Positions 1 to 64,000 of a DNA stretch of 64,000 nucleotides are shown one piece after another. Source of the stretch: Bacteriovoracaceae bacterium (GTDB lineage: Bacteria; Bdellovibrionota; Bacteriovoracia; Bacteriovoracales; Bacteriovoracaceae); NCBI GenBank assembly GCA_013141065.1, contig JABFRR010000008.1, positions 191,464 through 255,463 on the forward strand, written 5' to 3'. The translations under genes and the position numbers were made by a program. Positions within the stretch are counted from its first letter, which is position 1; the number at the start of each line of letters is the position of its first letter. The notes beneath the pieces are model-generated. The model was not told where the DNA came from. It searched no databases and saw only the letters and a list, made by a program, of their open reading frames with translations.

Positions 1-2
1 AA

Positions 3-856
3 TTAATTAGTGTTGCTTCTGGATTTAAAGCAATTAAAATTCTTGAACAATACAACATGGGTGAAGAGTCTCAACTTCTCTACTTGGATTTTTCAAAAAA
101 CTCACTGAATTATATCAAATCAATTAGCGAGTCCGGTGATTTAAAAAGTTTAACTTCAAAAATAAGGAGATTTGTAAAACTTTTAAGTCCACAACTATAT
201 GATGATAAAGTTATCGAGAAAAATTGTAAGGCAGCAATTAGAAACTACTTTAACAATGAACCAGAGAATTTCTTTAATTACCTAAACCTTGCTAAAAAAG
301 CAAAATATCACTTTGCTGATATTGTTAAAAATCCTGAAATCTTAGTTGAGAATGTTCATAAAAATGAACCATTTATAATATGGATATCTAATGTCTATTA
401 CAACACACATGCTTATCACAATTACTCAAAAGCTGGAATGGAAGATAAATTTCAAGAATTAATCATAAATATTGCTCAAAAACTAGAAACAAATGCCTTT
501 AGAGAAATTGGAACTAATACTATTATTTTTGGTGACTCTCTTTTGAGCCCGATAGGTCATTTAACCGATGGTGCAACTGACAATATTTCTAACAGTACTG
601 CCGACTGGGACATAGTGACTTAGCACTTCTTGATTTTAAGAGTGAAAAAAGTCATAGTTATAGCAGTATGGATAACAATTACCTAACTGACATAATGAAA
701 GAATTGAGTCTTCAGCAGGAAGCTACTAATCAACTTTTTCTAGACTATAATCTTGATCGACAAAAGTTTTGTGTAATGCCCTTCTCAACTATTATCCTTG
801 AACCAGATGGTAACATTGGCGCCAGCAGACTTAAGGTAACTAGCATGCATTATTAA
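3..856 (+). pseudogene. Partial, frameshifted gene with a radical-SAM/SPASM-like end
   Basis: The reading frame is open to the left window edge and runs to a TAG at 621-623. A second frame (no stop between 602 and 854) continues directly and ends at 856. Restoring one T at the TT of positions 620-621 would fuse the two frames into ...DIVTLALLDF..., so a one-base loss is the simplest explanation. I do not recognise the upstream part, which contains YLDFSKNSLNYIK. The last part carries KFCVMPFSTIILEPDGN, which resembles the FC-x-P-x-PDG signature near the SPASM/twitch region of radical SAM proteins. The protein then stops about 15 residues later, where that family would continue with an iron-sulfur cysteine. 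It looks like a truncated remnant. Function is not assignable. Confidence 0.5.
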
Positions 857-872
857 AAAAAGTAATGCATGC
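843..872. terminator. Hairpin between convergent genes
   Basis: A perfect 10-bp inverted repeat (843-852 with 863-872) has a 10-base loop. It lies between the end of the left-edge gene and the end of the biotin carrier gene, which converge here. The U-tract is poor on both sides, so this is a weak intrinsic terminator candidate or an mRNA 3-prime end stabiliser. Confidence 0.4.
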
Positions 873-886
873 AACTTTAAAGAAAA

Positions 887-1399
887 TTATTCAGCTTCTA
901 CTTCAATCATTAAAATACCATTATCAAGTGCATCTCCCGCTTTCACGTGAATTGCTTTAACGGTACCTTTTGAACCACACTTAATTTCATTTTCCATTTT
1001 CATGGCCTCTAAAATTAAAAGTGTTTGTCCTTTTTCAACTTTATCACCAACTTTACAATTAATTTTTACAACTTTTCCAGGCATCTGAGTGAAGAGTCCC
1101 CCTTCATCGCCACCACCTAAACTAGATGGTTTGTAGCCACGATAAAGTTTAAAAACTCTATCGGCATTAAGCATAATTCCTGGTGAATCTTGACGGGCCA
1201 TTTTGTTCCACTTTATTCCGTCAGTTGAAGCAAAATATTGGTCAGCAAGTTTACGTATAAAAACAGTTTCTTTATGAAGTTCTTTGTTATCTTTGATTGT
1301 TCTAAATTCGAACTCGACCATTTCTGCAGAATGAGTATGGGTTTTTGTCAGGTCGACAATATATTCATTTTTTTCATGATCAACTAAGTATGTTCTCAT
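887..1399 (-). CDS. Acyl-CoA carboxylase biotin carboxyl carrier subunit
   Basis: This cytoplasmic biotinyl carrier shuttles carboxyl groups between the biotin carboxylase and the carboxyltransferase encoded just upstream. The C-terminal 75 residues form a biotinyl/lipoyl hammerhead domain with the EAMKMEN motif (residues 131-137), and Lys134 is the expected biotin attachment site. The N-terminal 95 residues resemble the linker region between biotin carboxylase and carrier in longer propionyl-CoA carboxylase alpha chains, so here the alpha chain is split into two genes. It starts three bases after the biotin carboxylase stop, consistent with translational coupling. Substrate (acetyl-, propionyl- or another acyl-CoA) cannot be fixed from sequence. 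Confidence 0.9.
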   Translation of the reverse strand: MRTYLVDHEKNEYIVDLTKTHTHSAEMVEFEFRTIKDNKELHKETVFIRKLADQYFASTDGIKWNKMARQDSPGIMLNADRVFKLYRGYKPSSLGGGDEGGLFTQMPGKVVKINCKVGDKVEKGQTLLILEAMKMENEIKCGSKGTVKAIHVKAGDALDNGILMIEVEAE

Positions 1400-1402
1400 A
1401 AA

Positions 1403-2836
1403 TTAAAACCCCATTCTACGAGCTTCGATGCCCGCAATCTTTTTATATATTGATGTGTAATCCATCTCTAGCTTTACTTTATCTTGTGGCTTAATTGTTC
1501 CGATATAAGCTGTTGAGTATTTACCTTGAATAAAAGTTTCCTCATTCATGATAACTTTATGAAGTGGAATATTTGTTTTTAATCCTTCGATTAATAAACC
1601 ATCAAGCGCAGCTCTCATTTTTCTAATTGCTACTTCTCTAATAATTCCTTTGGCGACAAGCTTTCCAACCATTGGGTCAAAGTCAGGTGTGACATGCAAT
1701 CCTTTATAGAGACAATTATCAAAACGAATACCTTGAGGAAAATTTGTTTCACACCCAGTGACATAACCTGGTGCTGGCAACATAGTTACTGGATCTTCAG
1801 CACAGATACGACATTCAATGGCATGACCTGTTCTCGTAATCCACTCTTGATTCGGAATTTGTAAATCTTCACCGAAAGCTGATTGAATCATACAGACAAT
1901 GAGATCGATTCCTGTAATTTCTTCAGTTATAGGATGCTCTACTTGAATTCGTGTATTCATTTCTAAGAAATAAAATTCTTTATCTTCACCCATGACGAGT
2001 TCAACTGTTCCAGCTGAATCGTAGTTAATCGCCTTAGCTAATCTCACAGCAGTTGTGCAAACTCTTTGACGTAAGTCTTCATCATCACCAATAAATGGAG
2101 ATGGTGCTTCTTCTACAATTTTTTGGTGACGACGTTGGATTGAACATTCTCTCTCAAAAAAGTGAAAAACATTTCCTTTTTTGTCAGCGAGAATTTGAAC
2201 TTCTATGTGGTGAGGGTTTACAATATATTTTTCAACCAGTAGGTCCCCGCACTTAAAAGCTGCAGCTGATTCTCTTTGAACTGCTTCAAAATTATTTCGT
2301 ATTTCTTGTTCATTATTACAAACGCGCATACCACGTCCACCACCACCAGCGACGGCCTTAAGTAAGACAGGATATTTTATTTGAGATGCAATTTTAATGG
2401 CTTCTTCTATTGTAGGAACTGCTCCAGTTGAACCCGGAACAACAGGAATTCCATTTTTCTTGGCAAATTCTTTTGAAACGGCCTTATCACCCATAACTCT
2501 TACTGCTTCTGGATGTGGGCCAATCCATGTAATACCGTTTTGAACAAGTGTTTGTGAAAATTCAGTGTTCTCTGAAAGAAATCCATAACCAGGGTGAACA
2601 CCGTCAATTTTATATTCCTTACAGAGTTCTAAAATTCTAGGAATGTTTAAATAAGTCTCTTGATTATTAGATCCTTTTAAATGAACCCATTCATCACAAA
2701 CTTCTAGATGTTTTGCTTGAACTTCATTATCAGTCCAAACTCCGACAGCAACATGCCCAAGCTCTCTACAGGCCTTTGCGATACGAGCCGCGATTTCACC
2801 ACGGTTCATTATAAGAATTCTTTTTTGTGTGCTCAC
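1403..2836 (-). CDS. Biotin carboxylase subunit of acyl-CoA carboxylase
   Basis: It carboxylates carrier-bound biotin using ATP and bicarbonate. The 477-residue protein has the N-terminal biotin carboxylase domain (RILIMNRGEIAARI near residue 6), the ATP-grasp glycine loop GGGGRGM at 164-170 and the catalytic signature EMNTRIQVEHP at 292-302. It ends after the C-terminal biotin carboxylase domain, so the carrier domain is not fused. It is slightly longer than typical AccC (about 450). It sits between the carboxyltransferase gene (10 bases upstream) and the carrier gene, forming a three-gene operon typical of propionyl/acyl-CoA carboxylases rather than the dispersed fatty-acid ACC. Confidence 0.93.
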   Translation of the reverse strand: MSTQKRILIMNRGEIAARIAKACRELGHVAVGVWTDNEVQAKHLEVCDEWVHLKGSNNQETYLNIPRILELCKEYKIDGVHPGYGFLSENTEFSQTLVQNGITWIGPHPEAVRVMGDKAVSKEFAKKNGIPVVPGSTGAVPTIEEAIKIASQIKYPVLLKAVAGGGGRGMRVCNNEQEIRNNFEAVQRESAAAFKCGDLLVEKYIVNPHHIEVQILADKKGNVFHFFERECSIQRRHQKIVEEAPSPFIGDDEDLRQRVCTTAVRLAKAINYDSAGTVELVMGEDKEFYFLEMNTRIQVEHPITEEITGIDLIVCMIQSAFGEDLQIPNQEWITRTGHAIECRICAEDPVTMLPAPGYVTGCETNFPQGIRFDNCLYKGLHVTPDFDPMVGKLVAKGIIREVAIRKMRAALDGLLIEGLKTNIPLHKVIMNEETFIQGKYSTAYIGTIKPQDKVKLEMDYTSIYKKIAGIEARRMGF

Positions 2837-2846
2837 TTTTTGCCTC

Positions 2847-4412
2847 TTAAAGTTGAATGTTCCCGTGCTTACGTTTTGGCTTTTCTTGCTTTTTATTTTT
2901 TAGAGCAACCAAATATTCATAAACTCGTTTTCTCGTTTCTTCTGGAAGTATAATTGCGTCCATAAAACCTAATTCTGCCGCTCGGTAAGGATTGGCGAAC
3001 TTCTCTTCATAGTCTGCAATAAGTTGTGCTTTTTTATCATCAAAAGCTTTTCCAGTAAGACCCTCTAGCTCATGTCTGCTAATAATATTTACTGCACCCT
3101 CAGCACCCATAACTGCAATTTCTGCAGTTGGATAAGCCAAGTTAACATCTGTCTTAATATGTTTTGAGGCCATAACTAAGTACGCACCTCCGTAAGACTT
3201 ACGAGTAATTATTGAAATAAGTGGAACGGTTGCTTCTGAATAAGCGTATAGAAGTTTTGATCCGTGTTTAATAATTCCACCAAATTCTTGATTCGTTCCA
3301 GGTAAAAAACCAGGTACGTCAACTAGAGTAAGTATTGGAATATCAAAAGCATCACAAAAACGTACAAAGCGCGCAGCTTTTTCGCTAGAAGCAATATCTA
3401 AAACTCCTGCCAAAACGGCAGGCTGATTCGCCACAATACCGATTTTTATTCCACCAACAGAAGCAAAACCAACGATGATATTTTTTGCATAATCTTTATG
3501 GACTTCTAAAAATTGTGCATCATCAACAACATCAAAAATGATTTCTTTCATGTCGTATGGTTTTTTAGGATTTGCTGGAACAGTTTCTTTAATTTTTACG
3601 TTATCACGATAGACAGTATCAGAAGTATATTTGGGAGTTGCTTTCGTAAAATTTGCATGAGGGATGTACGAAAGAAGTTCACGAACTCTCTCGAAACATT
3701 CATCTTCAGTTGCAACTTTAAATTGCGCGACACCTGATTTTTCCGAGTGAGCAGTAGCTCCACCCAATTGATCTTTTGTCACTTCTTCGTGGGTAACCGT
3801 TTTAATAACATCAGGTCCAGTTACAAACATATATGAGGTTTTATCAACCATGAAAATAAAATCGGTTAGAGCTGGAGAATAAACTGCTCCACCAGCACAC
3901 GGTCCCATGATTAAAGAAATTTGAGGAATGACTCCAGAGCATTTTACATTTCTATAAAAAATTTCTCCGTATCCTGCTAGGCCTTCAACGCCTTCTTGAA
4001 TTCTAGCACCTCCAGAATCATTCATTCCAATTATTGGAATTCTGTTTTCCAGGGCAAAGTCCATTATTTTACATATTTTTTTTGCATGAGCAGCACCTAA
4101 TGATCCTCCAAAACAAGTAAAGTCTTGAGAATAAAGTGCAATTTTTTGTCCATTAATTGTAGCTACACCAGTAACAACACCATCTCCTAAAAAGGATTCT
4201 CCTGCTCCAGAAGCGCCTTGCTTACTAACAACAAAACGATCAAATTCTAAAAATGAACCCGGATCCACCAATCGCTCAATTCTTTCTCGAGCTGTATATT
4301 TACCTTGTTCGTGTTGCTTCTTTTTTCTAACTTCACCACCGCCGACTTCAGATTCTTTTCTGAGTTTAAGCAATAGCTCGCGCTTACCATCAAGGCTCTG
4401 GGTATTTAACAT
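2847..4412 (-). CDS. Acyl-CoA carboxylase carboxyltransferase (PccB-type) subunit
   Basis: This 521-residue crotonase-fold carboxyltransferase moves the carboxyl group from biotin to an acyl-CoA. It contains both halves of the transferase in one chain, as in propionyl-CoA carboxylase beta. Visible family signatures include the KYTARERIE stretch near residue 42, GGSLGAAHAKK, the GPCAGGAVYSPAL oxyanion-loop region and the C-terminal DVPGFLPGTNQE and SYGGAYLVM motifs. It is first in the operon with the biotin carboxylase and carrier genes. Its ribosome binding site AGGAGG lies eight bases before ATG, inside a terminator-like hairpin (4413-4464), so expression is probably attenuated or conditionally translated. 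Propionyl-CoA is the likeliest substrate, by inference. Confidence 0.92.
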   Translation of the reverse strand: MLNTQSLDGKRELLLKLRKESEVGGGEVRKKKQHEQGKYTARERIERLVDPGSFLEFDRFVVSKQGASGAGESFLGDGVVTGVATINGQKIALYSQDFTCFGGSLGAAHAKKICKIMDFALENRIPIIGMNDSGGARIQEGVEGLAGYGEIFYRNVKCSGVIPQISLIMGPCAGGAVYSPALTDFIFMVDKTSYMFVTGPDVIKTVTHEEVTKDQLGGATAHSEKSGVAQFKVATEDECFERVRELLSYIPHANFTKATPKYTSDTVYRDNVKIKETVPANPKKPYDMKEIIFDVVDDAQFLEVHKDYAKNIIVGFASVGGIKIGIVANQPAVLAGVLDIASSEKAARFVRFCDAFDIPILTLVDVPGFLPGTNQEFGGIIKHGSKLLYAYSEATVPLISIITRKSYGGAYLVMASKHIKTDVNLAYPTAEIAVMGAEGAVNIISRHELEGLTGKAFDDKKAQLIADYEEKFANPYRAAELGFMDAIILPEETRKRVYEYLVALKNKKQEKPKRKHGNIQL

Positions 4413-4464
4413 AAAAAAAACCTCCTAAAGAAGGAGGCATTTTATACCTTGATTCTTTAGGAGG
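4413..4464 (-). promoter_or_regulatory. Terminator-like hairpins that include the PccB-type gene SD
   Basis: Read on the minus strand, the element 5-prime CCTCCTAAAGAA (4464-4453 complement) can pair perfectly over 12 bp with TTCTTTAGGAGG, and a shorter local hairpin CCTCCT-TCTTT-AGGAGG uses the same 3-prime arm. The shared 3-prime arm is the Shine-Dalgarno, is followed by eight Us, and the start codon comes immediately after. The element can therefore terminate transcription from the upstream activator gene and also mask the ribosome binding site. Confidence 0.65.
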
Positions 4465-4494
4465 CTACTTATAGTGCGTCAAAAATGTGAATAT

Positions 4495-6105
4495 TTATGC
4501 AGCTTTGACTCGTTTATCAAGTCCATATTTATCAACTTTCATTATCAAGCTCGCTCTGGAAACATCTAGCTCTTTGGCTAAGCGTGATTTATTAAAATTA
4601 CAACGCTTCAAGCCTTCGCGAATCATCATTATTTCTAATTGCTCCAGTGCTTCTCTCAAAGTGCCTTCAGTGTCGACCCCTTTAAATGCTGGCTCTGAAG
4701 AGGCTCCCCACTCTGAAATTCGAGGACTCAAATTCGATGGATCGATAACTTTTTCATCCCCTGCCAAAACCACCAAACGCTCAACTTCATTTTCAAGTTC
4801 ACGTACATTTCCTGGCCATGGATAATCAAGCAATTTCTCCATACATTTTTTTGCAAAAGACTTTAAGGGTTTTCCTGCTTCATCACATCTTTTCTTCAAG
4901 AAAAAATCCATCAATACTGGAATATCGTCATGTCGCTCACGAAGAGGTGGAAGACCTACGTTTATTACGTTAATACGGTAATAAAGATCTTCTCTAAATT
5001 CACCCTTTGCCATCATTTCTTTTAAGTTTTTATTGGTTGCAGCTACTATTCTCACGTCTACTTTTTTAGGTGATGTTGCCCCGACTGGTAAGTAAGTTCC
5101 TTCCTGTAAAACCCTCAAAAGCTTCACTTGCATTGAAAGTGTCGTATCACCAATTTCATCGAGAAAAAGTGTTCCACCATTTGCCGTTTCAAAAAGACCT
5201 TTTTTATCTTTTACAGCACCAGTAAATGATCCTTTCATATGCCCAAACAATTCTGAATCAAGCAAGTTGTCGTTAAAAGCAGAACAGTTCACCGCTAAAA
5301 ACATTTTTTCCTTTCTAGGTGAATAAAAATGAATCGCCTTGGCTACCAGCTCTTTTCCAGTTCCATTTTCCCCTTGAATCAATACACTTGATTCCGAATT
5401 CGAAATTTTTTCTAGTAATGAGTATATTTGTTGCATCTTTTTCGATTTACCAATCATTGCATGGTAACGATATTTCTCACCGACTTCTGAACTTAGAGCA
5501 TGAATTTGGTCTTCTCGTTTCGTAATTTCATCATGAAAACTCACCATCTCTTCTGCGACCAATCCTGTGAGTTCTTTTACGTATTCCAACTCACGTGGCC
5601 ACATCTTTTTAATTTTTTCACAAGCTACCGCTGCATCAGATTCAGTCGTCCCACACTCGATCATTTGCTTTTTAAGTGCTTCTATATCTGAACTTGTAGC
5701 TGTATCAGCAACAAATGGATAAACAAAAACAGCTCCTACAAACTCACCTTCAACTTTGACGGGAAAAGCTACACCCTTTACATGTTTAAAGTATGACTCA
5801 TAAATAACGATATCGTCTTTTCCTGATCCCATTTTATCCATTACCTTTTCAATATCATCAGCAAGAAAATCATGCCCGTAAGCTGACTGCATCTGCACTT
5901 TCATAAAATGACTTTTAAAAGCAAAGCTCTTACTTGAATGATCAGACCAAAGCTTTCCATGAGCATCTGCATAAAACATTTCCACATCAAACCATTTTCC
6001 TAGAATTCCTTCTAATTTTGTAATGACGTGAAGCTTTCCCATATCTTGCCAATTAATCATACAACTCTCCCAAGAGTTCTGATGTTCGAGATCTTCAAAC
6101 ATCAT
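4495..6105 (-). CDS. Sigma-54-dependent transcriptional activator
   Basis: This bacterial enhancer-binding protein hydrolyses ATP to open sigma-54 promoters. Residues about 15-200 form a sensory region of GAF/PocR-like appearance, residues 215-440 an AAA+ domain and the last 40 residues a Fis-type helix-turn-helix. Walker A is GENGTGK (245-251), Walker B ends LFLDEIGD (313-320) and the sigma-54 contact loop reads GSFTGA (292-297), a tolerated variant of GAFTGA. No receiver domain is present, so it probably senses a ligand rather than a kinase signal. A second possible start, MINWQDMGK, lies 16 residues in. It is upstream of the acyl-CoA carboxylase genes on the same strand, but no -24/-12 element is visible before them, so regulation of that operon is only a possibility. 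Confidence 0.92.
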   Translation of the reverse strand: MMFEDLEHQNSWESCMINWQDMGKLHVITKLEGILGKWFDVEMFYADAHGKLWSDHSSKSFAFKSHFMKVQMQSAYGHDFLADDIEKVMDKMGSGKDDIVIYESYFKHVKGVAFPVKVEGEFVGAVFVYPFVADTATSSDIEALKKQMIECGTTESDAAVACEKIKKMWPRELEYVKELTGLVAEEMVSFHDEITKREDQIHALSSEVGEKYRYHAMIGKSKKMQQIYSLLEKISNSESSVLIQGENGTGKELVAKAIHFYSPRKEKMFLAVNCSAFNDNLLDSELFGHMKGSFTGAVKDKKGLFETANGGTLFLDEIGDTTLSMQVKLLRVLQEGTYLPVGATSPKKVDVRIVAATNKNLKEMMAKGEFREDLYYRINVINVGLPPLRERHDDIPVLMDFFLKKRCDEAGKPLKSFAKKCMEKLLDYPWPGNVRELENEVERLVVLAGDEKVIDPSNLSPRISEWGASSEPAFKGVDTEGTLREALEQLEIMMIREGLKRCNFNKSRLAKELDVSRASLIMKVDKYGLDKRVKAA

Positions 6106-6179
6106 TATTTGTAAAACTTTTCGGCAGTTTTCTAAAAATCTAAAGTAATTGATGATTTTTTTAACGGTAGAGGAATATT

Positions 6180-6776
6180 TTAATGTGTTTCTATTTTACG
6201 ATCTTCGATTTTTTGGTCATTTAGCCAAAAACTTAGACGAGTCACATAGGATTCAGACAACCAATCCTGAGGACCTATAAATTTATTGATGTGCTTGCCA
6301 TCGCTATTAAAAAGAAAAGTTTCAGGGACCTTTAATGTACCTAAAAGGTCCATTACTTTATTTTGAGCATCTAGAGCAAAAGTGACGTTTTTAGGAATAT
6401 TCGGAAAGCGCGTGAGAAATTTTTTAATCTTAACTTCTTCATCATTAACAGCAACTAATAAAAACTTAAGCCCCAAGTGTTCAACTTTAGCAGCATAACT
6501 TAAAAACTCAGGCATTTCTTTTTCACAAGGAGCACACCAGGTACCCCAAATATGTACAAAAGACCCACTTGATTTTTTTACAAATTCTTGAGAATTAATT
6601 TCACCAGGATAACTCATTCCCTGAACTACAAACACAGGCAGCTCTTTCAATACAGGAGCAGTCATCTGATCTGATTGACTTCCATAAAACTTATTGCGTT
6701 CATAATAAGCATAAAGAAAAGTTAACCCCATAAGGGAAGCGATAAGAAGAAGTTTTTGAAAAAAATGTATTTTCAT
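6180..6776 (-). CDS. TlpA/ResA-like thioredoxin-fold protein, membrane-anchored
   Basis: A redoxin of the TlpA/ResA/DsbE type, expected to reduce disulfides on the outer face of the inner membrane, for example in cytochrome c maturation. An N-terminal hydrophobic segment (residues about 6-25) serves as signal anchor. The thioredoxin fold follows, with WGTWCAPC (active-site cysteines 81 and 84) and the cis-proline region KVPETFLF. At 198 residues it is of usual family length. It lies downstream of rplQ beyond a strong terminator, and no cytochrome biogenesis genes are adjacent, so its partner cannot be inferred from context. Confidence 0.85.
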   Translation of the reverse strand: MKIHFFQKLLLIASLMGLTFLYAYYERNKFYGSQSDQMTAPVLKELPVFVVQGMSYPGEINSQEFVKKSSGSFVHIWGTWCAPCEKEMPEFLSYAAKVEHLGLKFLLVAVNDEEVKIKKFLTRFPNIPKNVTFALDAQNKVMDLLGTLKVPETFLFNSDGKHINKFIGPQDWLSESYVTRLSFWLNDQKIEDRKIETH

Positions 6777-6793
6777 AAATTTTGAAATTTGAG

Positions 6794-6822
6794 AAAAAAA
6801 AAGCCTCCCTAGGGAGGCTTTT
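6794..6822 (-). terminator. Intrinsic terminator of the ribosomal protein cluster
   Basis: A 9-bp perfect stem (AAGCCTCCC with GGGAGGCTT, two-base loop) is followed on the minus strand by a long U-tract. It lies 13 bases past the rplQ stop and should end the alpha-operon transcript. The opposite direction also shows a short T run. Confidence 0.9.
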
Positions 6823-6834
6823 AACTTATTTAAA

Positions 6835-7191
6835 TTATTCTACTAAAGCGAAATAACTCATTTTCGCACTGTCACCAACTCGCCCTTCAGCGATTTTGAT
6901 AACTCTAGTATATCCGCCATTTCTAGTTTTAAACTTTGGAGCTACTGTATTGAATAAATTCGTAACAGCAGAATCATTGTTTAATTTCGAGTAAGCGACT
7001 CTTCTATTGTGAACTGAATCAACTTTTGCAAGTGTAATTAGTTTCTCAACATATGATCTTAGAGCCATACATCTAGCATGAGTTGTTTTAATTTTCCCGT
7101 GCTCAAAAACTTCGATAGCAAGGTTTTTAATAATTGCCGTTCTGTGAGCTGGCTTAACGCCTAAAGTATATCTGTGATTCCCGTGTCTCAT
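6835..7191 (-). CDS. rplQ: 50S ribosomal protein L17
   Basis: This large-subunit protein lies near the peptide exit tunnel. The 118-residue sequence begins MRHGNHRYTLGV with the family region KTTHARCMALRSYVEKLITLAK and ends GGYTRVIKI...; the length matches the short bacterial form. It is the last gene of the alpha block, directly after rpoA, and is followed by a strong terminator. Confidence 0.97.
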   Translation of the reverse strand: MRHGNHRYTLGVKPAHRTAIIKNLAIEVFEHGKIKTTHARCMALRSYVEKLITLAKVDSVHNRRVAYSKLNNDSAVTNLFNTVAPKFKTRNGGYTRVIKIAEGRVGDSAKMSYFALVE

Positions 7192-7213
7192 AATTCCACC
7201 TAATAATTAATAC

Positions 7214-8242
7214 CTAGTTTTTACCTAGCGTTTTCCCATCTTGCATATCTTTCATTAAACTATCAACTTTCATTCCAAGACCAAGTCCCATACTTGTTAG
7301 AATTTCTTTAATTTCATTTAAAGATTTTCTACCAAAGTTTTTAGTTCTTAGCATTTCACCTTCAGTTTTTGAAACTAGTTCGTAAATATACTTAATGTTA
7401 GCATTCTGTAAACAGTTAGCAGACCTAACAGAAAGTTCAAGCTCAGAAACTGGCTTCAAAAGTGCATTGTTTGTAGGAGATGAAACCGCGATTGGCTTAG
7501 AATCGTGTTTTACTACTTGCTCTTCATCTTCAAAAGTTAAGAACACAGCTAGCTGGTCTCTTAAAATTTTAGCTGCATAAGCAATCGAATCAGCTGGAAC
7601 AATTCCAGAATTCGTCCAAACTTCTAACGTTAATTTATCAAAGTCTGTTCTCTTACCAACACGTGTATTGGTAACAGAATAGTTAACTCTGTAGACTGGC
7701 GAGAAAAGTGTATCTAAATAAATCCATCCAACCGGAAGATCATATTCTTCTTTGTTATCAACAGCTGTAACGTAACCCTTTCCTCTTGCGACTTTAAGTT
7801 CAACCTTAAGTGATCCACCAGATGAAATGTTAGCTATAACGTGATTAGGGTTAAGAATTTCAACATTCGCATTTGTAACGATATCAGAAGCCTTTACAGG
7901 TCCTTCACCATTTTTTTCAAGTACTAATACTGTATCTTCTCTACCAGAAATTTTAAAGCGTACTTCTTTTAAGTTAAGAATGATTTCTGAAACTTCTTCT
8001 TTAACATTATTTATTGTACCAAATTCATGCTCAACACCTTCAACTCTAATGGCAACAATTCCCGCACCTTGAAGTGAAGAAAGAAGTACTCTTCTTAAAG
8101 AGTTACCAAGAGTTTGACCGTAGCCTCTCTCAAGTGGCTTAGCTACAAATTTTCCGTAATCATTTCTTAAACTTTCGCTTTCTGCTTCTAGAGCAACTGG
8201 TCTAATCATGTTATTCCAGTTTTTTGCTGTAAAATTATCCAT
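7214..8242 (-). CDS. rpoA: RNA polymerase alpha subunit
   Basis: Alpha dimerises to nucleate RNA polymerase assembly and binds UP elements and activators. Residues about 1-235 form the N-terminal dimerisation domain with [20 protein letters not shown]. After a linker, the C-terminal domain carries [16 protein letters not shown] and the helix-hairpin-helix region around [14 protein letters not shown]. Length (342) is close to the usual 330. It sits between rpsK and rplQ; rpsD, which lies immediately before rpoA in enterobacteria, is absent. Confidence 0.98.
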
Positions 8243-8266
8243 TTCAAAGATCTCCTTAAATAGAAA

Positions 8267-8650
8267 TTAAACTCTTCTTCTTTTTGGTGCTCTACATCCA
8301 TTGTGAGGAATAGGGCTTCTGTCAGAAACTGAAATGATTCTAATCCCTGCGCCTAAAAGTGCTCTAATAGCATTTTCTCTTCCTGCGCCTGGACCTTTCA
8401 CTCTCACTTCAACAGAATTTAATCCGTGCTCTGATGCTCTTTTTGCAGCTTCTAAAGAAGCTGTTTGAGCAGCAAATGGAGTTGATTTCTTAGATCCTCT
8501 GAATCCTAACTGGCCTGCACTTGCCCAAGCAAGAGCATTACCTTGCGGGTCTGTGAAAGTAACAATTGTATTATTGAAAGATGCCTGAATATGGCAAATT
8601 CCATGTGATACGTTCTTTTTAACTTTTTTCTTAACTACTTTTTTTACCAT
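8267..8650 (-). CDS. rpsK: 30S ribosomal protein S11
   Basis: S11 lies on the 30S platform at the mRNA exit. The 127-residue protein has the lysine-rich start [15 protein letters not shown] and the family signature around [16 protein letters not shown], ending with [16 protein letters not shown]. It follows rpsM by 19 bases and precedes rpoA by 24. Confidence 0.98.
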
Positions 8651-8669
8651 ATAAACTACCTTAAGTTAT

Positions 8670-9053
8670 TTATTTAAGCGATTTAATAGATTTCTTACCT
8701 GCAATAGCTACTGCTGGTCCCTTTCTAGTTCTTGCATTTGTGTGTGTTCTTTGACCTCTTACTGGTAGGCTTTTTCTATGACGAACGCCTCTGTAACAAG
8801 CCATATCTTTTAGTCTTTTAATGTTAAGACCGATCTCTCTACGAAGATCCCCTTCAACAACATGATCTTCTTCAAGATATTTTCTGATTGTCTGAACTTC
8901 TTCTTCAGAAATATCATTTGAGCTTTTCTCTGGATCAATACCAGAAAGCTTTAAAACGTTTAAAGCAACTTTTGGACCAACGCCATAAAGCGATTGAAGA
9001 GCAATTCTCATTGCCTTGTTTCTTGGAATGTCTACCCCTAAAATTCTTGCCAT
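8670..9053 (-). CDS. rpsM: 30S ribosomal protein S13
   Basis: This head protein of the small subunit contacts P-site tRNA and bridges to the large subunit. The 127 residues start [13 protein letters not shown] and include the LYGVGPKVA helix-hairpin-helix region and the C-terminal signature [22 protein letters not shown]. It follows rpmJ closely, as in most bacteria. Confidence 0.98.
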
Positions 9054-9062
9054 ATATTCCTC

Positions 9063-9179
9063 TTAACCTTGTCTTTGTTTATGTTTAGGACTGCTCTTAC
9101 AAACAACTCTCAACACGCCCTTTCTTTTAATAACTTTACAATCTTTACAAATCACTTTTACCGAAGCTCTAACTTTCAT
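9063..9179 (-). CDS. rpmJ: 50S ribosomal protein L36
   Basis: A 38-residue zinc-ribbon protein of the large subunit, [16 protein letters not shown] and onwards. It has the zinc ligands Cys11, Cys14 and Cys27 and a C-terminal His. This is the zinc-binding form of L36. It lies between infA and rpsM in its conserved position. Confidence 0.95.
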
Positions 9180-9201
9180 AAAATCCCCACTTCAACTGCT
9201 T

Positions 9202-9420
9202 CTACTTACTTCTGTAAGTAATTCTACCTTTAGTTAAATCGTATTTACTTATTTCTACCAAAACCTTATCTCCAGGAAGAATCTTGATAAAGTGCATTCG
9301 CATCTTACCACTTATGTGAGCAATGATTATGTGACCATTCGGTAATTTAACTCGAAATTTTGTGTTAGGAAGAAGTTCTGACACTTCACCTTCCACTTCA
9401 ATAATATCTTTATCGCTCAT
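9202..9420 (-). CDS. infA: Translation initiation factor IF-1
   Basis: IF-1 occupies the A site of the 30S subunit during initiation. The 72-residue S1/OB-fold protein has the family core around [24 protein letters not shown] and the end KGRITYRSK. It is located between adk and rpmJ, the order found in many Gram-positive and deep-branching genomes. Confidence 0.97.
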
Positions 9421-9496
9421 ATTCCCCTAAAGCAGGTTGTATATCCTAAAATAATCCTATAAAGCAAGGGCAATATTCTAGGCATTCTTTTATTAA

Positions 9497-10135
9497 TTAA
9501 CTAATAACTTTTTCTAATGCATCAAAAACGACTTCTTCCGGCATTGAGGCATCAATTTCAACCAACTCTCGTCTAGATTTATAGAACGAAAGCATTGGCT
9601 CTACAGTCTCTTTGAAAATTTTCAAACGATTAGATACAACTTCTTCAGTATCATCTTTTCGCTGCTTCAAGGAGCCAACAGTACCGCATTTATCACATGT
9701 ATCCAGGACTCTTGGTGCCTTTGTGGCAAGATTATAAATCTCTCCGCAAGTACCACAAGTTCTCCTATTAACAACACGATTAACGAGAATACTTAAATCA
9801 ATGTTAAAATAAACAGCTAAAGTTTTTTTATCTTTAAGCAGTTCAGCCTCAAGCATTTCTGCCTGATAAACGTTGCGTGGGAACCCATCAAAAATATAGC
9901 TAACTTTGTCTACATCACAATTAGCTTTTAGGAGGGCCATTACTGTTTTATCGTCTACCAAATCGCCTCTCGAAATAATTCCTGAGACTTTCTGGCCTAA
10001 TTCACTATTTTTTGCAATTTCACTTCTTAACAAGTCACCTGTTGAAACATGCTTGAAGCCTTTGCTTATTAACTTTGCTGCCTGAGTACCTTTGCCTGAA
10101 CCTGGCGCACCCAAAATAATCAAATGAGGTTTCAT
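9497..10135 (-). CDS. adk: Adenylate kinase, zinc-lid type
   Basis: It interconverts ATP plus AMP with two ADP. The P-loop is GAPGSGKGT at residues 9-17, with the AMP-binding region IFDGFPRN at 81-88. The lid domain carries four cysteines (127, 130, 147, 150) in two CxxC pairs, so the lid is expected to bind zinc, as in Bacillus adenylate kinase and unlike the E. coli enzyme. Length 212 is normal for the long-lid form. It directly follows secY. Confidence 0.97.
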   Translation of the reverse strand: MKPHLIILGAPGSGKGTQAAKLISKGFKHVSTGDLLRSEIAKNSELGQKVSGIISRGDLVDDKTVMALLKANCDVDKVSYIFDGFPRNVYQAEMLEAELLKDKKTLAVYFNIDLSILVNRVVNRRTCGTCGEIYNLATKAPRVLDTCDKCGTVGSLKQRKDDTEEVVSNRLKIFKETVEPMLSFYKSRRELVEIDASMPEEVVFDALEKVIS

Positions 10136-10138
10136 TAA

Positions 10139-11449
10139 TTAAAACCTTTTATTTGGGCCGTTATACTTACCCCTGCTCTTAAATGCAGTTTCGTACTTAT
10201 CTGAGTACATAAAAGTTTGAACATTTAACATTACTCTCATTGCAACACTTACCATGATCAACAGAGAAGTCCCTTCGAACCTGCTATGACTACCAGTAAT
10301 TACTGATGGTAAAATACAAACTACAATCAAAAACAAAGCTCCAAAAAATGTAACTCTGTTTAACACAAAGTCCAGATATTCTCTAGTTTTGTCACCCGGT
10401 CTAATTCCTGGAACGAATGCATTATTTTTCTGAAGCATTTCTGTAACTTTTTTTGTTTTAAATTGTATCGGAGCGTAGAAAAAAGACATGTAAAATATCA
10501 ACAATGCAAAAACAAGGTTAAATAATAAATTACCTGGCATTAGAGATTGGTGAATAGTTTCAACAAAGGGTTTCAATGGACTAGTTGCCGGAACAAAGTT
10601 TGCCAATGTTGCAGGTGCTGCCAAAAGAGAACTTGCAAGAATTGGAGGCATGACTCCACCAGTATCAAGTCTCAATGGAAGATTTTGAGCCCCACCATAG
10701 ACTTTATTATTTACTACTTTTTTAGCATATTGAACTGGTATGTTTCTAAATGCACTTTCGATGTAAGAAACTATATAGAGCGATAGAGCAATAATTGCTA
10801 CACCCATAGCTAAATTCCAACCAGAAAGCTCGCCATTTCTAAACAATGTAACTTTTTGAAAAAATTCTGCAGGTAACTCAACTGCTATTCCCGTAAAAAT
10901 AATTAGAGAAACACCATTTTCTAAACCGAATTCAGTAATTCTCTCACCTAGCCATAGAAGAAACATTGTTCCACCGGCTAATGTAATCATCGTTGTCAAT
11001 CTAAACAACATTCCCGGCTCATTAATAAGCGGAACTCCCGTTGGACTTCTAAACCCTTCGAAAACCGCAGCCATACCGTAACCTTGTATACAACAAAGTA
11101 AAACCGAGGCGTATCTTGTCCATTTTTGTATTTTTTTATGCCCTTCACTGTCTTCCTGCATTTCTTGAATCTGAGGGACAACTTCACCCAGTAAGCTAAA
11201 AATGATAGAAGTCGTAATATAAGGCATGATTCCTAAGGCTAAAACTGAAAATCTTTTAAAAGCTCCACCCGAGAAGGTATTTACTAAATCGAAAATCCCG
11301 CCGCCACCTTCAGAAAAATATGATGCCAATGCTGAAGCATTAACTCCTGCAACAGGAACCTGTGCAGCAAGCCTGTAAACCAGCAAAAGAAGAAATGTAT
11401 AAAACACTCGCTTCTTAAGTTCCTCTATCTTTCCATGAGTTGTCGACAT
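10139..11449 (-). CDS. secY: Preprotein translocase channel subunit SecY
   Basis: SecY forms the protein-conducting channel of the inner membrane with SecE and SecG. The 436-residue protein has about ten hydrophobic segments. Recognisable parts are YRLAAQVPVAGV in the first segment, the plug region with GGGIFDL, the GLENGVSLIIF stretch and the C-terminal FVPGIRPGDKTREYL and MLNVQTFMYS loop. The gene lies between rplO and adk in the spc block; secE is in the same window at 36433. Confidence 0.97.
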   Translation of the reverse strand: MSTTHGKIEELKKRVFYTFLLLLVYRLAAQVPVAGVNASALASYFSEGGGGIFDLVNTFSGGAFKRFSVLALGIMPYITTSIIFSLLGEVVPQIQEMQEDSEGHKKIQKWTRYASVLLCCIQGYGMAAVFEGFRSPTGVPLINEPGMLFRLTTMITLAGGTMFLLWLGERITEFGLENGVSLIIFTGIAVELPAEFFQKVTLFRNGELSGWNLAMGVAIIALSLYIVSYIESAFRNIPVQYAKKVVNNKVYGGAQNLPLRLDTGGVMPPILASSLLAAPATLANFVPATSPLKPFVETIHQSLMPGNLLFNLVFALLIFYMSFFYAPIQFKTKKVTEMLQKNNAFVPGIRPGDKTREYLDFVLNRVTFFGALFLIVVCILPSVITGSHSRFEGTSLLIMVSVAMRVMLNVQTFMYSDKYETAFKSRGKYNGPNKRF

Positions 11450-11462
11450 TAGTTTTCCCTAA

Positions 11463-11915
11463 CTATTTAACAGTTCCAGAACTGTTTTGAATTGATTCAA
11501 GTGCTTTCTTTGAAAACTTAGTTATTTCCTCAAAGTTCAACGCTTTAGTCAATGCAATATTGCCGATAACTTTAATTTTTAATGATTTATTTATACCAGA
11601 AAGTAGTCCCTTGGCGATCAAGGTCTCTCTGTTTACTTTCTCAGCTTTTGTATATTTCGCTTCAATGTTCTCAAGTGTAACGACGGCAAAAGGATCTGCA
11701 AATCTAACATTGCTAAAACCTCTTTTAGGCAATCTCATGTAAAGTGGAAGATTGTTACCTTCAAACCCTGATCTAACATGACCGCTTTTTCTAGCCTTTT
11801 GGCCTTTATGTCCTTTACCAGCTTGAGTACCTTGCCCTGAAGCTTGTCCACGACCGAGTCTTTTAGTGTTCTTATTTGCACCCTTTGGGCTTTGTAAATT
11901 ATTTAAAGTTAACAT
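11463..11915 (-). CDS. rplO: 50S ribosomal protein L15
   Basis: A late-assembling large-subunit protein of 150 residues. The N-terminal basic region KRLGRGQASGQGTQAGKGHKG is followed by KRGFSNVRF and a C-terminal globular domain with the expected lysine-rich end. It lies between rpmD and secY. Confidence 0.97.
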   Translation of the reverse strand: MLTLNNLQSPKGANKNTKRLGRGQASGQGTQAGKGHKGQKARKSGHVRSGFEGNNLPLYMRLPKRGFSNVRFADPFAVVTLENIEAKYTKAEKVNRETLIAKGLLSGINKSLKIKVIGNIALTKALNFEEITKFSKKALESIQNSSGTVK

Positions 11916-11939
11916 GACAATTCCTCTATTTTCTTTCGA

Positions 11940-12128
11940 CTATTCTTTAATTTCTAACATGTGAATAATTTTTTTAATCATTCCTCTTACACTTGGCGTA
12001 TTTTCTAATTCAGACGTTTGCCCAACTTTGCGTAAGCCCAAGCCACGTACATTTGCCTGCACTATTTTAGTAGTGCCAGGAAGACCTTTTACAAGTGTTA
12101 CTTTAATTTTTGCTGCTGCTTTAGTCAT
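11940..12128 (-). CDS. rpmD: 50S ribosomal protein L30
   Basis: A small 62-residue large-subunit protein with KIKVTLVKGLPGTTK and LGLRKVGQTSELENTPSVRGMI, the standard L30 ferredoxin-like fold pattern. The gene is in its usual place between rpsE and rplO. Confidence 0.96.
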   Translation of the reverse strand: MTKAAAKIKVTLVKGLPGTTKIVQANVRGLGLRKVGQTSELENTPSVRGMIKKIIHMLEIKE

Positions 12129-12144
12129 AAAAAGTTCCTAAAAT

Positions 12145-12750
12145 TTAGTTTTTTGCTCTAAGGCCCTTAACATCTTTATCTCTAGCTTTGGCAATTGCCT
12201 CTACTGATCTAAGTTCTCTAAGCGCTTTGAAAGTTGCCTTCACTACGTTGTGTGGATTGTTGCCTCTAAGTGACTTTGTTAAAATATTATTAACTCCGGC
12301 CAATTCTAAAATTGATCGACAAGCACCAGCTGCCTTTACACCTGTACCATTGGCTGCAGGTTTGAATAATATTTTTCCTGCATCAAACTCACCCATGATC
12401 TCATGAGGAATAGTTCCGTTATCTAATGGAACTGTAATCATATTTTTATATGCTTCTTGAGTTGCTTTTCTTATGGCTTCTGGAACCTCCTTGGCTTTAC
12501 CAAGTCCGTAACCAACCTTACCTTTCTTGTCACCAACTATCATTAAGGCTGAGAATGAAAATCTTCTACCGCCCTTAACTACTTTTGCTACACGATTTAC
12601 AGCAACCACTCTTTCTTCAAGCTCAGTGCCTGTTCCAGGTGCTTTCTTTTTTGGTGCAGGAGCTCCGCCGCCTTTTTTGCCGCGTGGACCTTTTTTGTTA
12701 TCAGCACCTTCTGTTTCAAACTCTTCAATTACAGAAATTTCTTCAGACAT
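12145..12750 (-). CDS. rpsE: 30S ribosomal protein S5 with N-terminal extension
   Basis: S5 maintains decoding fidelity and helps unwind mRNA at the entry channel. Family motifs are [22 protein letters not shown] and [19 protein letters not shown]. At 201 residues it is longer than E. coli S5 (167), because of a roughly 45-residue, low-complexity N-terminal extension rich in Glu, Lys, Gly, Pro and Ala. The extension is of unknown role and probably disordered. Confidence 0.97.
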
Positions 12751-12758
12751 ATTATCTC

Positions 12759-13133
12759 CTAAACCTGGATTCCACTTTCTCTAATACTCTGTACAAGTGC
12801 AGCAATTACACCCGTATATTTATACCCAGCTCTGTCAAAAACAGCAGCGTTAAGATTTTTCGATTTCAACACTGAGGCAACTCTTGCTCCCACTATCTTT
12901 GCACCTTCGATATTGCAACTTTCAGCTGCAGCATTCTTCCCAAAAGTACTAACCGTAAATAAACTTACTGACTTAGTATCGTCAATTACTTGAACAGTAA
13001 TGTGCTTATTTGATTTCATCGCACAGATACGAGGTCTTTCAGATGTTCCACTGATTTTATTTCTAATTGTCAGCCTACGTTTTTGTCTACGCTGATCTTT
13101 TTTATTTGCAACTTTTCCGTACTGCTTTCTCAT
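12759..13133 (-). CDS. rplR: 50S ribosomal protein L18
   Basis: A 5S rRNA-binding large-subunit protein of 124 residues. Arg/Lys-rich N-terminus followed by [20 protein letters not shown] and the C-terminal [21 protein letters not shown], all typical of L18. It lies between rplF and rpsE. Confidence 0.97.
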
Positions 13134-13158
13134 ATAATGATCCCACTAAAGTAAGTAA

Positions 13159-13701
13159 TTATTTACCTTTACCACCAGCTTTACCAGCTTTTCTAATAAT
13201 TTTTTCAGTTGTGTACTTAACTCCTTTACCTTTGTACGGCTCAGGCTCTCTAAAAGATCTAACCTTGGCTGCAACTTGACCAACCAATTCTTTATTTGAT
13301 CCTTCAATATCAATTTGATTCTTGTTAACCTTTGCAGTAATTCCTGCCGGAAGCGTGTAGTCAATTGGATGAGAGTAACCTAAACTTAAATTTAAAACAC
13401 TGCCGTTTACAGCTGCTTTATAACCAACACCTGTAAACTCTAGCGATTTTACAAATCCAGTACTAACTCCGGTAACCATATTGCTAACTAAAGTTCTCGC
13501 CGTTCCCCACTGTGAACGCGCTAGTGTAGACTCATCTTTAGGCTTAACAGTTATTGCTTTACCTTCAATCGCTACTATTACATTTTCATTTAACTTATGA
13601 GTTAAAGTACCTTTTGTACCTTTAACCGTTACCAATCCATCCTTTATAGTTACTTCAACTTTTTCAGGAATATTTACTGGATGCTTACCAATACGTGACA
13701 T
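13159..13701 (-). CDS. rplF: 50S ribosomal protein L6
   Basis: L6 lies near the factor-binding site of the large subunit. The 180-residue protein starts MSRIGKHPVNIPEKV, has two repeated alpha/beta domains and the C-terminal signature EPEPYKGKGVKYTTEKIIRKAGK. Length and neighbours (rpsH, rplR) are standard. Confidence 0.97.
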   Translation of the reverse strand: MSRIGKHPVNIPEKVEVTIKDGLVTVKGTKGTLTHKLNENVIVAIEGKAITVKPKDESTLARSQWGTARTLVSNMVTGVSTGFVKSLEFTGVGYKAAVNGSVLNLSLGYSHPIDYTLPAGITAKVNKNQIDIEGSNKELVGQVAAKVRSFREPEPYKGKGVKYTTEKIIRKAGKAGGKGK

Positions 13702-13711
13702 GATTTAACTC

Positions 13712-14095
13712 CTACCAAACGTTGCAGAGAACTTCTCCGCCAACTTTATTTCTCTTTGCTTCTCTTGATGACATGACACCTTTTGAAGTTGAGATTATTG
13801 AAACACCAAGACCACTCATTACGCGAGTAAAAGAATCATAACCATTATATCTTCTTAGACCAGGTCTCGACACTCTTGATAAACCTACTATTGCGCCTTC
13901 TTTAAGAGCAACTTTGATTTTAATATCATTAGGAGCTTTTGCTATAATTTTAAAAGATTTAATATATCCTTCATCTTTTAACACTTTGCATATTGCTGCT
14001 TGAATCTTGCTAGCAGGAAATTCAACTTTTTCGTGTCCAGCGCTATTGCCATTTCTAATTACTGTAAGCATGTTTGAAATTGGATCTGTAATCAT
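13712..14095 (-). CDS. rpsH: 30S ribosomal protein S8
   Basis: An assembly protein of the 30S body that binds 16S rRNA helix 21, and in E. coli a translational repressor of the spc operon. The 127-residue chain has ITDPISNMLTVIRNG at the start and the C-terminal GLGVSIISTSKGVMSSREAKR signature. No S8-type operator was recognised upstream. Confidence 0.97.
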   Translation of the reverse strand: MITDPISNMLTVIRNGNSAGHEKVEFPASKIQAAICKVLKDEGYIKSFKIIAKAPNDIKIKVALKEGAIVGLSRVSRPGLRRYNGYDSFTRVMSGLGVSIISTSKGVMSSREAKRNKVGGEVLCNVW

Positions 14096-14116
14096 ATATT
14101 CCTCTGTATCTTTAAA

Positions 14117-14302
14117 TTACCAACTAGACTTTGTTACACCGGGAACCATTCCTTTGAGGGAAAGATTTCTGAAGCAAACTCTGCATAGTTTAAACATTCT
14201 AATGAAAGCTCTTGGTCTTCCACAGTTCTCACATCTATTTCTGTGTCTTACTTGAAACTTTGGTTTTTTATCATTTGCAATAATTTTAGCTAATCTAGCC
14301 AT
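14117..14302 (-). CDS. rpsN: 30S ribosomal protein S14, type Z (zinc ribbon)
   Basis: This is the short (61-residue), zinc-binding form of S14, with CENC and CRVC forming a Cys4 site (first pair at residues 24 and 27) and the end GMVPGVTKSSW. Enterobacteria use a longer zinc-free S14. Its place between rplE and rpsH is conserved. Confidence 0.97.
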   Translation of the reverse strand: MARLAKIIANDKKPKFQVRHRNRCENCGRPRAFIRMFKLCRVCFRNLSLKGMVPGVTKSSW

Positions 14303-14313
14303 TCATAACTCCA

Positions 14314-14853
14314 TTATTTTCTAAAAGGCATTCCAATCAGTGTTAAAAGCTCTCTTCCTTCTTCGTTAGTTTTTGCTGTTGTAACGATAGAAATCCCTAA
14401 GCCTCTTATTTTATCAATTTTGTCGTAGTTTATTTCTGGGAAAATAATTTGTTCCTTAAGGCCAAGGTTGTAGTTCCCTTTTCCATCAAATCCCTTAGAA
14501 GATACTCCTCTAAAATCTCTTACTCTTGGTAATGAAATAGATATTAATCTATCAAGGAATTCATACATTTTTTCACCACGCAAAGTAACGGAAGCTCCCA
14601 ATGGCATACCTTCTCTAACTTTAAATGATGCAATTGAAGTTTTGGCACGTGCAACAACTGGCTTTTGCCCAGTAATTGCACCTAGGTCACTGACGATAGT
14701 ATCAACTACTTTTGAGTTTGATACGGCATCTTTAGTTACACAGTTCACAACAACTTTTTCAATTTTTGGTATCATATGAACATTGTCATAACCAAATTTT
14801 TTAACCATTGCTGGTACAACTTCTTTTCTATATATGTCTTTCATTCTACTCAT
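14314..14853 (-). CDS. rplE: 50S ribosomal protein L5
   Basis: A 5S rRNA-binding protein of the central protuberance. The 179 residues include [12 protein letters not shown], the [21 protein letters not shown] stretch and [20 protein letters not shown]. It is followed by rpsN and preceded by rplX. Confidence 0.97.
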
Positions 14854-14865
14854 AAAAATTCCCTA

Positions 14866-15177
14866 TTATATTACAGCGCCGCACTTTTTAGATATTCTAG
14901 ATGTCTTGTTATCCTTTCCCGTTACGAACTTTACCTTTGTAGGTAACTTTGTCTTTGGGCTTATTAAGGAAACATTGCTTGAGTGAAGTGGAAGACTTTT
15001 TGTTACAAATCCGCCTTCTGGGTTTTGCTGACTTGGCTTCATTGATCTTTTAACTTCATTAACACCGTCAACTACAACCTTGCTTGTCTTTCTGTTTAAC
15101 GAAAGAATTTTTCCAGTCTTTCCAGCACTTTTGCCCGTTGTAACAATTACTTCATCATTTACTTTTAATTTTTTCAT
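14866..15177 (-). CDS. rplX: 50S ribosomal protein L24
   Basis: An assembly initiator of the large subunit. The 103-residue protein begins with a KOW motif ([20 protein letters not shown]) and continues with the [23 protein letters not shown] pattern broken into typical L24 strands. It lies between rplN and rplE. Confidence 0.96.
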
Positions 15178-15196
15178 ATTCTCTTACCTTATCTAT

Positions 15197-15565
15197 TTAT
15201 AAAACTTCAGGAGCAAGTGAGCAGATCTTTGTAAAATTTTTGCCTCTTAACTCTCTAGCGACTGGTCCAAAAATACGAGTACCAACTGGCTCATTAGCAT
15301 TGTTGATAATCACAGCGCTGTTCACGTCGAATTGAATATAAGATCCATCCTCTCTTCTGACTGGATAAACAGTTCTAACGATTACAGCTTTTTTAACGTC
15401 GCCTTTTTTAATCTTTCCACCTGTAACGGCTTGCTGAACAGCAACGACAATTATATCGCCAACTCCAGCTGAAGTTCTTTTAGAACCGCCTAGAACTTTA
15501 ATACACGTTACAATTTTAGCCCCTGAATTGTCTGCAATTTCAAGGTTACTTTGCATTTGGATCAT
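15197..15565 (-). CDS. rplN: 50S ribosomal protein L14
   Basis: A beta-barrel large-subunit protein of exactly the usual 122 residues, beginning [17 protein letters not shown] and ending [17 protein letters not shown] and CSLAPEVL. It forms intersubunit bridges. First gene of the spc block after rpsQ. Confidence 0.98.
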
Positions 15566-15576
15566 ATACTTATCCC

Positions 15577-15834
15577 TTAGTTAACTTTAAATAATTCCCA
15601 TTTCTTTAATTTAGAATATGGACGTGATTCAATAATTGTTACTGCGTCTCCAATTTTTGCTTTAGAAGCTTCATCGTGAACGTGGTATTTTTTTGATGTG
15701 CTTACGAATTTACTGTAAACTCCATCTTTAAATCTTCTAGTTACCTTAACAACAATTGTTTTTTCGTTTTTGTCGCTAACAACTGTACCATCAAGTGTTT
15801 TTTTAAATTTTTTTACTTCTGTTGTCATTCTCAA
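15577..15834 (-). CDS. rpsQ: 30S ribosomal protein S17
   Basis: An OB-fold primary-binding protein of the small subunit. The 85-residue chain contains [20 protein letters not shown] and YHVHDE followed by [20 protein letters not shown], diagnostic of S17. Only four bases separate it from rpmC. Confidence 0.97.
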
Positions 15835-15838
15835 TATC

Positions 15839-16030
15839 CTATTTGCTTAACAGTTTGCTAAAAGTCAAAAGTCTGGCGACATCCTTCTTAAGGATTTGCT
15901 TTCTGTGTGGCTTTTCAGCTCCAGATACAGATGATTGAATTTTTAGTGTAAGAAGGTCTTTTTTTAGTTCAAATAGCTTCTTTTGTACTTCTTTAGCGCT
16001 TAATTTTTTTACATCATCAATTGTGATCAT
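15839..16030 (-). CDS. rpmC: 50S ribosomal protein L29
   Basis: A 63-residue, mostly helical protein at the exit tunnel, where it contributes to trigger factor and SRP docking. Pattern: [20 protein letters not shown] and [15 protein letters not shown]. It lies between rplP and rpsQ as usual. Confidence 0.95.
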
Positions 16031-16085
16031 ATTTTAGTCCAAAAAATAAATTTATCGGCTTGCGCCTTATTGCATCTTTTTTTAA

Positions 16086-16520
16086 TTAAGACAAGGCTTC
16101 TTTTTTATCCATGTCTTCTTTTTTTACCAATTTTGTTTTTATTGGTAACTTGTACATAGCAAGTCTTAGAGCTGCAAGACTTGTTTCTGAGTCTAAACCA
16201 CCCACCTCAAACAAGATTCTACCTGGTCTAATAACTGCAACCCAAGTTTCCGGTGAGCCTTTACCGCCACCCATACGTACTTCAGCAGGCTTTCTAGATA
16301 AAGACTTATCTGGAAATACTTTAATCCACATATTTCCGCCACGTTTCATTTTTCTTGAAATCGCGATACGAGCTGCTTCAATCTGTCTGTTAGTAATATA
16401 GCCACAACCTGTAGCCTGTAGTCCGAACTCTCCGTACGCAAGCGTGTTTCCACGATTTGCAGCACCCATCATTCTTCCTTTTTGCTGCTTTCTAAATCTT
16501 ACTCTTTTAGGACTTAACAT
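16086..16520 (-). CDS. rplP: 50S ribosomal protein L16
   Basis: A large-subunit protein near the A-site tRNA elbow. The 144 residues include [37 protein letters not shown] and the [20 protein letters not shown] signature. Placed between rpsC and rpmC. Confidence 0.98.
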
Positions 16521-16554
16521 GAGAAACCTCTACCTTATTTAAATACTATAAATA

Positions 16555-17181
16555 CTATTTATAGATCTCGCCCTTATAAACCCAAACCTTGACACCAATG
16601 ATTCCATAAGTAGTCATTGCCTCAGCTGTGTTGTAATCAATATCTGCACGAAGTGTATGAAGAGGTACTTTTCTCTCTGCATATCCTTCAGTTCTTGCCA
16701 TCTCGGCTCCACCAAGACGTCCAGAAGTTCTGACCTTGATACCTTTAACGCCTGCTCTAAAAGCAGACTGCATAACTTTTTTCATTGCTCTTCTGAAAGC
16801 GACACGCTTTTCAAGCTGCTGAGCAATGTTTTCAGCAATTAGCTTAGCATCTGCATCTGGTCTTTTAACTTCAGCTATGTTGAAGATTAAAGTTCCAGTT
16901 GTCATCTTCTTTAAGTCATTTCTTATTTTTTCAATTCCTGTGCCTTTTTTTCCAATTGCAATCCCAGGCTTCGCTGTATTTACAGTTACTTTTACCTGAT
17001 CAGATGTTCTTGAAATATCAATACTTGCAACAGAAGCATTCTTCATTGTTTTTTCAATGTATGCTCTCATTTTGATATCTTCATGAAGAAGCTCAGCATA
17101 TCTATCTTTTGCATACCAGCTAGAGTGCCATGTTTTAATGTACCCTAATCTAAAACCGTAAGGATGTACTTTTTGTCCCAT
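16555..17181 (-). CDS. rpsC: 30S ribosomal protein S3
   Basis: S3 lines the mRNA entry tunnel. The 208-residue protein begins [18 protein letters not shown], carries the KH domain with [15 protein letters not shown] and the C-terminal [17 protein letters not shown] signature. It lacks the long tail of some orthologues. Located between rplV and rplP. Confidence 0.98.
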
Positions 17182-17192
17182 TTATTTCCTAC

Positions 17193-17528
17193 CTATGCTT
17201 CTTTTAAAACCACTGTTACATGGCTTGATCTTTTTCTAATTTTATAAGCGCGACCTTGTGCTCTTGGCATAATTCTTTTTTGCATTGGACCTTCATCAGT
17301 AAAGATCGTTCCAATTACTAAATTCTCTAAGTCGTACTTATTAGCTTCATTCGCAATTGCCAATCCACTATTTATAAGCTTGGTAAGAACAAGGGCAATT
17401 TCTTTCTTTTCACAAAATCTTAAAATTTTGATTGCTTCAGAAGCCTTCTTGTTTCTAACTAAATCGCAAACCTGTCTAACCTTTCTTGGCGCGATTCCAA
17501 CATTATTTGTCTTTACTTTAATGGCCAT
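17193..17528 (-). CDS. rplV: 50S ribosomal protein L22
   Basis: L22 extends a loop into the exit tunnel. The 111 residues show GIAPRKVRQVCDLVRNKKASEA and the tunnel loop region MQKRIMPRAQGRAYKIRKRS. No deletion or duplication in the macrolide-relevant loop is obvious. Located between rpsS and rpsC. Confidence 0.97.
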   Translation of the reverse strand: MAIKVKTNNVGIAPRKVRQVCDLVRNKKASEAIKILRFCEKKEIALVLTKLINSGLAIANEANKYDLENLVIGTIFTDEGPMQKRIMPRAQGRAYKIRKRSSHVTVVLKEA

Positions 17529-17547
17529 AAGCCCCTCTCCAAATTAT

Positions 17548-17832
17548 TTATTTCTTAACTACTTTTTTATCAGCGCCATGACCATGAAAAGTTCTAGTAA
17601 TAGAAAACTCTCCAAGCTTGTGACCAATCATGTTGTCAGTAACATAAACAGGAATAAATTTTTTCCCATTATGAACTGCAAATGTGATCCCAATAAATTC
17701 AGGCACAACTGTTGAGCGACGTGACCAAGTCTTAATTACCTTACTTGCCTTATTAGAGTCGCCAGTTATAGCAGCAACTTTTTTAAGCAAATGTGCATCA
17801 ACAAAAGGTCCCTTCTTTAGTGAACGAGCCAT
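17548..17832 (-). CDS. rpsS: 30S ribosomal protein S19
   Basis: A head protein of the small subunit, 94 residues, [19 protein letters not shown] at the start and [19 protein letters not shown] at the end, both diagnostic. Located between rplB and rplV. Confidence 0.98.
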
Positions 17833-17847
17833 ATCAAAACTCCCTAA

Positions 17848-18672
17848 TTATTTTCTTCTCTTAACAATAAACTTATCAGTTCTCTTATTTTTTCGTGTTT
17901 TGTATCCACGAGTTGGCAATCCCCAAGGAGTAACAGGGTGACGTCCACCTGATGTTCTTCCTTCCCCACCTCCCAACGGGTGATCGACTGGGTTCATTGA
18001 AACACCACGTACTGTAGGGCGAATACCTAACTTTCTCGTGATACCTGCTTTACCGCGATTAACTTTTTCATGGTCAAGATTTCCTACTTGTCCAATAGTA
18101 GCTCTACAATTACTCTTCACTCTTCTTAATTCACCTGATGGCATTCTAAGAAGTACAGCGTCGTCTTCTTTGGCCATAACTTGAACATAAGAACCAGCCG
18201 AACGAGCAATCTGCCCACCTGCACCTGGACTTAATTCAACATTATGAACAAGCGTCCCTACAGGAATATCGCTTAACAATTTTGAATTTCCAACTTTTAT
18301 ATCTGCTGAAACTGAAGATATAACAGTGTCACCAACATTTAGCCCCAATGGCGCTAAAATAAAATTTGTCGCTCCATCTGCGTATACAACCAATGCAATA
18401 TTACATGTACGATTTGGATCGTATGCAATTGCCTTAACAGTTGCTGGGATATCTAACTTGTTTCTCTTAAAATCTATAATTCTGTATTTACGCTTTACTC
18501 CCCCACCACGGTGACGAGTAGTAATACGGCCATCGCTATTTCTACCAGCGATTGATTTTTTTGGAGCCAAAAGCTTTTTTGAAGGCACGAAATCTTTTGT
18601 AAGATCCTTGCTGTTCATTACTTGCTTTTTTCTAAGTGTCGGTGTTACCGGCTTAAATTTTGTAATTCCCAT
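17848..18672 (-). CDS. rplB: 50S ribosomal protein L2
   Basis: A core protein near the peptidyl transferase centre. The 274-residue chain includes [19 protein letters not shown] and the conserved C-terminal region [19 protein letters not shown] with the functionally important histidine. Located between rplW and rpsS. Confidence 0.98.
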
Positions 18673-18698
18673 ATATATTCCTTAACAATCCTTATAGA

Positions 18699-18989
18699 TT
18701 AGATTCCTTTAAAAAACTCAATTTTTTGACCTTGCGCAAGTTGCACAAGTGCTTTCTTATAAGAAGAAGTTTTCTTATGAGACTTAGCAGTTCTTTTTGT
18801 TTTGCCTGGAATAACTGCCGTTTTAATAGCAATTACCTTAACATCATAAAAGGCTTCTACTGCGTTTTTAATTTGGTTCTTATTAGCTTTTAAATTTACA
18901 ACAAATCCATAACGGTTATTCGCCGCAGAGTCTGCTGAAATTTTTTCAGTAATAAGAGGTTTAACAATTACGTCGTTTATTGCAGCCAT
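18699..18989 (-). CDS. rplW: 50S ribosomal protein L23
   Basis: L23 docks trigger factor and SRP at the tunnel exit. The 96-residue protein has VIVKPLITEKIS and the C-terminal-half region around TAVIPGKTKRTAKSHKKTSS. Its start overlaps the end region of rplD (two-base gap). Confidence 0.96.
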   Translation of the reverse strand: MAAINDVIVKPLITEKISADSAANNRYGFVVNLKANKNQIKNAVEAFYDVKVIAIKTAVIPGKTKRTAKSHKKTSSYKKALVQLAQGQKIEFFKGI

Positions 18990-18991
18990 GA

Positions 18992-19609
18992 TTACACCAA
19001 CTTGTTAGCTAGTCTTTCAAAAGCTAGCTTTTCGATAATTAAATTTTCATATTTAACTGCTTCGTAAACACTCATGTTATCAACACCGAGGCCCTTAGCT
19101 GTTTTTAAGTTATTTGTCGCTCTAATTGCTAAACTTGCTGAATCCAGAGTTACAACAAGTGCATTTAAAAGATTTTTAGAACCAAGAAGTGTAGCCATTT
19201 CTTTTGTTTTTCCAGTTGATTTTAATGAATCAACAATTAACAATTTTCCAGCCAAATGCTTATCAACCAATACTGATCTAAGAGCATTTAAAACAACCTT
19301 CTTATTAACTTTTTGTTCGTATGATCTTGGTCTAGGACCAAAAACAGTACCACCACCTGGCATTAAAGGAGAACGAGTTGAACCCTGACGAGCATTACCA
19401 GTTCCTTTTTGCTTAAATGGTTTTTTTCCACCACCACTTACTTCTGCCTTAGTTTTTGTACAAGCATTACCTTGTCTTCTACTGGCTAAAGTAGCTTTTA
19501 CAACTTGGTGAACCACAGGAACGTTGATAGCCTCTGGTGTAAAATCAAGATCAACTTTGATTTTTTCTTTATTTTCAAATTTGTTATTTAATACATTTAA
19601 TTCTGTCAT
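18992..19609 (-). CDS. rplD: 50S ribosomal protein L4
   Basis: L4 reaches into the exit tunnel and, in E. coli, represses the S10 operon by attenuation. Motifs: ASRRQGNACTKTKAEVSGGG, KPFKQKGTGNARQGS and RSPLMPGGGTVFGPRPRSY. Length 205 is normal. Located between rplC and rplW. Confidence 0.97.
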   Translation of the reverse strand: MTELNVLNNKFENKEKIKVDLDFTPEAINVPVVHQVVKATLASRRQGNACTKTKAEVSGGGKKPFKQKGTGNARQGSTRSPLMPGGGTVFGPRPRSYEQKVNKKVVLNALRSVLVDKHLAGKLLIVDSLKSTGKTKEMATLLGSKNLLNALVVTLDSASLAIRATNNLKTAKGLGVDNMSVYEAVKYENLIIEKLAFERLANKLV

Positions 19610-19634
19610 TTTAGACCTCTACCTTAATTGCTAC

Positions 19635-20288
19635 TTATGCTTTTTTAAGAGCTTTAGATATTTTAATAAATCCTTCTTTACCACCTGGAACTGAACCCTT
19701 TAGTAGCAAGTAACCTTTTGCTGGATTTACCTCAACAACTACAATATTTTGTACTGTTTTTTTATCAACACCCATGTGACCAGGCATTTTCTTTCCACGG
19801 AAGACTCGTCCTGGAGTTGCTCTGTTACCAATAGATCCTACTCTTCTATGAAAGTGAGAACCATGAGAAGCTGGACCACCACGGAAGTTATATCTTTTCA
19901 TAACCCCAGCAAAGCCCTTACCTTTTGACTCACCTGTTACATCTACGTATGTCCCAGGAGCGAACGTTGAATAATCAACTTCCTTTCCTAAGTTTGCAGC
20001 ATCAACAGTATCTGATTTAATTTCAGAAAAATGTGTTACATTTTGAGAAACTCCAGCTTTCGCCAAAATTCCTTTATTTGGTTTATTAAGAAGTGCTTCG
20101 CGCTTTTCACCGAAACCAACTTGATAAGCAGTATAGCCATCTTTTTCAGATGTTTTTACCTGTGTGATTAAGTTTGGGATAATTTTAATAACAGTAACTG
20201 GAATGTGATTTCCGTTTTCATCGAAGATTCGGGTCATTCCTGCTTTTACGCCATAAAAGGCGTCTAAAGCGATCTTTGCATCAGACAT
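19635..20288 (-). CDS. rplC: 50S ribosomal protein L3
   Basis: An early-assembly protein reaching the peptidyl transferase centre. The conserved region FRGGPASHGSHFHRRVGSIG and the end KGSVPGGKEGFIKI identify it. I place the start at the ATG at 20288 (MSDAKIALDAFYG), because a GGAGG lies about six bases before it. An in-frame GTG at 20300 falls on that Shine-Dalgarno and is unlikely to be used. Located between rpsJ and rplD. Confidence 0.96.
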   Translation of the reverse strand: MSDAKIALDAFYGVKAGMTRIFDENGNHIPVTVIKIIPNLITQVKTSEKDGYTAYQVGFGEKREALLNKPNKGILAKAGVSQNVTHFSEIKSDTVDAANLGKEVDYSTFAPGTYVDVTGESKGKGFAGVMKRYNFRGGPASHGSHFHRRVGSIGNRATPGRVFRGKKMPGHMGVDKKTVQNIVVVEVNPAKGYLLLKGSVPGGKEGFIKISKALKKA

Positions 20289-20373
20289 TTTTTCCTCCAC
20301 AGCATCACCCTAGTCTAAGGGATGCGTTCATGGTTCTTATTATTTTTTAGTTCAGAAAAGTTTTATTGTTTTA

Positions 20374-20682
20374 CTAGTACTTAATCTCTACGTCAACCCC
20401 AGAAGACAAATCTAACTTCATAAGTTGATCAATTGTCTGTTGAGTTGGTTCAATTATATCCACTAAGCGCTTGTGTGTTCTCATTTCAAACTGCTCACGT
20501 GATTTTTTATCAATATGCGGCGAACGAAGAACTGTAAATTTATTAATTTCAGTTGGAAGAGGGATTGGTCCCGCTACTCTTGCGCCTGTTTCTTTAGCAG
20601 TTTGAACAATTTCATTAACTGATGTGTCCAAAAGCTTGTGATCGTATGCGCGTAACTTAATTCTTAGTCTTGTTGCTTTCAT
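20374..20682 (-). CDS. rpsJ: 30S ribosomal protein S10 / NusE
   Basis: A ribosome head protein that also acts with NusB in antitermination. The 102 residues include [20 protein letters not shown] and [21 protein letters not shown]. First gene of the S10 block, downstream of the first tuf copy and a candidate promoter. Confidence 0.98.
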
Positions 20683-20712
20683 AATATACGTTGGTCCTTA
20701 TTTGTTTTTGAC

Positions 20713-20741
20713 TTTTTATTTTGTATGCGGCCCTTTGTCAA
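20713..20741 (-). promoter_or_regulatory. Candidate sigma-70 promoter of the S10 block
   Basis: On the minus strand TTGACA (a perfect -35) is followed after 17 bases by TAAAAA (4 of 6 matches to the -10). It lies about 30 bases before rpsJ, in the spacer after the tuf copy. Confidence 0.5.
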
Positions 20742-20766
20742 GAGACCGCAAGTCTTTTTATTAAAA

Positions 20767-21956
20767 TTAATCGTTAATTTCAGCAACAGTTCCAGCACCA
20801 ATCGTACGTCCACCTTCACGGATCGCGAAACGAAGTGACTTTTCCATAGCAATCTTAGAGATCAATTCAACTTTAAATGTTGTGTTATCCCCTGGCATTA
20901 CCATTTCAACTCCAGCGTTAAGCTCGATTGATCCTGTTACGTCTGTAGTTCTGAAGTAGAACTGTGGACGGTACCCTTTGAAAATTGGAGTGTGACGTCC
21001 ACCTTCTTCTTTTGTAAGGATATATACTTCACCTGTGAACTTCGCGTGCGGAGTTACAGATCCTGGCTTAACTAAACACTGACCGCGCTCGATGTCTTCT
21101 CTCTTTGTTCCACGAAGAAGTAGTCCAGCGTTGTCACCTGCTTGACCTTGGTCAAGAAGTTTACGGAACATTTCAATCCCTGTAACGGTCGTTTTTTGAA
21201 GATCACGGATACCTACGATTTCGATATCTTCGTTAACTTTAATTACTCCACGCTCAATACGTCCAGTTACTACCGTTCCACGTCCTGAGATCGAGAAAAC
21301 GTCTTCCACTGGCATCAAGAAAGGCTTATCAACGTCTCTTGTTGGAGTTGGAATATAAGCGTCTACTGCGTTCATTAGTTCTACGATTTTGATTCACCGA
21401 TTTCTGGGTTTCTTCCTTCAACCGCTGCAAGAGCTGATCCTGCTACGAAAGGAATTACGTCACCTGGGAAGTTGTACGATGAAAGAAGCTCTCTCATTTC
21501 CATTTCTACAAGTTCTAATAATTCTGGATCGTCTACCATGTCTACTTTGTTTAAGAAAACTACTAGAGCTGGAACTCCAACCTGACGAGCAAGAAGAATA
21601 TGCTCTCTAGTTTGTGGCATAGGTCCGTCTGCTGCTGAACAAACAAGAATACCACCGTCCATTTGAGCGGCACCTGTAATCATGTTCTTTACATAGTCAG
21701 CGTGACCTGGACAGTCTACGTGAGCGTAGTGACGAGCTGCTGTTTCATATTCAACGTGAGCTGTATTGATTGTAATACCACGTGCTTTTTCTTCTGGTGC
21801 TGAATCGATATCTGCATATGATTTCGCTGCTCCACCATGGATCTTAGCCATTGTCATTGTGATAGCTGCTGTTAATGTCGTCTTACCATGATCTACGTGA
21901 CCAATAGTTCCGATGTTAACGTGAGGTTTGTTACGGTCGAATTTTTCCTTAGCCAT
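20767..21956 (-). pseudogene. tuf: Elongation factor Tu, copy 1, with one-base frameshift
   Basis: This copy matches the intact copy at 37083-38273 essentially base for base from the start codon to the last codons, but has four Ts at 21387-21390 where the intact copy has five at 37703-37707. On the coding strand GAA TCA AAA ATC becomes GAA TCA AAA TCG TAG, truncating the protein after 191 residues, within the region following the GTPase domain. The G-domain motifs GHVDHGKT and DCPGHADY remain. The last codons differ between copies (GAT TAA here, GAC TAG there). The position after fusA is the standard str-operon tufA locus. It is either a real lesion tolerated because of the second copy, or a homopolymer or repeat assembly error. 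Confidence 0.9.
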
Positions 21957-21983
21957 TTGAAATACTCCTAAAATATTTTCAAC

Positions 21984-24071
21984 TTAAATGTAGATACCTT
22001 TTTTCTCTAACGTCGCTTTTGCAAGATCTATTGGCATTTCAATATAACTTTTAAACTTCATCGTGAAGCTTGCTCGACCCTGCGATTTTGAGCGAAGATC
22101 AGTACTATAACCGAATAATTCTGCCAATGGAACTTCTGCAGAAATTAAATCTTTATTTTGTTTAATACCCATTGTTAAAATCTTACCCCTTTTAGCGTTT
22201 ATGTCCGAGATAACGTCTCCGGTATAGTCTTGAGGGGTAACTACTTCAAGCTCCATGACTGGCTCTAGAAGTCGCACGCCTGCTTTCTTACACGCATCTC
22301 TAAATGCGCTAGAAGCTGCAATTGCATAAGCAACCTCAGTGGACTCATTTTCGTTAAACTCTACGCCAACTAGCGTTGCTTTAATGTTTAAGAATGGATA
22401 ACCGGCCATTGCTCCTCCGGGAGCTGTATCCATGACGGACTTTTTAATAGAATCTATAAAGCTCTGAGGTATTTGTTTGACTGTAACTGATGATTCAAAT
22501 TGAACACCAGCTTGATAATCTGCGTGTTCAACCTTAATTGTGACTGCTCCAAACTGAGTTTTACCACCAAGCTCTTTATGAAATGTATAACTTTCCGAAG
22601 CAGTGCCTGAAATACTTTCTCTATAGGCGACTTGAGGTTTACCGACTCTAATTCCAACATTAAATTCACGCTGCAATCTGTCTGCAATAATTTCAAGATG
22701 CAATTCACCCATTCCAAGAATAAGTAGTTGTCCTGTTTCTTGGTTGGATTTATATGTGAATGAAGGATCTTCGTTTTTTAGTTGTTCAAGGGTTGAGAGC
22801 AGTTTTTTTTCATCTGCAGCCGTTTTAGGTTCGATTGCAACTGAAATTACAGTATCTGGAAACTCCATCAAATCATAAATGATAGGCTTATTTTCAGTAC
22901 AAAGAGTTTCGCCTGTAGTTGTTTCTTTAAAACCTGCAATGGCTACAATATCTCCGGCACATGCCTCTTGAAGTTCCGTACGCTTATCTGCATGCATTTG
23001 AAATATTTTATTAACTCTTTCTCTTTTTTTCTTTAAGGGATTATAGACTGTTTGACCAGATTCTAGTTTTCCTGAATAAATTCTCATATAAGTAACTGAA
23101 CCGACAAAAGGATCTGTGGCAATTTTAAAAGCAATTCCACTAAACATTTCATCAATCTCAGGTTTTCTAATTTCAATTTTCTCTGAATCTTTTAGACTAT
23201 GTCCTTTTAGTTCACCTCTATCTGTAGGAGATGGCAAATAATCGACAACCGCATCGAGCAGAGGCTGAACACCTTTGTTCTTAAAAGCTGAGCCACATAA
23301 AACGGCAATGAAATTATTTTTTATGACTGCTTTTCGAATAGCAGCTTTTATTTGTGTTACACTTGGTTTTTCGTCCATCAAAATAAGATCTGTTAACGTT
23401 TCGTCATATTCTGACAAATGATCCAACAATTCATCTCTATAAAGAGAACATTCATCTGCAATGTCAGCTGGAATTTCTTTTATCTCCATCTTTGAGCCTA
23501 AGCTTTCAGAGGGAAAATAAATTGCTCTCATTTCTACAAGGTCAACAATTCCTACGAAGTTTTCTTCAGAACCAATTGGCCACTGAATTGCTGCGGCTTT
23601 TTTATCTAATTTTTCACGAATTTCCTGAATGCAATTTTCAAAATTTGCACCCATTCGATCCATTTTATTAACAAAAGCCAATCTTGGGACATTGTATTTA
23701 TCAGCTTGAGCCCAAACGGTTTCCGATTGAGGTTCAACGCCAGATACAGCGTCAAAAACACCGATCGCTCCGTCAAGCACTCTAAGTGATCTTTCAACTT
23801 CTATTGTAAAATCGACGTGCCCTGGAGTGTCTATAATGTTGATAATTTGATTGTTCCAACGACAAGTCGTAGCAGCACTAGTAATAGTGATTCCTCTTTC
23901 TTGTTCTTGAATCATCCAGTCCATCGTTGCAGTTCCATCATGAACTTCACCAATTTTGTGACTTTTTCCAGTGTAATAAAGAATTCTTTCTGTTGTTGTA
24001 GTTTTACCCGCATCTATGTGTGCCATAATGCCGATGTTGCGAATTTTATCTATTAGTTGATTCGAACTCAT
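21984..24071 (-). CDS. fusA: Elongation factor G
   Basis: This GTPase drives tRNA-mRNA translocation. P-loop AHIDAGKT is at residues 17-24, then DTPGH and NKMD, followed by the usual domains II-V, 695 residues in all. I chose the ATG at 24071 ([14 protein letters not shown]). The in-frame ATG at 24098 lies inside a terminator-type hairpin, and the nine extra residues are not family-like. No clear Shine-Dalgarno precedes either start, and the leader is A/U-rich. The switch I region reads [18 protein letters not shown], a variant of the commoner [18 protein letters not shown]. Confidence 0.95.
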
Positions 24072-24084
24072 ATATTTAAAATAA

Positions 24085-24112
24085 AAAGAGCTCCCCATAG
24101 GGGGAGCTCTTT
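24085..24112 (-). terminator. Terminator-type hairpin between rpsG and fusA
   Basis: A 12-bp perfect stem (AAAGAGCTCCCC with GGGGAGCTCTTT, four-base loop) is followed on the minus strand by TTATTTT. It ends 13 bases before the chosen fusA start and should attenuate rpsG readthrough or shape the fusA leader. Confidence 0.75.
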
Positions 24113-24132
24113 AATAAGATTCAATTAATTAA

Positions 24133-24603
24133 CTACCATTTAAGGTGAGCGAAAGCCTTGTTTGCTTCTGCCATTTTGTAAACGTCTTCACGTTTCTTAA
24201 CTGATCCACCTCTGTTTTGAGATGCATCGATGATTTCGTCTGCAAGCTTTTGAACCATCGTTTTACCACTTCTATCAGAAGCATAATCTCTTAACCAACG
24301 AAGAGCTAAAGATTGACGACGAGCTGGACGAACTTCAACTGGAATTTGGTAAGTTGCCCCACCGATACGGCGAGACTTTACTTCAACAGCTGGCTTAATA
24401 TTTGAAAGGGCTTTTTTGAAAACTTTTAAAGGCTCTTCACCTGTTTTTTCTTGAACTAGATCAAGAGCACCGTAGAAGATTTTTTCTGCGATTGATTTCT
24501 TTCCACCGATCATTAATGTGTTCATGAATTTTGTGATAACGATGTCCTGAAACTTTGGATCAGGTAACACTTCTCTTACGTCCGCTTTTCTTTTTCTGCT
24601 CAT
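24133..24603 (-). CDS. rpsG: 30S ribosomal protein S7
   Basis: S7 organises the 30S head and contacts the E site. The 156-residue protein begins [18 protein letters not shown] and includes [23 protein letters not shown] in conserved pieces. I use the ATG at 24603, which has GAGGAG about eight bases upstream. A 20-residue upstream extension (from 24663) is not family-like and runs through a spacer hairpin. Located between rpsL and fusA. Confidence 0.96.
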
Positions 24604-24648
24604 TAGATGCTCCTCTTCACTTTCTTCACTATGAAGAAAATTACTCTC

Positions 24649-24678
24649 CTCAAACCAAATCAACAGATTGAGGAGTGT
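24649..24678. repeat. Hairpin in the rpsL-rpsG spacer
   Basis: CTCCTCAA and TTGAGGAG form an inverted repeat around a loop of about 14 bases, between rpsL and the rpsG start. It could be a processing or translational control site for S7. There is no strong U-tract on the minus strand. Confidence 0.4.
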
Positions 24679-24704
24679 TTATTATTATTTTAGTTTTTTA
24701 AAAA

Positions 24705-25079
24705 CTATTTTTTAGGTCTTTTTGCGCCGTACTTAGAACGACCTTGTCTTCTCTTATCAACACCTGTTGCATCGAGTGCACCACGAATAGTGTGGTAACG
24801 AACCCCTGGAAGATCTTTTACTCTTCCTCCACGGATAAGAACGATACTGTGTTCCTGAAGGTTATGTCCCTCTCCACCGATATATGAAGTTACTTCAAAT
24901 CCTGAAGTAAGCTTTACTCTACATACCTTTCTCATTGCTGAGTTCGGTTTCTTTGGAGTTGTAGTATAAACTCTTACACAAACACCACGTCTTTGAGGAC
25001 AAGACTTCAAAGCCGGTGATTTAGTTTTCGAGTACTTATCCTCGCGTCCTTTTCTGATTAACTGATTAATTGTAGGCAT
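24705..25079 (-). CDS. rpsL: 30S ribosomal protein S12
   Basis: A decoding-centre protein. The 124-residue chain begins [12 protein letters not shown] and contains [14 protein letters not shown] and [17 protein letters not shown]. The lysines classically mutated in streptomycin resistance (PKKPNS and VKDLPG) are wild-type. First gene of the str block, after the rpoC terminator. Confidence 0.98.
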
Positions 25080-25118
25080 GATCCAACTGCTCCCTTAAAT
25101 TTCCAACTTCCGCAAAAT

Positions 25119-25155
25119 ACTGGTCATTTTTATTATCAAAAAAAAATGACCAGTT
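25119..25155 (-). terminator. Hairpin terminator after rpoC
   Basis: A roughly 13-bp stem (ACTGGTCATTTTT with AAAAATGACCAGT) lies between the rpoC stop and the rpsL start. The following sequence on the minus strand is ATTTTG, so termination may be partial. Confidence 0.65.
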
Positions 25156-25166
25156 CAAGCTAATTT

Positions 25167-28100
25167 TTAAAATGATAATGACGCTTGAGACACAATGTCG
25201 TCTTCGCTCATTACCGCCTCGTAATTTCTATATCTAGGTATTCCTGATCCTGCTGGAATCAATCGACCCATAATAACGTTTTCTTTCAATCCGCGAAGTG
25301 CATCTGATTTTCCTTCAAGTGCTGCTTGAGTTAAAACCTTTGTCGTTTCTTGGAAAGAAGCTGCAGAGATAAATGACTCTGTAGTTAAAGATGCTTTTGT
25401 AATTCCAAGTAAAAGCGGCATAGCTTCTACAGGTCTTTCTCCGGCGGCTGTTAATCTTTCATTTGTCTCATTAAGTTCAGCACGAGTAATTGAATCTCCA
25501 GTTACATAAGAAGAGTCTCCAGCATTAGAAACTTCAACTTTCTTTAACATTTGTGAAGCAATTACCTCAATGTGTTTATCATCGATTTTTACACCTTGAA
25601 GTCGGTAAACTTCTTGGATTTCGTCGACTATATAACGAGCAAGTGCCTTAACACCAAGAACGCGAAGAATATCATGTGGATTTGATGGTCCATCCATGAT
25701 TGGCTCTCCAGCTCTGATATAGTCACCTTCGTTAACAACTACGTAACGTCCTTTTGGAACTACGTATGTCATTGCATCTGATCCGTCTTCTGGACGAACG
25801 ATGATTCTTCTATTTCCTCTTAACTCAGTACCAAACTCAATTGTTCCTGAGATATCTGAAATTTGAGCAGCATTTTGTGGCTTTCTTGCTTCGAAAAGCT
25901 CGGCAACTCGTGGAAGACCTCCGGTAATATCCTTAGTCTTCGTTGTTTCACGTTGAAGCTTCGAAATAGCAGAACCAACATCTACTTTATCGCCTTCTTG
26001 AACAACGATGTTCGCTCCGACCTGTAGTCTATAAGCTGCATATCTTTTTGTTCCCGGGATAAGCTGAGGGGGCTCCGTTTTCATCTACAATCACAATTCG
26101 TGGCTGTAGAGCAGGGTTTTTAGATTCAGTTACAACTCTATGAGATAGACCTGTGACCGCATCAACTTGTTCGTTAATTGTAGATCCAACTATTAGATCC
26201 TCATATTTAACAAACCCTGAAACTTCTGTAAGAACTGGTATGGCGAATGGATCCCATTCTAATACTCTGTCCCCAACTGAAACTTCTTGGCCTTGCTTAA
26301 AGAAAATTTTCGATCCATAAACAACTGGGTATCTTTCTTTCTCAACTCCGCGAGCGTCTTTTACAATTAGCTCTCCGTTTTTGTTAAGAACAATTGTAAC
26401 ACCTTCGTTATTAATAACAGACTGAACATTTTCAAGATGGATTACACCAGCTGTTCTAACTTCAGTTTTGTTAACTTGAGCTCCTGCAGTTGCAGTTCCC
26501 CCAACGTGGAATGTTCTCATAGTAAGCTGAGTACCTGGCTCTCCAATTGACTGAGCAGCGATGACCCCAACAGTTTCCCCGATTGAAACGAGTTTTCCGC
26601 GAGCAAGGTCACGTCCAAAACAATGAGCACAGAAACCATGTCTTTCTTTACAAGTTAAAACCGATCTAACTTTAATTTGATCGACTTCTTGGTCTTTTAA
26701 AATTTTCAAGTCTTTTTCAGTTAACATGTAATTTCTAGGGAAAACTTCAACACCTGTTCCACTTAAAATAGCTTGAGCAGTAACTCGTCCCATTGCTCTT
26801 TCAGCAACGTGCTCGACAACTTCTCCAGCTTCAATTCTTGAAGTCAGTGTGATTCCATCTGTAGCATTACAATCTGTATTTCTGATAATCCCGTCTTGAG
26901 CAACATCAACTAGTCGACGAGTCAGGTATCCTGAATTCGCAGTTTTTAGAGCTGTATCGGCAAGACCTTTACGAGCACCGTGAGTCGATGTGAAGTATTC
27001 GAGAACTGATAGACCTTCACGGAAGTTCGAAGTAATCGGAGTTTCAATGATCTCTCCAGACGGCTTCGCCATAAGACCCCTCATCCCTCCGAGCTGTCTA
27101 ATCTGCTGAGTAGAACCTCGGGCTCCAGAGTTGGCCATCATGTAAAGTGAGTTGAATGAAGGTGCATTCATCGTTTCTTTTCCATCTTCTGATGTAAAAG
27201 TTTGTGTTGAAATTCTTTCAATAACAACTTTTGTTAAGCGTTCATTTGTTTGTGCCCAAACGTCGACGATCTTGTTGTAACGTTCACCATCAGTAATAGA
27301 ACCTTCGTTATACTCTTCAGTGATTTTTGCAACTTCTTTATGTGCTTCAGCTAAGATTCCTGCTTTTTCAACTGGAATAGTCATGTCATTAACGTTGATT
27401 GAGATACCCGCTTTTGTCGCGTACTCATAACCAAGTCTCATGATAGCATCAGCTAGCATAACCGTTTCTTTTTCTGTTCCAACTCTATAAGCGTGGTCAA
27501 TTAGTTTACCTAATTCTTTTTTACCTAAGATTTGGTTGATGTCGTTATACTTTAAACATTTAGGAACTGAATCCCAAACGAATGTTCTTCCTACGGTCGT
27601 CTCAATCATTACACTATCAATACGAACCTTAATTGGTGCTTGAAGGTGAAGGTTACCTGAGTGGTAAGCAAATTGAGCTTCTTCTTTTGAAGCAAATACT
27701 TTGTTGTATCCGCGAGCGTAAGGTCTGATTCTTGTCATGTAGTAAAGACCAAGAACGATATCTTGAGATGGAACGATAATTGGTGTTCCGTCTTTTGGAG
27801 AAAGAATGTTGTTTGTCGACATTGCAAGAATACGACATTCAATTTGTGCTTCAATCGATAAAGGAACGTGAACGGCCATCTGGTCACCGTCGAAGTCAGC
27901 GTTAAAAGCTGTACAAACTAAAGGGTGAAGTTGGATCGCTTTACCTTCAATAAGGATTGGCTCGAAAGCTTGAATACCAAGTCTGTGCAATGTAGGAGCA
28001 CGGTTAAGTAGAACCGGATGCTCTTGAACAGCTTCTTCTAGGATATCCCAAACTTCTTGCTTTTGTTGGTCGACCATTTTTTTCGCAACTTTAATAGTTG

Positions 28101-29283
28101 TACAGTGACCTTTTTCAATAAGCTTGTTGTAAATAAATGGTTTGAAAAGTTCTAGTGCCATTAACTTTGGTAGACCACATTGGTGAAGTCTTAAGCTAGG
28201 GCCTACAACAATTACAGAACGTCCAGAGTAGTCAACACGTTTACCAAGTAAGTTTTGTCTAAAACGACCTTGCTTACCTTTTAACATGTCTGAAAGTGAT
28301 CTTAATGGACGCTTGTTAGCTCCAGTGAAAACTTTCCCACGGCGACCGTTATCAAATAGAGCGTCGACTGCTTCTTGAAGCATTCTCTTCTCGTTTCTGA
28401 TGATGATTTCCGGTGCATTTAGTTCTTTTAATCTTCTTAGACGGTTATTTCTGTTGATTACACGGCGATAAAGATCGTTAAGATCAGATGTCGCAAATCT
28501 TCCTGCTTCTAGTGGAACTAGAGGGCGAAGATCTGGTGGAAGAACAGGAATAACATCCATCATAAACCATTCTGGCTTATTTTCAGATTTAAGGATTGAT
28601 TCAACAACCTTTAATCTTTTGATGATTTTAGCTCGTGCCATTTCAGTTGTAGCGGCAGCAAGACCACGGCGAAGTTCTTTATTAACGATATCAAGGTCAA
28701 GTTTTTTAAGAAGTTCTTTAATCGTCTGTCCACCCATTCCGGCTTCAAACTCGATTCCTTGTTCTTTTAATTCTTGATATTGTTGTTCAGAAATTACTCG
28801 TCCAACTTCAAGGCCACCGTCAACATTGTCTGTTGCTGATGAAGTTACGACGTAAGCTTCATAGTAAAGTACTCTTTCAAGCTCTTTTAGAGTTAGGTCA
28901 AGAAGTGCACCTAATCTTGAAGGAAGTGATCTTAAAAACCAGATGTGTGCAACAGGTGCTGCTAATTCAATGTGACCTTGTCTTTCACGTCTAACTTTCG
29001 ATAACGTTACTTCAACACCACATTTTTCACAGACAACTCCTCTGTGCTTCATTCTTTTGTATTTACCACAAATACATTCATAATCTTTGATTGGTCCAAA
29101 GATTTTTGCACAGAAGAGACCGTCTCTTTCTGGTTTGAATGTTCTGTAGTTAATTGTTTCAGGCTTTTTAACTTCACCAAATGACCACTCTCTGATGGTA
29201 TCAGGAGAAGCCATTCTGATCGATACAGCTTCAACACTGATAGGATCTTTTGGTTTATCAAAAAAGTTCAACAAGTCTTTCAT
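25167..29283 (-). CDS. rpoC: RNA polymerase beta-prime subunit (reading frame interrupted)
   Basis: This is the catalytic large subunit. Translation from 29283 gives the zinc-binding region ([20 protein letters not shown]), the NADFDGD magnesium site (around residue 460), the bridge/trigger regions and the second zinc site with [13 protein letters not shown]. The frame breaks at a run of five Gs (plus strand 26068-26072). Upstream reading ends ...[15 protein letters not shown]-stop, and the -1 frame continues [18 protein letters not shown] to the true end at 25167. Removing one G gives an uninterrupted protein of about 1371 residues, the normal length. Since rpoC is essential and single-copy here, a sequencing or assembly insertion is the likely cause. 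Confidence 0.95.
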
Positions 29284-29341
29284 ATTTTTATCCTTGTGCT
29301 ATTTAAATTAAAACTAAGTAAACAGAGAACAATTTAACTCA

Positions 29342-32300
29342 CTAACTAAAAGTATTCTCTTCTTCAGAATTCTCTTCCAGTTTGATATCCAAACAAAGCG
29401 CTTGAAGCTCTCTAATGAGAACGTTAAACGATTCTGGCAATCCTGGCTCAAGAACTTGTTCACCCTTAACAATCGACTCATACATTCTTGTACGACCGAT
29501 AACATCATCAGATTTTACTGTTAAGAATTCTTGTAGAGTGTAAGCCGCTCCGTATGCTTCAAGTGCCCAAACTTCCATTTCTCCTAGTCTTTGTCCCCCG
29601 AACTGAGCTTTACCACCTAATGGCTGCTGAGTAACAAGTGAGTAAGGACCAGTTGAACGAGCGTGGATCTTTTCATCAACAAGGTGGTGGAGTTTCAACA
29701 TGTACATAGCTCCAACAGTTACATCTTCAGAGAAGACATCCCCAGTTTTTCCATCGAACAATGTTGTTTTTCCAGATCTATCTAAATCACCAAGCTCAAG
29801 CATTTCTTTGATGTCTTCTTCAGAAGCACCGTCGAACACACTTGTAGAAAAGCGAACACCCATTGTGAGTTGTTCAGCAACTTCCATAACTCTTTGATCT
29901 GTTGCTTTTTTAAGCCACTCTTTTACTTCGTCAGTTTTGTAGATCTTGAAAATGAAATCTTTAAGTTCATTAATTTTTGCATTTTCTTCGATCATCGTTT
30001 TCATCTTTTCACCAAGTCCACGACCTGCCCATCCAAGGTGAAGCTCAAGAAGCTGACCGATGTTCATACGTGAAGGAACCCCTAGTGGGTTTAAAACGAT
30101 TTCAACTGGAGTACCGTCAGCTAAAAATGGCATATCTTCCGCTGGAACAACATTAGAGATTACCCCTTTGTTTCCATGGCGGCCGGCCATCTTGTCACCT
30201 GGTTGAAGCTTTCTCTTAATTGCAACATAAACCATAACTTTCTTGATAACTCCTGGAGGAAGTTCATCACCTTTATGAAGTTTTGCAATTTCTTCGTTAG
30301 CTTTTTGGCGAACTCTAGTAATTCTGTTTCTTACGTCAGCGAAGTACTCTGAAAGTTTTTCTTCAAGAGCCGCTTCAAGAGGTAAGTAACCAATAAGTTC
30401 AAAAGGAATTGAAGCTAGGATTTCTCCTGTTACAGCGATGCCTTTTCCAAGAAGTTCAGTTGTCCCGTCTTCTGAAATAAGTTTATCAGTTGTCTTCGCA
30501 CCTTTGAACATTTCAGCGATTTTTTGAATTGCTGAAGTTTGGATTGCTTTAATTTCGATTCTTTCGTCACGACGAATAAGTGTCGTTTCGTGGTCGATGA
30601 TTTCTTTAGATCTAGCATCTAGTTCAACACCTTCTCTAGTGTAAACTTTAGCGTCGATAACAGTTCCTCTTACTGAAGATGGAACTCTTAAAGATGTATC
30701 TTTAACGTCTCCAGCTTTGTCTCCGAAGATTGCTTTAAGAAGTTTTTCTTCTGGAGAAAGTTGAGACTCACCTTTTGGCGTGATCTTACCAACCAGGATG
30801 TCCCCTGGCTTAATGATCGCACCAACGCGAATAATACCTGCTTCATCAAGATCCTTAAGAGCTTCTTCCGAAACGTTAGGAATATCGCGAGTGATTTCTT
30901 CTTTACCTAATTTTGTATCACGAGCTTCGATTTCAAAGCTTTCGATGTGAACAGAAGTAAAGACGTCTTTTGCTAAAATGTTTTCGTTAATAAGGATTGA
31001 ATCCTCATAGTTGTATCCACCCCATGGCATGAACGCTACAAGAACGTTTTGGCCAAGAGCTAAGTCACCTAAGTGTGTAGCAGGACCATCAGCAATAACC
31101 ATTCCTTTCATAACCACGTCGCCTTCTTTAACAAGGGCTTTTTGGTTATTACAAGTATTTTGGTTCGTACGTTGGTACTTCGTTAACTTATAAACATCAA
31201 CTCCAGACTCACCCTCAGAGAACTTTTCTCTTTGGATAACAATTCTGTTTGAGTCAACGAAGATTACTCTTCCTGATTCTTTTGCGTACACAATTGCACC
31301 AGAGTCACGAGCAATAATTTGCTCAACACCAGTACCAACAATAGGTGCATCAGTTCTAACAACTGGTACAGCCTGTCTCATCATGTTCGATCCCATTAGC
31401 GCTCTGTTCGCATCATCATGCTCTAGAAACGGAATAAGAGATGTTGCAATTGAAATCATCTGAGTAGGCGAAACGTCCATTAATTGAACTTCACCTGCGT
31501 TAACGATAGTAAAGTCACCCGCAGAACGAGCAGCGATAGCATCACCAACGATTTTCTTTCCATCAACATATTTTGCATCTAACTGAGCGATAACTTTTCC
31601 TTCTTCTTCAAAAGCTGAAAAGTATTTTGGAGCAAATATTGTTCTGTCTTCACCAATAACTTGGTAAGGAGTTTCAATGAATCCGTATTCAGATACGCGT
31701 GCATATGTAGCAAGAGAAGTAATAAGACCGATGTTCGGTCCTTCCGGAGTTTCAACCGGACACATTCTTCCGTAGTGAGTAGGGTGTACGTCACGAACTT
31801 CGAATCCTGCGCGCTCACGAGTTAGACCACCTGGCCCAAGGGCAGAAAGTCTTCTCTTATGAGTGACTTCTGAAAGTGGGTTAGTCTGATCCATAAATTG
31901 AGAAAGCTGAGAAGAACCAAAAAATTCTTTTACAGCAGCTGCAACTGGTTTTTGGTTAACTAGATCGTATGGCATCATTGTTTCAATTTCTTGAATGGCC
32001 ATTCTTTCTTTTACAGCTCTTTCCATTCTTACTAAACCAACTCTGAATTGGTTTTCAAGAAGTTCTCCGACAGCTCTTACACGACGGTTACCAAGATGGT
32101 CGATATCATCGACTTTACCTTTACCGTTATTTAATTCTACAAGGTACATAACAGTTGTAAGAATATCTTTTCTAGTTAGAACAGTTTCTTCAACTGGAAT
32201 ATTCATTCCAAATTTATAATTGATCTTCATACGACCAACTTTCGATAAGTCGTATTTTTCTTTATTAAAGAAAAGATTTTCAAATAAAAGAGAAGCCGCT

Positions 32301-33469
32301 TCAACAGTTGGAGGCTCTCCTGGTCTAAGTCTTTCAAAGATTTTAATTAGAGCGTCTTCTTTAGTTTCTGTTTTATCAATTAGAAGTGTATTTCTAATTT
32401 GATCACCGAAATTAATCATGTCGATATAAAGAACATTAACTGCCTTTACGCCAGCTTTTACTAAATCCATGATCTTTGATTCAGATAATGCTTCATTAGC
32501 TAAACAGATTACTTCACCTGTTTTTTCGTTAAAGATATCTTCGGCTAAAACTTTCCCAACAACTTCTTCTAATTCAATTGGAAGGTCCGTTAATTTAGAG
32601 TCTTCCATTTTTTTAACAGAAGCTTTTGTATATTTTTTACCTTTCTTAACAATTGAAGCTCCCGACTTGTCGAGAATGTCAGTGTTAGCACGAGTACCTA
32701 TTAAAAGATTGAAATCTAATTTTCTTGAATAAGATCCATCTTTATTAAATGAAATAGATTCCATTTGATAAAATTCTTTTAATAATTCTGATGTTGAGTA
32801 ACCCATAGCTTTTAAAACTACAGATGCATGAAGTTTTCTTTTTCTGTCGATACGAGCAAAAAGAATATTCTTATGATCGAATTCAAAATCCAACCAAGAT
32901 CCTCTGTGAGGGATAATTCTTGCAGAATAGAGAAGTTTTCCAGAAGAATGCTTCTTACCATTGTCATGTTCAAAAATAATACCTGGAGATCTATGTAGCT
33001 GAGAAACAATAACTCTTTCAGTTCCGTTATAAACAAAAGATCCTGTCTCCGCCATTAACGGAATGTTTCCAAGGTAAACTTCTTGTTCTTTTACGCTTGA
33101 AACAGTTCTTTGCTCAACTCCGTCTCTGTCAACAGTGACATCGAAGAAAACTAAGCGAACAACAACTTTTAGAGGTGCTTCATATGATAAGCCTCTTTGG
33201 CGACATTCTTTTACAGTATATTTTGGTTCTTCAAGAGAATAGCTTACAAACTCAAGAGAAACAGTTTTGTTAAAGTCATAAATAGGAAAAACAGATTTAA
33301 AAACCTGTTGTAAGCCCAAATCTATTCTTTTTGCAGGTGGAACATCTTTTTGAAGAAAATCTTCATAAGAATTTACCTGTAATTTCATTAAAGGTGGGGT
33401 GTCTAATACTGCTGGAGTATTTGAAAAGGTCTTGCGAAACCATTCGTTAGGTGAAAAAACCTGAGTCAT
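29342..33469 (-). CDS. rpoB: RNA polymerase beta subunit
   Basis: This 1375-residue catalytic subunit is intact. The rifampicin-binding cluster I (around residues 515-545) reads SSQLSQFMDQTNPLSEVTHK then RRLSALGPGG, with the sensitive-type Asp, His and Ser residues. Other conserved parts are RMCPVETPEGPNIGLI, the GDKMAGRHGNKGV active-site loop and the C-terminal EMEVWALEAYGAA. It lies between rplL (after a hairpin) and rpoC. Confidence 0.98.
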   Translation of the reverse strand: MTQVFSPNEWFRKTFSNTPAVLDTPPLMKLQVNSYEDFLQKDVPPAKRIDLGLQQVFKSVFPIYDFNKTVSLEFVSYSLEEPKYTVKECRQRGLSYEAPLKVVVRLVFFDVTVDRDGVEQRTVSSVKEQEVYLGNIPLMAETGSFVYNGTERVIVSQLHRSPGIIFEHDNGKKHSSGKLLYSARIIPHRGSWLDFEFDHKNILFARIDRKRKLHASVVLKAMGYSTSELLKEFYQMESISFNKDGSYSRKLDFNLLIGTRANTDILDKSGASIVKKGKKYTKASVKKMEDSKLTDLPIELEEVVGKVLAEDIFNEKTGEVICLANEALSESKIMDLVKAGVKAVNVLYIDMINFGDQIRNTLLIDKTETKEDALIKIFERLRPGEPPTVEAASLLFENLFFNKEKYDLSKVGRMKINYKFGMNIPVEETVLTRKDILTTVMYLVELNNGKGKVDDIDHLGNRRVRAVGELLENQFRVGLVRMERAVKERMAIQEIETMMPYDLVNQKPVAAAVKEFFGSSQLSQFMDQTNPLSEVTHKRRLSALGPGGLTRERAGFEVRDVHPTHYGRMCPVETPEGPNIGLITSLATYARVSEYGFIETPYQVIGEDRTIFAPKYFSAFEEEGKVIAQLDAKYVDGKKIVGDAIAARSAGDFTIVNAGEVQLMDVSPTQMISIATSLIPFLEHDDANRALMGSNMMRQAVPVVRTDAPIVGTGVEQIIARDSGAIVYAKESGRVIFVDSNRIVIQREKFSEGESGVDVYKLTKYQRTNQNTCNNQKALVKEGDVVMKGMVIADGPATHLGDLALGQNVLVAFMPWGGYNYEDSILINENILAKDVFTSVHIESFEIEARDTKLGKEEITRDIPNVSEEALKDLDEAGIIRVGAIIKPGDILVGKITPKGESQLSPEEKLLKAIFGDKAGDVKDTSLRVPSSVRGTVIDAKVYTREGVELDARSKEIIDHETTLIRRDERIEIKAIQTSAIQKIAEMFKGAKTTDKLISEDGTTELLGKGIAVTGEILASIPFELIGYLPLEAALEEKLSEYFADVRNRITRVRQKANEEIAKLHKGDELPPGVIKKVMVYVAIKRKLQPGDKMAGRHGNKGVISNVVPAEDMPFLADGTPVEIVLNPLGVPSRMNIGQLLELHLGWAGRGLGEKMKTMIEENAKINELKDFIFKIYKTDEVKEWLKKATDQRVMEVAEQLTMGVRFSTSVFDGASEEDIKEMLELGDLDRSGKTTLFDGKTGDVFSEDVTVGAMYMLKLHHLVDEKIHARSTGPYSLVTQQPLGGKAQFGGQRLGEMEVWALEAYGAAYTLQEFLTVKSDDVIGRTRMYESIVKGEQVLEPGLPESFNVLIRELQALCLDIKLEENSEEENTFS

Positions 33470-33526
33470 CGCGCTCTCCTCGTATAAGAGATATAATCAT
33501 TTGGGTAAAATTTATTAAAACACAAA

Positions 33527-33560
33527 AAGGCATGAAAGAGATTTCTCTCTTTCATACCTT
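33527..33560 (-). terminator. Partial terminator/attenuator between rplL and rpoB
   Basis: A long stem (AAGGTATGAAAGAGA with TCTCTTTCATGCCTT, one G-U pair, four-base loop) is followed by Us on the minus strand. E. coli also has an attenuator in this interval, setting the ratio of ribosomal protein to RNA polymerase transcripts. The similar placement suggests the same role. Confidence 0.75.
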
Positions 33561-33593
33561 ATATAAAAATCTATTTAAACGTATGTAATCAAA

Positions 33594-33962
33594 TTACTTA
33601 AGTTCAACCTTCGCTCCAGCACCTTCAAGTGTTTTCTTGATTGCTTCAGCGTCAGCCTTAGAGATTCCTTCTTTAACTACTTTTGGAGCTCCTTCAACTA
33701 GATCTTTCGCTTCTTTTAAGCCAAGACCAGTAATTGTACGAACTTCTTTAATTACGTTAATTTTCTTTTCTCCACCGTCTGCAAGAATAACAGTAAATTC
33801 TGTTTGTTCTTCAACAACAGCAGCCGGGCCAGCGCCACCAGCAACAGCTACAGGAGCAGCTGATACACCAAATTTATCTTCAAGTTCTTTAACTAGGTTA
33901 GCTAGGTCAAGAACTGACATTTTAGAGATGTGTTCGATTAATTGTTCATTTGTTACGCTCAT
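33594..33962 (-). CDS. rplL: 50S ribosomal protein L7/L12
   Basis: The stalk protein that recruits translational GTPases. The 122 residues comprise the N-terminal dimerisation helix region, an Ala/Val/Gly hinge ([16 protein letters not shown]) and the C-terminal domain with [20 protein letters not shown]. Located between rplJ and rpoB. Confidence 0.98.
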
Positions 33963-34002
33963 ATAAGTCTCCTAATAAAATAAAAAATTTAATAATTGTT
34001 AA

Positions 34003-34503
34003 TTAAGCTAGTTCGCCTTTTTCTTTTTTCTCTTGTATCGCATAAAGCACTCTTGCAAAAGCAGAAACAGGTGCAAGGAAAGTCGCAAGAAGAGTTCCAA
34101 GCATTTGGTCTCTTGATGGAAGATCTGCAAGTTGTTTTACTTGTGCCTTTGTAAGCATTTGCCCGTCAAGTACTCCACCTTTAAGTTCAACAAGCTCTAA
34201 ACTAGCTCCTGCTTCCTTTAAAGATTTTGCTACTGCTGCAGGGTCATCAAATGCAAACGCTAAAGCGTGTGGACCTGATAAATTTGCAACTAAAGCTTCA
34301 GCCGGTGTCCCTGCTGCAGCTTTTTTGAAAAGTGTGTTTCTCGTGACTACCATTTTTCCATTTGAGTCACGGACAGCTTTTCTTACACTAACGGCTTCAT
34401 TTGATTTGATTCCGATTAGGTTTGTGAGAAAGATTGCCTTTGCTCTACCAATATCTTTACTAAGATCTTGGATGATAGCTTCTTTCTCTGAACGACTAAG
34501 CAT
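34003..34503 (-). CDS. rplJ: 50S ribosomal protein L10
   Basis: This is the base of the ribosomal stalk. The 166-residue chain starts MLSRSEKEAIIQDL with VVTRNTLFKKA and the C-terminal helix that binds L7/L12. Its leader places the Shine-Dalgarno in a small hairpin, consistent with the feedback control of rplJL known in other bacteria. Confidence 0.96.
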   Translation of the reverse strand: MLSRSEKEAIIQDLSKDIGRAKAIFLTNLIGIKSNEAVSVRKAVRDSNGKMVVTRNTLFKKAAAGTPAEALVANLSGPHALAFAFDDPAAVAKSLKEAGASLELVELKGGVLDGQMLTKAQVKQLADLPSRDQMLGTLLATFLAPVSAFARVLYAIQEKKEKGELA

Positions 34504-34600
34504 ATATCCTCCTTTTACTATGGAGGGAGATTTCGGCAGGCTTTACTGTTAAAAACTGGGTTAGAGTTATTAACAAACCGACTTTCTTCAATCCCTACTT
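34504..34600 (-). promoter_or_regulatory. rplJ leader with SD-sequestering hairpin
   Basis: In the roughly 100-base rplA-rplJ spacer, CCTCC (complement of 34522-34526) can pair with the Shine-Dalgarno GGAGG (complement of 34508-34512) a few bases before ATG. L10(L12)4 binding to such leaders is well known in other bacteria. I cannot confirm the kink-turn by eye. Confidence 0.5.
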
Positions 34601-34606
34601 TAAATT

Positions 34607-35308
34607 CTATAAAATATTAAAAGCTTCTACTGTATCGATTTTAATCCCTGGGCCCATAGTTGTACTAAGAGTGAGAGATTTAATATAAGTTCCTTTTGCA
34701 CTTGTTGGCTTTGCTTTTACAATTGCAGAAACAACTGCATTGTAATTTTGCTTTAATTGCTCAAGCGTAAATGAAGTTTTTCCAATTGGTACGTGAACGA
34801 TACCTGTTTTCTCAGTTCTGTATTCAACTTTACCAGCCTTTTGCTCTTTTACAGCTCCAGAAATATCAGTTGTAACTGTTCCAAGTTTTGGGTTTGGCAT
34901 TAAACCACGAGGCCCTAGTAGACGTGCTACTTTACCTAATTTACTCATCATGTCCGGTGAAGCGATTACTCGATCGAAATCTAACCATCCACCAGCAATT
35001 TTTGTAATAATATCGTCACCACCAGCAAAGTCAGCACCTGCAGCAGTTGCTTCATCTACTTTTGATCCAGAAGTAATAACTACAACTCTTACAGTTTTTC
35101 CAGTTCCAGCAGGAAGAGCAAGGGCTCCTCTAATCATTTGATCTGCATGTCTTGGATCAACCCCAAGTCTGAAAGCTAAATCAACTGTCTCGTCAAATTT
35201 TGCTGATTTTACTTCTTTTGCTAATTTAATTGCATCATCTGAAGAGTAAACTTTTGTACGGTCTACTTTCTTCGAAGCTTCTACGAAACGTTTTGAAGCG
35301 TTTTTCAT
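34607..35308 (-). CDS. rplA: 50S ribosomal protein L1
   Basis: The L1-stalk protein that moves E-site tRNA. The 233 residues contain FDETVDLAFRLGVDPRHADQ, the LGPRGLMPNPKLGTVT signature and the end SLTLSTTMGPGIKID. Located between rplK and rplJ. A stem-loop (35327-35350) precedes it and could be an L1 target; that is only a guess. Confidence 0.97.
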   Translation of the reverse strand: MKNASKRFVEASKKVDRTKVYSSDDAIKLAKEVKSAKFDETVDLAFRLGVDPRHADQMIRGALALPAGTGKTVRVVVITSGSKVDEATAAGADFAGGDDIITKIAGGWLDFDRVIASPDMMSKLGKVARLLGPRGLMPNPKLGTVTTDISGAVKEQKAGKVEYRTEKTGIVHVPIGKTSFTLEQLKQNYNAVVSAIVKAKPTSAKGTYIKSLTLSTTMGPGIKIDTVEAFNIL

Positions 35309-35366
35309 GTTGTTCTCCTGCGGTCAAGCGATCTTAGAAGATCTCCCGCTCTAATTTAATAACTAT

Positions 35367-35795
35367 TTAGTAATCTAGTTTCAATCCCATTGAGCGAACT
35401 GATCCTTCAATTGTTCTCATTCCTGCTTCTTTTGTTCCTGCAGTTAAATCGACTTTTTTTGTTTCAACAATTTCTTCAATTACTTTCTTTGAAACAGTTT
35501 TCGCCATAACTTCAGATCCTGGCTTTTTAGCTCCAGAAGTAATTTTAAGCTTATCTTTTAAAAGGTAAGTAGCTGGTGGAGTTTTCGTGATAAATGTAAA
35601 TGATCTATCAGAATAAACTGTAATAATTGTTGGAAGAGTTACACCATTTTGAGCTTGCGTCTTTGCATTGAAAGCCTTGCAAAATTCCATGATGTTAACA
35701 CCTTTTTGACCAAGAGCTGGTCCGATTGGTGGTGATGGATTTGCTTTTCCACCAGCGATTTGTAACTTTATAAAACCTGTAACTTTCTTAGCCAT
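35367..35795 (-). CDS. rplK: 50S ribosomal protein L11
   Basis: A GTPase-centre protein and activator of the stringent response. The 142-residue chain has [21 protein letters not shown] (in its usual N-terminal place) and the end [13 protein letters not shown]. Located between nusG and rplA. Confidence 0.98.
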
Positions 35796-35825
35796 ATTAA
35801 CTCCTACCTACATTCCAACAATATT

Positions 35826-36410
35826 TTAAGAAACTTTTTCAACTTGAGTAAAATCTAACTCCACTGGAGTTGGTCTACCGAAAATTGAGACGTTAACTTT
35901 AATTTTTCCTTTTTCATTTACTGCTTCAATAGTTCCTACGAAGTTAGCAAATGGACCTTCTATTACTTTAACTGATTCACCTTCAGTGAAATTTACCGAC
36001 GTACGTGGTTTTTTGAATCCATCTTCCATTTGAGAAGTCATATAATTGGCTTCTTCATTGGTAATTGGAGCTGGTTTATCCAGCGTTCCTCCAACAAATC
36101 CAGTAATTTTGTCAGTGCTCTTTACAAGGTGCCAAGTCTTATCATTCATGATCATCTTTATCAAGACGTAACCTGGAAAAAACTTTTTCTTAATCGTCTT
36201 CTTCTTTCCATTGGCAGTTGTAACAACTGTTTCTTCTGGAACGAGAACTTCAGCGAAAAGATCTGTCATTTTATAGTTTACGATTCTCTCTTTAAGAGAT
36301 TTTGTGACTTTGTTTTCTTGTCCAGTTTGAGCTTTAGCGATATACCATTTGAAATCTGGTGTATCCCCTTTTGCTAGTGCTACTGCTTCATTAACGTTTG
36401 ATTCAGACAT
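35826..36410 (-). CDS. nusG: Transcription elongation/antitermination factor NusG
   Basis: It couples RNA polymerase to Rho and to ribosomes. An acidic N-terminal tail of about 20 residues precedes the NGN domain (WYIAKAQTGQENKV, FPGYVLIKMIM), then a KOW domain with GESVKVIEGPFANFVGTIEA. Length is 194. It follows secE directly, the standard arrangement. Confidence 0.97.
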   Translation of the reverse strand: MSESNVNEAVALAKGDTPDFKWYIAKAQTGQENKVTKSLKERIVNYKMTDLFAEVLVPEETVVTTANGKKKTIKKKFFPGYVLIKMIMNDKTWHLVKSTDKITGFVGGTLDKPAPITNEEANYMTSQMEDGFKKPRTSVNFTEGESVKVIEGPFANFVGTIEAVNEKGKIKVNVSIFGRPTPVELDFTQVEKVS

Positions 36411-36432
36411 AATTTATTACTAATTAATGTTA

Positions 36433-36819
36433 TTAATAAACGAACTCTAATATTTTTTTAAAAATTAAATCTACTACAGTAAATATTCCTGCAACGATAA
36501 CTAAAGCAATTGCAATTCCAATCGTCATTTTCGTAGTTGCATCTTTTGATGGCCACACGACTTTTACAAGCTCATTATAAACTTCTTGTAGGTATGAAGA
36601 TGTGTCGCTGTTTTTTAAAATATAAACAAACGTACCTGCTCCAGCAAAAAATCCCAAGGCTTGTGAAATCAATCCGTATTGAGGAATTTTCGCTTCCAAA
36701 TCAAACCACGCACCTAACTGATTAGCGAATTTATAAACTACAAATCCTGCTAAAACTGAAGCGATTACTGTTAAGGCAGTAATCCATTTTCTTGAGTCTT
36801 CGCTCTTTATGATCGACAT
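36433..36819 (-). CDS. secE: Preprotein translocase subunit SecE, three-helix form
   Basis: SecE clamps the SecY channel. The C-terminal part has the amphipathic helix with YNELVKVVWPSKDATTKMT followed by a hydrophobic segment. Two more hydrophobic segments lie in the N-terminal 75 residues, giving the three-helix 128-residue form seen in E. coli rather than the short single-helix form. Confidence 0.94.
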   Translation of the reverse strand: MSIIKSEDSRKWITALTVIASVLAGFVVYKFANQLGAWFDLEAKIPQYGLISQALGFFAGAGTFVYILKNSDTSSYLQEVYNELVKVVWPSKDATTKMTIGIAIALVIVAGIFTVVDLIFKKILEFVY

Positions 36820-36937
36820 ATTTAACCTTTCTTTTAATGAATAAAAAAATAGAATCTAATACATATGCAAGATAAATGCTAAAATGTCTAGTAAGATTTG
36901 AAGATTCGAGAGTGATGCATGTTGACAGAACAGAGAT

Positions 36938-37013
36938 TGGCGGGTGCAGTAGGATTCGAACCTACAACCAAGTGATTTGGAATCACCTACTCTACCGTTG
37001 GAGCTATACACCC
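36938..37013 (-). tRNA. tRNA-Trp (CCA anticodon)
   Basis: A complete 76-base cloverleaf: acceptor GGGTGTA with TGCACCC, T-arm containing GGTTCGAATCC and anticodon loop ATTCCAAAT with CCA. The 3-prime CCA end is encoded. It sits between the tuf-2 terminator and secE, as trpT relatives do in several bacteria. Confidence 0.97.
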
Positions 37014-37021
37014 ATTTTTCA

Positions 37022-37049
37022 AAAAATGCGGGCCAGAATAAACTGGCCC
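37022..37049 (-). terminator. Terminator-type hairpin after tuf copy 2
   Basis: GGGCCAG and CTGGCCC form a 7-bp stem with a six-base loop, followed on the minus strand by GCATTTTTT. It lies between the tuf stop and tRNA-Trp, with only about 10 bases to the tRNA. tRNA-Trp and secE transcripts probably depend on readthrough or a promoter I do not see. Confidence 0.75.
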
Positions 37050-37082
37050 TCATTTATAAGATCATTAAAAACTTTTTAAAAA

Positions 37083-38273
37083 CTAGTCGTTAATTTCAGC
37101 AACAGTTCCAGCACCAATCGTACGTCCACCTTCACGGATCGCGAAACGAAGTGACTTTTCCATAGCAATCTTAGAGATCAATTCAACTTTAAATGTTGTG
37201 TTATCCCCTGGCATTACCATTTCAACTCCAGCGTTAAGCTCGATTGATCCTGTTACGTCTGTAGTTCTGAAGTAGAACTGTGGACGGTACCCTTTGAAAA
37301 TTGGAGTGTGACGTCCACCTTCTTCTTTTGTAAGGATATATACTTCACCTGTGAACTTCGCGTGCGGAGTTACAGATCCTGGCTTAACTAAACACTGACC
37401 GCGCTCGATGTCTTCTCTCTTTGTTCCACGAAGAAGTAGTCCAGCGTTGTCACCTGCTTGACCTTGGTCAAGAAGTTTACGGAACATTTCAATCCCTGTA
37501 ACGGTCGTTTTTTGAAGATCACGGATACCTACGATTTCGATATCTTCGTTAACTTTAATTACTCCACGCTCAATACGTCCAGTTACTACCGTTCCACGTC
37601 CTGAGATCGAGAAAACGTCTTCCACTGGCATCAAGAAAGGCTTATCAACGTCTCTTGTTGGAGTTGGAATATAAGCGTCTACTGCGTTCATTAGTTCTAC
37701 GATTTTTGATTCACCGATTTCTGGGTTTCTTCCTTCAACCGCTGCAAGAGCTGATCCTGCTACGAAAGGAATTACGTCACCTGGGAAGTTGTACGATGAA
37801 AGAAGCTCTCTCATTTCCATTTCTACAAGTTCTAATAATTCTGGATCGTCTACCATGTCTACTTTGTTTAAGAAAACTACTAGAGCTGGAACTCCAACCT
37901 GACGAGCAAGAAGAATATGCTCTCTAGTTTGTGGCATAGGTCCGTCTGCTGCTGAACAAACAAGAATACCACCGTCCATTTGAGCGGCACCTGTAATCAT
38001 GTTCTTTACATAGTCAGCGTGACCTGGACAGTCTACGTGAGCGTAGTGACGAGCTGCTGTTTCATATTCAACGTGAGCTGTATTGATTGTAATACCACGT
38101 GCTTTTTCTTCTGGTGCTGAATCGATATCTGCATATGATTTCGCTGCTCCACCATGGATCTTAGCCATTGTCATTGTGATAGCTGCTGTTAATGTCGTCT
38201 TACCATGATCTACGTGACCAATAGTTCCGATGTTAACGTGAGGTTTGTTACGGTCGAATTTTTCCTTAGCCAT
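37083..38273 (-). CDS. tuf: Elongation factor Tu, copy 2 (intact)
   Basis: It delivers aminoacyl-tRNA to the ribosome. The 396-residue chain has GHVDHGKT (19-26), [12 protein letters not shown] and the full domains II and III, ending [10 protein letters not shown]. It lies between four tRNA genes and tRNA-Trp/secE, the classical tufB location. It has its own good promoter (38336-38362) and an AGGAG Shine-Dalgarno. It is identical at protein level to copy 1 apart from that copy's frameshift. Confidence 0.98.
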
Positions 38274-38335
38274 TTGGTCTCTCCTTCTTCGATTACTCTT
38301 TTAAATTATAAAAAGATTTAATTTTTTTATATGCA

Positions 38336-38362
38336 ATTATAACGGGTTCTAAATTAAGTCAA
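38336..38362 (-). promoter_or_regulatory. Candidate sigma-70 promoter for tuf copy 2
   Basis: On the minus strand TTGACT is followed after 15 bases by a perfect TATAAT, about 60 bases before the tuf start. The spacer is short, but the -10 is consensus. It would let tuf be transcribed separately from the upstream tRNAs. Confidence 0.6.
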
Positions 38363-38402
38363 CAGTATGCCTGCGAAGAGCTCACCTGACAAGAGGAAAA
38401 AG

Positions 38403-38477
<75 letters not shown>

Positions 38478-38511
38478 AATTGCAATGAATTAAATTTTAA
38501 TTGCTTTAAAA

Positions 38512-38587
38512 TGGAGCGGGCGACAAGATTCGAACTTGCGACATCCACCTTGGAAGGGTGGCGCTCTACCAACTGAGCTACGCCCGC
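38512..38587 (-). tRNA. tRNA-Gly (TCC anticodon)
   Basis: A 76-base cloverleaf: acceptor GCGGGCG with CGCCCGC, anticodon stem CCACC/GGTGG with loop CTTCCAA (anticodon TCC) and encoded CCA. Confidence 0.97.
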
Positions 38588-38609
38588 ATAGATAACAATG
38601 GTCAGAAAA

Positions 38610-38695
38610 TGGTGGAGAGAGAAGGATTCGAACCTTCGAAGGTATAAACCGACAGATTTACAGTCTGTTGCCTTTGGCCGCTCGGCAATCTCTCC
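38610..38695 (-). tRNA. tRNA-Tyr (GTA anticodon)
   Basis: An 86-base class II cloverleaf with a long variable arm: acceptor GGAGAGA with TCTCTCC, anticodon stem CAGA/TCTG with GTA in the loop and encoded CCA. Confidence 0.97.
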
Positions 38696-38724
38696 TCAAA
38701 TCCAGCCCTCACTTATAAGATAGA

Positions 38725-38800
38725 TGGAGCTGACTATAGGAATCGAACCTACGACCGTCGGTTTACAAAACCGATGCTCTACCAACTGAGCTAAGTCAGC
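38725..38800 (-). tRNA. tRNA-Thr (TGT anticodon)
   Basis: A 76-base cloverleaf: acceptor GCTGACT with AGTCAGC, anticodon stem TCGGT/ACCGA with loop TTTGTAA (anticodon TGT) and encoded CCA. First of the cluster, directly behind a good promoter. Confidence 0.97.
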
Positions 38801-38831
38801 CTACAGTATCTAACCGCTATGCTAGGGGTAA

Positions 38832-38860
38832 TTTATAATCTGATCCGTTATTAATGGCAA
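38832..38860 (-). promoter_or_regulatory. Sigma-70 promoter of the tRNA-tuf operon
   Basis: On the minus strand TTGCCA, 17 bases, TATAAA. The predicted start is about 25 bases before tRNA-Thr(TGT), with AT-rich sequence upstream of the -35. Confidence 0.7.
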
Positions 38861-38925
38861 TATTTTTTTGAGATTATTTTTAACTAATTGCAACGAACCA
38901 TTTTCAATTGTGTGCTAATTCTTTT

Positions 38926-39690
38926 TTATACGTTTCCAAAAATTTTTTCCATAGCAATTGCTGCTGCTACTGACACATTTAATGACTTAATTTTTCCTGC
39001 TGGCTTAAACGCGATGGTAGTCTCCACGACTCTGCTTACTGCGTGAGACATACCAACATCTTCAGCACCCAAAACAAGACAAATTGGTTTTTTGTGATCG
39101 ACTTCTTCAAGAGTTCCTGAAGCATGTTCAGATAATCCGATACAAATTGCACCGAGCTCTTTAATTTTTGTAATAGTTTTTGGCAAAGCCGAACATCTGG
39201 CAATCTTTACGTGTTCAGTTGCACCAGAGGCAATGCGAGCAAAACCAGGCCCGAGACCAAAATTTCCTTTTGCAGAAATAAGTACAACATCAACACCATA
39301 AAAAGCAGCTGTTCTCATAATGGCGGCGCCATTGTGAGCATCAGTGACTTGATCGAGTGCCAAAATTTTTATTGGAATCCTACTTTCAAGTTGGGTGTAG
39401 ATCCAAGAAGGATCATAAATATTTATCGGACTTACCAACATAAAGATTCCCGAAGGAACACGTTGAAATTCTAAATCTAAATCGCGATAGATTCTTTTGG
39501 CTTCCTCTTGGAGGGCATGACTTTCAAGCCATCTTACTTTAGTAAGAGGAATTTCACTCTCTCGTAAACCGCCACGTTTTTTTAATTCTTGGAAACCTTC
39601 ATCAGTAGCCACAATTTCAAAAATTTGTCTTTCGGGATTTTTAAGAGCTTCGGCAATACTATGAATGCCTACAATCATATCGTGGTCCAT
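38926..39690 (-). CDS. RNA 2-prime-O-methyltransferase, TrmH/RlmB (SpoU) family
   Basis: A SPOUT-class enzyme, most likely methylating 23S rRNA (RlmB-like guanosine) or a tRNA. Length 254. Residues about 1-85 form the substrate-binding domain (MIVGIHSIAEALKN). The C-terminal knotted domain has motif 1 AHNGAAIMRTAAFYG, motif 2 LVLGAEDVGMSHAV and motif 3 IKSLNVSVAAAIAM. Motif 2 departs from the usual GSEGxGL, but the glutamate is kept. Last gene of the lpxC-proS set, eight bases after proS. The exact target cannot be decided from sequence. Confidence 0.85.
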   Translation of the reverse strand: MDHDMIVGIHSIAEALKNPERQIFEIVATDEGFQELKKRGGLRESEIPLTKVRWLESHALQEEAKRIYRDLDLEFQRVPSGIFMLVSPINIYDPSWIYTQLESRIPIKILALDQVTDAHNGAAIMRTAAFYGVDVVLISAKGNFGLGPGFARIASGATEHVKIARCSALPKTITKIKELGAICIGLSEHASGTLEEVDHKKPICLVLGAEDVGMSHAVSRVVETTIAFKPAGKIKSLNVSVAAAIAMEKIFGNV

Positions 39691-39697
39691 AAATTCC

Positions 39698-41422
39698 TTA
39701 CTTTAAAAAATTATTGAGAGTTTGAATGAGATCTTCTCTTTTTACTTTAGTAACTAATCCAGTTTTGCGTTCAATGACTTCAAGTTCTCCACTGGCCCCA
39801 AAATCTCTCTCGCCCAAAACAACTCTGTAGGGAAGTCCTAAAAGATCTGAGTCTTTAAATTTATTACCTGGTCCGACATTTCGATCGTCATAGATCACTT
39901 CTAATCCAGCATTCATCATGTCTTTATAAATATCGTCAGCAATTTTTACAAACTCTTCGGCTTTTACAATCGTGGCGAAATACACTTGATAAGGTGCTAT
40001 TGATTTAGGCCAAACAATTCCATTTTCATCATGGTTTTGTTCAATCGCTGCGGCAACTACTCGTGTCACTCCAATTCCATAACAACCCATAAGTGGAGTC
40101 ACTAATTTTCCGTTTTGATCGAGAATTCCGACTTTCATATCTTTGGTATACTTGTCACCTAATTGAAAAACATGTCCGACTTCTATTCCCCGTTTTTCAA
40201 CTACAGTATTTTGTCCATCGAGAGTCAAATCCCCTGCTTTTGACAATCTTAAATCTGCAGAAACAATTTTCTTTAAATCGCGCTTTGGATTAAAACCTAT
40301 AAGATGTGCATCTTTTTTATTTGCTCCAATCACGTAAGAAGCATCTAGATTAATTTCGCTATCTAAAATGATTTCTAAACTTAAAAGCGAATCAAGATTT
40401 ACTGGTCCAATAAAACCTTTCCACAGTTTTGCTTTTTTCATTTCATCTTCAGTAGTAGCTACTAAATGATCACATTTTAGATAATTTTGTAACTTAACTT
40501 CATTGACGGTGTCGTCGCCAATAACCATGGCTAAAACTAACTTAGACTCGTCTTTAGTTGTGGCGGTATATACCATCGACTTTAAACTTTGAGCTTGAGT
40601 GATATTTAACAATTTACAAACTGCCTCAATGCTTTCTGTTTTTATTGTTTCAACTTCTTTTAATGGAACTATATTTAAATCAAAGTTTGTTTTTGATCGA
40701 AGTGTTTGAGCTTTTTCGACATTGGCCGCATATTGAGCTTCTTGTGAATAAATAATTAAGTCTTCTCCAGAGTTTGCGACAACCTGAAACTCGTGAGTTT
40801 TAGAGTCGGCAGATGCCATTGCACCACCATCTGCTACCACTGGAATAAATTCTAATCCTAGGCGTGTGAAAATTGCAGTATAAGCATCATACATTTCTTG
40901 ATAGCCTTGATCGAGCGACGCCTTATCCATATGAAAGGTATAGGCATCTTTCATTGTAAATTCACGACCTCTCATTAGACCAAAACGTGGTCTAATTTCA
41001 TCTCGAAATTTAGTATTAATCTGATACAAACCAACCGGGAGTTGTTTATAGCTTTTTACTGTTTTTCTAAAAATATCTGTTACCGCTTCTTCGTTCGTTG
41101 GAGATATACAAAGATCTGCATCTTTTTTATCTTTAAATCTGAGCATGAGTCCGCCCATTTTATCCCATCGCCCTGTTTCTTGCCATAATTCGCCAGGTGT
41201 AACTACAGACATGGCAATTTCATTACAGCCAATTTTATTAAGCTCTTCACGAATAATATTTTCAACTTTTCTAATTGATCGAAGTCCCATTGGAAGGTAG
41301 TTATAAAGTCCTGACCCAGATTTATGAATCAATCCGGCCCTGATCATCAATTGATGTGAAGGAATTTCAGCATCTGCTGGAACTTCTTTATATGTTTGCC
41401 AAAAACCTTTTGTCAGTTTCAT
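39698..41422 (-). CDS. proS: Prolyl-tRNA synthetase, bacterial type
   Basis: It charges tRNA-Pro. This is a class II synthetase of 574 residues with the bacterial architecture: catalytic core with motif 1 and FRDEIRPRFGLMRGREFTMKDAY (motif 2 region), a central editing (INS) domain from roughly 225 to 380 with the KSMVY lead-in, motif 3 MGCYGIGVTRVVAA and an anticodon-binding domain with YDDRNVGPGNKFKDSDLLGLP. Located 39 bases after lpxC on the same strand. Confidence 0.97.
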   Translation of the reverse strand: MKLTKGFWQTYKEVPADAEIPSHQLMIRAGLIHKSGSGLYNYLPMGLRSIRKVENIIREELNKIGCNEIAMSVVTPGELWQETGRWDKMGGLMLRFKDKKDADLCISPTNEEAVTDIFRKTVKSYKQLPVGLYQINTKFRDEIRPRFGLMRGREFTMKDAYTFHMDKASLDQGYQEMYDAYTAIFTRLGLEFIPVVADGGAMASADSKTHEFQVVANSGEDLIIYSQEAQYAANVEKAQTLRSKTNFDLNIVPLKEVETIKTESIEAVCKLLNITQAQSLKSMVYTATTKDESKLVLAMVIGDDTVNEVKLQNYLKCDHLVATTEDEMKKAKLWKGFIGPVNLDSLLSLEIILDSEINLDASYVIGANKKDAHLIGFNPKRDLKKIVSADLRLSKAGDLTLDGQNTVVEKRGIEVGHVFQLGDKYTKDMKVGILDQNGKLVTPLMGCYGIGVTRVVAAAIEQNHDENGIVWPKSIAPYQVYFATIVKAEEFVKIADDIYKDMMNAGLEVIYDDRNVGPGNKFKDSDLLGLPYRVVLGERDFGASGELEVIERKTGLVTKVKREDLIQTLNNFLK

Positions 41423-41460
41423 TTATATTTGCCTTGTATAGGGATTATTTTAACTTTTAA

Positions 41461-42381
41461 CTAATGAAATGATGGTTGTAAAGCTCTGGGGAGTCTGAAA
41501 GCTTCAACTGTTTCTTTTTCTAGCGAGGCTGCTGAAACAATCTCGTAGGCGCTTGGCGTAGCAAGAAGTTTTCTGCAAAGAAGATTGTGAACGTGATGAC
41601 CTGATTTGTAAGTTGTAATTTTTCCGGCAATTTCATAGCCTAACAATGAAATATCCCCAACAGTATCGAGAATTTTATGACGGACAAATTCGTCTGAGAA
41701 ACGAAGTCCTTCTGGGTTCACAACTTTATAGTCATCCAAAACGATTGCATTATCGAGTGAACCACCTTTAATGAGGCCTTTTCTCTTCAGAGCATCTACA
41801 TCTTTAAGTAATCCAAAAGTGCGAGCACGTCCAATTTCATTAATATAATTTTCACAAGAAAATTCAAAAACTTTATTTTGCGTTTTAATTGTAGGATGAG
41901 CAAAAACAATAGTTGAATCAATGATCAGTTTCGAAGATGGTTCAATCTCTGCCCACTTGTCATCAACTTCTACTCGAACTTTCTCAAGAACAATAAGAAA
42001 TTTTTTAGATTTATTAAGAGTGGCGATGCCTGTTTCTTTTAATAAAAAAACAAACGATGCACCTGAGCCATCCATAATTGGAACTTCAGGGCCATTAATT
42101 TCACAGTAAACATTATCAATTCCGAAACCATAAAAGGCAGAAAGCAAATGTTCAATTGTATAGACTGCGTTTAAGCCACCACCAAGTGTTGTGTTGTTTT
42201 CGGTGGCACCGACAGTCTCTGCAGAAGCTTTTAAAATTGTTGAATTGGGAATATCTGTACGTTTAAATTGAATTCCGAAATCTGCTTCAGCTGGATGAAG
42301 AGTCAAAGTTACTTTCTTACCAGAATGAATTCCGATTCCCGTGACTGAAAGTTTTTTAGCTATAGTGCGTTGGTTAAGCAT
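41461..42381 (-). CDS. lpxC: UDP-3-O-acyl-N-acetylglucosamine deacetylase
   Basis: It catalyses the committed zinc-dependent step of lipid A synthesis, which marks the organism as lipopolysaccharide-bearing. Zinc ligands are visible as His78 (TIEHLLSAFYG), His235 and Asp239 (HKILDTVGD), with the catalytic His262 in KSGHHVHN (usually KSGHALNN-like). Length 306 is normal. Fourteen bases or so of AT-rich leader follow a candidate promoter, and proS and an rlmB-like gene are downstream. No other lpx genes are in this window. Confidence 0.96.
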   Translation of the reverse strand: MLNQRTIAKKLSVTGIGIHSGKKVTLTLHPAEADFGIQFKRTDIPNSTILKASAETVGATENNTTLGGGLNAVYTIEHLLSAFYGFGIDNVYCEINGPEVPIMDGSGASFVFLLKETGIATLNKSKKFLIVLEKVRVEVDDKWAEIEPSSKLIIDSTIVFAHPTIKTQNKVFEFSCENYINEIGRARTFGLLKDVDALKRKGLIKGGSLDNAIVLDDYKVVNPEGLRFSDEFVRHKILDTVGDISLLGYEIAGKITTYKSGHHVHNLLCRKLLATPSAYEIVSAASLEKETVEAFRLPRALQPSFH

Positions 42382-42419
42382 TAATTGAGATTACCTATTA
42401 TTATTCAAGCAGTTTTACT

Positions 42420-42448
42420 AATTTAATCGTCGCGCAATTTTTTGGCAA
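42420..42448 (-). promoter_or_regulatory. Candidate promoter for lpxC-proS
   Basis: On the minus strand TTGCCA, 17 bases, TAAATT, placed about 40 bases before lpxC. The rest of the 295-base interval to the divergent thioesterase gene (42382-42676) holds no gene that I can see. Confidence 0.5.
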
Positions 42449-42676
42449 CTAGAAACATTATATTCCGTTAGTTTGGAAGCCCCAATTGTTATTTAATGAA
42501 CCTTAATAGGTCCATGCCTTTGGTCCTTGAGTATTTTACTCTAAATTTGGGTTATTCAGGCCATAAAATCAAAATCTATGAAAATTTTGTCTTCCAAAGT
42601 CTCTAATTTGTAATTTCAACAACTTGGACAGTATTATCCAATAGGATTATTGCTTTTTTACTACTAATATTTTGAT

Positions 42677-43105
42677 ATGACATCAATTTGGTTTACAGAT
42701 ACGAATATTCAAGCACTTAAGGAAAGAAGCCTAAAGACTCTTGTTTCACACTTGGGAATCGAGCTCACGAAAATTGGAAACGATTATCTCGAAGGAACTA
42801 TGCCCGTTGATGACAGGACGGTTCAGCCGGCACGACTCCTCCACGGGGGGGCTTCATGTGTTTTGGCCGAAACTTTAGGAAGTATTGCAGCTAATATGTG
42901 TATCGATAATTCCATTAAAATGGCAGTTGGCCAGCATATTGAAGCCACTCATTTAAGATCGGCGACCAAAGGACTTGTGAGAGGTATTGCGAAAGCAATT
43001 TATATTGGCAAGACATCACAAACCTGGCGTATAGAAATTTTTAATGAAGAAAACAAAATGATTTGTGATTCAAAAATAATTATGGCGATTATAGATAAAC
43101 GTTGA
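42677..43105 (+). CDS. Hotdog-fold acyl-CoA thioesterase (PaaI/YdiI/MenI-like)
   Basis: It likely hydrolyses an aromatic or medium acyl-CoA thioester. The 142-residue single hotdog domain has the signature LLHGGASCVLAETLGSIAA, where the Glu in LAET is the catalytic residue of the YdiI/MenI subgroup, and the later QHIEATHLRSA strand. MenI would act in menaquinone synthesis, but no men genes are nearby. Divergent from lpxC; the convergent gene at 43108 ends only two bases away. Confidence 0.85.
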   Translation: MTSIWFTDTNIQALKERSLKTLVSHLGIELTKIGNDYLEGTMPVDDRTVQPARLLHGGASCVLAETLGSIAANMCIDNSIKMAVGQHIEATHLRSATKGLVRGIAKAIYIGKTSQTWRIEIFNEENKMICDSKIIMAIIDKR

Positions 43106-43107
43106 GT

Positions 43108-43737
43108 TTATTTATAGAGCCTAAAATAAGTTCGTTGATAATCCCCTTTCAAATCAGGCATTGTATCAAGCCACACTTCTCCATCTCCAACTCCATCAGA
43201 ATTTTTTTTCGATGATGATTTAATGACGATTACATCATTTGGTAAGACTCCTAAAGAAGAAATAAACAAATGTGTATCAAGTATGTAGCGGTAAGCTTTT
43301 CCGTTTAATAAGAAATTTAGATCAGTTATTCGAATTTGAGCCGAGCTCAAATCTTTTTTCCAGTCAAAAATATTCCAAAAACAATTTCCATCTTTAATGA
43401 ATCCGCCATAATAATTCGCATTAATTAAACTTTCGCCATTTTTAAAATAGACAATTTTCTTTGTACCTTTATCGAGGATTTCAATTGTGTACGTGTAGGG
43501 AAATTGTAATACAAAAGAACAATAGGCAGGAATAGTTTCATTCGAATCAGGTAAATTAAATTCATCAAAGTATTGAATTTCTTTATAAGTCGCCACTTGA
43601 TTAGGTACTAAGTTGTATTTAAAATTTACGGTGAATTGAGAATTCTCTAGATCAAATTGACCATTAAAATTTTCACTTGCAGATAAATCAAAAAGACCTG
43701 AAGCCAAAATTAAAAAAAGCACAAATAAGATTTTCAT
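43108..43737 (-). CDS. Secreted protein of unknown function
   Basis: I do not recognise this 209-residue protein. It opens with a Sec-type signal peptide (MKILFVLFLILASGLFDLSA, likely cleavage after the SAS region) and continues as a beta-rich sequence with many aromatic residues, for example QFPYTYTIEILDKG and YYGGFIKDGNCFWNIFDW. There are two cysteines in the mature part, possibly one disulfide. No lipobox or membrane segment beyond the signal. Probably periplasmic or outer-surface. It lies downstream of ruvB on the same strand but is likely functionally unrelated. Confidence 0.7.
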   Translation of the reverse strand: MKILFVLFLILASGLFDLSASENFNGQFDLENSQFTVNFKYNLVPNQVATYKEIQYFDEFNLPDSNETIPAYCSFVLQFPYTYTIEILDKGTKKIVYFKNGESLINANYYGGFIKDGNCFWNIFDWKKDLSSAQIRITDLNFLLNGKAYRYILDTHLFISSLGVLPNDVIVIKSSSKKNSDGVGDGEVWLDTMPDLKGDYQRTYFRLYK

Positions 43738-43807
43738 AAATATACCCCAGAAATTGTCGTTAAGGGCTTCTAACTTAAATGAGTGTTAAAGAAAAGATTT
43801 AATTTAT

Positions 43808-44821
43808 TTAACTTTTATTATTAAGAAGATGCTCTCTAGACTTCTGACTGATTTCTCTTCCTCGGGGAGTTCTGAGTAAAAAGCCTTCCTTAAGTAGATA
43901 AGGCTCGTAGACATCCTCAATGGTTGTTCTATCTTCGGCTAAAGTTGCACAAAGTGTTTCGATTCCAACTGGTCCGCCCTTATAATATTCTTCTATAACT
44001 TGAAGAATTTTTCGATCCATTCTATCGAGCCCATAAGAATCTATTTCCATGAGGGAAAGTGATTTTTTTACCGAATCTTCAGAAATGCGAGTCTCGCCTT
44101 TAACTAAAGAAAAATCGCGGACACGTCTTAAAACTCTGTTCGCTATTCGAGGTGTTCCACGAGCACAAGAGGCAATGAGCTTTAGAGCTTCTTGGTCTAA
44201 AACAAGATTTAATTTTTTAGCATTGTTGGCGACAATTTCAGCTAATTCGTGATGTTGATAAAAATCAAAATGCAAATGGGCCATGAATCGGTCGCGAAGT
44301 GGATTTGATAGCAGTCCTGACCTAGTGGTTGCACCAATCAAAGTAAAAGGTGCTACTTGAATTTGCATTGTCCTAGCACTTGGTCCTTGGCCAATCACAA
44401 TATCTAGGCGGTAATCTTCCATAGCTGAATATAAAATTTCTTCAACTGATATATGCATTCGGTGAATTTCATCAATAAACAAAACATCCCTTGGTCCCAA
44501 GTTCGTTAGGATCGCAGCCAAGTCACCTTTTTTTTCAATTGCAGGTCCAGAAATTACATGAAGTTCACTACCAATTGATTTTGCAATTATCATTGCGAGT
44601 GAAGTCTTTCCAAGGCCAGGAGGGCCAGACAAAAGAGCGTGATCCATGGCAGCCTGTCTTAATTTTGCCGACTGAACCATCACTTCAACATTCTGAACAA
44701 CTTTTAATTGTCCAACATATTCACTGAAGTCAGTAGGTCTTAAAAGAACTTCATGCTTATATTCTTCGTTGTGAATACCACCATCTAGGACTCTAGAATT
44801 TTCTTCATTTTCGTAATTCAT
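43808..44821 (-). CDS. ruvB: Holliday junction branch migration helicase RuvB
   Basis: This AAA+ motor drives branch migration with RuvA. Walker A GPPGLGKT is at 66-73, Walker B is LFIDEIH, with sensor region LIGATTRSGLLSNPLRDRF and the C-terminal winged helix with TPRGREIS. Length 337 is standard. It starts three bases after ruvA. Confidence 0.98.
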   Translation of the reverse strand: MNYENEENSRVLDGGIHNEEYKHEVLLRPTDFSEYVGQLKVVQNVEVMVQSAKLRQAAMDHALLSGPPGLGKTSLAMIIAKSIGSELHVISGPAIEKKGDLAAILTNLGPRDVLFIDEIHRMHISVEEILYSAMEDYRLDIVIGQGPSARTMQIQVAPFTLIGATTRSGLLSNPLRDRFMAHLHFDFYQHHELAEIVANNAKKLNLVLDQEALKLIASCARGTPRIANRVLRRVRDFSLVKGETRISEDSVKKSLSLMEIDSYGLDRMDRKILQVIEEYYKGGPVGIETLCATLAEDRTTIEDVYEPYLLKEGFLLRTPRGREISQKSREHLLNNKS

Positions 44822-44823
44822 AT

Positions 44824-45489
44824 TTATAATTCTTTTAAAACTAGGTGGATTAATTGTTCAGGTTTTGTAATTAAATTTGCACCTAATATTTTCTGAGCGA
44901 TTGGAATAATTTTTTCTTCTTTAAATCCCAACTCTTTACAGGCCATTAGAGTATCGTTCATTATTTCATGTTGGTTTATTGAACCTGCTTTAACCTCTTC
45001 TTCAATGTAAGGCATTTCTGTTTGAGCTTCAAAAATTAAAGATATATTCGATGCATATCCACCTTTTACAATTTTAGTAGATTCGCTATACATTTTCACT
45101 CTGTCTATTTTACCTGCTAGGTCCAAAATAATTTGCGCTGCGCCCTTTGTTCCCAAGCCTGGAACCTTAGTCAACTTTGTCTTGGCATCAAAATTAACTG
45201 CATTAATAATTTCATTGACTCCCAAGTTAGTAATTAAATTATATGCAGACTTAGGCCCTATCCCCTTAACGGACAATAATAATTCAAATAATTTTTTAGC
45301 TCTTAAATTAGGGAACCCAAAAAGTGTTTCAGAATCTTCTTTAATAATATGAGCAATAAAAATTGCAGCAGTTGTTCCTTCAACTAATACTTTATTGTAA
45401 TAAACTTGATATCCAATACCAGATGTTGTTTGAATAATCGTTTCATTTCCGTCACTAAATAAAACTTCGCCACTTAAAAATCCAATCAT
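44824..45489 (-). CDS. ruvA: Holliday junction binding protein RuvA
   Basis: It forms the tetrameric junction-binding platform. The 221-residue protein has an OB domain (MIGFLSGEVLFSDGNETIIQT), a helix-hairpin-helix domain with LLSVKGIGPKSAYNLI and LTKVPGLGTKGAAQIILDL, and a C-terminal RuvB-binding domain (MACKELGFKEEKI). The start overlaps the ruvC stop by four bases, indicating coupling. Confidence 0.96.
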   Translation of the reverse strand: MIGFLSGEVLFSDGNETIIQTTSGIGYQVYYNKVLVEGTTAAIFIAHIIKEDSETLFGFPNLRAKKLFELLLSVKGIGPKSAYNLITNLGVNEIINAVNFDAKTKLTKVPGLGTKGAAQIILDLAGKIDRVKMYSESTKIVKGGYASNISLIFEAQTEMPYIEEEVKAGSINQHEIMNDTLMACKELGFKEEKIIPIAQKILGANLITKPEQLIHLVLKEL

Positions 45490-45986
45490 AACGATTTCCC
45501 CATCATTTTTAATTTCATAGTTCTATTAAGTGCATGGCAAACTGCGATTGCCAAAGCATCTGATTCATCTGAAGTTTTAAATGTCATCTTTCCAAGCATC
45601 ATGCTCATCGCTTTATCAACTGACTCTTTATCTGCATGTCCATGACCCGTAACTGATGATTTAATCGCATTAGGTGCATACTCAAATATTTTTCCATTTT
45701 TGGTTTGTGAAAAAGCTGCAATCATCGCTCCTCTGGCCTGAGCTAGCTTACTTAAGGCTTCAATACTTTTTACATAAATTAAAGCTTCAATTGAAACTTC
45801 ATCTGGTTGAAACTTTTTAACAAGCTCATCGCATGAGCTGTAAATCATTCCTAGACGATCTATGAATTCATCCACATGGTCGTATTTTAAAACACCCGAG
45901 GAAATATATGAAATTTTTTTTCCCTGAACATCTATTAAAGCATAACCTGCTTTTCTAGAACCAGGATCTATTCCTAAAATAATCAA
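45486..45986 (-). CDS. ruvC: Holliday junction resolvase RuvC
   Basis: It cleaves Holliday junctions. RNase H-like fold with the acidic residues in LGIDPGSRKAGYALID (Asp7), VSIEALIY and the C-terminal DESDALAIAVCHA. Length 166. It starts with TTG at 45986, overlapping the stop codon of a small membrane-protein gene (TTGA), with AAGGA about seven bases upstream. Rare start plus overlap suggests coupled, low-level synthesis. Confidence 0.96.
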   Translation of the reverse strand: MIILGIDPGSRKAGYALIDVQGKKISYISSGVLKYDHVDEFIDRLGMIYSSCDELVKKFQPDEVSIEALIYVKSIEALSKLAQARGAMIAAFSQTKNGKIFEYAPNAIKSSVTGHGHADKESVDKAMSMMLGKMTFKTSDESDALAIAVCHALNRTMKLKMMGKSL

Positions 45987-46156
45987 TTGCGTCCTTTTCC
46001 TTTTACGTAAGTTCCCAGGTAAAATACGAGAGATCCACCAACGAGTTGAATGAGCTCAAGCTGACCGTAATCACCTTTTGTTAAACCAGCTAGCAAGCAT
46101 AAACCGACTGAAGCTAGTCCAACGAGCTGCATTCCAGTTCCAATATAAAAAAACAT
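45983..46156 (-). CDS. Small two-helix membrane protein
   Basis: A 57-residue ORF from ATG at 46156, with AGAGG about eight bases upstream. The sequence has two hydrophobic stretches (about residues 3-25, TGMQLVGLASVGLCLLAGL, and 36-50, QLVGGSLVFYLGTYV) joined by TKGDYGQLEL and ends in a basic tail. Its stop overlaps the ruvC TTG start. A promoter (46177-46205) lies properly upstream. I recognise no family. The unrelated neighbour suggests a co-transcribed inner-membrane protein of unknown role. Confidence 0.7.
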   Translation of the reverse strand: MFFYIGTGMQLVGLASVGLCLLAGLTKGDYGQLELIQLVGGSLVFYLGTYVKGKGRN

Positions 46157-46176
46157 ACATTTTCCTCTGTTTTTAA

Positions 46177-46205
46177 ATCGTACTTAAGTTTTTTTTCTTT
46201 GTAAA
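46177..46205 (-). promoter_or_regulatory. Candidate promoter for the small membrane gene and ruvCAB
   Basis: On the minus strand TTTACA (5 of 6), 17 bases, TACGAT (4 of 6). The predicted start is near 46170, 14 bases before the first ATG. Its -35 overlaps that of the divergent folD promoter. Confidence 0.55.
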
Positions 46206-46227
46206 AATATCTCTATATGAGTATCAT
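46199..46227 (+). promoter_or_regulatory. Promoter for apparently leaderless folD
   Basis: TTGTAA (4 of 6), 17 bases, TATCAT (5 of 6). The ATG of folD at 46234 begins seven bases after the -10, where transcription would start, and no Shine-Dalgarno precedes it. Confidence 0.6.
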
Positions 46228-46233
46228 GCACGC

Positions 46234-47100
46234 ATGAGTCAAATTCTTCACTCGAGCCCTGTTAAAAAGCTAATTACAAAAAGCCTCAAAACTGATTGTA
46301 AGGAACTAAAAGAAAAAGGAATTACTCCTTATCTCAAGGTTATTTTAGTTGGAACTGATCCAGCTAGCCTTATTTATACTGCCAATAAAAAAAAATATTG
46401 TGAAAAAGTTGGTGCACTTTGCGATATTGTTTCACTCAGTGAAAATATTTTAGAATCTGAGTTTTTAAATATCATAAACGATATTAACAATGATCAGCAA
46501 GTCGATGCTTGCATTATACAACTACCACTACCTCGTCAGTTAAATCATCTAGATTACGGTCGATTAATAAATAAAGAAAAAGATGTCGATGGATTTCATC
46601 CTGAAAATGTTTTTGCATTAATCAGTAACAATTTAAAAAGTCATAATTTTGTGTCTTGCACTCCCAAGGGAATCCTTACATTAATGCAAGAAAATCAAAT
46701 CCAAATAGCTGGCAAAAAAATCGTTATCATTGGTCGGAGTATGATCGTAGGAAAACCTCTTGCAATGCTTCTTATAAACCACAATGCAACTGTCACAGTT
46801 TGCCATTCTCATACTAAAAATTTGAAAGAAATAACCAAAAATTGTGACATTATTGTTTCTGCAATTGGAAAAGCTAAATTTATAAATGAATCTTATCTTT
46901 CTCCAAAAAATGACCAAATCATCATAGATGTAGGAATGAATACTGACACTCTCGGCCAGCTTTGTGGTGACGTGGACTATGATAATGTTTTTAATAAAGT
47001 TGCTGCAATTACACCTGTGCCTGGTGGCGTAGGGCCGATGACTATTGTCTCGCTCGTTCAAAACCTTTTACAAGCTAGCAAAAACAGGTTATCTCTTTAA
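46234..47100 (+). CDS. folD: Methylene-THF dehydrogenase/cyclohydrolase FolD
   Basis: This bifunctional enzyme interconverts 5,10-methylene-THF, methenyl-THF and 10-formyl-THF with NADP. The catalytic pair Tyr48 and Lys52 is visible in YTANKKKY, with the NADP-binding loop IGRSMIVGKPLAMLL and the end signature TPVPGGVGPMT. Length 288 is normal. It is followed by gcvT and gcvH on the same strand, a logical set since the glycine cleavage T-protein makes the methylene-THF used by FolD. Confidence 0.97.
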   Translation: MSQILHSSPVKKLITKSLKTDCKELKEKGITPYLKVILVGTDPASLIYTANKKKYCEKVGALCDIVSLSENILESEFLNIINDINNDQQVDACIIQLPLPRQLNHLDYGRLINKEKDVDGFHPENVFALISNNLKSHNFVSCTPKGILTLMQENQIQIAGKKIVIIGRSMIVGKPLAMLLINHNATVTVCHSHTKNLKEITKNCDIIVSAIGKAKFINESYLSPKNDQIIIDVGMNTDTLGQLCGDVDYDNVFNKVAAITPVPGGVGPMTIVSLVQNLLQASKNRLSL

Positions 47101-47127
47101 TACTTCTTATTCATTGGAGACACGTGC

Positions 47128-48204
47128 ATGTCACTACTAAAAACTTCATTACATGAAGCTCATATTTCATTAAATGCTAAAATGGCTCCCTTTGCTGGTT
47201 ACGATATGCCACTTCAATATTCTTCTGTAAAAGAAGAAGTGCTTGTTGTGAGACAATCTGCTGGTGTTTTTGATGTTAGCCATATGGGTGAATTTTTTGT
47301 CAACGGACCAGAAGCCGTAGCGTTTGTTGATTTTTTAATTACCAATGATTTCCAGAACGCTGAAATGAAAAAAGCTGTCTATTCTCCTCTTTGTCGCGAA
47401 GATGGGACTGTTATTGACGACTTGATAGCTTACAAACTGGGCCCTGAAAAAGTTCTCATCTGTGTAAATGCCTCAAACATAAAAAAAGATTGGGAATGGA
47501 TAAACTCTAAACTTGGTACTTTTAACTGCAAATTAGTTAACAATTCAGACGATTACTCACTTTTAGCACTTCAAGGTCCCAGAGCTGAAGCACTCTTAAA
47601 AGAATTAAACTTTAAGCTTCCTTCAGATTTTCCTTATTATTCTATTGCTGAGTTAACTCATGACGGAGAAGCTATAATTGTTGCTCGTACTGGTTATACC
47701 GGCGAGGATGGATTTGAAATATTTTCGGGACATAATTTTGCTAAAAAGTTATGGAATGATTTACTTGAAAAAGATGTTAAACCTTGTGGTCTGGCCTCTA
47801 GAGACGTTTTGAGAGTTGAAGTATGTTATCCACTTTACGGTCATGAAATTAACGATAATTTAACCCCACTTGATGCCGGCCTATCATGGACAGTTAAACT
47901 TTCTAAAAATAATTTCATCGGCAAGTCAGCACTTGTAGAATTAAAGCCTAAATTTCAACTTGTGAAGCTCTCTCTCGAGCGGGGCATTCCTAGAGAAGGA
48001 TATGAAATTCTTAATTCAACGGGAGAAACTGTGGGGCATGTAACATCTGGGACAATGTCCGTAGTTACCGGTAAAGGAATCGCTCTGGCCTTAGTTGAAA
48101 AATCAAAAATACCTAGTGATAAGAAATATTCAATAAATATTAGAAATACAAAATACGAAGCTAATCTACATTCAAAAGCATTCGTTACCGGAGGGCACAA
48201 GTAA
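47128..48204 (+). CDS. gcvT: Glycine cleavage system T-protein (aminomethyltransferase)
   Basis: It transfers the aminomethyl carbon from lipoyl-H-protein to THF, releasing ammonia. The 358-residue protein has LHEAHISLNAKMAPFAGYDMP at the N-terminus, the VFDVSHMGEF motif with the catalytic-type Asp region, YTGEDGFEIF and a C-terminal barrel with VGHVTSGTMS. Shine-Dalgarno GGAG is about 9 bases upstream. No glycine riboswitch is evident in the 27-base spacer after folD. Confidence 0.96.
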   Translation: MSLLKTSLHEAHISLNAKMAPFAGYDMPLQYSSVKEEVLVVRQSAGVFDVSHMGEFFVNGPEAVAFVDFLITNDFQNAEMKKAVYSPLCREDGTVIDDLIAYKLGPEKVLICVNASNIKKDWEWINSKLGTFNCKLVNNSDDYSLLALQGPRAEALLKELNFKLPSDFPYYSIAELTHDGEAIIVARTGYTGEDGFEIFSGHNFAKKLWNDLLEKDVKPCGLASRDVLRVEVCYPLYGHEINDNLTPLDAGLSWTVKLSKNNFIGKSALVELKPKFQLVKLSLERGIPREGYEILNSTGETVGHVTSGTMSVVTGKGIALALVEKSKIPSDKKYSINIRNTKYEANLHSKAFVTGGHK

Positions 48205-48593
48205 TGGCACACAATATTCCAGCAGAACTTAAGTATACAAAAGATCACGAGTGGGCAAAAATCGAAGGTGACACTGCCATAATTGGCATAACAGACTTTG
48301 CACAATCTGCATTGGGAGACATTGTATTTGTTGAATTACCAGAAGCTGGTAAAACTCTTGATCACCATCAAACTTTTGGTGTCGTAGAATCGATTAAATC
48401 TGTCAGCGATCTTTATTCTCCACTTTCAGGAACCGTACTTGAATCAAATAAAGACCTCGTAAATGCACCAGAGCTTTGCAATGCTGAACCATATGGAAAT
48501 GCCTGGATGATTAAAGTAAAGCTAAAAAACCCAAGTGAGTTAAATTCTCTACTTTCTGCTTCTGACTATCAAAATTTTCTATCGTCACTATAA
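48204..48593 (+). CDS. gcvH: Glycine cleavage system H-protein
   Basis: The lipoyl carrier of the glycine cleavage system. The 129-residue protein has HEWAKIEGDTAIIGITDFAQ, LGDIVFVELPEAG and the lipoylation region VVESIKSVSDLYSPLSG with Lys65 as attachment site. It starts on the last base of the gcvT stop (TAATG), so the two are coupled. A terminator follows. The P-protein gene is not next to it. Confidence 0.97.
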   Translation: MAHNIPAELKYTKDHEWAKIEGDTAIIGITDFAQSALGDIVFVELPEAGKTLDHHQTFGVVESIKSVSDLYSPLSGTVLESNKDLVNAPELCNAEPYGNAWMIKVKLKNPSELNSLLSASDYQNFLSSL

Positions 48594-48630
48594 AAAAATT
48601 AATTTTTATTTCTTTTCGATAACTTACTTA

Positions 48631-48661
48631 AAAAAGCACCCTCAAATGGGTGCTTTTTTTG
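48631..48661 (+). terminator. Terminator of folD-gcvTH
   Basis: An 8-bp stem AAGCACCC/GGGTGCTT with a six-base loop, followed by seven or more Ts. It lies 40 bases after the gcvH stop. The rest of 48594-48811 holds no gene that I can see. Confidence 0.9.
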
Positions 48662-48811
48662 TAATAAAATTAAAAAAAAAGTTCAAATTTTCCAATTAGA
48701 TTCATTGATTTCTTATAAAAAAAATATCCGAAAAAAATCTTTACGAAAGTCTTTAAAAACTTCATACTTCTTTCTCACTCAACACACTAACGAAATGGGA
48801 TTCATTACCTT

Positions 48812-49108
48812 ATGATATCGGACAAACAAGATGCAATCCAACTTCTCAACACTGCTGTAATAAAAAGCAAAGAAAAAAGAATTAATGCTAGCTATGAAGA
48901 ACGACTAGCCAAAATATGCAATTCACCAGTGATGAATGCACTTCTTATTGCGGTTGACTCATTAGCCGAAGAAGAAAAAATGTCAAAAGATCAAGCAGCA
49001 ATATCTATAGTTGAAACCGTAAGGGAACTCGACTCTATTTGGAACGATTATGTTTTAATGGAAGGTATTGGCAAACTAAAAGATCTTTTAAAAAACAACA
49101 TTCATTAA
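48812..49108 (+). CDS. Small helical protein of unknown function
   Basis: This 98-residue protein is predicted to be almost all helical, soluble and acidic/basic mixed, with heptad-like stretches (LAKICNSPVMNALLIAVDSLAEE and a lysine-rich C-terminus KLKDLLKN). No signal peptide or membrane segment. I recognise no family. Its stop overlaps by four bases the stop of the convergent TonB-like gene (TTAA at 49105-49108). The weak codon evidence is balanced by a full-length frame and its AT-rich, possibly promoter-bearing upstream region. Confidence 0.6.
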   Translation: MISDKQDAIQLLNTAVIKSKEKRINASYEERLAKICNSPVMNALLIAVDSLAEEEKMSKDQAAISIVETVRELDSIWNDYVLMEGIGKLKDLLKNNIH

Positions 49109-50121
49109 GACTTAACTACAAATCCCCATTGAATCGTGGCCCGACCACCAACTAAAAGACCTTTCGGAGGGTTTGGAAAAGGGCCAGCTTTATTAAAGGA
49201 CTCGATCGCAGCTTGGTCGAGTTCTCTTACTCCGCTAGTACCTTCAATTTGCATATCAACAATTTGCCCGCGTCCATCCAACGTCACCGTTACAGAGGTT
49301 ATCAGATTATCACTTGCAGGCATTCTTCTTCCAGACCTGTACAAATTTTTTGCTTTGTCTCGAATTGAACTTCCCCAGTGCTGTTCTAATTGCTGACGAA
49401 TGCGATGATAAAAACCGTAATACTTAAACTCTGTCGTATTTAAATTAGTCATGTCTCCCAAAGGAACTTCTTCAACAAAGTCATTATTTTGGGCCAAGCC
49501 CAACTTACCACTTTTTCCATTTTTTAAACCAAATGCACCAGACTTTTGTTCTTTTGCAATTTTTTGATTTAGCCTAGCAAACTCGTCACTCATTTCTTTT
49601 TCAACTTTATCAACATCACTTGCTTTAAATCCACCAAGATCACTGAGAGATAATGGCTTATTATTTGTTGTTTTTGCTTTATTATTTTTTAGTGGAGTGC
49701 TAGCTACTTTTACATTTTGCATTTCAGAGGCAACATTACCAGTCCCATTTTTTTCACCTAAACCTGCTTCTTTAAATGCACCATTCGTAGCGGCCATCGT
49801 TTGACGCTCAAATGTTTGGTTCTTCTCGCTTAAAAATCTTGAATTGTTTTTTTGAGAATTATTCTTACTAGACTCGGTAGCAACTATTTGCTTATTCATT
49901 GCAGCTTTTATAGATTTTAGCTTTTCAGGGCTGATAAATTTAACTTCATCCAAACGAATAGAATTTTTCTTGAAGTTATTCATTTCACTGTCTGCTAATT
50001 TCATTTCAGATTTCGTTGAATTTTGAATTTTATAAAAAAACAGAGCAAAGCCTACATGAACAAACAAAGAGAAAAAAAGAGCATATGATATTTTTTGTCG
50101 ATTCTGCTTATAAAGTTTCAT
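49105..50121 (-). CDS. TonB-family protein with C-terminal TonB domain
   Basis: A candidate energy transducer or envelope linker. An N-terminal membrane segment (about residues 12-32, YALFFSLFVHVGFALFFY) is followed by a long, low-complexity, Lys/Asn/Ser-rich periplasmic linker of around 200 residues. A C-terminal domain (about 250-338) follows, with NLITSVTVTLDGRGQIVDMQI, LDQAAIESFNKAGPFPNPPKG and RATIQWGFVV, which matches TonB C-terminal domains. The linker lacks the proline-rich repeats of classical TonB. No exbB or exbD is adjacent. A role like that of AgmX or other TonB-like motility/envelope proteins is possible. Confidence 0.8.
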   Translation of the reverse strand: MKLYKQNRQKISYALFFSLFVHVGFALFFYKIQNSTKSEMKLADSEMNNFKKNSIRLDEVKFISPEKLKSIKAAMNKQIVATESSKNNSQKNNSRFLSEKNQTFERQTMAATNGAFKEAGLGEKNGTGNVASEMQNVKVASTPLKNNKAKTTNNKPLSLSDLGGFKASDVDKVEKEMSDEFARLNQKIAKEQKSGAFGLKNGKSGKLGLAQNNDFVEEVPLGDMTNLNTTEFKYYGFYHRIRQQLEQHWGSSIRDKAKNLYRSGRRMPASDNLITSVTVTLDGRGQIVDMQIEGTSGVRELDQAAIESFNKAGPFPNPPKGLLVGGRATIQWGFVVKS

Positions 50122-50264
50122 CTCTTCATCCTAGCAACTTTTTATCCGGGTAGAAAATGGATTTTAAAAAGTTACTTATGACTATTCGGACAAAAAAAAT
50201 AAAAACTAAAACACTCTTTGCATAGTATATACATAAAGTATTTTAATCAATTTCATTATGAAAC

Positions 50265-52937
50265 TTACTGATTCTCAAAATATTCATCATCTCCAAGTGG
50301 CCGAGCTTTTACAGGCACTCCGGCTTCATCTGTTTTTGGCAATTCTACAACCTCTGCAAAGGATTCTAATATTGATCCAAGTGTATTTGGAGCGACTTTA
50401 CGACCAGTTGTCTTATCAATCCAATCTTGAGTTATTCCTGCAGGTATATCGAACGTGTCATCACCATATTTTCTAAATGTAGCTCTCATAAATTCTCGCC
50501 AGACAACCAATGGTGTACGGCCTCCAGTTTCTCCATATCCGAGTGTTTTATTATCATCAAATCCGGCCCATACAGCAGTCACAACATTTGGTGAATACCC
50601 GACAAACCATGCATCTATATAATCGTTTGTAGTCCCCGTCTTGCCAGCTATGTTTGAGCTTAACTCTCTTGCTGCTCCTCCGGTTCCACTGGTGATAACC
50701 CCTTTGAGCATTGAGGTCATTAAATAAGCAAGTCTGGTATCATAAACTTGTTTTCCAGTTAAATTTTGAACATAAGAGTTATTTGAATTATTTTTCAAAT
50801 CACCTGTCTTATCATCTGAAACAGTACTTGGAATTTTCATATCTTTTTCAACTTCATTTATTACGTATTTTTTACCATCGCGATCCACCACTGAAGTGAT
50901 AGACCTAGGTGTAACAAACTTTCCACCATTGGCAAAAATGGCATATGTCGTGACCATATCTCTTGGTGTCACTCCGAATGTTCCAAGAGCAATACTCAAG
51001 TTGTTTTCAAGTTTTGCATTAAAGCCAATACGATCAACAAATTTTAATATATTTCCCACTCCAACCTTATCTGCAATTTTAATTGTAGGGATATTTCTAG
51101 ACTGCTCTAGTGAAACTCTCATTGTTACAGGACCTTTATAATCTCCATCATAATTTTTAGGTTTCCAGCTTGAGGCAGAGTCAAATCCAGGCATAGCCTC
51201 AGGTGTATCTAAAATAATCGTTGCTGGATTATAGCCATTTTCCAAAGCAGCTGCAAAAAGGATGGGTTTAAATGCTGAACCTGGCTGACGTTTTGCCTGA
51301 GCGACTCTGTTGAATTTAGAATTATTGTAATTGCTTCCTCCCACATAACTTATGACATCTCCAGTTTTTGCATCAATTGAAAAAATTGCACCTTGGACTT
51401 CAGCAACTTGATCTAATAAACATAAAATATATTTTTGTGAACGAGTGAGTGCACCCAATTTTGATTTTCCAACTAAAGCCGTGCTTTCTTTAGATAAATA
51501 AGGGGCAAGTAAAACTGGTTTTTTAGAAACTTGAACATGAATAAGATCTCCAACTCGCAAGATAGTTGAAGGTGTGCTCACTTCTTGGTAATAAGCCGTA
51601 TTTTCACTTATACTGCGTTTATGGGCCCATTTAAAATTATCAAGTGGAATGACTCCTGGTGACCCTGCAAGTGAAACAAAAATAAGTTTTGATGCATCAT
51701 CGATTCTTGTGACTACGGCTTCGTATTGGGTATTTTCTTTTAAAACGTCTAAAATATTATCATTTGGACTTAAGCCTGGGAAAAAATTCTCATCACCGGA
51801 CGAAACATATATTCGTGATTGTTCTTCTTTTATTACGTCGTATGCTTTTTCATCAAAATAAAATTCATAAACTTTTTCATTTTTTTCATTAATTGTGAAA
51901 TAGGATGAAAAATCTTTAAATATTTTCACTCGAGTTTGTTTTTCAAATTTTGATAATTCCTCAGGCCCTATATGAGCAAATGGTCCTTTATATCCTTGGC
52001 GTTTATCTATTTCTTTTATTCCTCGCTTAATTTGCTCTTCAGCAACTTGCTGAAGTTCCCAATCTAAAGTTGTTTTTATCTTGTAGCCATCTATCAAAAA
52101 CGATTTCTCACCAACAACATCCACGACTTTTTGTCTTACCCACTCTGTAAAATATCCCGCTTTCAACTCATCTACACGTAAATGATAAATTGTTTTTTCT
52201 TTCTTAGCGGCTTCAAATTCTGCATCTGTAATTTTTTTAAGCTTATGCATTCTATCTAATACATAACCCTGTCGCATTTTTGCCGCATGTGGATTCACAT
52301 ATGGTGAATATTTTCCAGGTGCTACCAGCAAACCTGCAATCATCGCTGATTCTGCTACGGTTATTTCTTTGAGTTCTTTATTAAAATATCCACGAGCAGC
52401 AGCTTTTATTCCGTAATAGCCTCCACCTAAGTAAACTTGATTTAAATAGAGAAAAAGAATTTCATTTTTTGTTAGTTTTTCTTCAATTCTTTGGGCGAGG
52501 ATAAAATCTTTTAGCTTCCTAGTTATTGATCGCTCAGAACTTAATAATAATGACTTTGCAACTTGTTGAGTAATTGTACTCCCACCTTGAACCACCTTAC
52601 CTGCTCTAAAATTTGCTAACATGGCCCTAGTGAGTCCCCAATAGTCGACACCTTTGTGTTCAAAAAACTTATCATCTTCTGCTGATAAAAAGGCATCTAT
52701 AACTCTAATCGGAACTTGTTTCATTTCAACGATCTCTCGTTTTTCAAGTCCAAGCTCGGCTAAAATAACACCATCTTTTGAAATTATCTGTGATGCTAAA
52801 TTTGGTTTATAATCTTGAAGTTTGTCAATTTTTGGTAAATCTAGATTAAAATAAGTAAAAGCCAGTGCTCCAGTTATCCCCGCAAGCAAACCTACTCCAA
52901 CAAGTGCCAAAAATATTTTTATAATAAGACTCTTCAT
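50265..52937 (-). CDS. Bifunctional penicillin-binding protein 1A
   Basis: It polymerises and crosslinks peptidoglycan at the inner membrane. An N-terminal membrane anchor (8-29) precedes a GT51 glycosyltransferase domain (about 60-240), with catalytic Glu87 in SAEDDKFFEH and the GGSTITQQ motif. A roughly 250-residue intermediate region with an OB-like insertion leads to the transpeptidase domain, with the Ser-x-x-Lys motif GSAFKP (Ser near 554), SRN and the KTG motif AGKTGTTND near 765. Length 890 is typical of class A PBP1A. It follows a pseudo-patatin lipoprotein and xseB. Confidence 0.95.
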   Translation of the reverse strand: MKSLIIKIFLALVGVGLLAGITGALAFTYFNLDLPKIDKLQDYKPNLASQIISKDGVILAELGLEKREIVEMKQVPIRVIDAFLSAEDDKFFEHKGVDYWGLTRAMLANFRAGKVVQGGSTITQQVAKSLLLSSERSITRKLKDFILAQRIEEKLTKNEILFLYLNQVYLGGGYYGIKAAARGYFNKELKEITVAESAMIAGLLVAPGKYSPYVNPHAAKMRQGYVLDRMHKLKKITDAEFEAAKKEKTIYHLRVDELKAGYFTEWVRQKVVDVVGEKSFLIDGYKIKTTLDWELQQVAEEQIKRGIKEIDKRQGYKGPFAHIGPEELSKFEKQTRVKIFKDFSSYFTINEKNEKVYEFYFDEKAYDVIKEEQSRIYVSSGDENFFPGLSPNDNILDVLKENTQYEAVVTRIDDASKLIFVSLAGSPGVIPLDNFKWAHKRSISENTAYYQEVSTPSTILRVGDLIHVQVSKKPVLLAPYLSKESTALVGKSKLGALTRSQKYILCLLDQVAEVQGAIFSIDAKTGDVISYVGGSNYNNSKFNRVAQAKRQPGSAFKPILFAAALENGYNPATIILDTPEAMPGFDSASSWKPKNYDGDYKGPVTMRVSLEQSRNIPTIKIADKVGVGNILKFVDRIGFNAKLENNLSIALGTFGVTPRDMVTTYAIFANGGKFVTPRSITSVVDRDGKKYVINEVEKDMKIPSTVSDDKTGDLKNNSNNSYVQNLTGKQVYDTRLAYLMTSMLKGVITSGTGGAARELSSNIAGKTGTTNDYIDAWFVGYSPNVVTAVWAGFDDNKTLGYGETGGRTPLVVWREFMRATFRKYGDDTFDIPAGITQDWIDKTTGRKVAPNTLGSILESFAEVVELPKTDEAGVPVKARPLGDDEYFENQ

Positions 52938-52949
52938 AGTATTTCCTAA

Positions 52950-53969
52950 TTACTCAAGCCCGTTTGCACTTGGTGATGTTTTAATTTGAATAGTTTTTTT
53001 CAAAGAATTAATTTGTGATTCAATAACTTGCTGAGAACTCATCATGTACGATGCAACATTCGCCGTTGAATCTAAGCTCATACTTGATAGAGGCAAGCTT
53101 ATAAAAAAATCAAAACCCTTTTTTTCCTTCGCTATTTTTCCAGAAATTTTTCCATAGATTCCAATCAGATATTCATTTGAGTCTTCAAGTTCAAACTTTG
53201 TACCAAGACTATCAACTCCTATTGAAAAATCTGAGCCTACTTTTTTAATGAGTCTTGGATTAAAAACTTCACTTTCCATTGCCGTTGAATAAACATTTTT
53301 TCGTGCATTTTGATTTGTGTTACTTAATTTAAAATTCAGCAAAAGTAGATTTCGTATATTTCCTTTATCGAAATAATATGTCTTTTTATTTTTAAAATTA
53401 AATAGAGTTATGAAAAATTTTCTTGAGGAATCTTCGATGTTTTTATTTTTAAACTTCTCGAGTAAAAAAGTATCTATTTCTTCAATCCATTCTGATGAAT
53501 AAGGACGATAATTTCTTTTTTCTTTAAAATATTTATAAAAATTCCATTCAATTATTTCAGGAGTCATGCCTGTGGCATACATTGCTGCTACAACCGCACC
53601 AAACTCTGTTCCGGTTACTATTTTTGGAGCCAAATTATGCTTTTCTAGTACTTTTAAGACTGAAACATAATTTAGTGTTCTATAAAGTCCTGGTCCAAAG
53701 CTTAAACTAATTCTAAGTCTTTTGGCTTGATCCTCACCAGAGGAATTGATTTCTGTTTCATTTTGCGTATATACATCACCACCATTTTCTCCAATTCTTA
53801 TTGTATCAGCAGGTGGAGTTATAACTGTATTTTGTGAGTTTTTACCAGGATTAGAACCGTATTCTCCTAGATCAATCTGGGCCAATTGATCTTGGTTAGA
53901 TTGAAGTGGTTTAATTGCCGAACAAGAACTAAGAATTATCGCGAATAAAACTATAAATATATTAGTCAT
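52950..53969 (-). CDS. Lipoprotein with degenerate patatin-like domain
   Basis: An N-terminal signal with lipobox ILSSC (Cys16) predicts a lipoprotein, then a low-complexity linker to about residue 85. The region ISLSFGPGLYRTLNYVSVLK and VTGTEFGAVVAAMYATGM follows the patatin phospholipase pattern (GGGxxG then GxSxG). However, the oxyanion loop is FGPG (91-94) and the nucleophile elbow is GTEFG (120-124), with Glu where the catalytic Ser should be. No DGG/DGA dyad is clear. It is therefore probably a non-catalytic pseudoenzyme. It begins one base after the xseB stop and precedes PBP1A by 12 bases, so all three may share an mRNA. Resemblance is from memory of family motifs. Confidence 0.7.
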   Translation of the reverse strand: MTNIFIVLFAIILSSCSAIKPLQSNQDQLAQIDLGEYGSNPGKNSQNTVITPPADTIRIGENGGDVYTQNETEINSSGEDQAKRLRISLSFGPGLYRTLNYVSVLKVLEKHNLAPKIVTGTEFGAVVAAMYATGMTPEIIEWNFYKYFKEKRNYRPYSSEWIEEIDTFLLEKFKNKNIEDSSRKFFITLFNFKNKKTYYFDKGNIRNLLLLNFKLSNTNQNARKNVYSTAMESEVFNPRLIKKVGSDFSIGVDSLGTKFELEDSNEYLIGIYGKISGKIAKEKKGFDFFISLPLSSMSLDSTANVASYMMSSQQVIESQINSLKKTIQIKTSPSANGLE

Positions 53970-54176
53970 CTAAAGATCTTCTTCTTTTAAACTATCGTTA
54001 AGTAGGGCTATCTTTTTTTCAGCGATAGACAATTGGCTCTTACATTCTTTATAAAGCTTTGTCCCAATTTCAAATTGCTCGAGACTTTGTTCAAGAATTA
54101 ACTCACCTGATTCTAACTTCGCTACTATAGTTTCAAGCTCTTTAAGTGATTCTTCAAAAGATTTTTTCTTAGTCAT
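53970..54176 (-). CDS. xseB: Exodeoxyribonuclease VII small subunit
   Basis: The small subunit of the ssDNA exonuclease ExoVII. The 68-residue form starting MTKKKSFEESLKELETIVAKLESGEL is the canonical XseB pattern. I choose ATG at 54176, which has GGGG about six bases upstream, over an in-frame ATG at 54224 that adds 16 unlike residues. xseA is not in this window. Confidence 0.92.
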   Translation of the reverse strand: MTKKKSFEESLKELETIVAKLESGELILEQSLEQFEIGTKLYKECKSQLSIAEKKIALLNDSLKEEDL

Positions 54177-54347
54177 TTTATTCCCCAATGTGTCCGAGCA
54201 TTTTAAACCTGTATTATGTGTCAAAAAGTTATCATTAGCATGACCCTTTTTTCCTTAATTGGCTCAATTCATTATTGAGTAAAGATACATTATCAATGAC
54301 TTACTTAAAAGACTTTTGCGAAGGACTTTTTTACCCATGTAGGAAAA

Positions 54348-54364
54348 TTGGCACTACGCACGTT
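54348..54364 (+). promoter_or_regulatory. Possible sigma-54 promoter before flgF
   Basis: TTGGCAC, then the correct spacing, gives GG-N10-GT. The -24 half is good and the -12 half has T in place of C. It lies 40 bases before the flgF start. A sigma-54 activator exists elsewhere in the window, but the mismatch makes this tentative. Confidence 0.3.
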
Positions 54365-54403
54365 ATAGTTAATTTGAATGTAGTCTCAAAAACGGAGGGT
54401 TAT

Positions 54404-55240
54404 TTGAGAGAACTTTGGGTACCTCTTTCTGGAGCAATCGCTCAGCAAAAGAACGTAGAAACAATCGCAAACAATGTGGCGAATGCAAACACGCCTGGTT
54501 TTAAAAAGGATCAAGTCGTCTTTAAAGAATATCTCGCAGCTTTAGAAAAAGCTGATCTGCAAGGGGTCGACTTACCAGAAAAGGATTGGAAGCCTGAAGA
54601 TTTTTATCGCAGCTACAATGCCGAGGATTCATTTGTGAAGGTTGATGGATCTTATACCATTCATGAGCAAGGTCAACTCACTCCAACTGGAAATCATTTC
54701 GATAATGCTTTAAGTGGTACTGGTTTTTTAGAAGTTTTAACTCCTAATGGAATACGCTATTCGAGAAAGGGTACGTTTAGTATCAGTAATGATGGTAAAC
54801 TCGTCACCGATCAAGGCTTCCAGGTTTTATCCAAAGACTCGCCACCAATTGTAGGTGCAGATGGAAAAATGAATCTTGCTTCATCTCCAGAGTCGAGACA
54901 AATTACAGTAGGCTCAGGAAAATTTTCTATTAGCTTGGAAGGGGAAGTTTTTAATAATGGCAATAAAATTGCCGATCTTTCCTTGATAGAATTTAATGAT
55001 GTTAATGCATTAAAGAAAGAAGGAAATTCCCTTTTTATCAACCCAGATCAAAAAAATATTAAAATTGGAGATATTAAAACAAGTATCCATCAAGGTTTTA
55101 TTGAGCAATCAAATGTTAACGCTGTTACAGAAATGTCAAATTTGATTAATGCCAATAGAAACTTTGAATCAATTCAAAGAGTCATTAAGACTTACGACAG
55201 CATGAGCTCAAAAGCAGTAAATGAAATTTCTAAATTTTAA
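54404..55240 (+). CDS. flgF: Flagellar proximal rod protein FlgF
   Basis: A component of the flagellar basal-body rod. I start at TTG 54404 (LRELWVPLSG), with GGAGG five bases upstream. A 43-codon open extension before it is not family-like. The N-terminal rod signature IANNVANANTPGFKKDQ, central DNALSGTGFLEVLTPNG and C-terminal EQSNVNAVTEMSNLINANRNFES match FlgF/FlgG-class proteins (278 residues). It is followed by flgG. FlgF rather than FlgG is inferred from order and length. Confidence 0.85.
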   Translation: MRELWVPLSGAIAQQKNVETIANNVANANTPGFKKDQVVFKEYLAALEKADLQGVDLPEKDWKPEDFYRSYNAEDSFVKVDGSYTIHEQGQLTPTGNHFDNALSGTGFLEVLTPNGIRYSRKGTFSISNDGKLVTDQGFQVLSKDSPPIVGADGKMNLASSPESRQITVGSGKFSISLEGEVFNNGNKIADLSLIEFNDVNALKKEGNSLFINPDQKNIKIGDIKTSIHQGFIEQSNVNAVTEMSNLINANRNFESIQRVIKTYDSMSSKAVNEISKF

Positions 55241-55265
55241 ATGGAACAATTAAAGGAACTACAGG

Positions 55266-56120
55266 ATGAAAAAAAATAAAACTCACTTACTTTTAGCAGC
55301 TGCAGGCTGTCTTTATTTTACCGAAGTACCAGCAATGATTAAAGCGCTTCATACAGCTGCCTCTGGTATGAGTGCCCAAGAATCAAACGTTAGTACGATT
55401 TCAAATAATATTGCTAACGTTAATACTGTAGGCTTTAAACGTGGTCGAACGGAAATTGAAGATTTAAGTTATGAAACAATTCAAGAAGCAGGTGCTAGAT
55501 CTTCAGCAACTACAAATTACAACGTTGGTACCCAAGTTGGATCTGGTGCACGAGTGTCTGCAGTTCGAAAAGAATTTACAAATGGTGCTCCACAAATTAC
55601 CAACAATCCATTTGATTTAATGATTAATGGTGACGGTTTTTTTGGGATAATAATGCCAAACGGGGAACTAAAATTTACAAGAGACGGTGCTTTTAATGTT
55701 GATGCTCAAGGATCTATGGTGACAAAACAAGGATATAAAGTCTATCCAGGCTTTAACTTTCCTCCGAACACATCTAGCGTCAGCATCTCTGACGATGGAA
55801 AAATACAATCTTTTACAAAGGGTGTAAGTGAACCAACAGAAGTTGGCCAATTGCCAGTATTTACTTTCGTAAACCCAGTAGGGTTAAAATCACAAGGGAT
55901 GAATCTTTACCAAGTTTCTTTATCTAGCGGGCAGCCAGTTCAAGCTATTGCCGGAAATGATAATGCTGGGCCAATTATGCAAGGAGCACTAGAAGCCTCT
56001 AATGTAAGCCCAATGACAGAAATGACAGACTTAATTCGTGCCCAGAGAGCTTATGAAATGAATTCAAAAGTCATGGGTGTTGCAGACCAGATGATGCAAA
56101 CAATAAATAATATTAGGTAA
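55266..56120 (+). CDS. flgG: Flagellar distal rod protein FlgG with N-terminal extension
   Basis: This is the distal rod protein. The canonical start MIKALHTAASGMSAQESNVST begins at residue 24, followed by ISNNIANVNTVGFKRGRTEI and the C-terminal LEASNVSPMTEMTDLIRAQRA. The only good Shine-Dalgarno (AAAGGA) serves the ATG at 55266, which adds 23 residues, MKKNKTHLLLAAAGCLYFTE and VPA, resembling a Sec signal peptide. FlgG is normally exported by the flagellar type III apparatus without one. If translation actually starts at 55335, the protein is the usual 261 residues with no evident ribosome binding site. Confidence 0.93.
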   Translation: MKKNKTHLLLAAAGCLYFTEVPAMIKALHTAASGMSAQESNVSTISNNIANVNTVGFKRGRTEIEDLSYETIQEAGARSSATTNYNVGTQVGSGARVSAVRKEFTNGAPQITNNPFDLMINGDGFFGIIMPNGELKFTRDGAFNVDAQGSMVTKQGYKVYPGFNFPPNTSSVSISDDGKIQSFTKGVSEPTEVGQLPVFTFVNPVGLKSQGMNLYQVSLSSGQPVQAIAGNDNAGPIMQGALEASNVSPMTEMTDLIRAQRAYEMNSKVMGVADQMMQTINNIR

Positions 56121-56127
56121 GATCTTA

Positions 56128-57021
56128 ATGAAAAAGCTTTCATTGTTTTTATTCTTTTTCTCATTAGCTGCAAATTCGACAGAATGTTCAATTGAATCAT
56201 TTTCTAAAATTTATCGCACTTACAAAGAACAAGCGATTCAGACTAAAGACTTTGTTGTTCAAAGTAATTGCGAAGATGAGATTTTAAATAAAATAAGTGC
56301 CCTTTTATCAAGTGCAGAAGGAACTCTAGGTACTGATTTTTTAAAAAATGAAATTAAAAAAGACTTCCCTCAACTAGAACTTACATTTTTACTCAATAAG
56401 ATTTCATTGTTAGATTTATCTGAAGCCTTTAAAGAGAAATTGGCGAGTGGAACAAATTTATCTTTTTTACAGACACGCTCATTGAACGGATTAAATACTC
56501 TTGGATTAGTTGAAGGTGAGCAAATGAGAGTTATTTGTGATTCATGTCAATCCTTGGGCGAGAAAACAATAAAAGTAGACATTGTTAATCCAATTAAGAA
56601 TTCCAATCGTGCAGCTTGGTTTAATTCAAAAATTATGGCCAAAATTAAAGTTGTTAAAGCTTCTAGAAATATAAGTTTTCAGCAACAAAACCTAAAATCA
56701 CAAGATTTTTACATTGATGAAGTTAACACAATGTCTGCTGATAATTCTTTAACGACACTTGAGAATATTCAATTTTATAAATCTAATAAGACAATTATGC
56801 AAAATAGCGTTGTATCTATTGCTGATTTGCAATCCATTAACCTAATCAATTATGGAACTCCAGTCCAAGTATCACTTTTAAATCAAAACATTTCACTTCA
56901 TAAAAGTGCTATGCCACTTCGATCTGCTCGTTTTGGCGATATCGTCGAGTTAAAAGGACCTAATAATAAAAATCTTTCCGGCAAAGTAGTTGACTTTAAC
57001 AAAGTGGTGATTGAATTATGA
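56128..57021 (+). CDS. flgA: Flagellar P-ring assembly chaperone FlgA
   Basis: A periplasmic helper for FlgI ring assembly. N-terminal signal peptide (MKKLSLFLFFFSLAANS), then a weakly conserved middle and a C-terminal SAF-like domain with MPLRSARFGDIVELKGPNNK and LSGKVVDFNKVVI. Length 297. Identity rests on the C-terminal pattern and location between flgG and flgH; the stop overlaps the flgH start by four bases. Confidence 0.82.
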   Translation: MKKLSLFLFFFSLAANSTECSIESFSKIYRTYKEQAIQTKDFVVQSNCEDEILNKISALLSSAEGTLGTDFLKNEIKKDFPQLELTFLLNKISLLDLSEAFKEKLASGTNLSFLQTRSLNGLNTLGLVEGEQMRVICDSCQSLGEKTIKVDIVNPIKNSNRAAWFNSKIMAKIKVVKASRNISFQQQNLKSQDFYIDEVNTMSADNSLTTLENIQFYKSNKTIMQNSVVSIADLQSINLINYGTPVQVSLLNQNISLHKSAMPLRSARFGDIVELKGPNNKNLSGKVVDFNKVVIEL

Positions 57022-57791
57022 AATTAGCAAATCTATTATTCTTATTACTTTTACTCACCTCTTGTTCATCTTTTATGGACGGTATGTACAAAGATCTTGA
57101 TCGACAAGAAAGAACTTTTGCAGATGAAGACGGAAATAATTCTGACTTGGACCAGTTTGATCAATACAGAAAAAACACAAAGAGAAAAACTTCATCAGTT
57201 TACAACAAACCTGGCCGAAATCGTGGTGAGGTTTCCACTAATTCACAAAAGGTCCTTAATCCTGACATTAAAAGACAATATCAAGATGAAAAAGTGGCCC
57301 TTAAAAGAGTCACTGCAAGTGACTTAACCGATAATGGCAATGACGGTAGTTTATGGGCAGGTAGTGACCCCAATGCGTTTTTGTTTTCATCTAGTAAAAG
57401 TAAAAGCTCTGGAGACATCATTCAAATCAATGTTCTTAATAAACTTAAAAATGAAATTACAATGGAACTAAAAAAAGCATTTCCTGAAAATCCATTTGAA
57501 GCAAAAAGTAAGGTGGAAAATGAGAAAAAAGCAGATGGAGCACCTGCTGCTACAGCTGCAGCTACAGCTACTCCTGAGGCTGAAAGCACTTCACAAGATC
57601 GCATTTCAAGTGTTGTTGTCGAAGAAATCAACAGAGAACACCTACTTATTAAGGGACGAAAAAATGTTTTGTTTAAAAACCGTAAACGCATGGTTGAAGT
57701 ACAAGCTCTCGTTTCTAGAAAAGACATTACAGACGACGACTCCGTAAGTTCAGACGCTATATTAGAATCAAATGTTTCAGTGGTGAGGTAA
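57018..57791 (+). CDS. flgH: Flagellar L-ring lipoprotein FlgH
   Basis: It forms the outer-membrane ring around the rod. Lipobox LTSC at Cys16. The conserved GSLWAGSDPNAFLFSS and GDIIQINVLNKLKNEITMEL patterns follow, with an Ala-rich low-complexity loop (APAATAAATATPEAE) in the middle, and the RKNVLFKNRKRMVEV strand. Length 257. Overlaps flgA by four bases. Confidence 0.9.
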   Translation: MKLANLLFLLLLLTSCSSFMDGMYKDLDRQERTFADEDGNNSDLDQFDQYRKNTKRKTSSVYNKPGRNRGEVSTNSQKVLNPDIKRQYQDEKVALKRVTASDLTDNGNDGSLWAGSDPNAFLFSSSKSKSSGDIIQINVLNKLKNEITMELKKAFPENPFEAKSKVENEKKADGAPAATAAATATPEAESTSQDRISSVVVEEINREHLLIKGRKNVLFKNRKRMVEVQALVSRKDITDDDSVSSDAILESNVSVVR

Positions 57792-57794
57792 TTA

Positions 57795-58799
57795 ATGAAA
57801 TCTACATTGTTAGCTATTAGCTTAATTTTTTCCACTCAAACCTTTGCAGCTCCTTCACGATTAAAAGACATCGTCAGCGTTAAAGGTGTTCGAGAAAATC
57901 CAATCATCGGCTATGGACTTGTTATTGGATTAAATGGAACGGGAGACGCTGGTGGAGAAATAACAAATACATCTTTAAAAAAAATGTTTGAAAAACTAGG
58001 ACTCAATCCAAAATCAGAAATAGGATCAAAGAATGTTGCCGCAGTAGTTGTTACTGCTAAACTACCTGCCTTCGCTAGAGTTGGACAAAAAGTTGATTTA
58101 ATAATTTCTAGTATCGGGGACGCTTCTTCTTTAGCCGGAGGAACTTTGTTAGTAACTCCCTTAAAAGCTGGGGACGGAAATATCTATGCAGTAGGAGCTG
58201 GTCCTCTCTCTATTGGCGGATTAAAAAAAGGGGCTAAATTTGCAACGACTGGAACAATTCCAAATGGAGCTACAGTTGAAAAAGAAGTTTTCACAGAGTT
58301 TGAGAAAAAAAATTCGTTACGACTCAGTCTCAACAACCCTGATTTCACAACAGCAGCTAGAGTAGAAAAAGTTATTAATGAGGAGCTTGGTGGTAAGTTT
58401 GCAACGGCTAAAGATTCAACAACTATAGATTTAATTGTTCCTAACCAGTACGAAAGAAATGTTGTTCAGCTAATGGCCATAATTGAGAACTTTAAAGTGA
58501 ATACTGATTCAATAGCTAAAATTGTCATCAACGAACGAACTGGTACCATCGTTGCTGGTGGAGATGTCATGGTTAAACCTGTCGCTATCTCACACGGAGA
58601 TCTTTCGGTAGAAATAAAGGGAGATGGAGATGCAAAAGGAGCGAAGCCAGGAGCTGTTTATTATTTAGAAAAAGGTACAAGCTTGAGTGAATTGGTCAAA
58701 AGTTTAAATGCATTTGGTGTTTCTCCCGAAGATCTTATTTCAATTTTTCAAACACTTAAGCGTGACGGAGCTTTAATTGGTGAAATTGAACTCATATAG
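57795..58799 (+). CDS. flgI: Flagellar P-ring protein FlgI
   Basis: It forms the periplasmic P-ring. Signal peptide MKSTLLAISLIFSTQTFAA, then RLKDIVSVKGVRENPIIGYG, VIGLNGTGDAG, ISSIGDASSLAGGTLLVTPL, NERTGTIVAGGDVMV and the end VSPEDLISIFQTLKRDGALIGE. Length 334. Three bases after flgH. Confidence 0.97.
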   Translation: MKSTLLAISLIFSTQTFAAPSRLKDIVSVKGVRENPIIGYGLVIGLNGTGDAGGEITNTSLKKMFEKLGLNPKSEIGSKNVAAVVVTAKLPAFARVGQKVDLIISSIGDASSLAGGTLLVTPLKAGDGNIYAVGAGPLSIGGLKKGAKFATTGTIPNGATVEKEVFTEFEKKNSLRLSLNNPDFTTAARVEKVINEELGGKFATAKDSTTIDLIVPNQYERNVVQLMAIIENFKVNTDSIAKIVINERTGTIVAGGDVMVKPVAISHGDLSVEIKGDGDAKGAKPGAVYYLEKGTSLSELVKSLNAFGVSPEDLISIFQTLKRDGALIGEIELI

Positions 58800-58892
58800 T
58801 GAGAATATGTGTAAATTTTATAGCTAGCTCCCAAGCTCTTTTTAGTGATAGCATTAAAAAGATGATAACTCATAAACTTAGGAAGAGTCCCA

Positions 58893-59393
58893 ATGAGTAC
58901 GACTAAAATTCAACCCGGCATTTCAACCGATAGACAATTAAATCCCAAAGAAATTTCTCAAAAAAAAATTCGAGATGATAGAGAATTTATCCCTGAAAAG
59001 TATAAAGAAGTTGCTGCTGGTATGGAACAACAATTCGTTGAAATGATGCTTGATCAAATGGGTAAAACAGTTGAAGAGGCTGAAGTCAGTGAAGGTGGTA
59101 TGGGGATGGATTATTATAAATCTCTTCAAAAAAGTGAGCGTGCCAAGGCTATGACGGCACAAAACAACTTAGGCCTGCAAGAAATGATTTTAAATCAAAT
59201 TTACCCTAAAAGAATGCGATCCGAAGTTGCATTGAAGCAATATGAAGCCCAGGCTAATAAAATTCACCATAATTTGCCTAGCTATAAAATTGACACAAAA
59301 ACTGATAAGATTGAAATGGGAAAGAATGATTCTCTCCCAGTGGCCGACGAAAATACTATTGCCGGCACAAAAGAAGACGGAGGCTTACTATGA
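58893..59393 (+). CDS. flgJ: Rod-binding protein of the FlgJ N-terminal type
   Basis: It caps rod assembly. The 166-residue protein has the rod-binding region KYKEVAAGMEQQFVEMMLDQ and SEGGMGMDYYKSLQKSERAK, but no muramidase (glucosaminidase) domain. The separate peptidoglycan hydrolase expected for rod passage must be encoded elsewhere. Shine-Dalgarno AGGAAG lies about seven bases upstream. The stop overlaps flgM by four bases. Confidence 0.82.
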   Translation: MSTTKIQPGISTDRQLNPKEISQKKIRDDREFIPEKYKEVAAGMEQQFVEMMLDQMGKTVEEAEVSEGGMGMDYYKSLQKSERAKAMTAQNNLGLQEMILNQIYPKRMRSEVALKQYEAQANKIHHNLPSYKIDTKTDKIEMGKNDSLPVADENTIAGTKEDGGLL

Positions 59394-59707
59394 GCAAGAT
59401 AGACAGCACATCATCACGCTCGATTTTTCTTCCCAATAAACGTGAAAGCAGCAAGGTTGGATCAACTCCACTGCAAAGAAATACAGATGTACGACGAGAC
59501 GAACTTGAAGCATTTTCTAAAAATGATTCCAAGGTAGATATTCCAGATGCAATTAAAGATTTTTCCAGAATCAAAAAAGTTGCAGATGCTGCCCCTGCAA
59601 TTGATAACACAGAAAAAATTGCTCGTTTAAAATCTCAAATCGCTGCAGGTACATATAAAGTTGATGCTGATGCCTTAGCTGACAAGATTTTAGAACAAGA
59701 ATTTTAA
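59390..59707 (+). CDS. flgM: Anti-sigma-28 factor FlgM
   Basis: It holds FliA inactive until the hook is finished and is then exported. The N-terminal half is Ser/Lys-rich and likely disordered. The C-terminal part with EKIARLKSQIAAGTYKVDADALADKI is the sigma-binding FlgM helix pattern. Length 105. GGAGG lies seven bases before its ATG, inside flgJ. Confidence 0.85.
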   Translation: MSKIDSTSSRSIFLPNKRESSKVGSTPLQRNTDVRRDELEAFSKNDSKVDIPDAIKDFSRIKKVADAAPAIDNTEKIARLKSQIAAGTYKVDADALADKILEQEF

Positions 59708-59725
59708 TTAAGTTTATCTTAATCG

Positions 59726-60238
59726 ATGTCTAGGATGGATAATCGAATGAATGAAAATATTGCTACTCTTTATTTTGAAGTAACTACATTGTGGAAGCAA
59801 TTCTGCGAAGAGCATAATAATCTTTTTAATTTAACATGTGATGAATACTCTCTTTTGCTAAAAAGTGAACTTGAAGATTTAGAACTGAAGATTGCCGAAA
59901 AAAATGAATGTATTAAGCGCATTGGCATGCTCGAATTGGTACGCAAAGAATTAATAAAAGATTTAAATAAATTACTCCCGGATCAAAAAATAGAAAATGT
60001 TTCAACACTTTTAGAAGTATTATCAAATTATGAAGTTGAGAGTAATCAAAAGCACTTATTTAGATTTAATGCTCTATTACTCGATATAATTGAAAAAATT
60101 CAAAGCCAAAACAAACGCAATCAACTTTTTATCAATAAAGCACTTCACTCACTTCAGCAAATTCGCCTTGAAGCTTCTGGAAAAAGAAATTTTTCTACCT
60201 ATTCGGCTAAGGGCTCAACAATTAGTTCGAGCACTTAA
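59726..60238 (+). CDS. FlgN-like flagellar export chaperone
   Basis: The placement before flgK and flgL and the long helical, coiled-coil pattern (LKSELEDLELKIAEKNECIKRIG then ELVRKELIKDLNK) suggest FlgN, the chaperone for hook-associated proteins. Length 170 is usual. The start is ambiguous among three Met codons at residues 1, 4 and 8. Sequence conservation in this family is low, so identity is largely by context. Confidence 0.65.
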   Translation: MSRMDNRMNENIATLYFEVTTLWKQFCEEHNNLFNLTCDEYSLLLKSELEDLELKIAEKNECIKRIGMLELVRKELIKDLNKLLPDQKIENVSTLLEVLSNYEVESNQKHLFRFNALLLDIIEKIQSQNKRNQLFINKALHSLQQIRLEASGKRNFSTYSAKGSTISSST

Positions 60239-60247
60239 GGAGAAGAT

Positions 60248-61711
60248 GTGGCTGACTTATTAGGCATTGGAAAAACCGGTCTTAATGCTTCGAAAAAAGC
60301 ACTCGAAGTAACTGGTCACAACCTGGCCAATGTGAACACAGAAGGTTTTTCTCGTCAGAGAGTTATGCAATCAACAGCTATTCCTGTTTCGGTCGGTGGA
60401 TTTATCCACGGTACAGGTACAAAAATTGATGGAATCCGTCGCTTCAATGATGAATTTATCGACAAACGTTTAAACAATGCGCTAGCTAATAATAAGTTTT
60501 ATGAAGCGCGTACTGAACATTTAGGTCAAGTTGAAAATATTTTTAACGAACTAGATTCTGATGGATTAAACCAAGTTATAAATAAATTCTTTAACTCATT
60601 TAGAGAACTAGCTAACCAGCCTGAAAATGAAACAATTCGTTCCGTTGTTCGAGATACTGCCAATTTAGTTATAAAAGATTTTAGACGAATTCGTGGTACT
60701 CTAGACACTCAGGCAAATAATATTGATCGAAAAATTGAGAACTCTGTTGCTGACGTCAATCAAACCCTAAACCATATTGCTGACTTGAACGGAAAAATTA
60801 CTAGTATAGAATCTGCTCAAGGGGAAACTGGAGATCTACGAGACCAACGCGACATGGCCTTAAGAAATCTTTCTGAACACTTCAAAGTTCACACGTATGT
60901 GGATGAAAAAAATCGTTTTATTATTACTGCACAAGGAATTGGTACTCTTGTAACGGGCTTACAAGTTCAAGAACTTGGTACAATCTCAAAAAATAAACTT
61001 GATTCAAGTAACAACATGAATGGATCCGTAGAAGTAGTCTTAAAAGATCGGCCTTCACAAAAAATTACTAACGAATTTAAAGGTGGTACTCTTGCTGCTA
61101 TAATAAAAGTTCGAAATGAAGATCTCAGAAAACTTCAAGATGATATAGATGGTATCGCTTATCAGTTTACGACTTCTGTAAACACCATTCATAGACAGGG
61201 CTTTGTTAATCGCCCTATTACGATTGGCGCAGATGGAAAACCTGCACTTTTAGATAAAAAAGGCCTCACTACTGGATTAGATTTTTTTAAGCAACCCACT
61301 CAAGTTGAAGAAGCTGGAACGGCCATTGATCTTTCAGATGCTGTAAAATTAGACTTAAGTAATATCTCTGCTGGCCTTACTCCAAATTCACCGGGTGATA
61401 ACCGTGTTGCTATTGCTATTTCAAAACTTCAGCATGAAAGAATTTCTGGTGAAGGTAGTGTAACACTTGAAGAAAAATACCTTCAAACAATTGGTAATAT
61501 CGGTCTAGAAACTGGTAAGGCGCGACTAGATTCCGAGCAGGCTACTGGAATTCTGGCGCAGGCTCACAGCTTGCGTGAAAGACTAACTGGTGTTTCCATA
61601 GATGAAGAAACTGCTAACATGGTCCGCTTTCAACAAGCGTATCAGGCTTCAGCAAAAATCATGCAAGCAGCAGACGAAATGTTTAAAACTGTATTAGATA
61701 TTAAACGATAG
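60248..61711 (+). CDS. flgK: Flagellar hook-associated protein 1 FlgK
   Basis: It joins hook to filament. It starts with GTG at 60248 with GGAG eight bases upstream. N-terminal GLNASKKALEVTGHNLANVN and TEGFSRQR match the FlgK rod/hook motif. The C-terminal region has DEETANMVRFQQAYQASAKI and MFKTVLDIKR. Length 487. Followed by flgL. Confidence 0.96.
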   Translation: MADLLGIGKTGLNASKKALEVTGHNLANVNTEGFSRQRVMQSTAIPVSVGGFIHGTGTKIDGIRRFNDEFIDKRLNNALANNKFYEARTEHLGQVENIFNELDSDGLNQVINKFFNSFRELANQPENETIRSVVRDTANLVIKDFRRIRGTLDTQANNIDRKIENSVADVNQTLNHIADLNGKITSIESAQGETGDLRDQRDMALRNLSEHFKVHTYVDEKNRFIITAQGIGTLVTGLQVQELGTISKNKLDSSNNMNGSVEVVLKDRPSQKITNEFKGGTLAAIIKVRNEDLRKLQDDIDGIAYQFTTSVNTIHRQGFVNRPITIGADGKPALLDKKGLTTGLDFFKQPTQVEEAGTAIDLSDAVKLDLSNISAGLTPNSPGDNRVAIAISKLQHERISGEGSVTLEEKYLQTIGNIGLETGKARLDSEQATGILAQAHSLRERLTGVSIDEETANMVRFQQAYQASAKIMQAADEMFKTVLDIKR

Positions 61712-61745
61712 TAATTGATGTTATATAGAGGATTTAATTTAACAA

Positions 61746-62768
61746 ATGACTAGAGTATCAGAAAATAGTTCAACTGCATCGCTTAAGTACGCGCTTAATA
61801 AGACGAAAGAAAAAGTTGAAGATTTACAATTAAAGGGCTCGACTCTTAAGTCGATCACCAAACCTTCTGATAACCCCGTTAGCAATGTTGAAGCAATGTC
61901 CTTAACGTCTGCTACTAATGACAATATTCAATATTTAAAAAATGCAGATTTTGCCTTACTAAATTTAAGTGTAAGTGAAAAATCTATTGAAGAATTAACT
62001 GAGATTGTTGTTAAAGCAAAAGAGATTGCCATTGCTCAATCATCCGATTTTTTTAATGCTGACATAAGAAAAAACGTCGCGAACGAAGTTCAACAATTAT
62101 ATAATCAGTCTTTAGCGATCTCTAATAAAAAAGTTGGACTCAAACACATTTTCTCTGGAACAAAAACACTAACAGTTCCATTTGATTCTAACGGTACCTA
62201 CCAAGGCGATAAGGGTCATGTTTCTCTAGAAGTTTCTAGAAACTTTTTTGTTCCCATAAATCTTACTGGAGAAGAAGTATTTTTTAATAATAGCGAAATT
62301 GGAAAAGCTGAAAATCCACTTGAGAACTTTGAACAATTCCAAGATAAAAATATAAAAATTAATCGCGACCTTGCTTCTGCCGATGAAACTGAAAAGTTAG
62401 AAGCGACAACTGAAGATAAAGCATTCCAGTCTCGTGACAATCTCTTTTCACAACTGCAGGCCCTGACAAGCGCACTTGAAAACAATGACCCTAAAATGAT
62501 TCAGGGTTTATTGGAAAAATTTGACAATACAATTTCTCGCCTCGTGACCTTAAGAACGAGAATTGGCTCTATCGTCAATTCTGTTGAAACATCAAAAAAC
62601 AGCTTAACTTCAGAGAATATTGATCACGCATCCAGACGCAGTGCGCTCGTTGACGCGGACGTAACTGAACTTTTTTCTGATATCAACAAACAACAAGCTA
62701 TTTTAAAAACTACTTATCAAGCAAGTCAGGGGGTTATGAACCAAACCTTGATGGATTTTCTTCGATAA
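61746..62768 (+). CDS. flgL: Flagellar hook-associated protein 3 FlgL
   Basis: The second hook-filament junction protein. Its N-terminus, TRVSENSSTASLKYALNKTK and TKPSDNPVSNVEAM, and its C-terminus, DVTELFSDINKQQAILKTTY then QASQGVMNQTLMDFL, match flagellin/FlgL-class proteins. Length 340. Last flagellar structural gene here; csrA follows after 143 bases. Confidence 0.92.
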   Translation: MTRVSENSSTASLKYALNKTKEKVEDLQLKGSTLKSITKPSDNPVSNVEAMSLTSATNDNIQYLKNADFALLNLSVSEKSIEELTEIVVKAKEIAIAQSSDFFNADIRKNVANEVQQLYNQSLAISNKKVGLKHIFSGTKTLTVPFDSNGTYQGDKGHVSLEVSRNFFVPINLTGEEVFFNNSEIGKAENPLENFEQFQDKNIKINRDLASADETEKLEATTEDKAFQSRDNLFSQLQALTSALENNDPKMIQGLLEKFDNTISRLVTLRTRIGSIVNSVETSKNSLTSENIDHASRRSALVDADVTELFSDINKQQAILKTTYQASQGVMNQTLMDFLR

Positions 62769-62823
62769 TACATAAATTTTTGATTTATTTTATTACAACT
62801 ATCAGAAAATAATTTAGTTTTTT

Positions 62824-62852
62824 CTTGCATTTTACTTGAGCAAGTAATATAT
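62824..62852 (+). promoter_or_regulatory. Candidate sigma-70 promoter for csrA
   Basis: TTGCAT (4 of 6), 17 bases, TATATG (4 of 6). It lies 60 bases before csrA. The spacer holds the palindrome CTTGAGCAAG, which could be a regulator site. Confidence 0.45.
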
Positions 62853-62865
62853 GAAGCATTGCAGA

Positions 62866-62888
62866 TCGGAACAGGATAGTTATTCCGA
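62866..62888 (+). promoter_or_regulatory. Hairpin with CsrA-like site upstream of csrA
   Basis: TCGGAA and TTCCGA form a 6-bp stem with an 11-base loop. The strand reads AACAGGATAG across the stem-loop edge, close to the CsrA SELEX consensus ACARGGAUG, with GGA in the loop. It lies 23 bases before the csrA start, suggesting autoregulation. Confidence 0.6.
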
Positions 62889-62911
62889 CAATGATATTCT
62901 GAGGTTGATTT

Positions 62912-63142
62912 ATGCTCGTGTTGACAAGGAAGCTAGGCGAAAGCATCGCAATAGACGATCACATTAAAATAGTTGTAGTCCAAATTAAAGGAAAACAAGT
63001 TAGGCTTGGCATTAAGGCCCCTCCGGAGACGAAAATTCACCGCGAAGAGGTATATAAAGCCATTCAGGACCAAAATACCGAAGCCTCACAGGCAGATTTG
63101 AGCTCCATATCAAATTTGGCTAACGAGTTAAACAAGAAGTAA
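62912..63142 (+). CDS. csrA: Carbon storage regulator CsrA
   Basis: A dimeric RNA-binding regulator that represses or stabilises mRNAs at GGA motifs. The 76-residue chain starts MLVLTRKLGESIAIDDHI and keeps RLGIKAPPETKIHREEVY, including the RNA-contacting Arg (HREE). The C-terminal tail of about 20 residues extends the minimal family length, as in FliW-dependent CsrA proteins. Adjacent fliW encodes its expected protein antagonist. Confidence 0.97.
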   Translation: MLVLTRKLGESIAIDDHIKIVVVQIKGKQVRLGIKAPPETKIHREEVYKAIQDQNTEASQADLSSISNLANELNKK

Positions 63143-63232
63143 TTTCCCGCTTGCACTTTTGCCCCTACGACTGCTAAAATCTTTCCATAGGGGTCGGGTA
63201 TACGACCTTGTTGCAAAGCGGAGGCTTTAAGA
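63143..63232 (+). promoter_or_regulatory. Structured csrA-fliW spacer with SD hairpin
   Basis: Two hairpin candidates (CCCCTA with TAGGGG; GTCG with CGAC) lie in the 90-base spacer. Directly before fliW, AAAGC and GCTTT (63215-63219 and 63224-63228) pair around the tetraloop GGAG, which is also the Shine-Dalgarno, five bases before the GTG start region. A GGA in a small loop is the preferred CsrA target form. Confidence 0.55.
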
Positions 63233-63811
63233 GTGAAAATCAAAACAACAAGATTTGGCGAATTAGAAGTCGACAAAAAAGACATTATTGAGTTTACAGA
63301 AGGTTTACTCGGTTTTGAAAATCAAAAGAAATTTTTTATTGTAGACCCAGGAGATCAAACTTTGATCCTTTGGTTACAATCAATTGATGATGCTGGCGTT
63401 GCTTTCCCAATGATTGAGCCAAAAATATTTCAACCTAATTATATGATTAAATTGTTACCTGTTGAACTTAATAGTTTGGCATTGGAAAATCTTCAAAGCG
63501 CAAGTGTCTACACTGTTTTGACGATTCCTCAAAATGTAACAGAAATGTCTGCAAACTTAAAAGCGCCGATCATTATCAATAATAAAACAAAACTTGCAAG
63601 ACAGATTGTTCTTCAAGACTCTAAGCTTGAAGTTAGATTTAAAATGTATGCTGACTTGAAAAAGTATATTGTTAATTACTCAACAACAAGCGCAGACGAT
63701 TCAAAGAGAACAAATGTTTCTGCGAATACTCAAGAAAAAAATGGCCCGACAGTTGTTCAGCCTTCAGTTTTAGCGCCATCTAAGAAAGATCCATCACCTG
63801 AAGCAAATTAA
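63233..63811 (+). CDS. fliW: Flagellar assembly factor FliW
   Basis: FliW binds CsrA allosterically and links it to flagellin level. The 192-residue protein starts with GTG at 63233 and has TTRFGELEVDKKDIIEFTEG, GLLGFENQKKFFI, LWLQSIDDAGVAFPMI and VYTVLTIPQNVTEMSANLKAP then IIINNKTKLARQIVL, all family features. An extra Ser/Lys-rich tail of about 45 residues lies at the C-terminus. Terminator follows. Confidence 0.95.
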   Translation: MKIKTTRFGELEVDKKDIIEFTEGLLGFENQKKFFIVDPGDQTLILWLQSIDDAGVAFPMIEPKIFQPNYMIKLLPVELNSLALENLQSASVYTVLTIPQNVTEMSANLKAPIIINNKTKLARQIVLQDSKLEVRFKMYADLKKYIVNYSTTSADDSKRTNVSANTQEKNGPTVVQPSVLAPSKKDPSPEAN

Positions 63812-63836
63812 GTTTTAATATAGATATTTAAAAATT

Positions 63837-63863
63837 AAAAAACCCTCTTACGAGGGTTTTTTA
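63837..63863 (+). terminator. Terminator after fliW
   Basis: AAAACCCTC and GAGGGTTTT form a 9-bp stem with a short TTAC loop, then TTATTAT. It separates fliW from the convergent TPR gene. The reverse direction also offers a T run. Confidence 0.85.
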
Positions 63864-63867
63864 TTAT

Positions 63868-64000
63868 CTAGATTCTTGTTTCTGTAGCAGTCTTTGATAG
63901 ATTCATATACATACTAGCTTCTGAGTTGAAGGGGTCTTTTATTAAGACTTTCTCCCACTCTGTTTGAGCCTCTATTACGTTTCCATTACCATAATGAATG
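63868..64000 (-). CDS. C-terminal end of a TPR-repeat protein (partial)
   Basis: The minus-strand frame from the right edge to a TAG at 63868-63870 encodes about 43 residues, including NGNVIEAQTEWEKVLIKDPF and NSEASMYM, a recognisable TPR repeat pattern. The gene continues beyond the window, so the rest of the protein is unknown. Confidence 0.6.
   Translation of the reverse strand, partial: IHYGNGNVIEAQTEWEKVLIKDPFNSEASMYMNLSKTATETRI

Follow-up and report, generated by a model that had tools for sequence, protein, structure and literature searches.

We describe a family of patatin-fold lipoproteins, here called pseudo-patatins, in which the Ser-Asp dyad is dismantled throughout and one member of which is encoded at positions 52950..53969 (-) of the window, the 64,000-nucleotide stretch of DNA analysed here. 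The window gene codes for a lipoprotein-type protein composed of a signal peptide with a lipobox, a tether of about 65 residues and a patatin-fold domain, and the evidence strongly supports a dead domain. Loss of the nucleophile is a character of the family and not a quirk of the window protein, and the dyad loss goes beyond chance because the same trait is found across the phylum. As an explanation of the whole we propose, tentatively and at somewhat under an even chance, a non-catalytic patatin-fold envelope lipoprotein that may serve as an adaptor of PBP1A.

Results

The gene and its predicted product

The open reading frame starts with ATG and encodes 339 amino acids. Immediately upstream lies xseB (53970..54224 (-); PF02609 Exonuc_VII_S, 5.7e-18) and, 12 nt downstream, the gene of a PBP1A-family class A PBP (50265..52937 (-); TIGR02074 PBP_1a_fam, 4.7e-184) with Transgly, PCB_OB and Transpeptidase matches, followed by a TonB/TolA-like protein (49105..50121 (-); PF13103 TonB_2, 2.3e-10). 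The frame, the lipobox and the two neighbouring matches thus bear out the original prediction of a lipoprotein gene between xseB and PBP1A. The lipobox L-S-S-C16 (53922..53933 (-)) contains the Cys expected to be lipid-modified, whose column is conserved at 1.00 (family-weighted, n=123 rows). Its +2 residue is Ser, and +2 Asp was absent from all of the 82 of 95 family rows whose lipobox was found by pattern; the +2 sorting rule for lipoproteins derives from enterobacteria.

An AlphaFold model (mean pLDDT 81) is disordered over residues 17-81 (53727..53921 (-); pLDDT <50), the tether joining the lipid anchor to the domain, and confident over residues 82-331 (52977..53726 (-); pLDDT mostly >90). 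The best structural match in the PDB is PlpD of Pseudomonas aeruginosa (Z 25.8, rmsd 3.0, 235 aligned residues, 17% identity), and other solved neighbours are CapE (Z 22.9), CapV (20.8) and plant patatin (20.5), which supports the patatin-like fold that had been proposed from the sequence. A distant orthologue with Glu at the nucleophile position, from a genome which we take to be B. bacteriovorus HD100, was modelled with the same fold (pLDDT 88), closest again to PlpD (Z 26.7). The window protein matches Pfam Patatin PF01734 over residues 101-213 (E 1.3e-8, 35.8 bits against a cut-off of 27.7) and has the fold that defines this family. A genome-wide search gave one further patatin match in the same genome, L001, with an intact GSSAG, and no others.

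Besides being the closest in fold, PlpD (PDB 5fqu/5fya) is the only sequence match of the family profile in the PDB (3e-12). It is described as an Omp85-anchored phospholipase with a Ser-Asp dyad (PMC11116518), whereas the pseudo-patatin has no barrel, a lipid anchor and no dyad. RssA-type small patatins (NF007623) are matched weakly over residues 83-299 (6e-7, 28.9 bits), but far under the curated 272-bit cut-off, and the pseudo-patatin lacks the Ser and the Asp of the dyad. The CapV and CapE effectors, which share the fold, act in defence systems as nucleotide-bound Ser-type lipases; unlike them, the pseudo-patatin carries a secretion signal, has lost the dyad and is without partner genes of that kind in the neighbourhoods examined.

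A dismantled active site

In the window protein SFGPGLYR occupies the place of the LGGGxxKG of Ser-type patatins. Compared with GGGx[KR]G, the altered oxyanion loop G92-P93-G94 (53688..53696 (-), by alignment) has Pro for the middle Gly and keeps two of three glycines, so that the claimed replacement of the glycine loop by FGPG holds only in part; GPG was found in 59 of 95 family rows. At the elbow the nucleophile Ser of GxSxG is replaced in GTEFG, as had been proposed. This motif begins at residue 120, hence the Glu (codon GAG read 53606-53604, at 53604..53606 (-); alignment) is residue 122 and not 121 as first numbered, and the model places it at the nucleophile elbow, in the turn that links strand 117-120 to helix 123-132.

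We scored this position in 123 rows from 19 families within the phylum, a sample picked by listed coordinates. Glu occurs in 81 rows, Gly in 38, Asp in 2, Asn in 1 and Ser in 1, the sole Ser row being L147, a diverged member of 243 residues. Three loci were dropped: L069, L270 (truncated) and L272 (a Ser-type patatin). The first is a short contig in G010, probably foreign to that assembly, whose protein nearly duplicates the f6-type one of L114. Of the 19 families 14 have Glu, and outside f1, the family of the window, it accounts for 79 of the 92 rows, whereas in f1 Gly dominates (27/31) and the Glu rows are those of the window and L051. Outside f1, then, most orthologues have Glu, whereas within f1 most do not, and Glu is no peculiarity of the window protein. 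Glu and Gly interchange at least 7 times across the tree. In alignment A2, from which Gly-type rows are excluded, the invariance of Glu119 is partly a matter of choice, and where alignment is difficult (f1 remnants, some of the f8 rows) single columns may be misread.

The catalytic Asp of DGG/DGA is lost as well. Among 43 rows aligned with a Glu-type orthologue its column holds Ala (28), Ser (11), Gly (2), Thr (1) and a gap (1), with Asp in none; the Thr is that of the window protein. A second alignment, of 32 basal rows together with six Ser-type patatins, gave for the basal rows Ser (16), Ala (4), Thr (3), gaps (3) and one each of Leu, Asn, Lys, Cys, Glu and Asp, the Asp row being poorly aligned. 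A search of the orthologues for an intact Ser-Asp dyad, the finding that would have overturned the original prediction, returned none. The window protein is very probably not a Ser-type lipase. We also considered a role-swapped Glu-Ser dyad, suggested by Ser in half of the basal rows, but rejected it given the prevalence of Ala in the wider set; it is kept only as part of an alternative discussed below.

The family signature E141-W142 (53544..53549 (-)) is better preserved than the elbow residue. The Trp of W142 is kept in 122 rows out of 123, with Phe in the remaining one (L278). With families weighted equally, the lipid Cys, G120, G124, G92, G94 and E141 are within the top sixteen of 339 columns, whereas Glu122 ranks 29th. 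Constraint therefore tracks the pocket side more than the catalytic letters, which favours, without proving, a binding role.

Distribution and gene order across the phylum

Relatives of the window protein were found by sequence search in 36 of 57 genomes, the weak matches including Ser-type patatins; likewise 279 of 368 hits in a broad search take in Ser-type patatins and are not a family count. Orthologues were therefore anchored by gene order, with ispA, tlyA and pepP identified by eye from sequence, without a family search. In f1 the order is xseB-(pseudo-patatin)-PBP1A-tonB, and in f8, f24, f25, f26, f27 and f29 it is usually tlyA-(pseudo-patatin)-PBP1A-tonB. In f6, f11, f16, f17 and f19 we typically read ispA or tlyA-(pseudo-patatin)-pepP, 3' of xseA-xseB, and in f15 xseB-(pseudo-patatin)-pepP. 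The orthologue of Bdellovibrio bacteriovorus lies downstream of xseB-ispA-tlyA. For strain HD100, bd0197/bd0198 are described as xseA/xseB, and bd0199 as expressed in growth phase only. None of the papers listed in literature searches dealt with a catalytically dead patatin lipoprotein of Bdellovibrio-like bacteria.

Of 33 Ser-type patatin rows from the same phylum, GxSxG was recognised in 32, either by a pattern match or on visual reading, the exception being L217; a further locus, L211, was missed by the script. The tree holds 86 of the 123 rows, without ten short, diverged or duplicate rows and one whole further row set, and in it a branch with support 98 sets the 33 Ser-type patatins apart. 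Since they all fall on one side, a single origin of the dead branch in the phylum would be the simplest reading of these sequences.

Association with PBP1A

PBP1A is the next downstream gene, on the same strand, in 57 loci of seven families (f1, f8, f24-f27, f29); one f8 locus stops at a contig edge, and every other scored locus of those families has PBP1A next. The gap between the two genes is negative, i.e. they overlap, in 35 of the 57 loci, is exactly -4 nt in 23 and does not exceed 20 nt in 49. The PBP1A neighbour is thus kept well outside this genome, yet an exclusive partnership is not supported. In six families (f6, f11, f15, f16, f17, f19) pepP and not PBP1A is downstream in 53 of 56 loci, and in f4 and f10 a single locus each has tonB as the immediate neighbour of the pseudo-patatin. 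From families that lack the pair 17 genomes were sampled, and in 6 of them (G217, G220, G223, G235, G246, G278) PBP1A is located within 10 kb of the gene, which fits an ancestral neighbourhood dispersed later.

Among 23 PBP1A loci from f1 genomes chosen for a weak or no match, xseB directly adjoins PBP1A in 15, with no pseudo-patatin between; the rest comprise three with a shrunken copy, one remnant (L151, by eye) and four at a contig edge. Domain lengths and layout of PBP1A are alike with and without the pseudo-patatin (28 vs 15 rows), and the few group-specific columns seen may follow one clade. In the 22 of 25 given f1 rows that have all eight genes compared, covariation between pseudo-patatin and PBP1A beyond background was not found (partial r 0.07, p 0.25; control flgG 0.35); the transglycosylase part alone gave a partial r of 0.28 (p 0.003, uncorrected for seven tests). 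Of the eight, the pseudo-patatin evolves most rapidly, with a mean distance of 1.93 against 0.66 in PBP1A.

Two other genes of the neighbourhood were noted. The TonB/TolA-like gene accompanies PBP1A across families, and convergent with it 48812-49108 (+) encodes a conserved short protein of 98 residues, present at the same place in f1 and in many f8 loci.

Comparison with the Lpo lipoproteins

LpoA and LpoB are described as outer-membrane lipoproteins required by PBP1A and PBP1B of E. coli (PMC9593243). LpoA, LpoB, LpoP and the pseudo-patatin are alike in being lipoproteins with a reaching tether, and the pseudo-patatin gene adjoins that of a class A PBP here; they differ in that no sequence match was seen between them and that true LpoA- and LpoB-family genes exist in the phylum. 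The LpoB family is represented in 51 of 57 relatives, the genome of the window included. There the match is located outside the window (G000:C8:12101-12520; 6.0e-19), and an LpoA-family match is absent from that genome.

LppC/LpoA matches exceeded the cut-off in 11 of 57 genomes, and from these 11 the gene pair was not known, a pattern that resembled mutual exclusion; in f1 no genome out of 35 had such a match. When 64 chosen genomes were searched, LppC was over the cut-off in 26 of 27 genomes of f8, f24-f27 and f29 (G333 was below), nearly all of which hold the pseudo-patatin/PBP1A pair. We therefore rejected the pseudo-patatin as an Lpo substitute: genes of both the LpoA and LpoB families coexist with it. 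The earlier suggestion of a PBP1A regulator analogous in role to Lpo would gain from such a substitution; that idea fails on this coexistence and on the covariation with PBP1A, which was not found.

Discussion

The non-catalytic envelope lipoprotein that we propose would be anchored in the outer membrane, its tether reaching into the periplasm. It would act without catalysis by binding either a partner or a lipid on the side of the old active site, where the residues best kept in sequence (the glycine loop, the G-x-E/G-x-G elbow and the E-W helix) are found. Its likeliest partner may be the class A PBP of the next gene, overlapping in many lineages; this step, drawn from gene order, is plausible although on the doubtful side. 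The protein would tune or position wall synthesis beside, and not in place of, activators of the LpoA/LpoB type. A bolder version seems to us unlikely. In it, this phylum-wide dead-lipase class of single origin would be a dedicated envelope-spanning cofactor of PBP1A, whose old pocket, with the Glu elbow and the near-invariant Trp, senses outer-membrane lipid and signals to the wall synthase and to the TonB-like neighbour.

Gene order near PBP1A could also be inertia. Only a little less probable than our proposal is an envelope lipoprotein that binds a lipid or other ligand and is not particularly linked to PBP1A, its neighbours being a reshuffled old string xseB-tlyA-(pseudo-patatin)-PBP1A-tonB. 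It would agree with a downstream neighbour that varies by lineage (PBP1A, pepP or tonB), with the housekeeping nature of the upstream tlyA, ispA and xseB, with the 15 genomes in which the pseudo-patatin is missing beside an intact PBP1A and with the negative covariation result. However, adjacency to PBP1A has been held throughout the seven families even though the pseudo-patatin evolves fastest of the eight genes.

It is improbable that the protein is a decaying relic in the course of being lost from f1. The same 15 genomes, the shrinkage to 233-259 residues in five f1 loci (L073, L130, L147, L150, L185) and the faint remnant at L151 speak for decay; against it, the f1 rows scored retain the lipid Cys and W142, and 11 of 13 genomes of the same genus carry the gene at 49-58% identity with no internal stop (the twelfth at 39%, one without a match). 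The L151 sequence (3648-4496 (-), G016, between xseB and PBP1A) is a 282-residue open reading frame that begins with a lipobox-like segment and contains a V-E-W stretch; a patatin motif could not be read in it, and it is likely a remnant of the pseudo-patatin family.

An active enzyme of altered chemistry, with the elbow Glu as nucleophile or base and possibly Ser at the former Asp place, in the manner of haloalkane dehalogenases, where Asp has the corresponding role, draws on the prevalence of Glu, on Ser in 16 of 32 basal rows and on a glycine loop partly retained, but is most improbable considering the Gly in 38 of 123 rows, the repeated Glu/Gly changes on the tree and the Ala that 28 of 43 rows have in place of the Asp.

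The pseudo-patatins thus represent an old, unnamed branch of the patatin fold that has lost its dyad and has yet been retained in Bdellovibrio-like genomes, and in many lineages its gene stands in operon-like contact with that of a wall synthase. If the link to PBP1A is true, the family would constitute another kind of lipoprotein cofactor for class A PBPs, and would offer a route from the lipid state of the outer membrane to wall growth in bacteria that remodel both their own walls and those of their prey.
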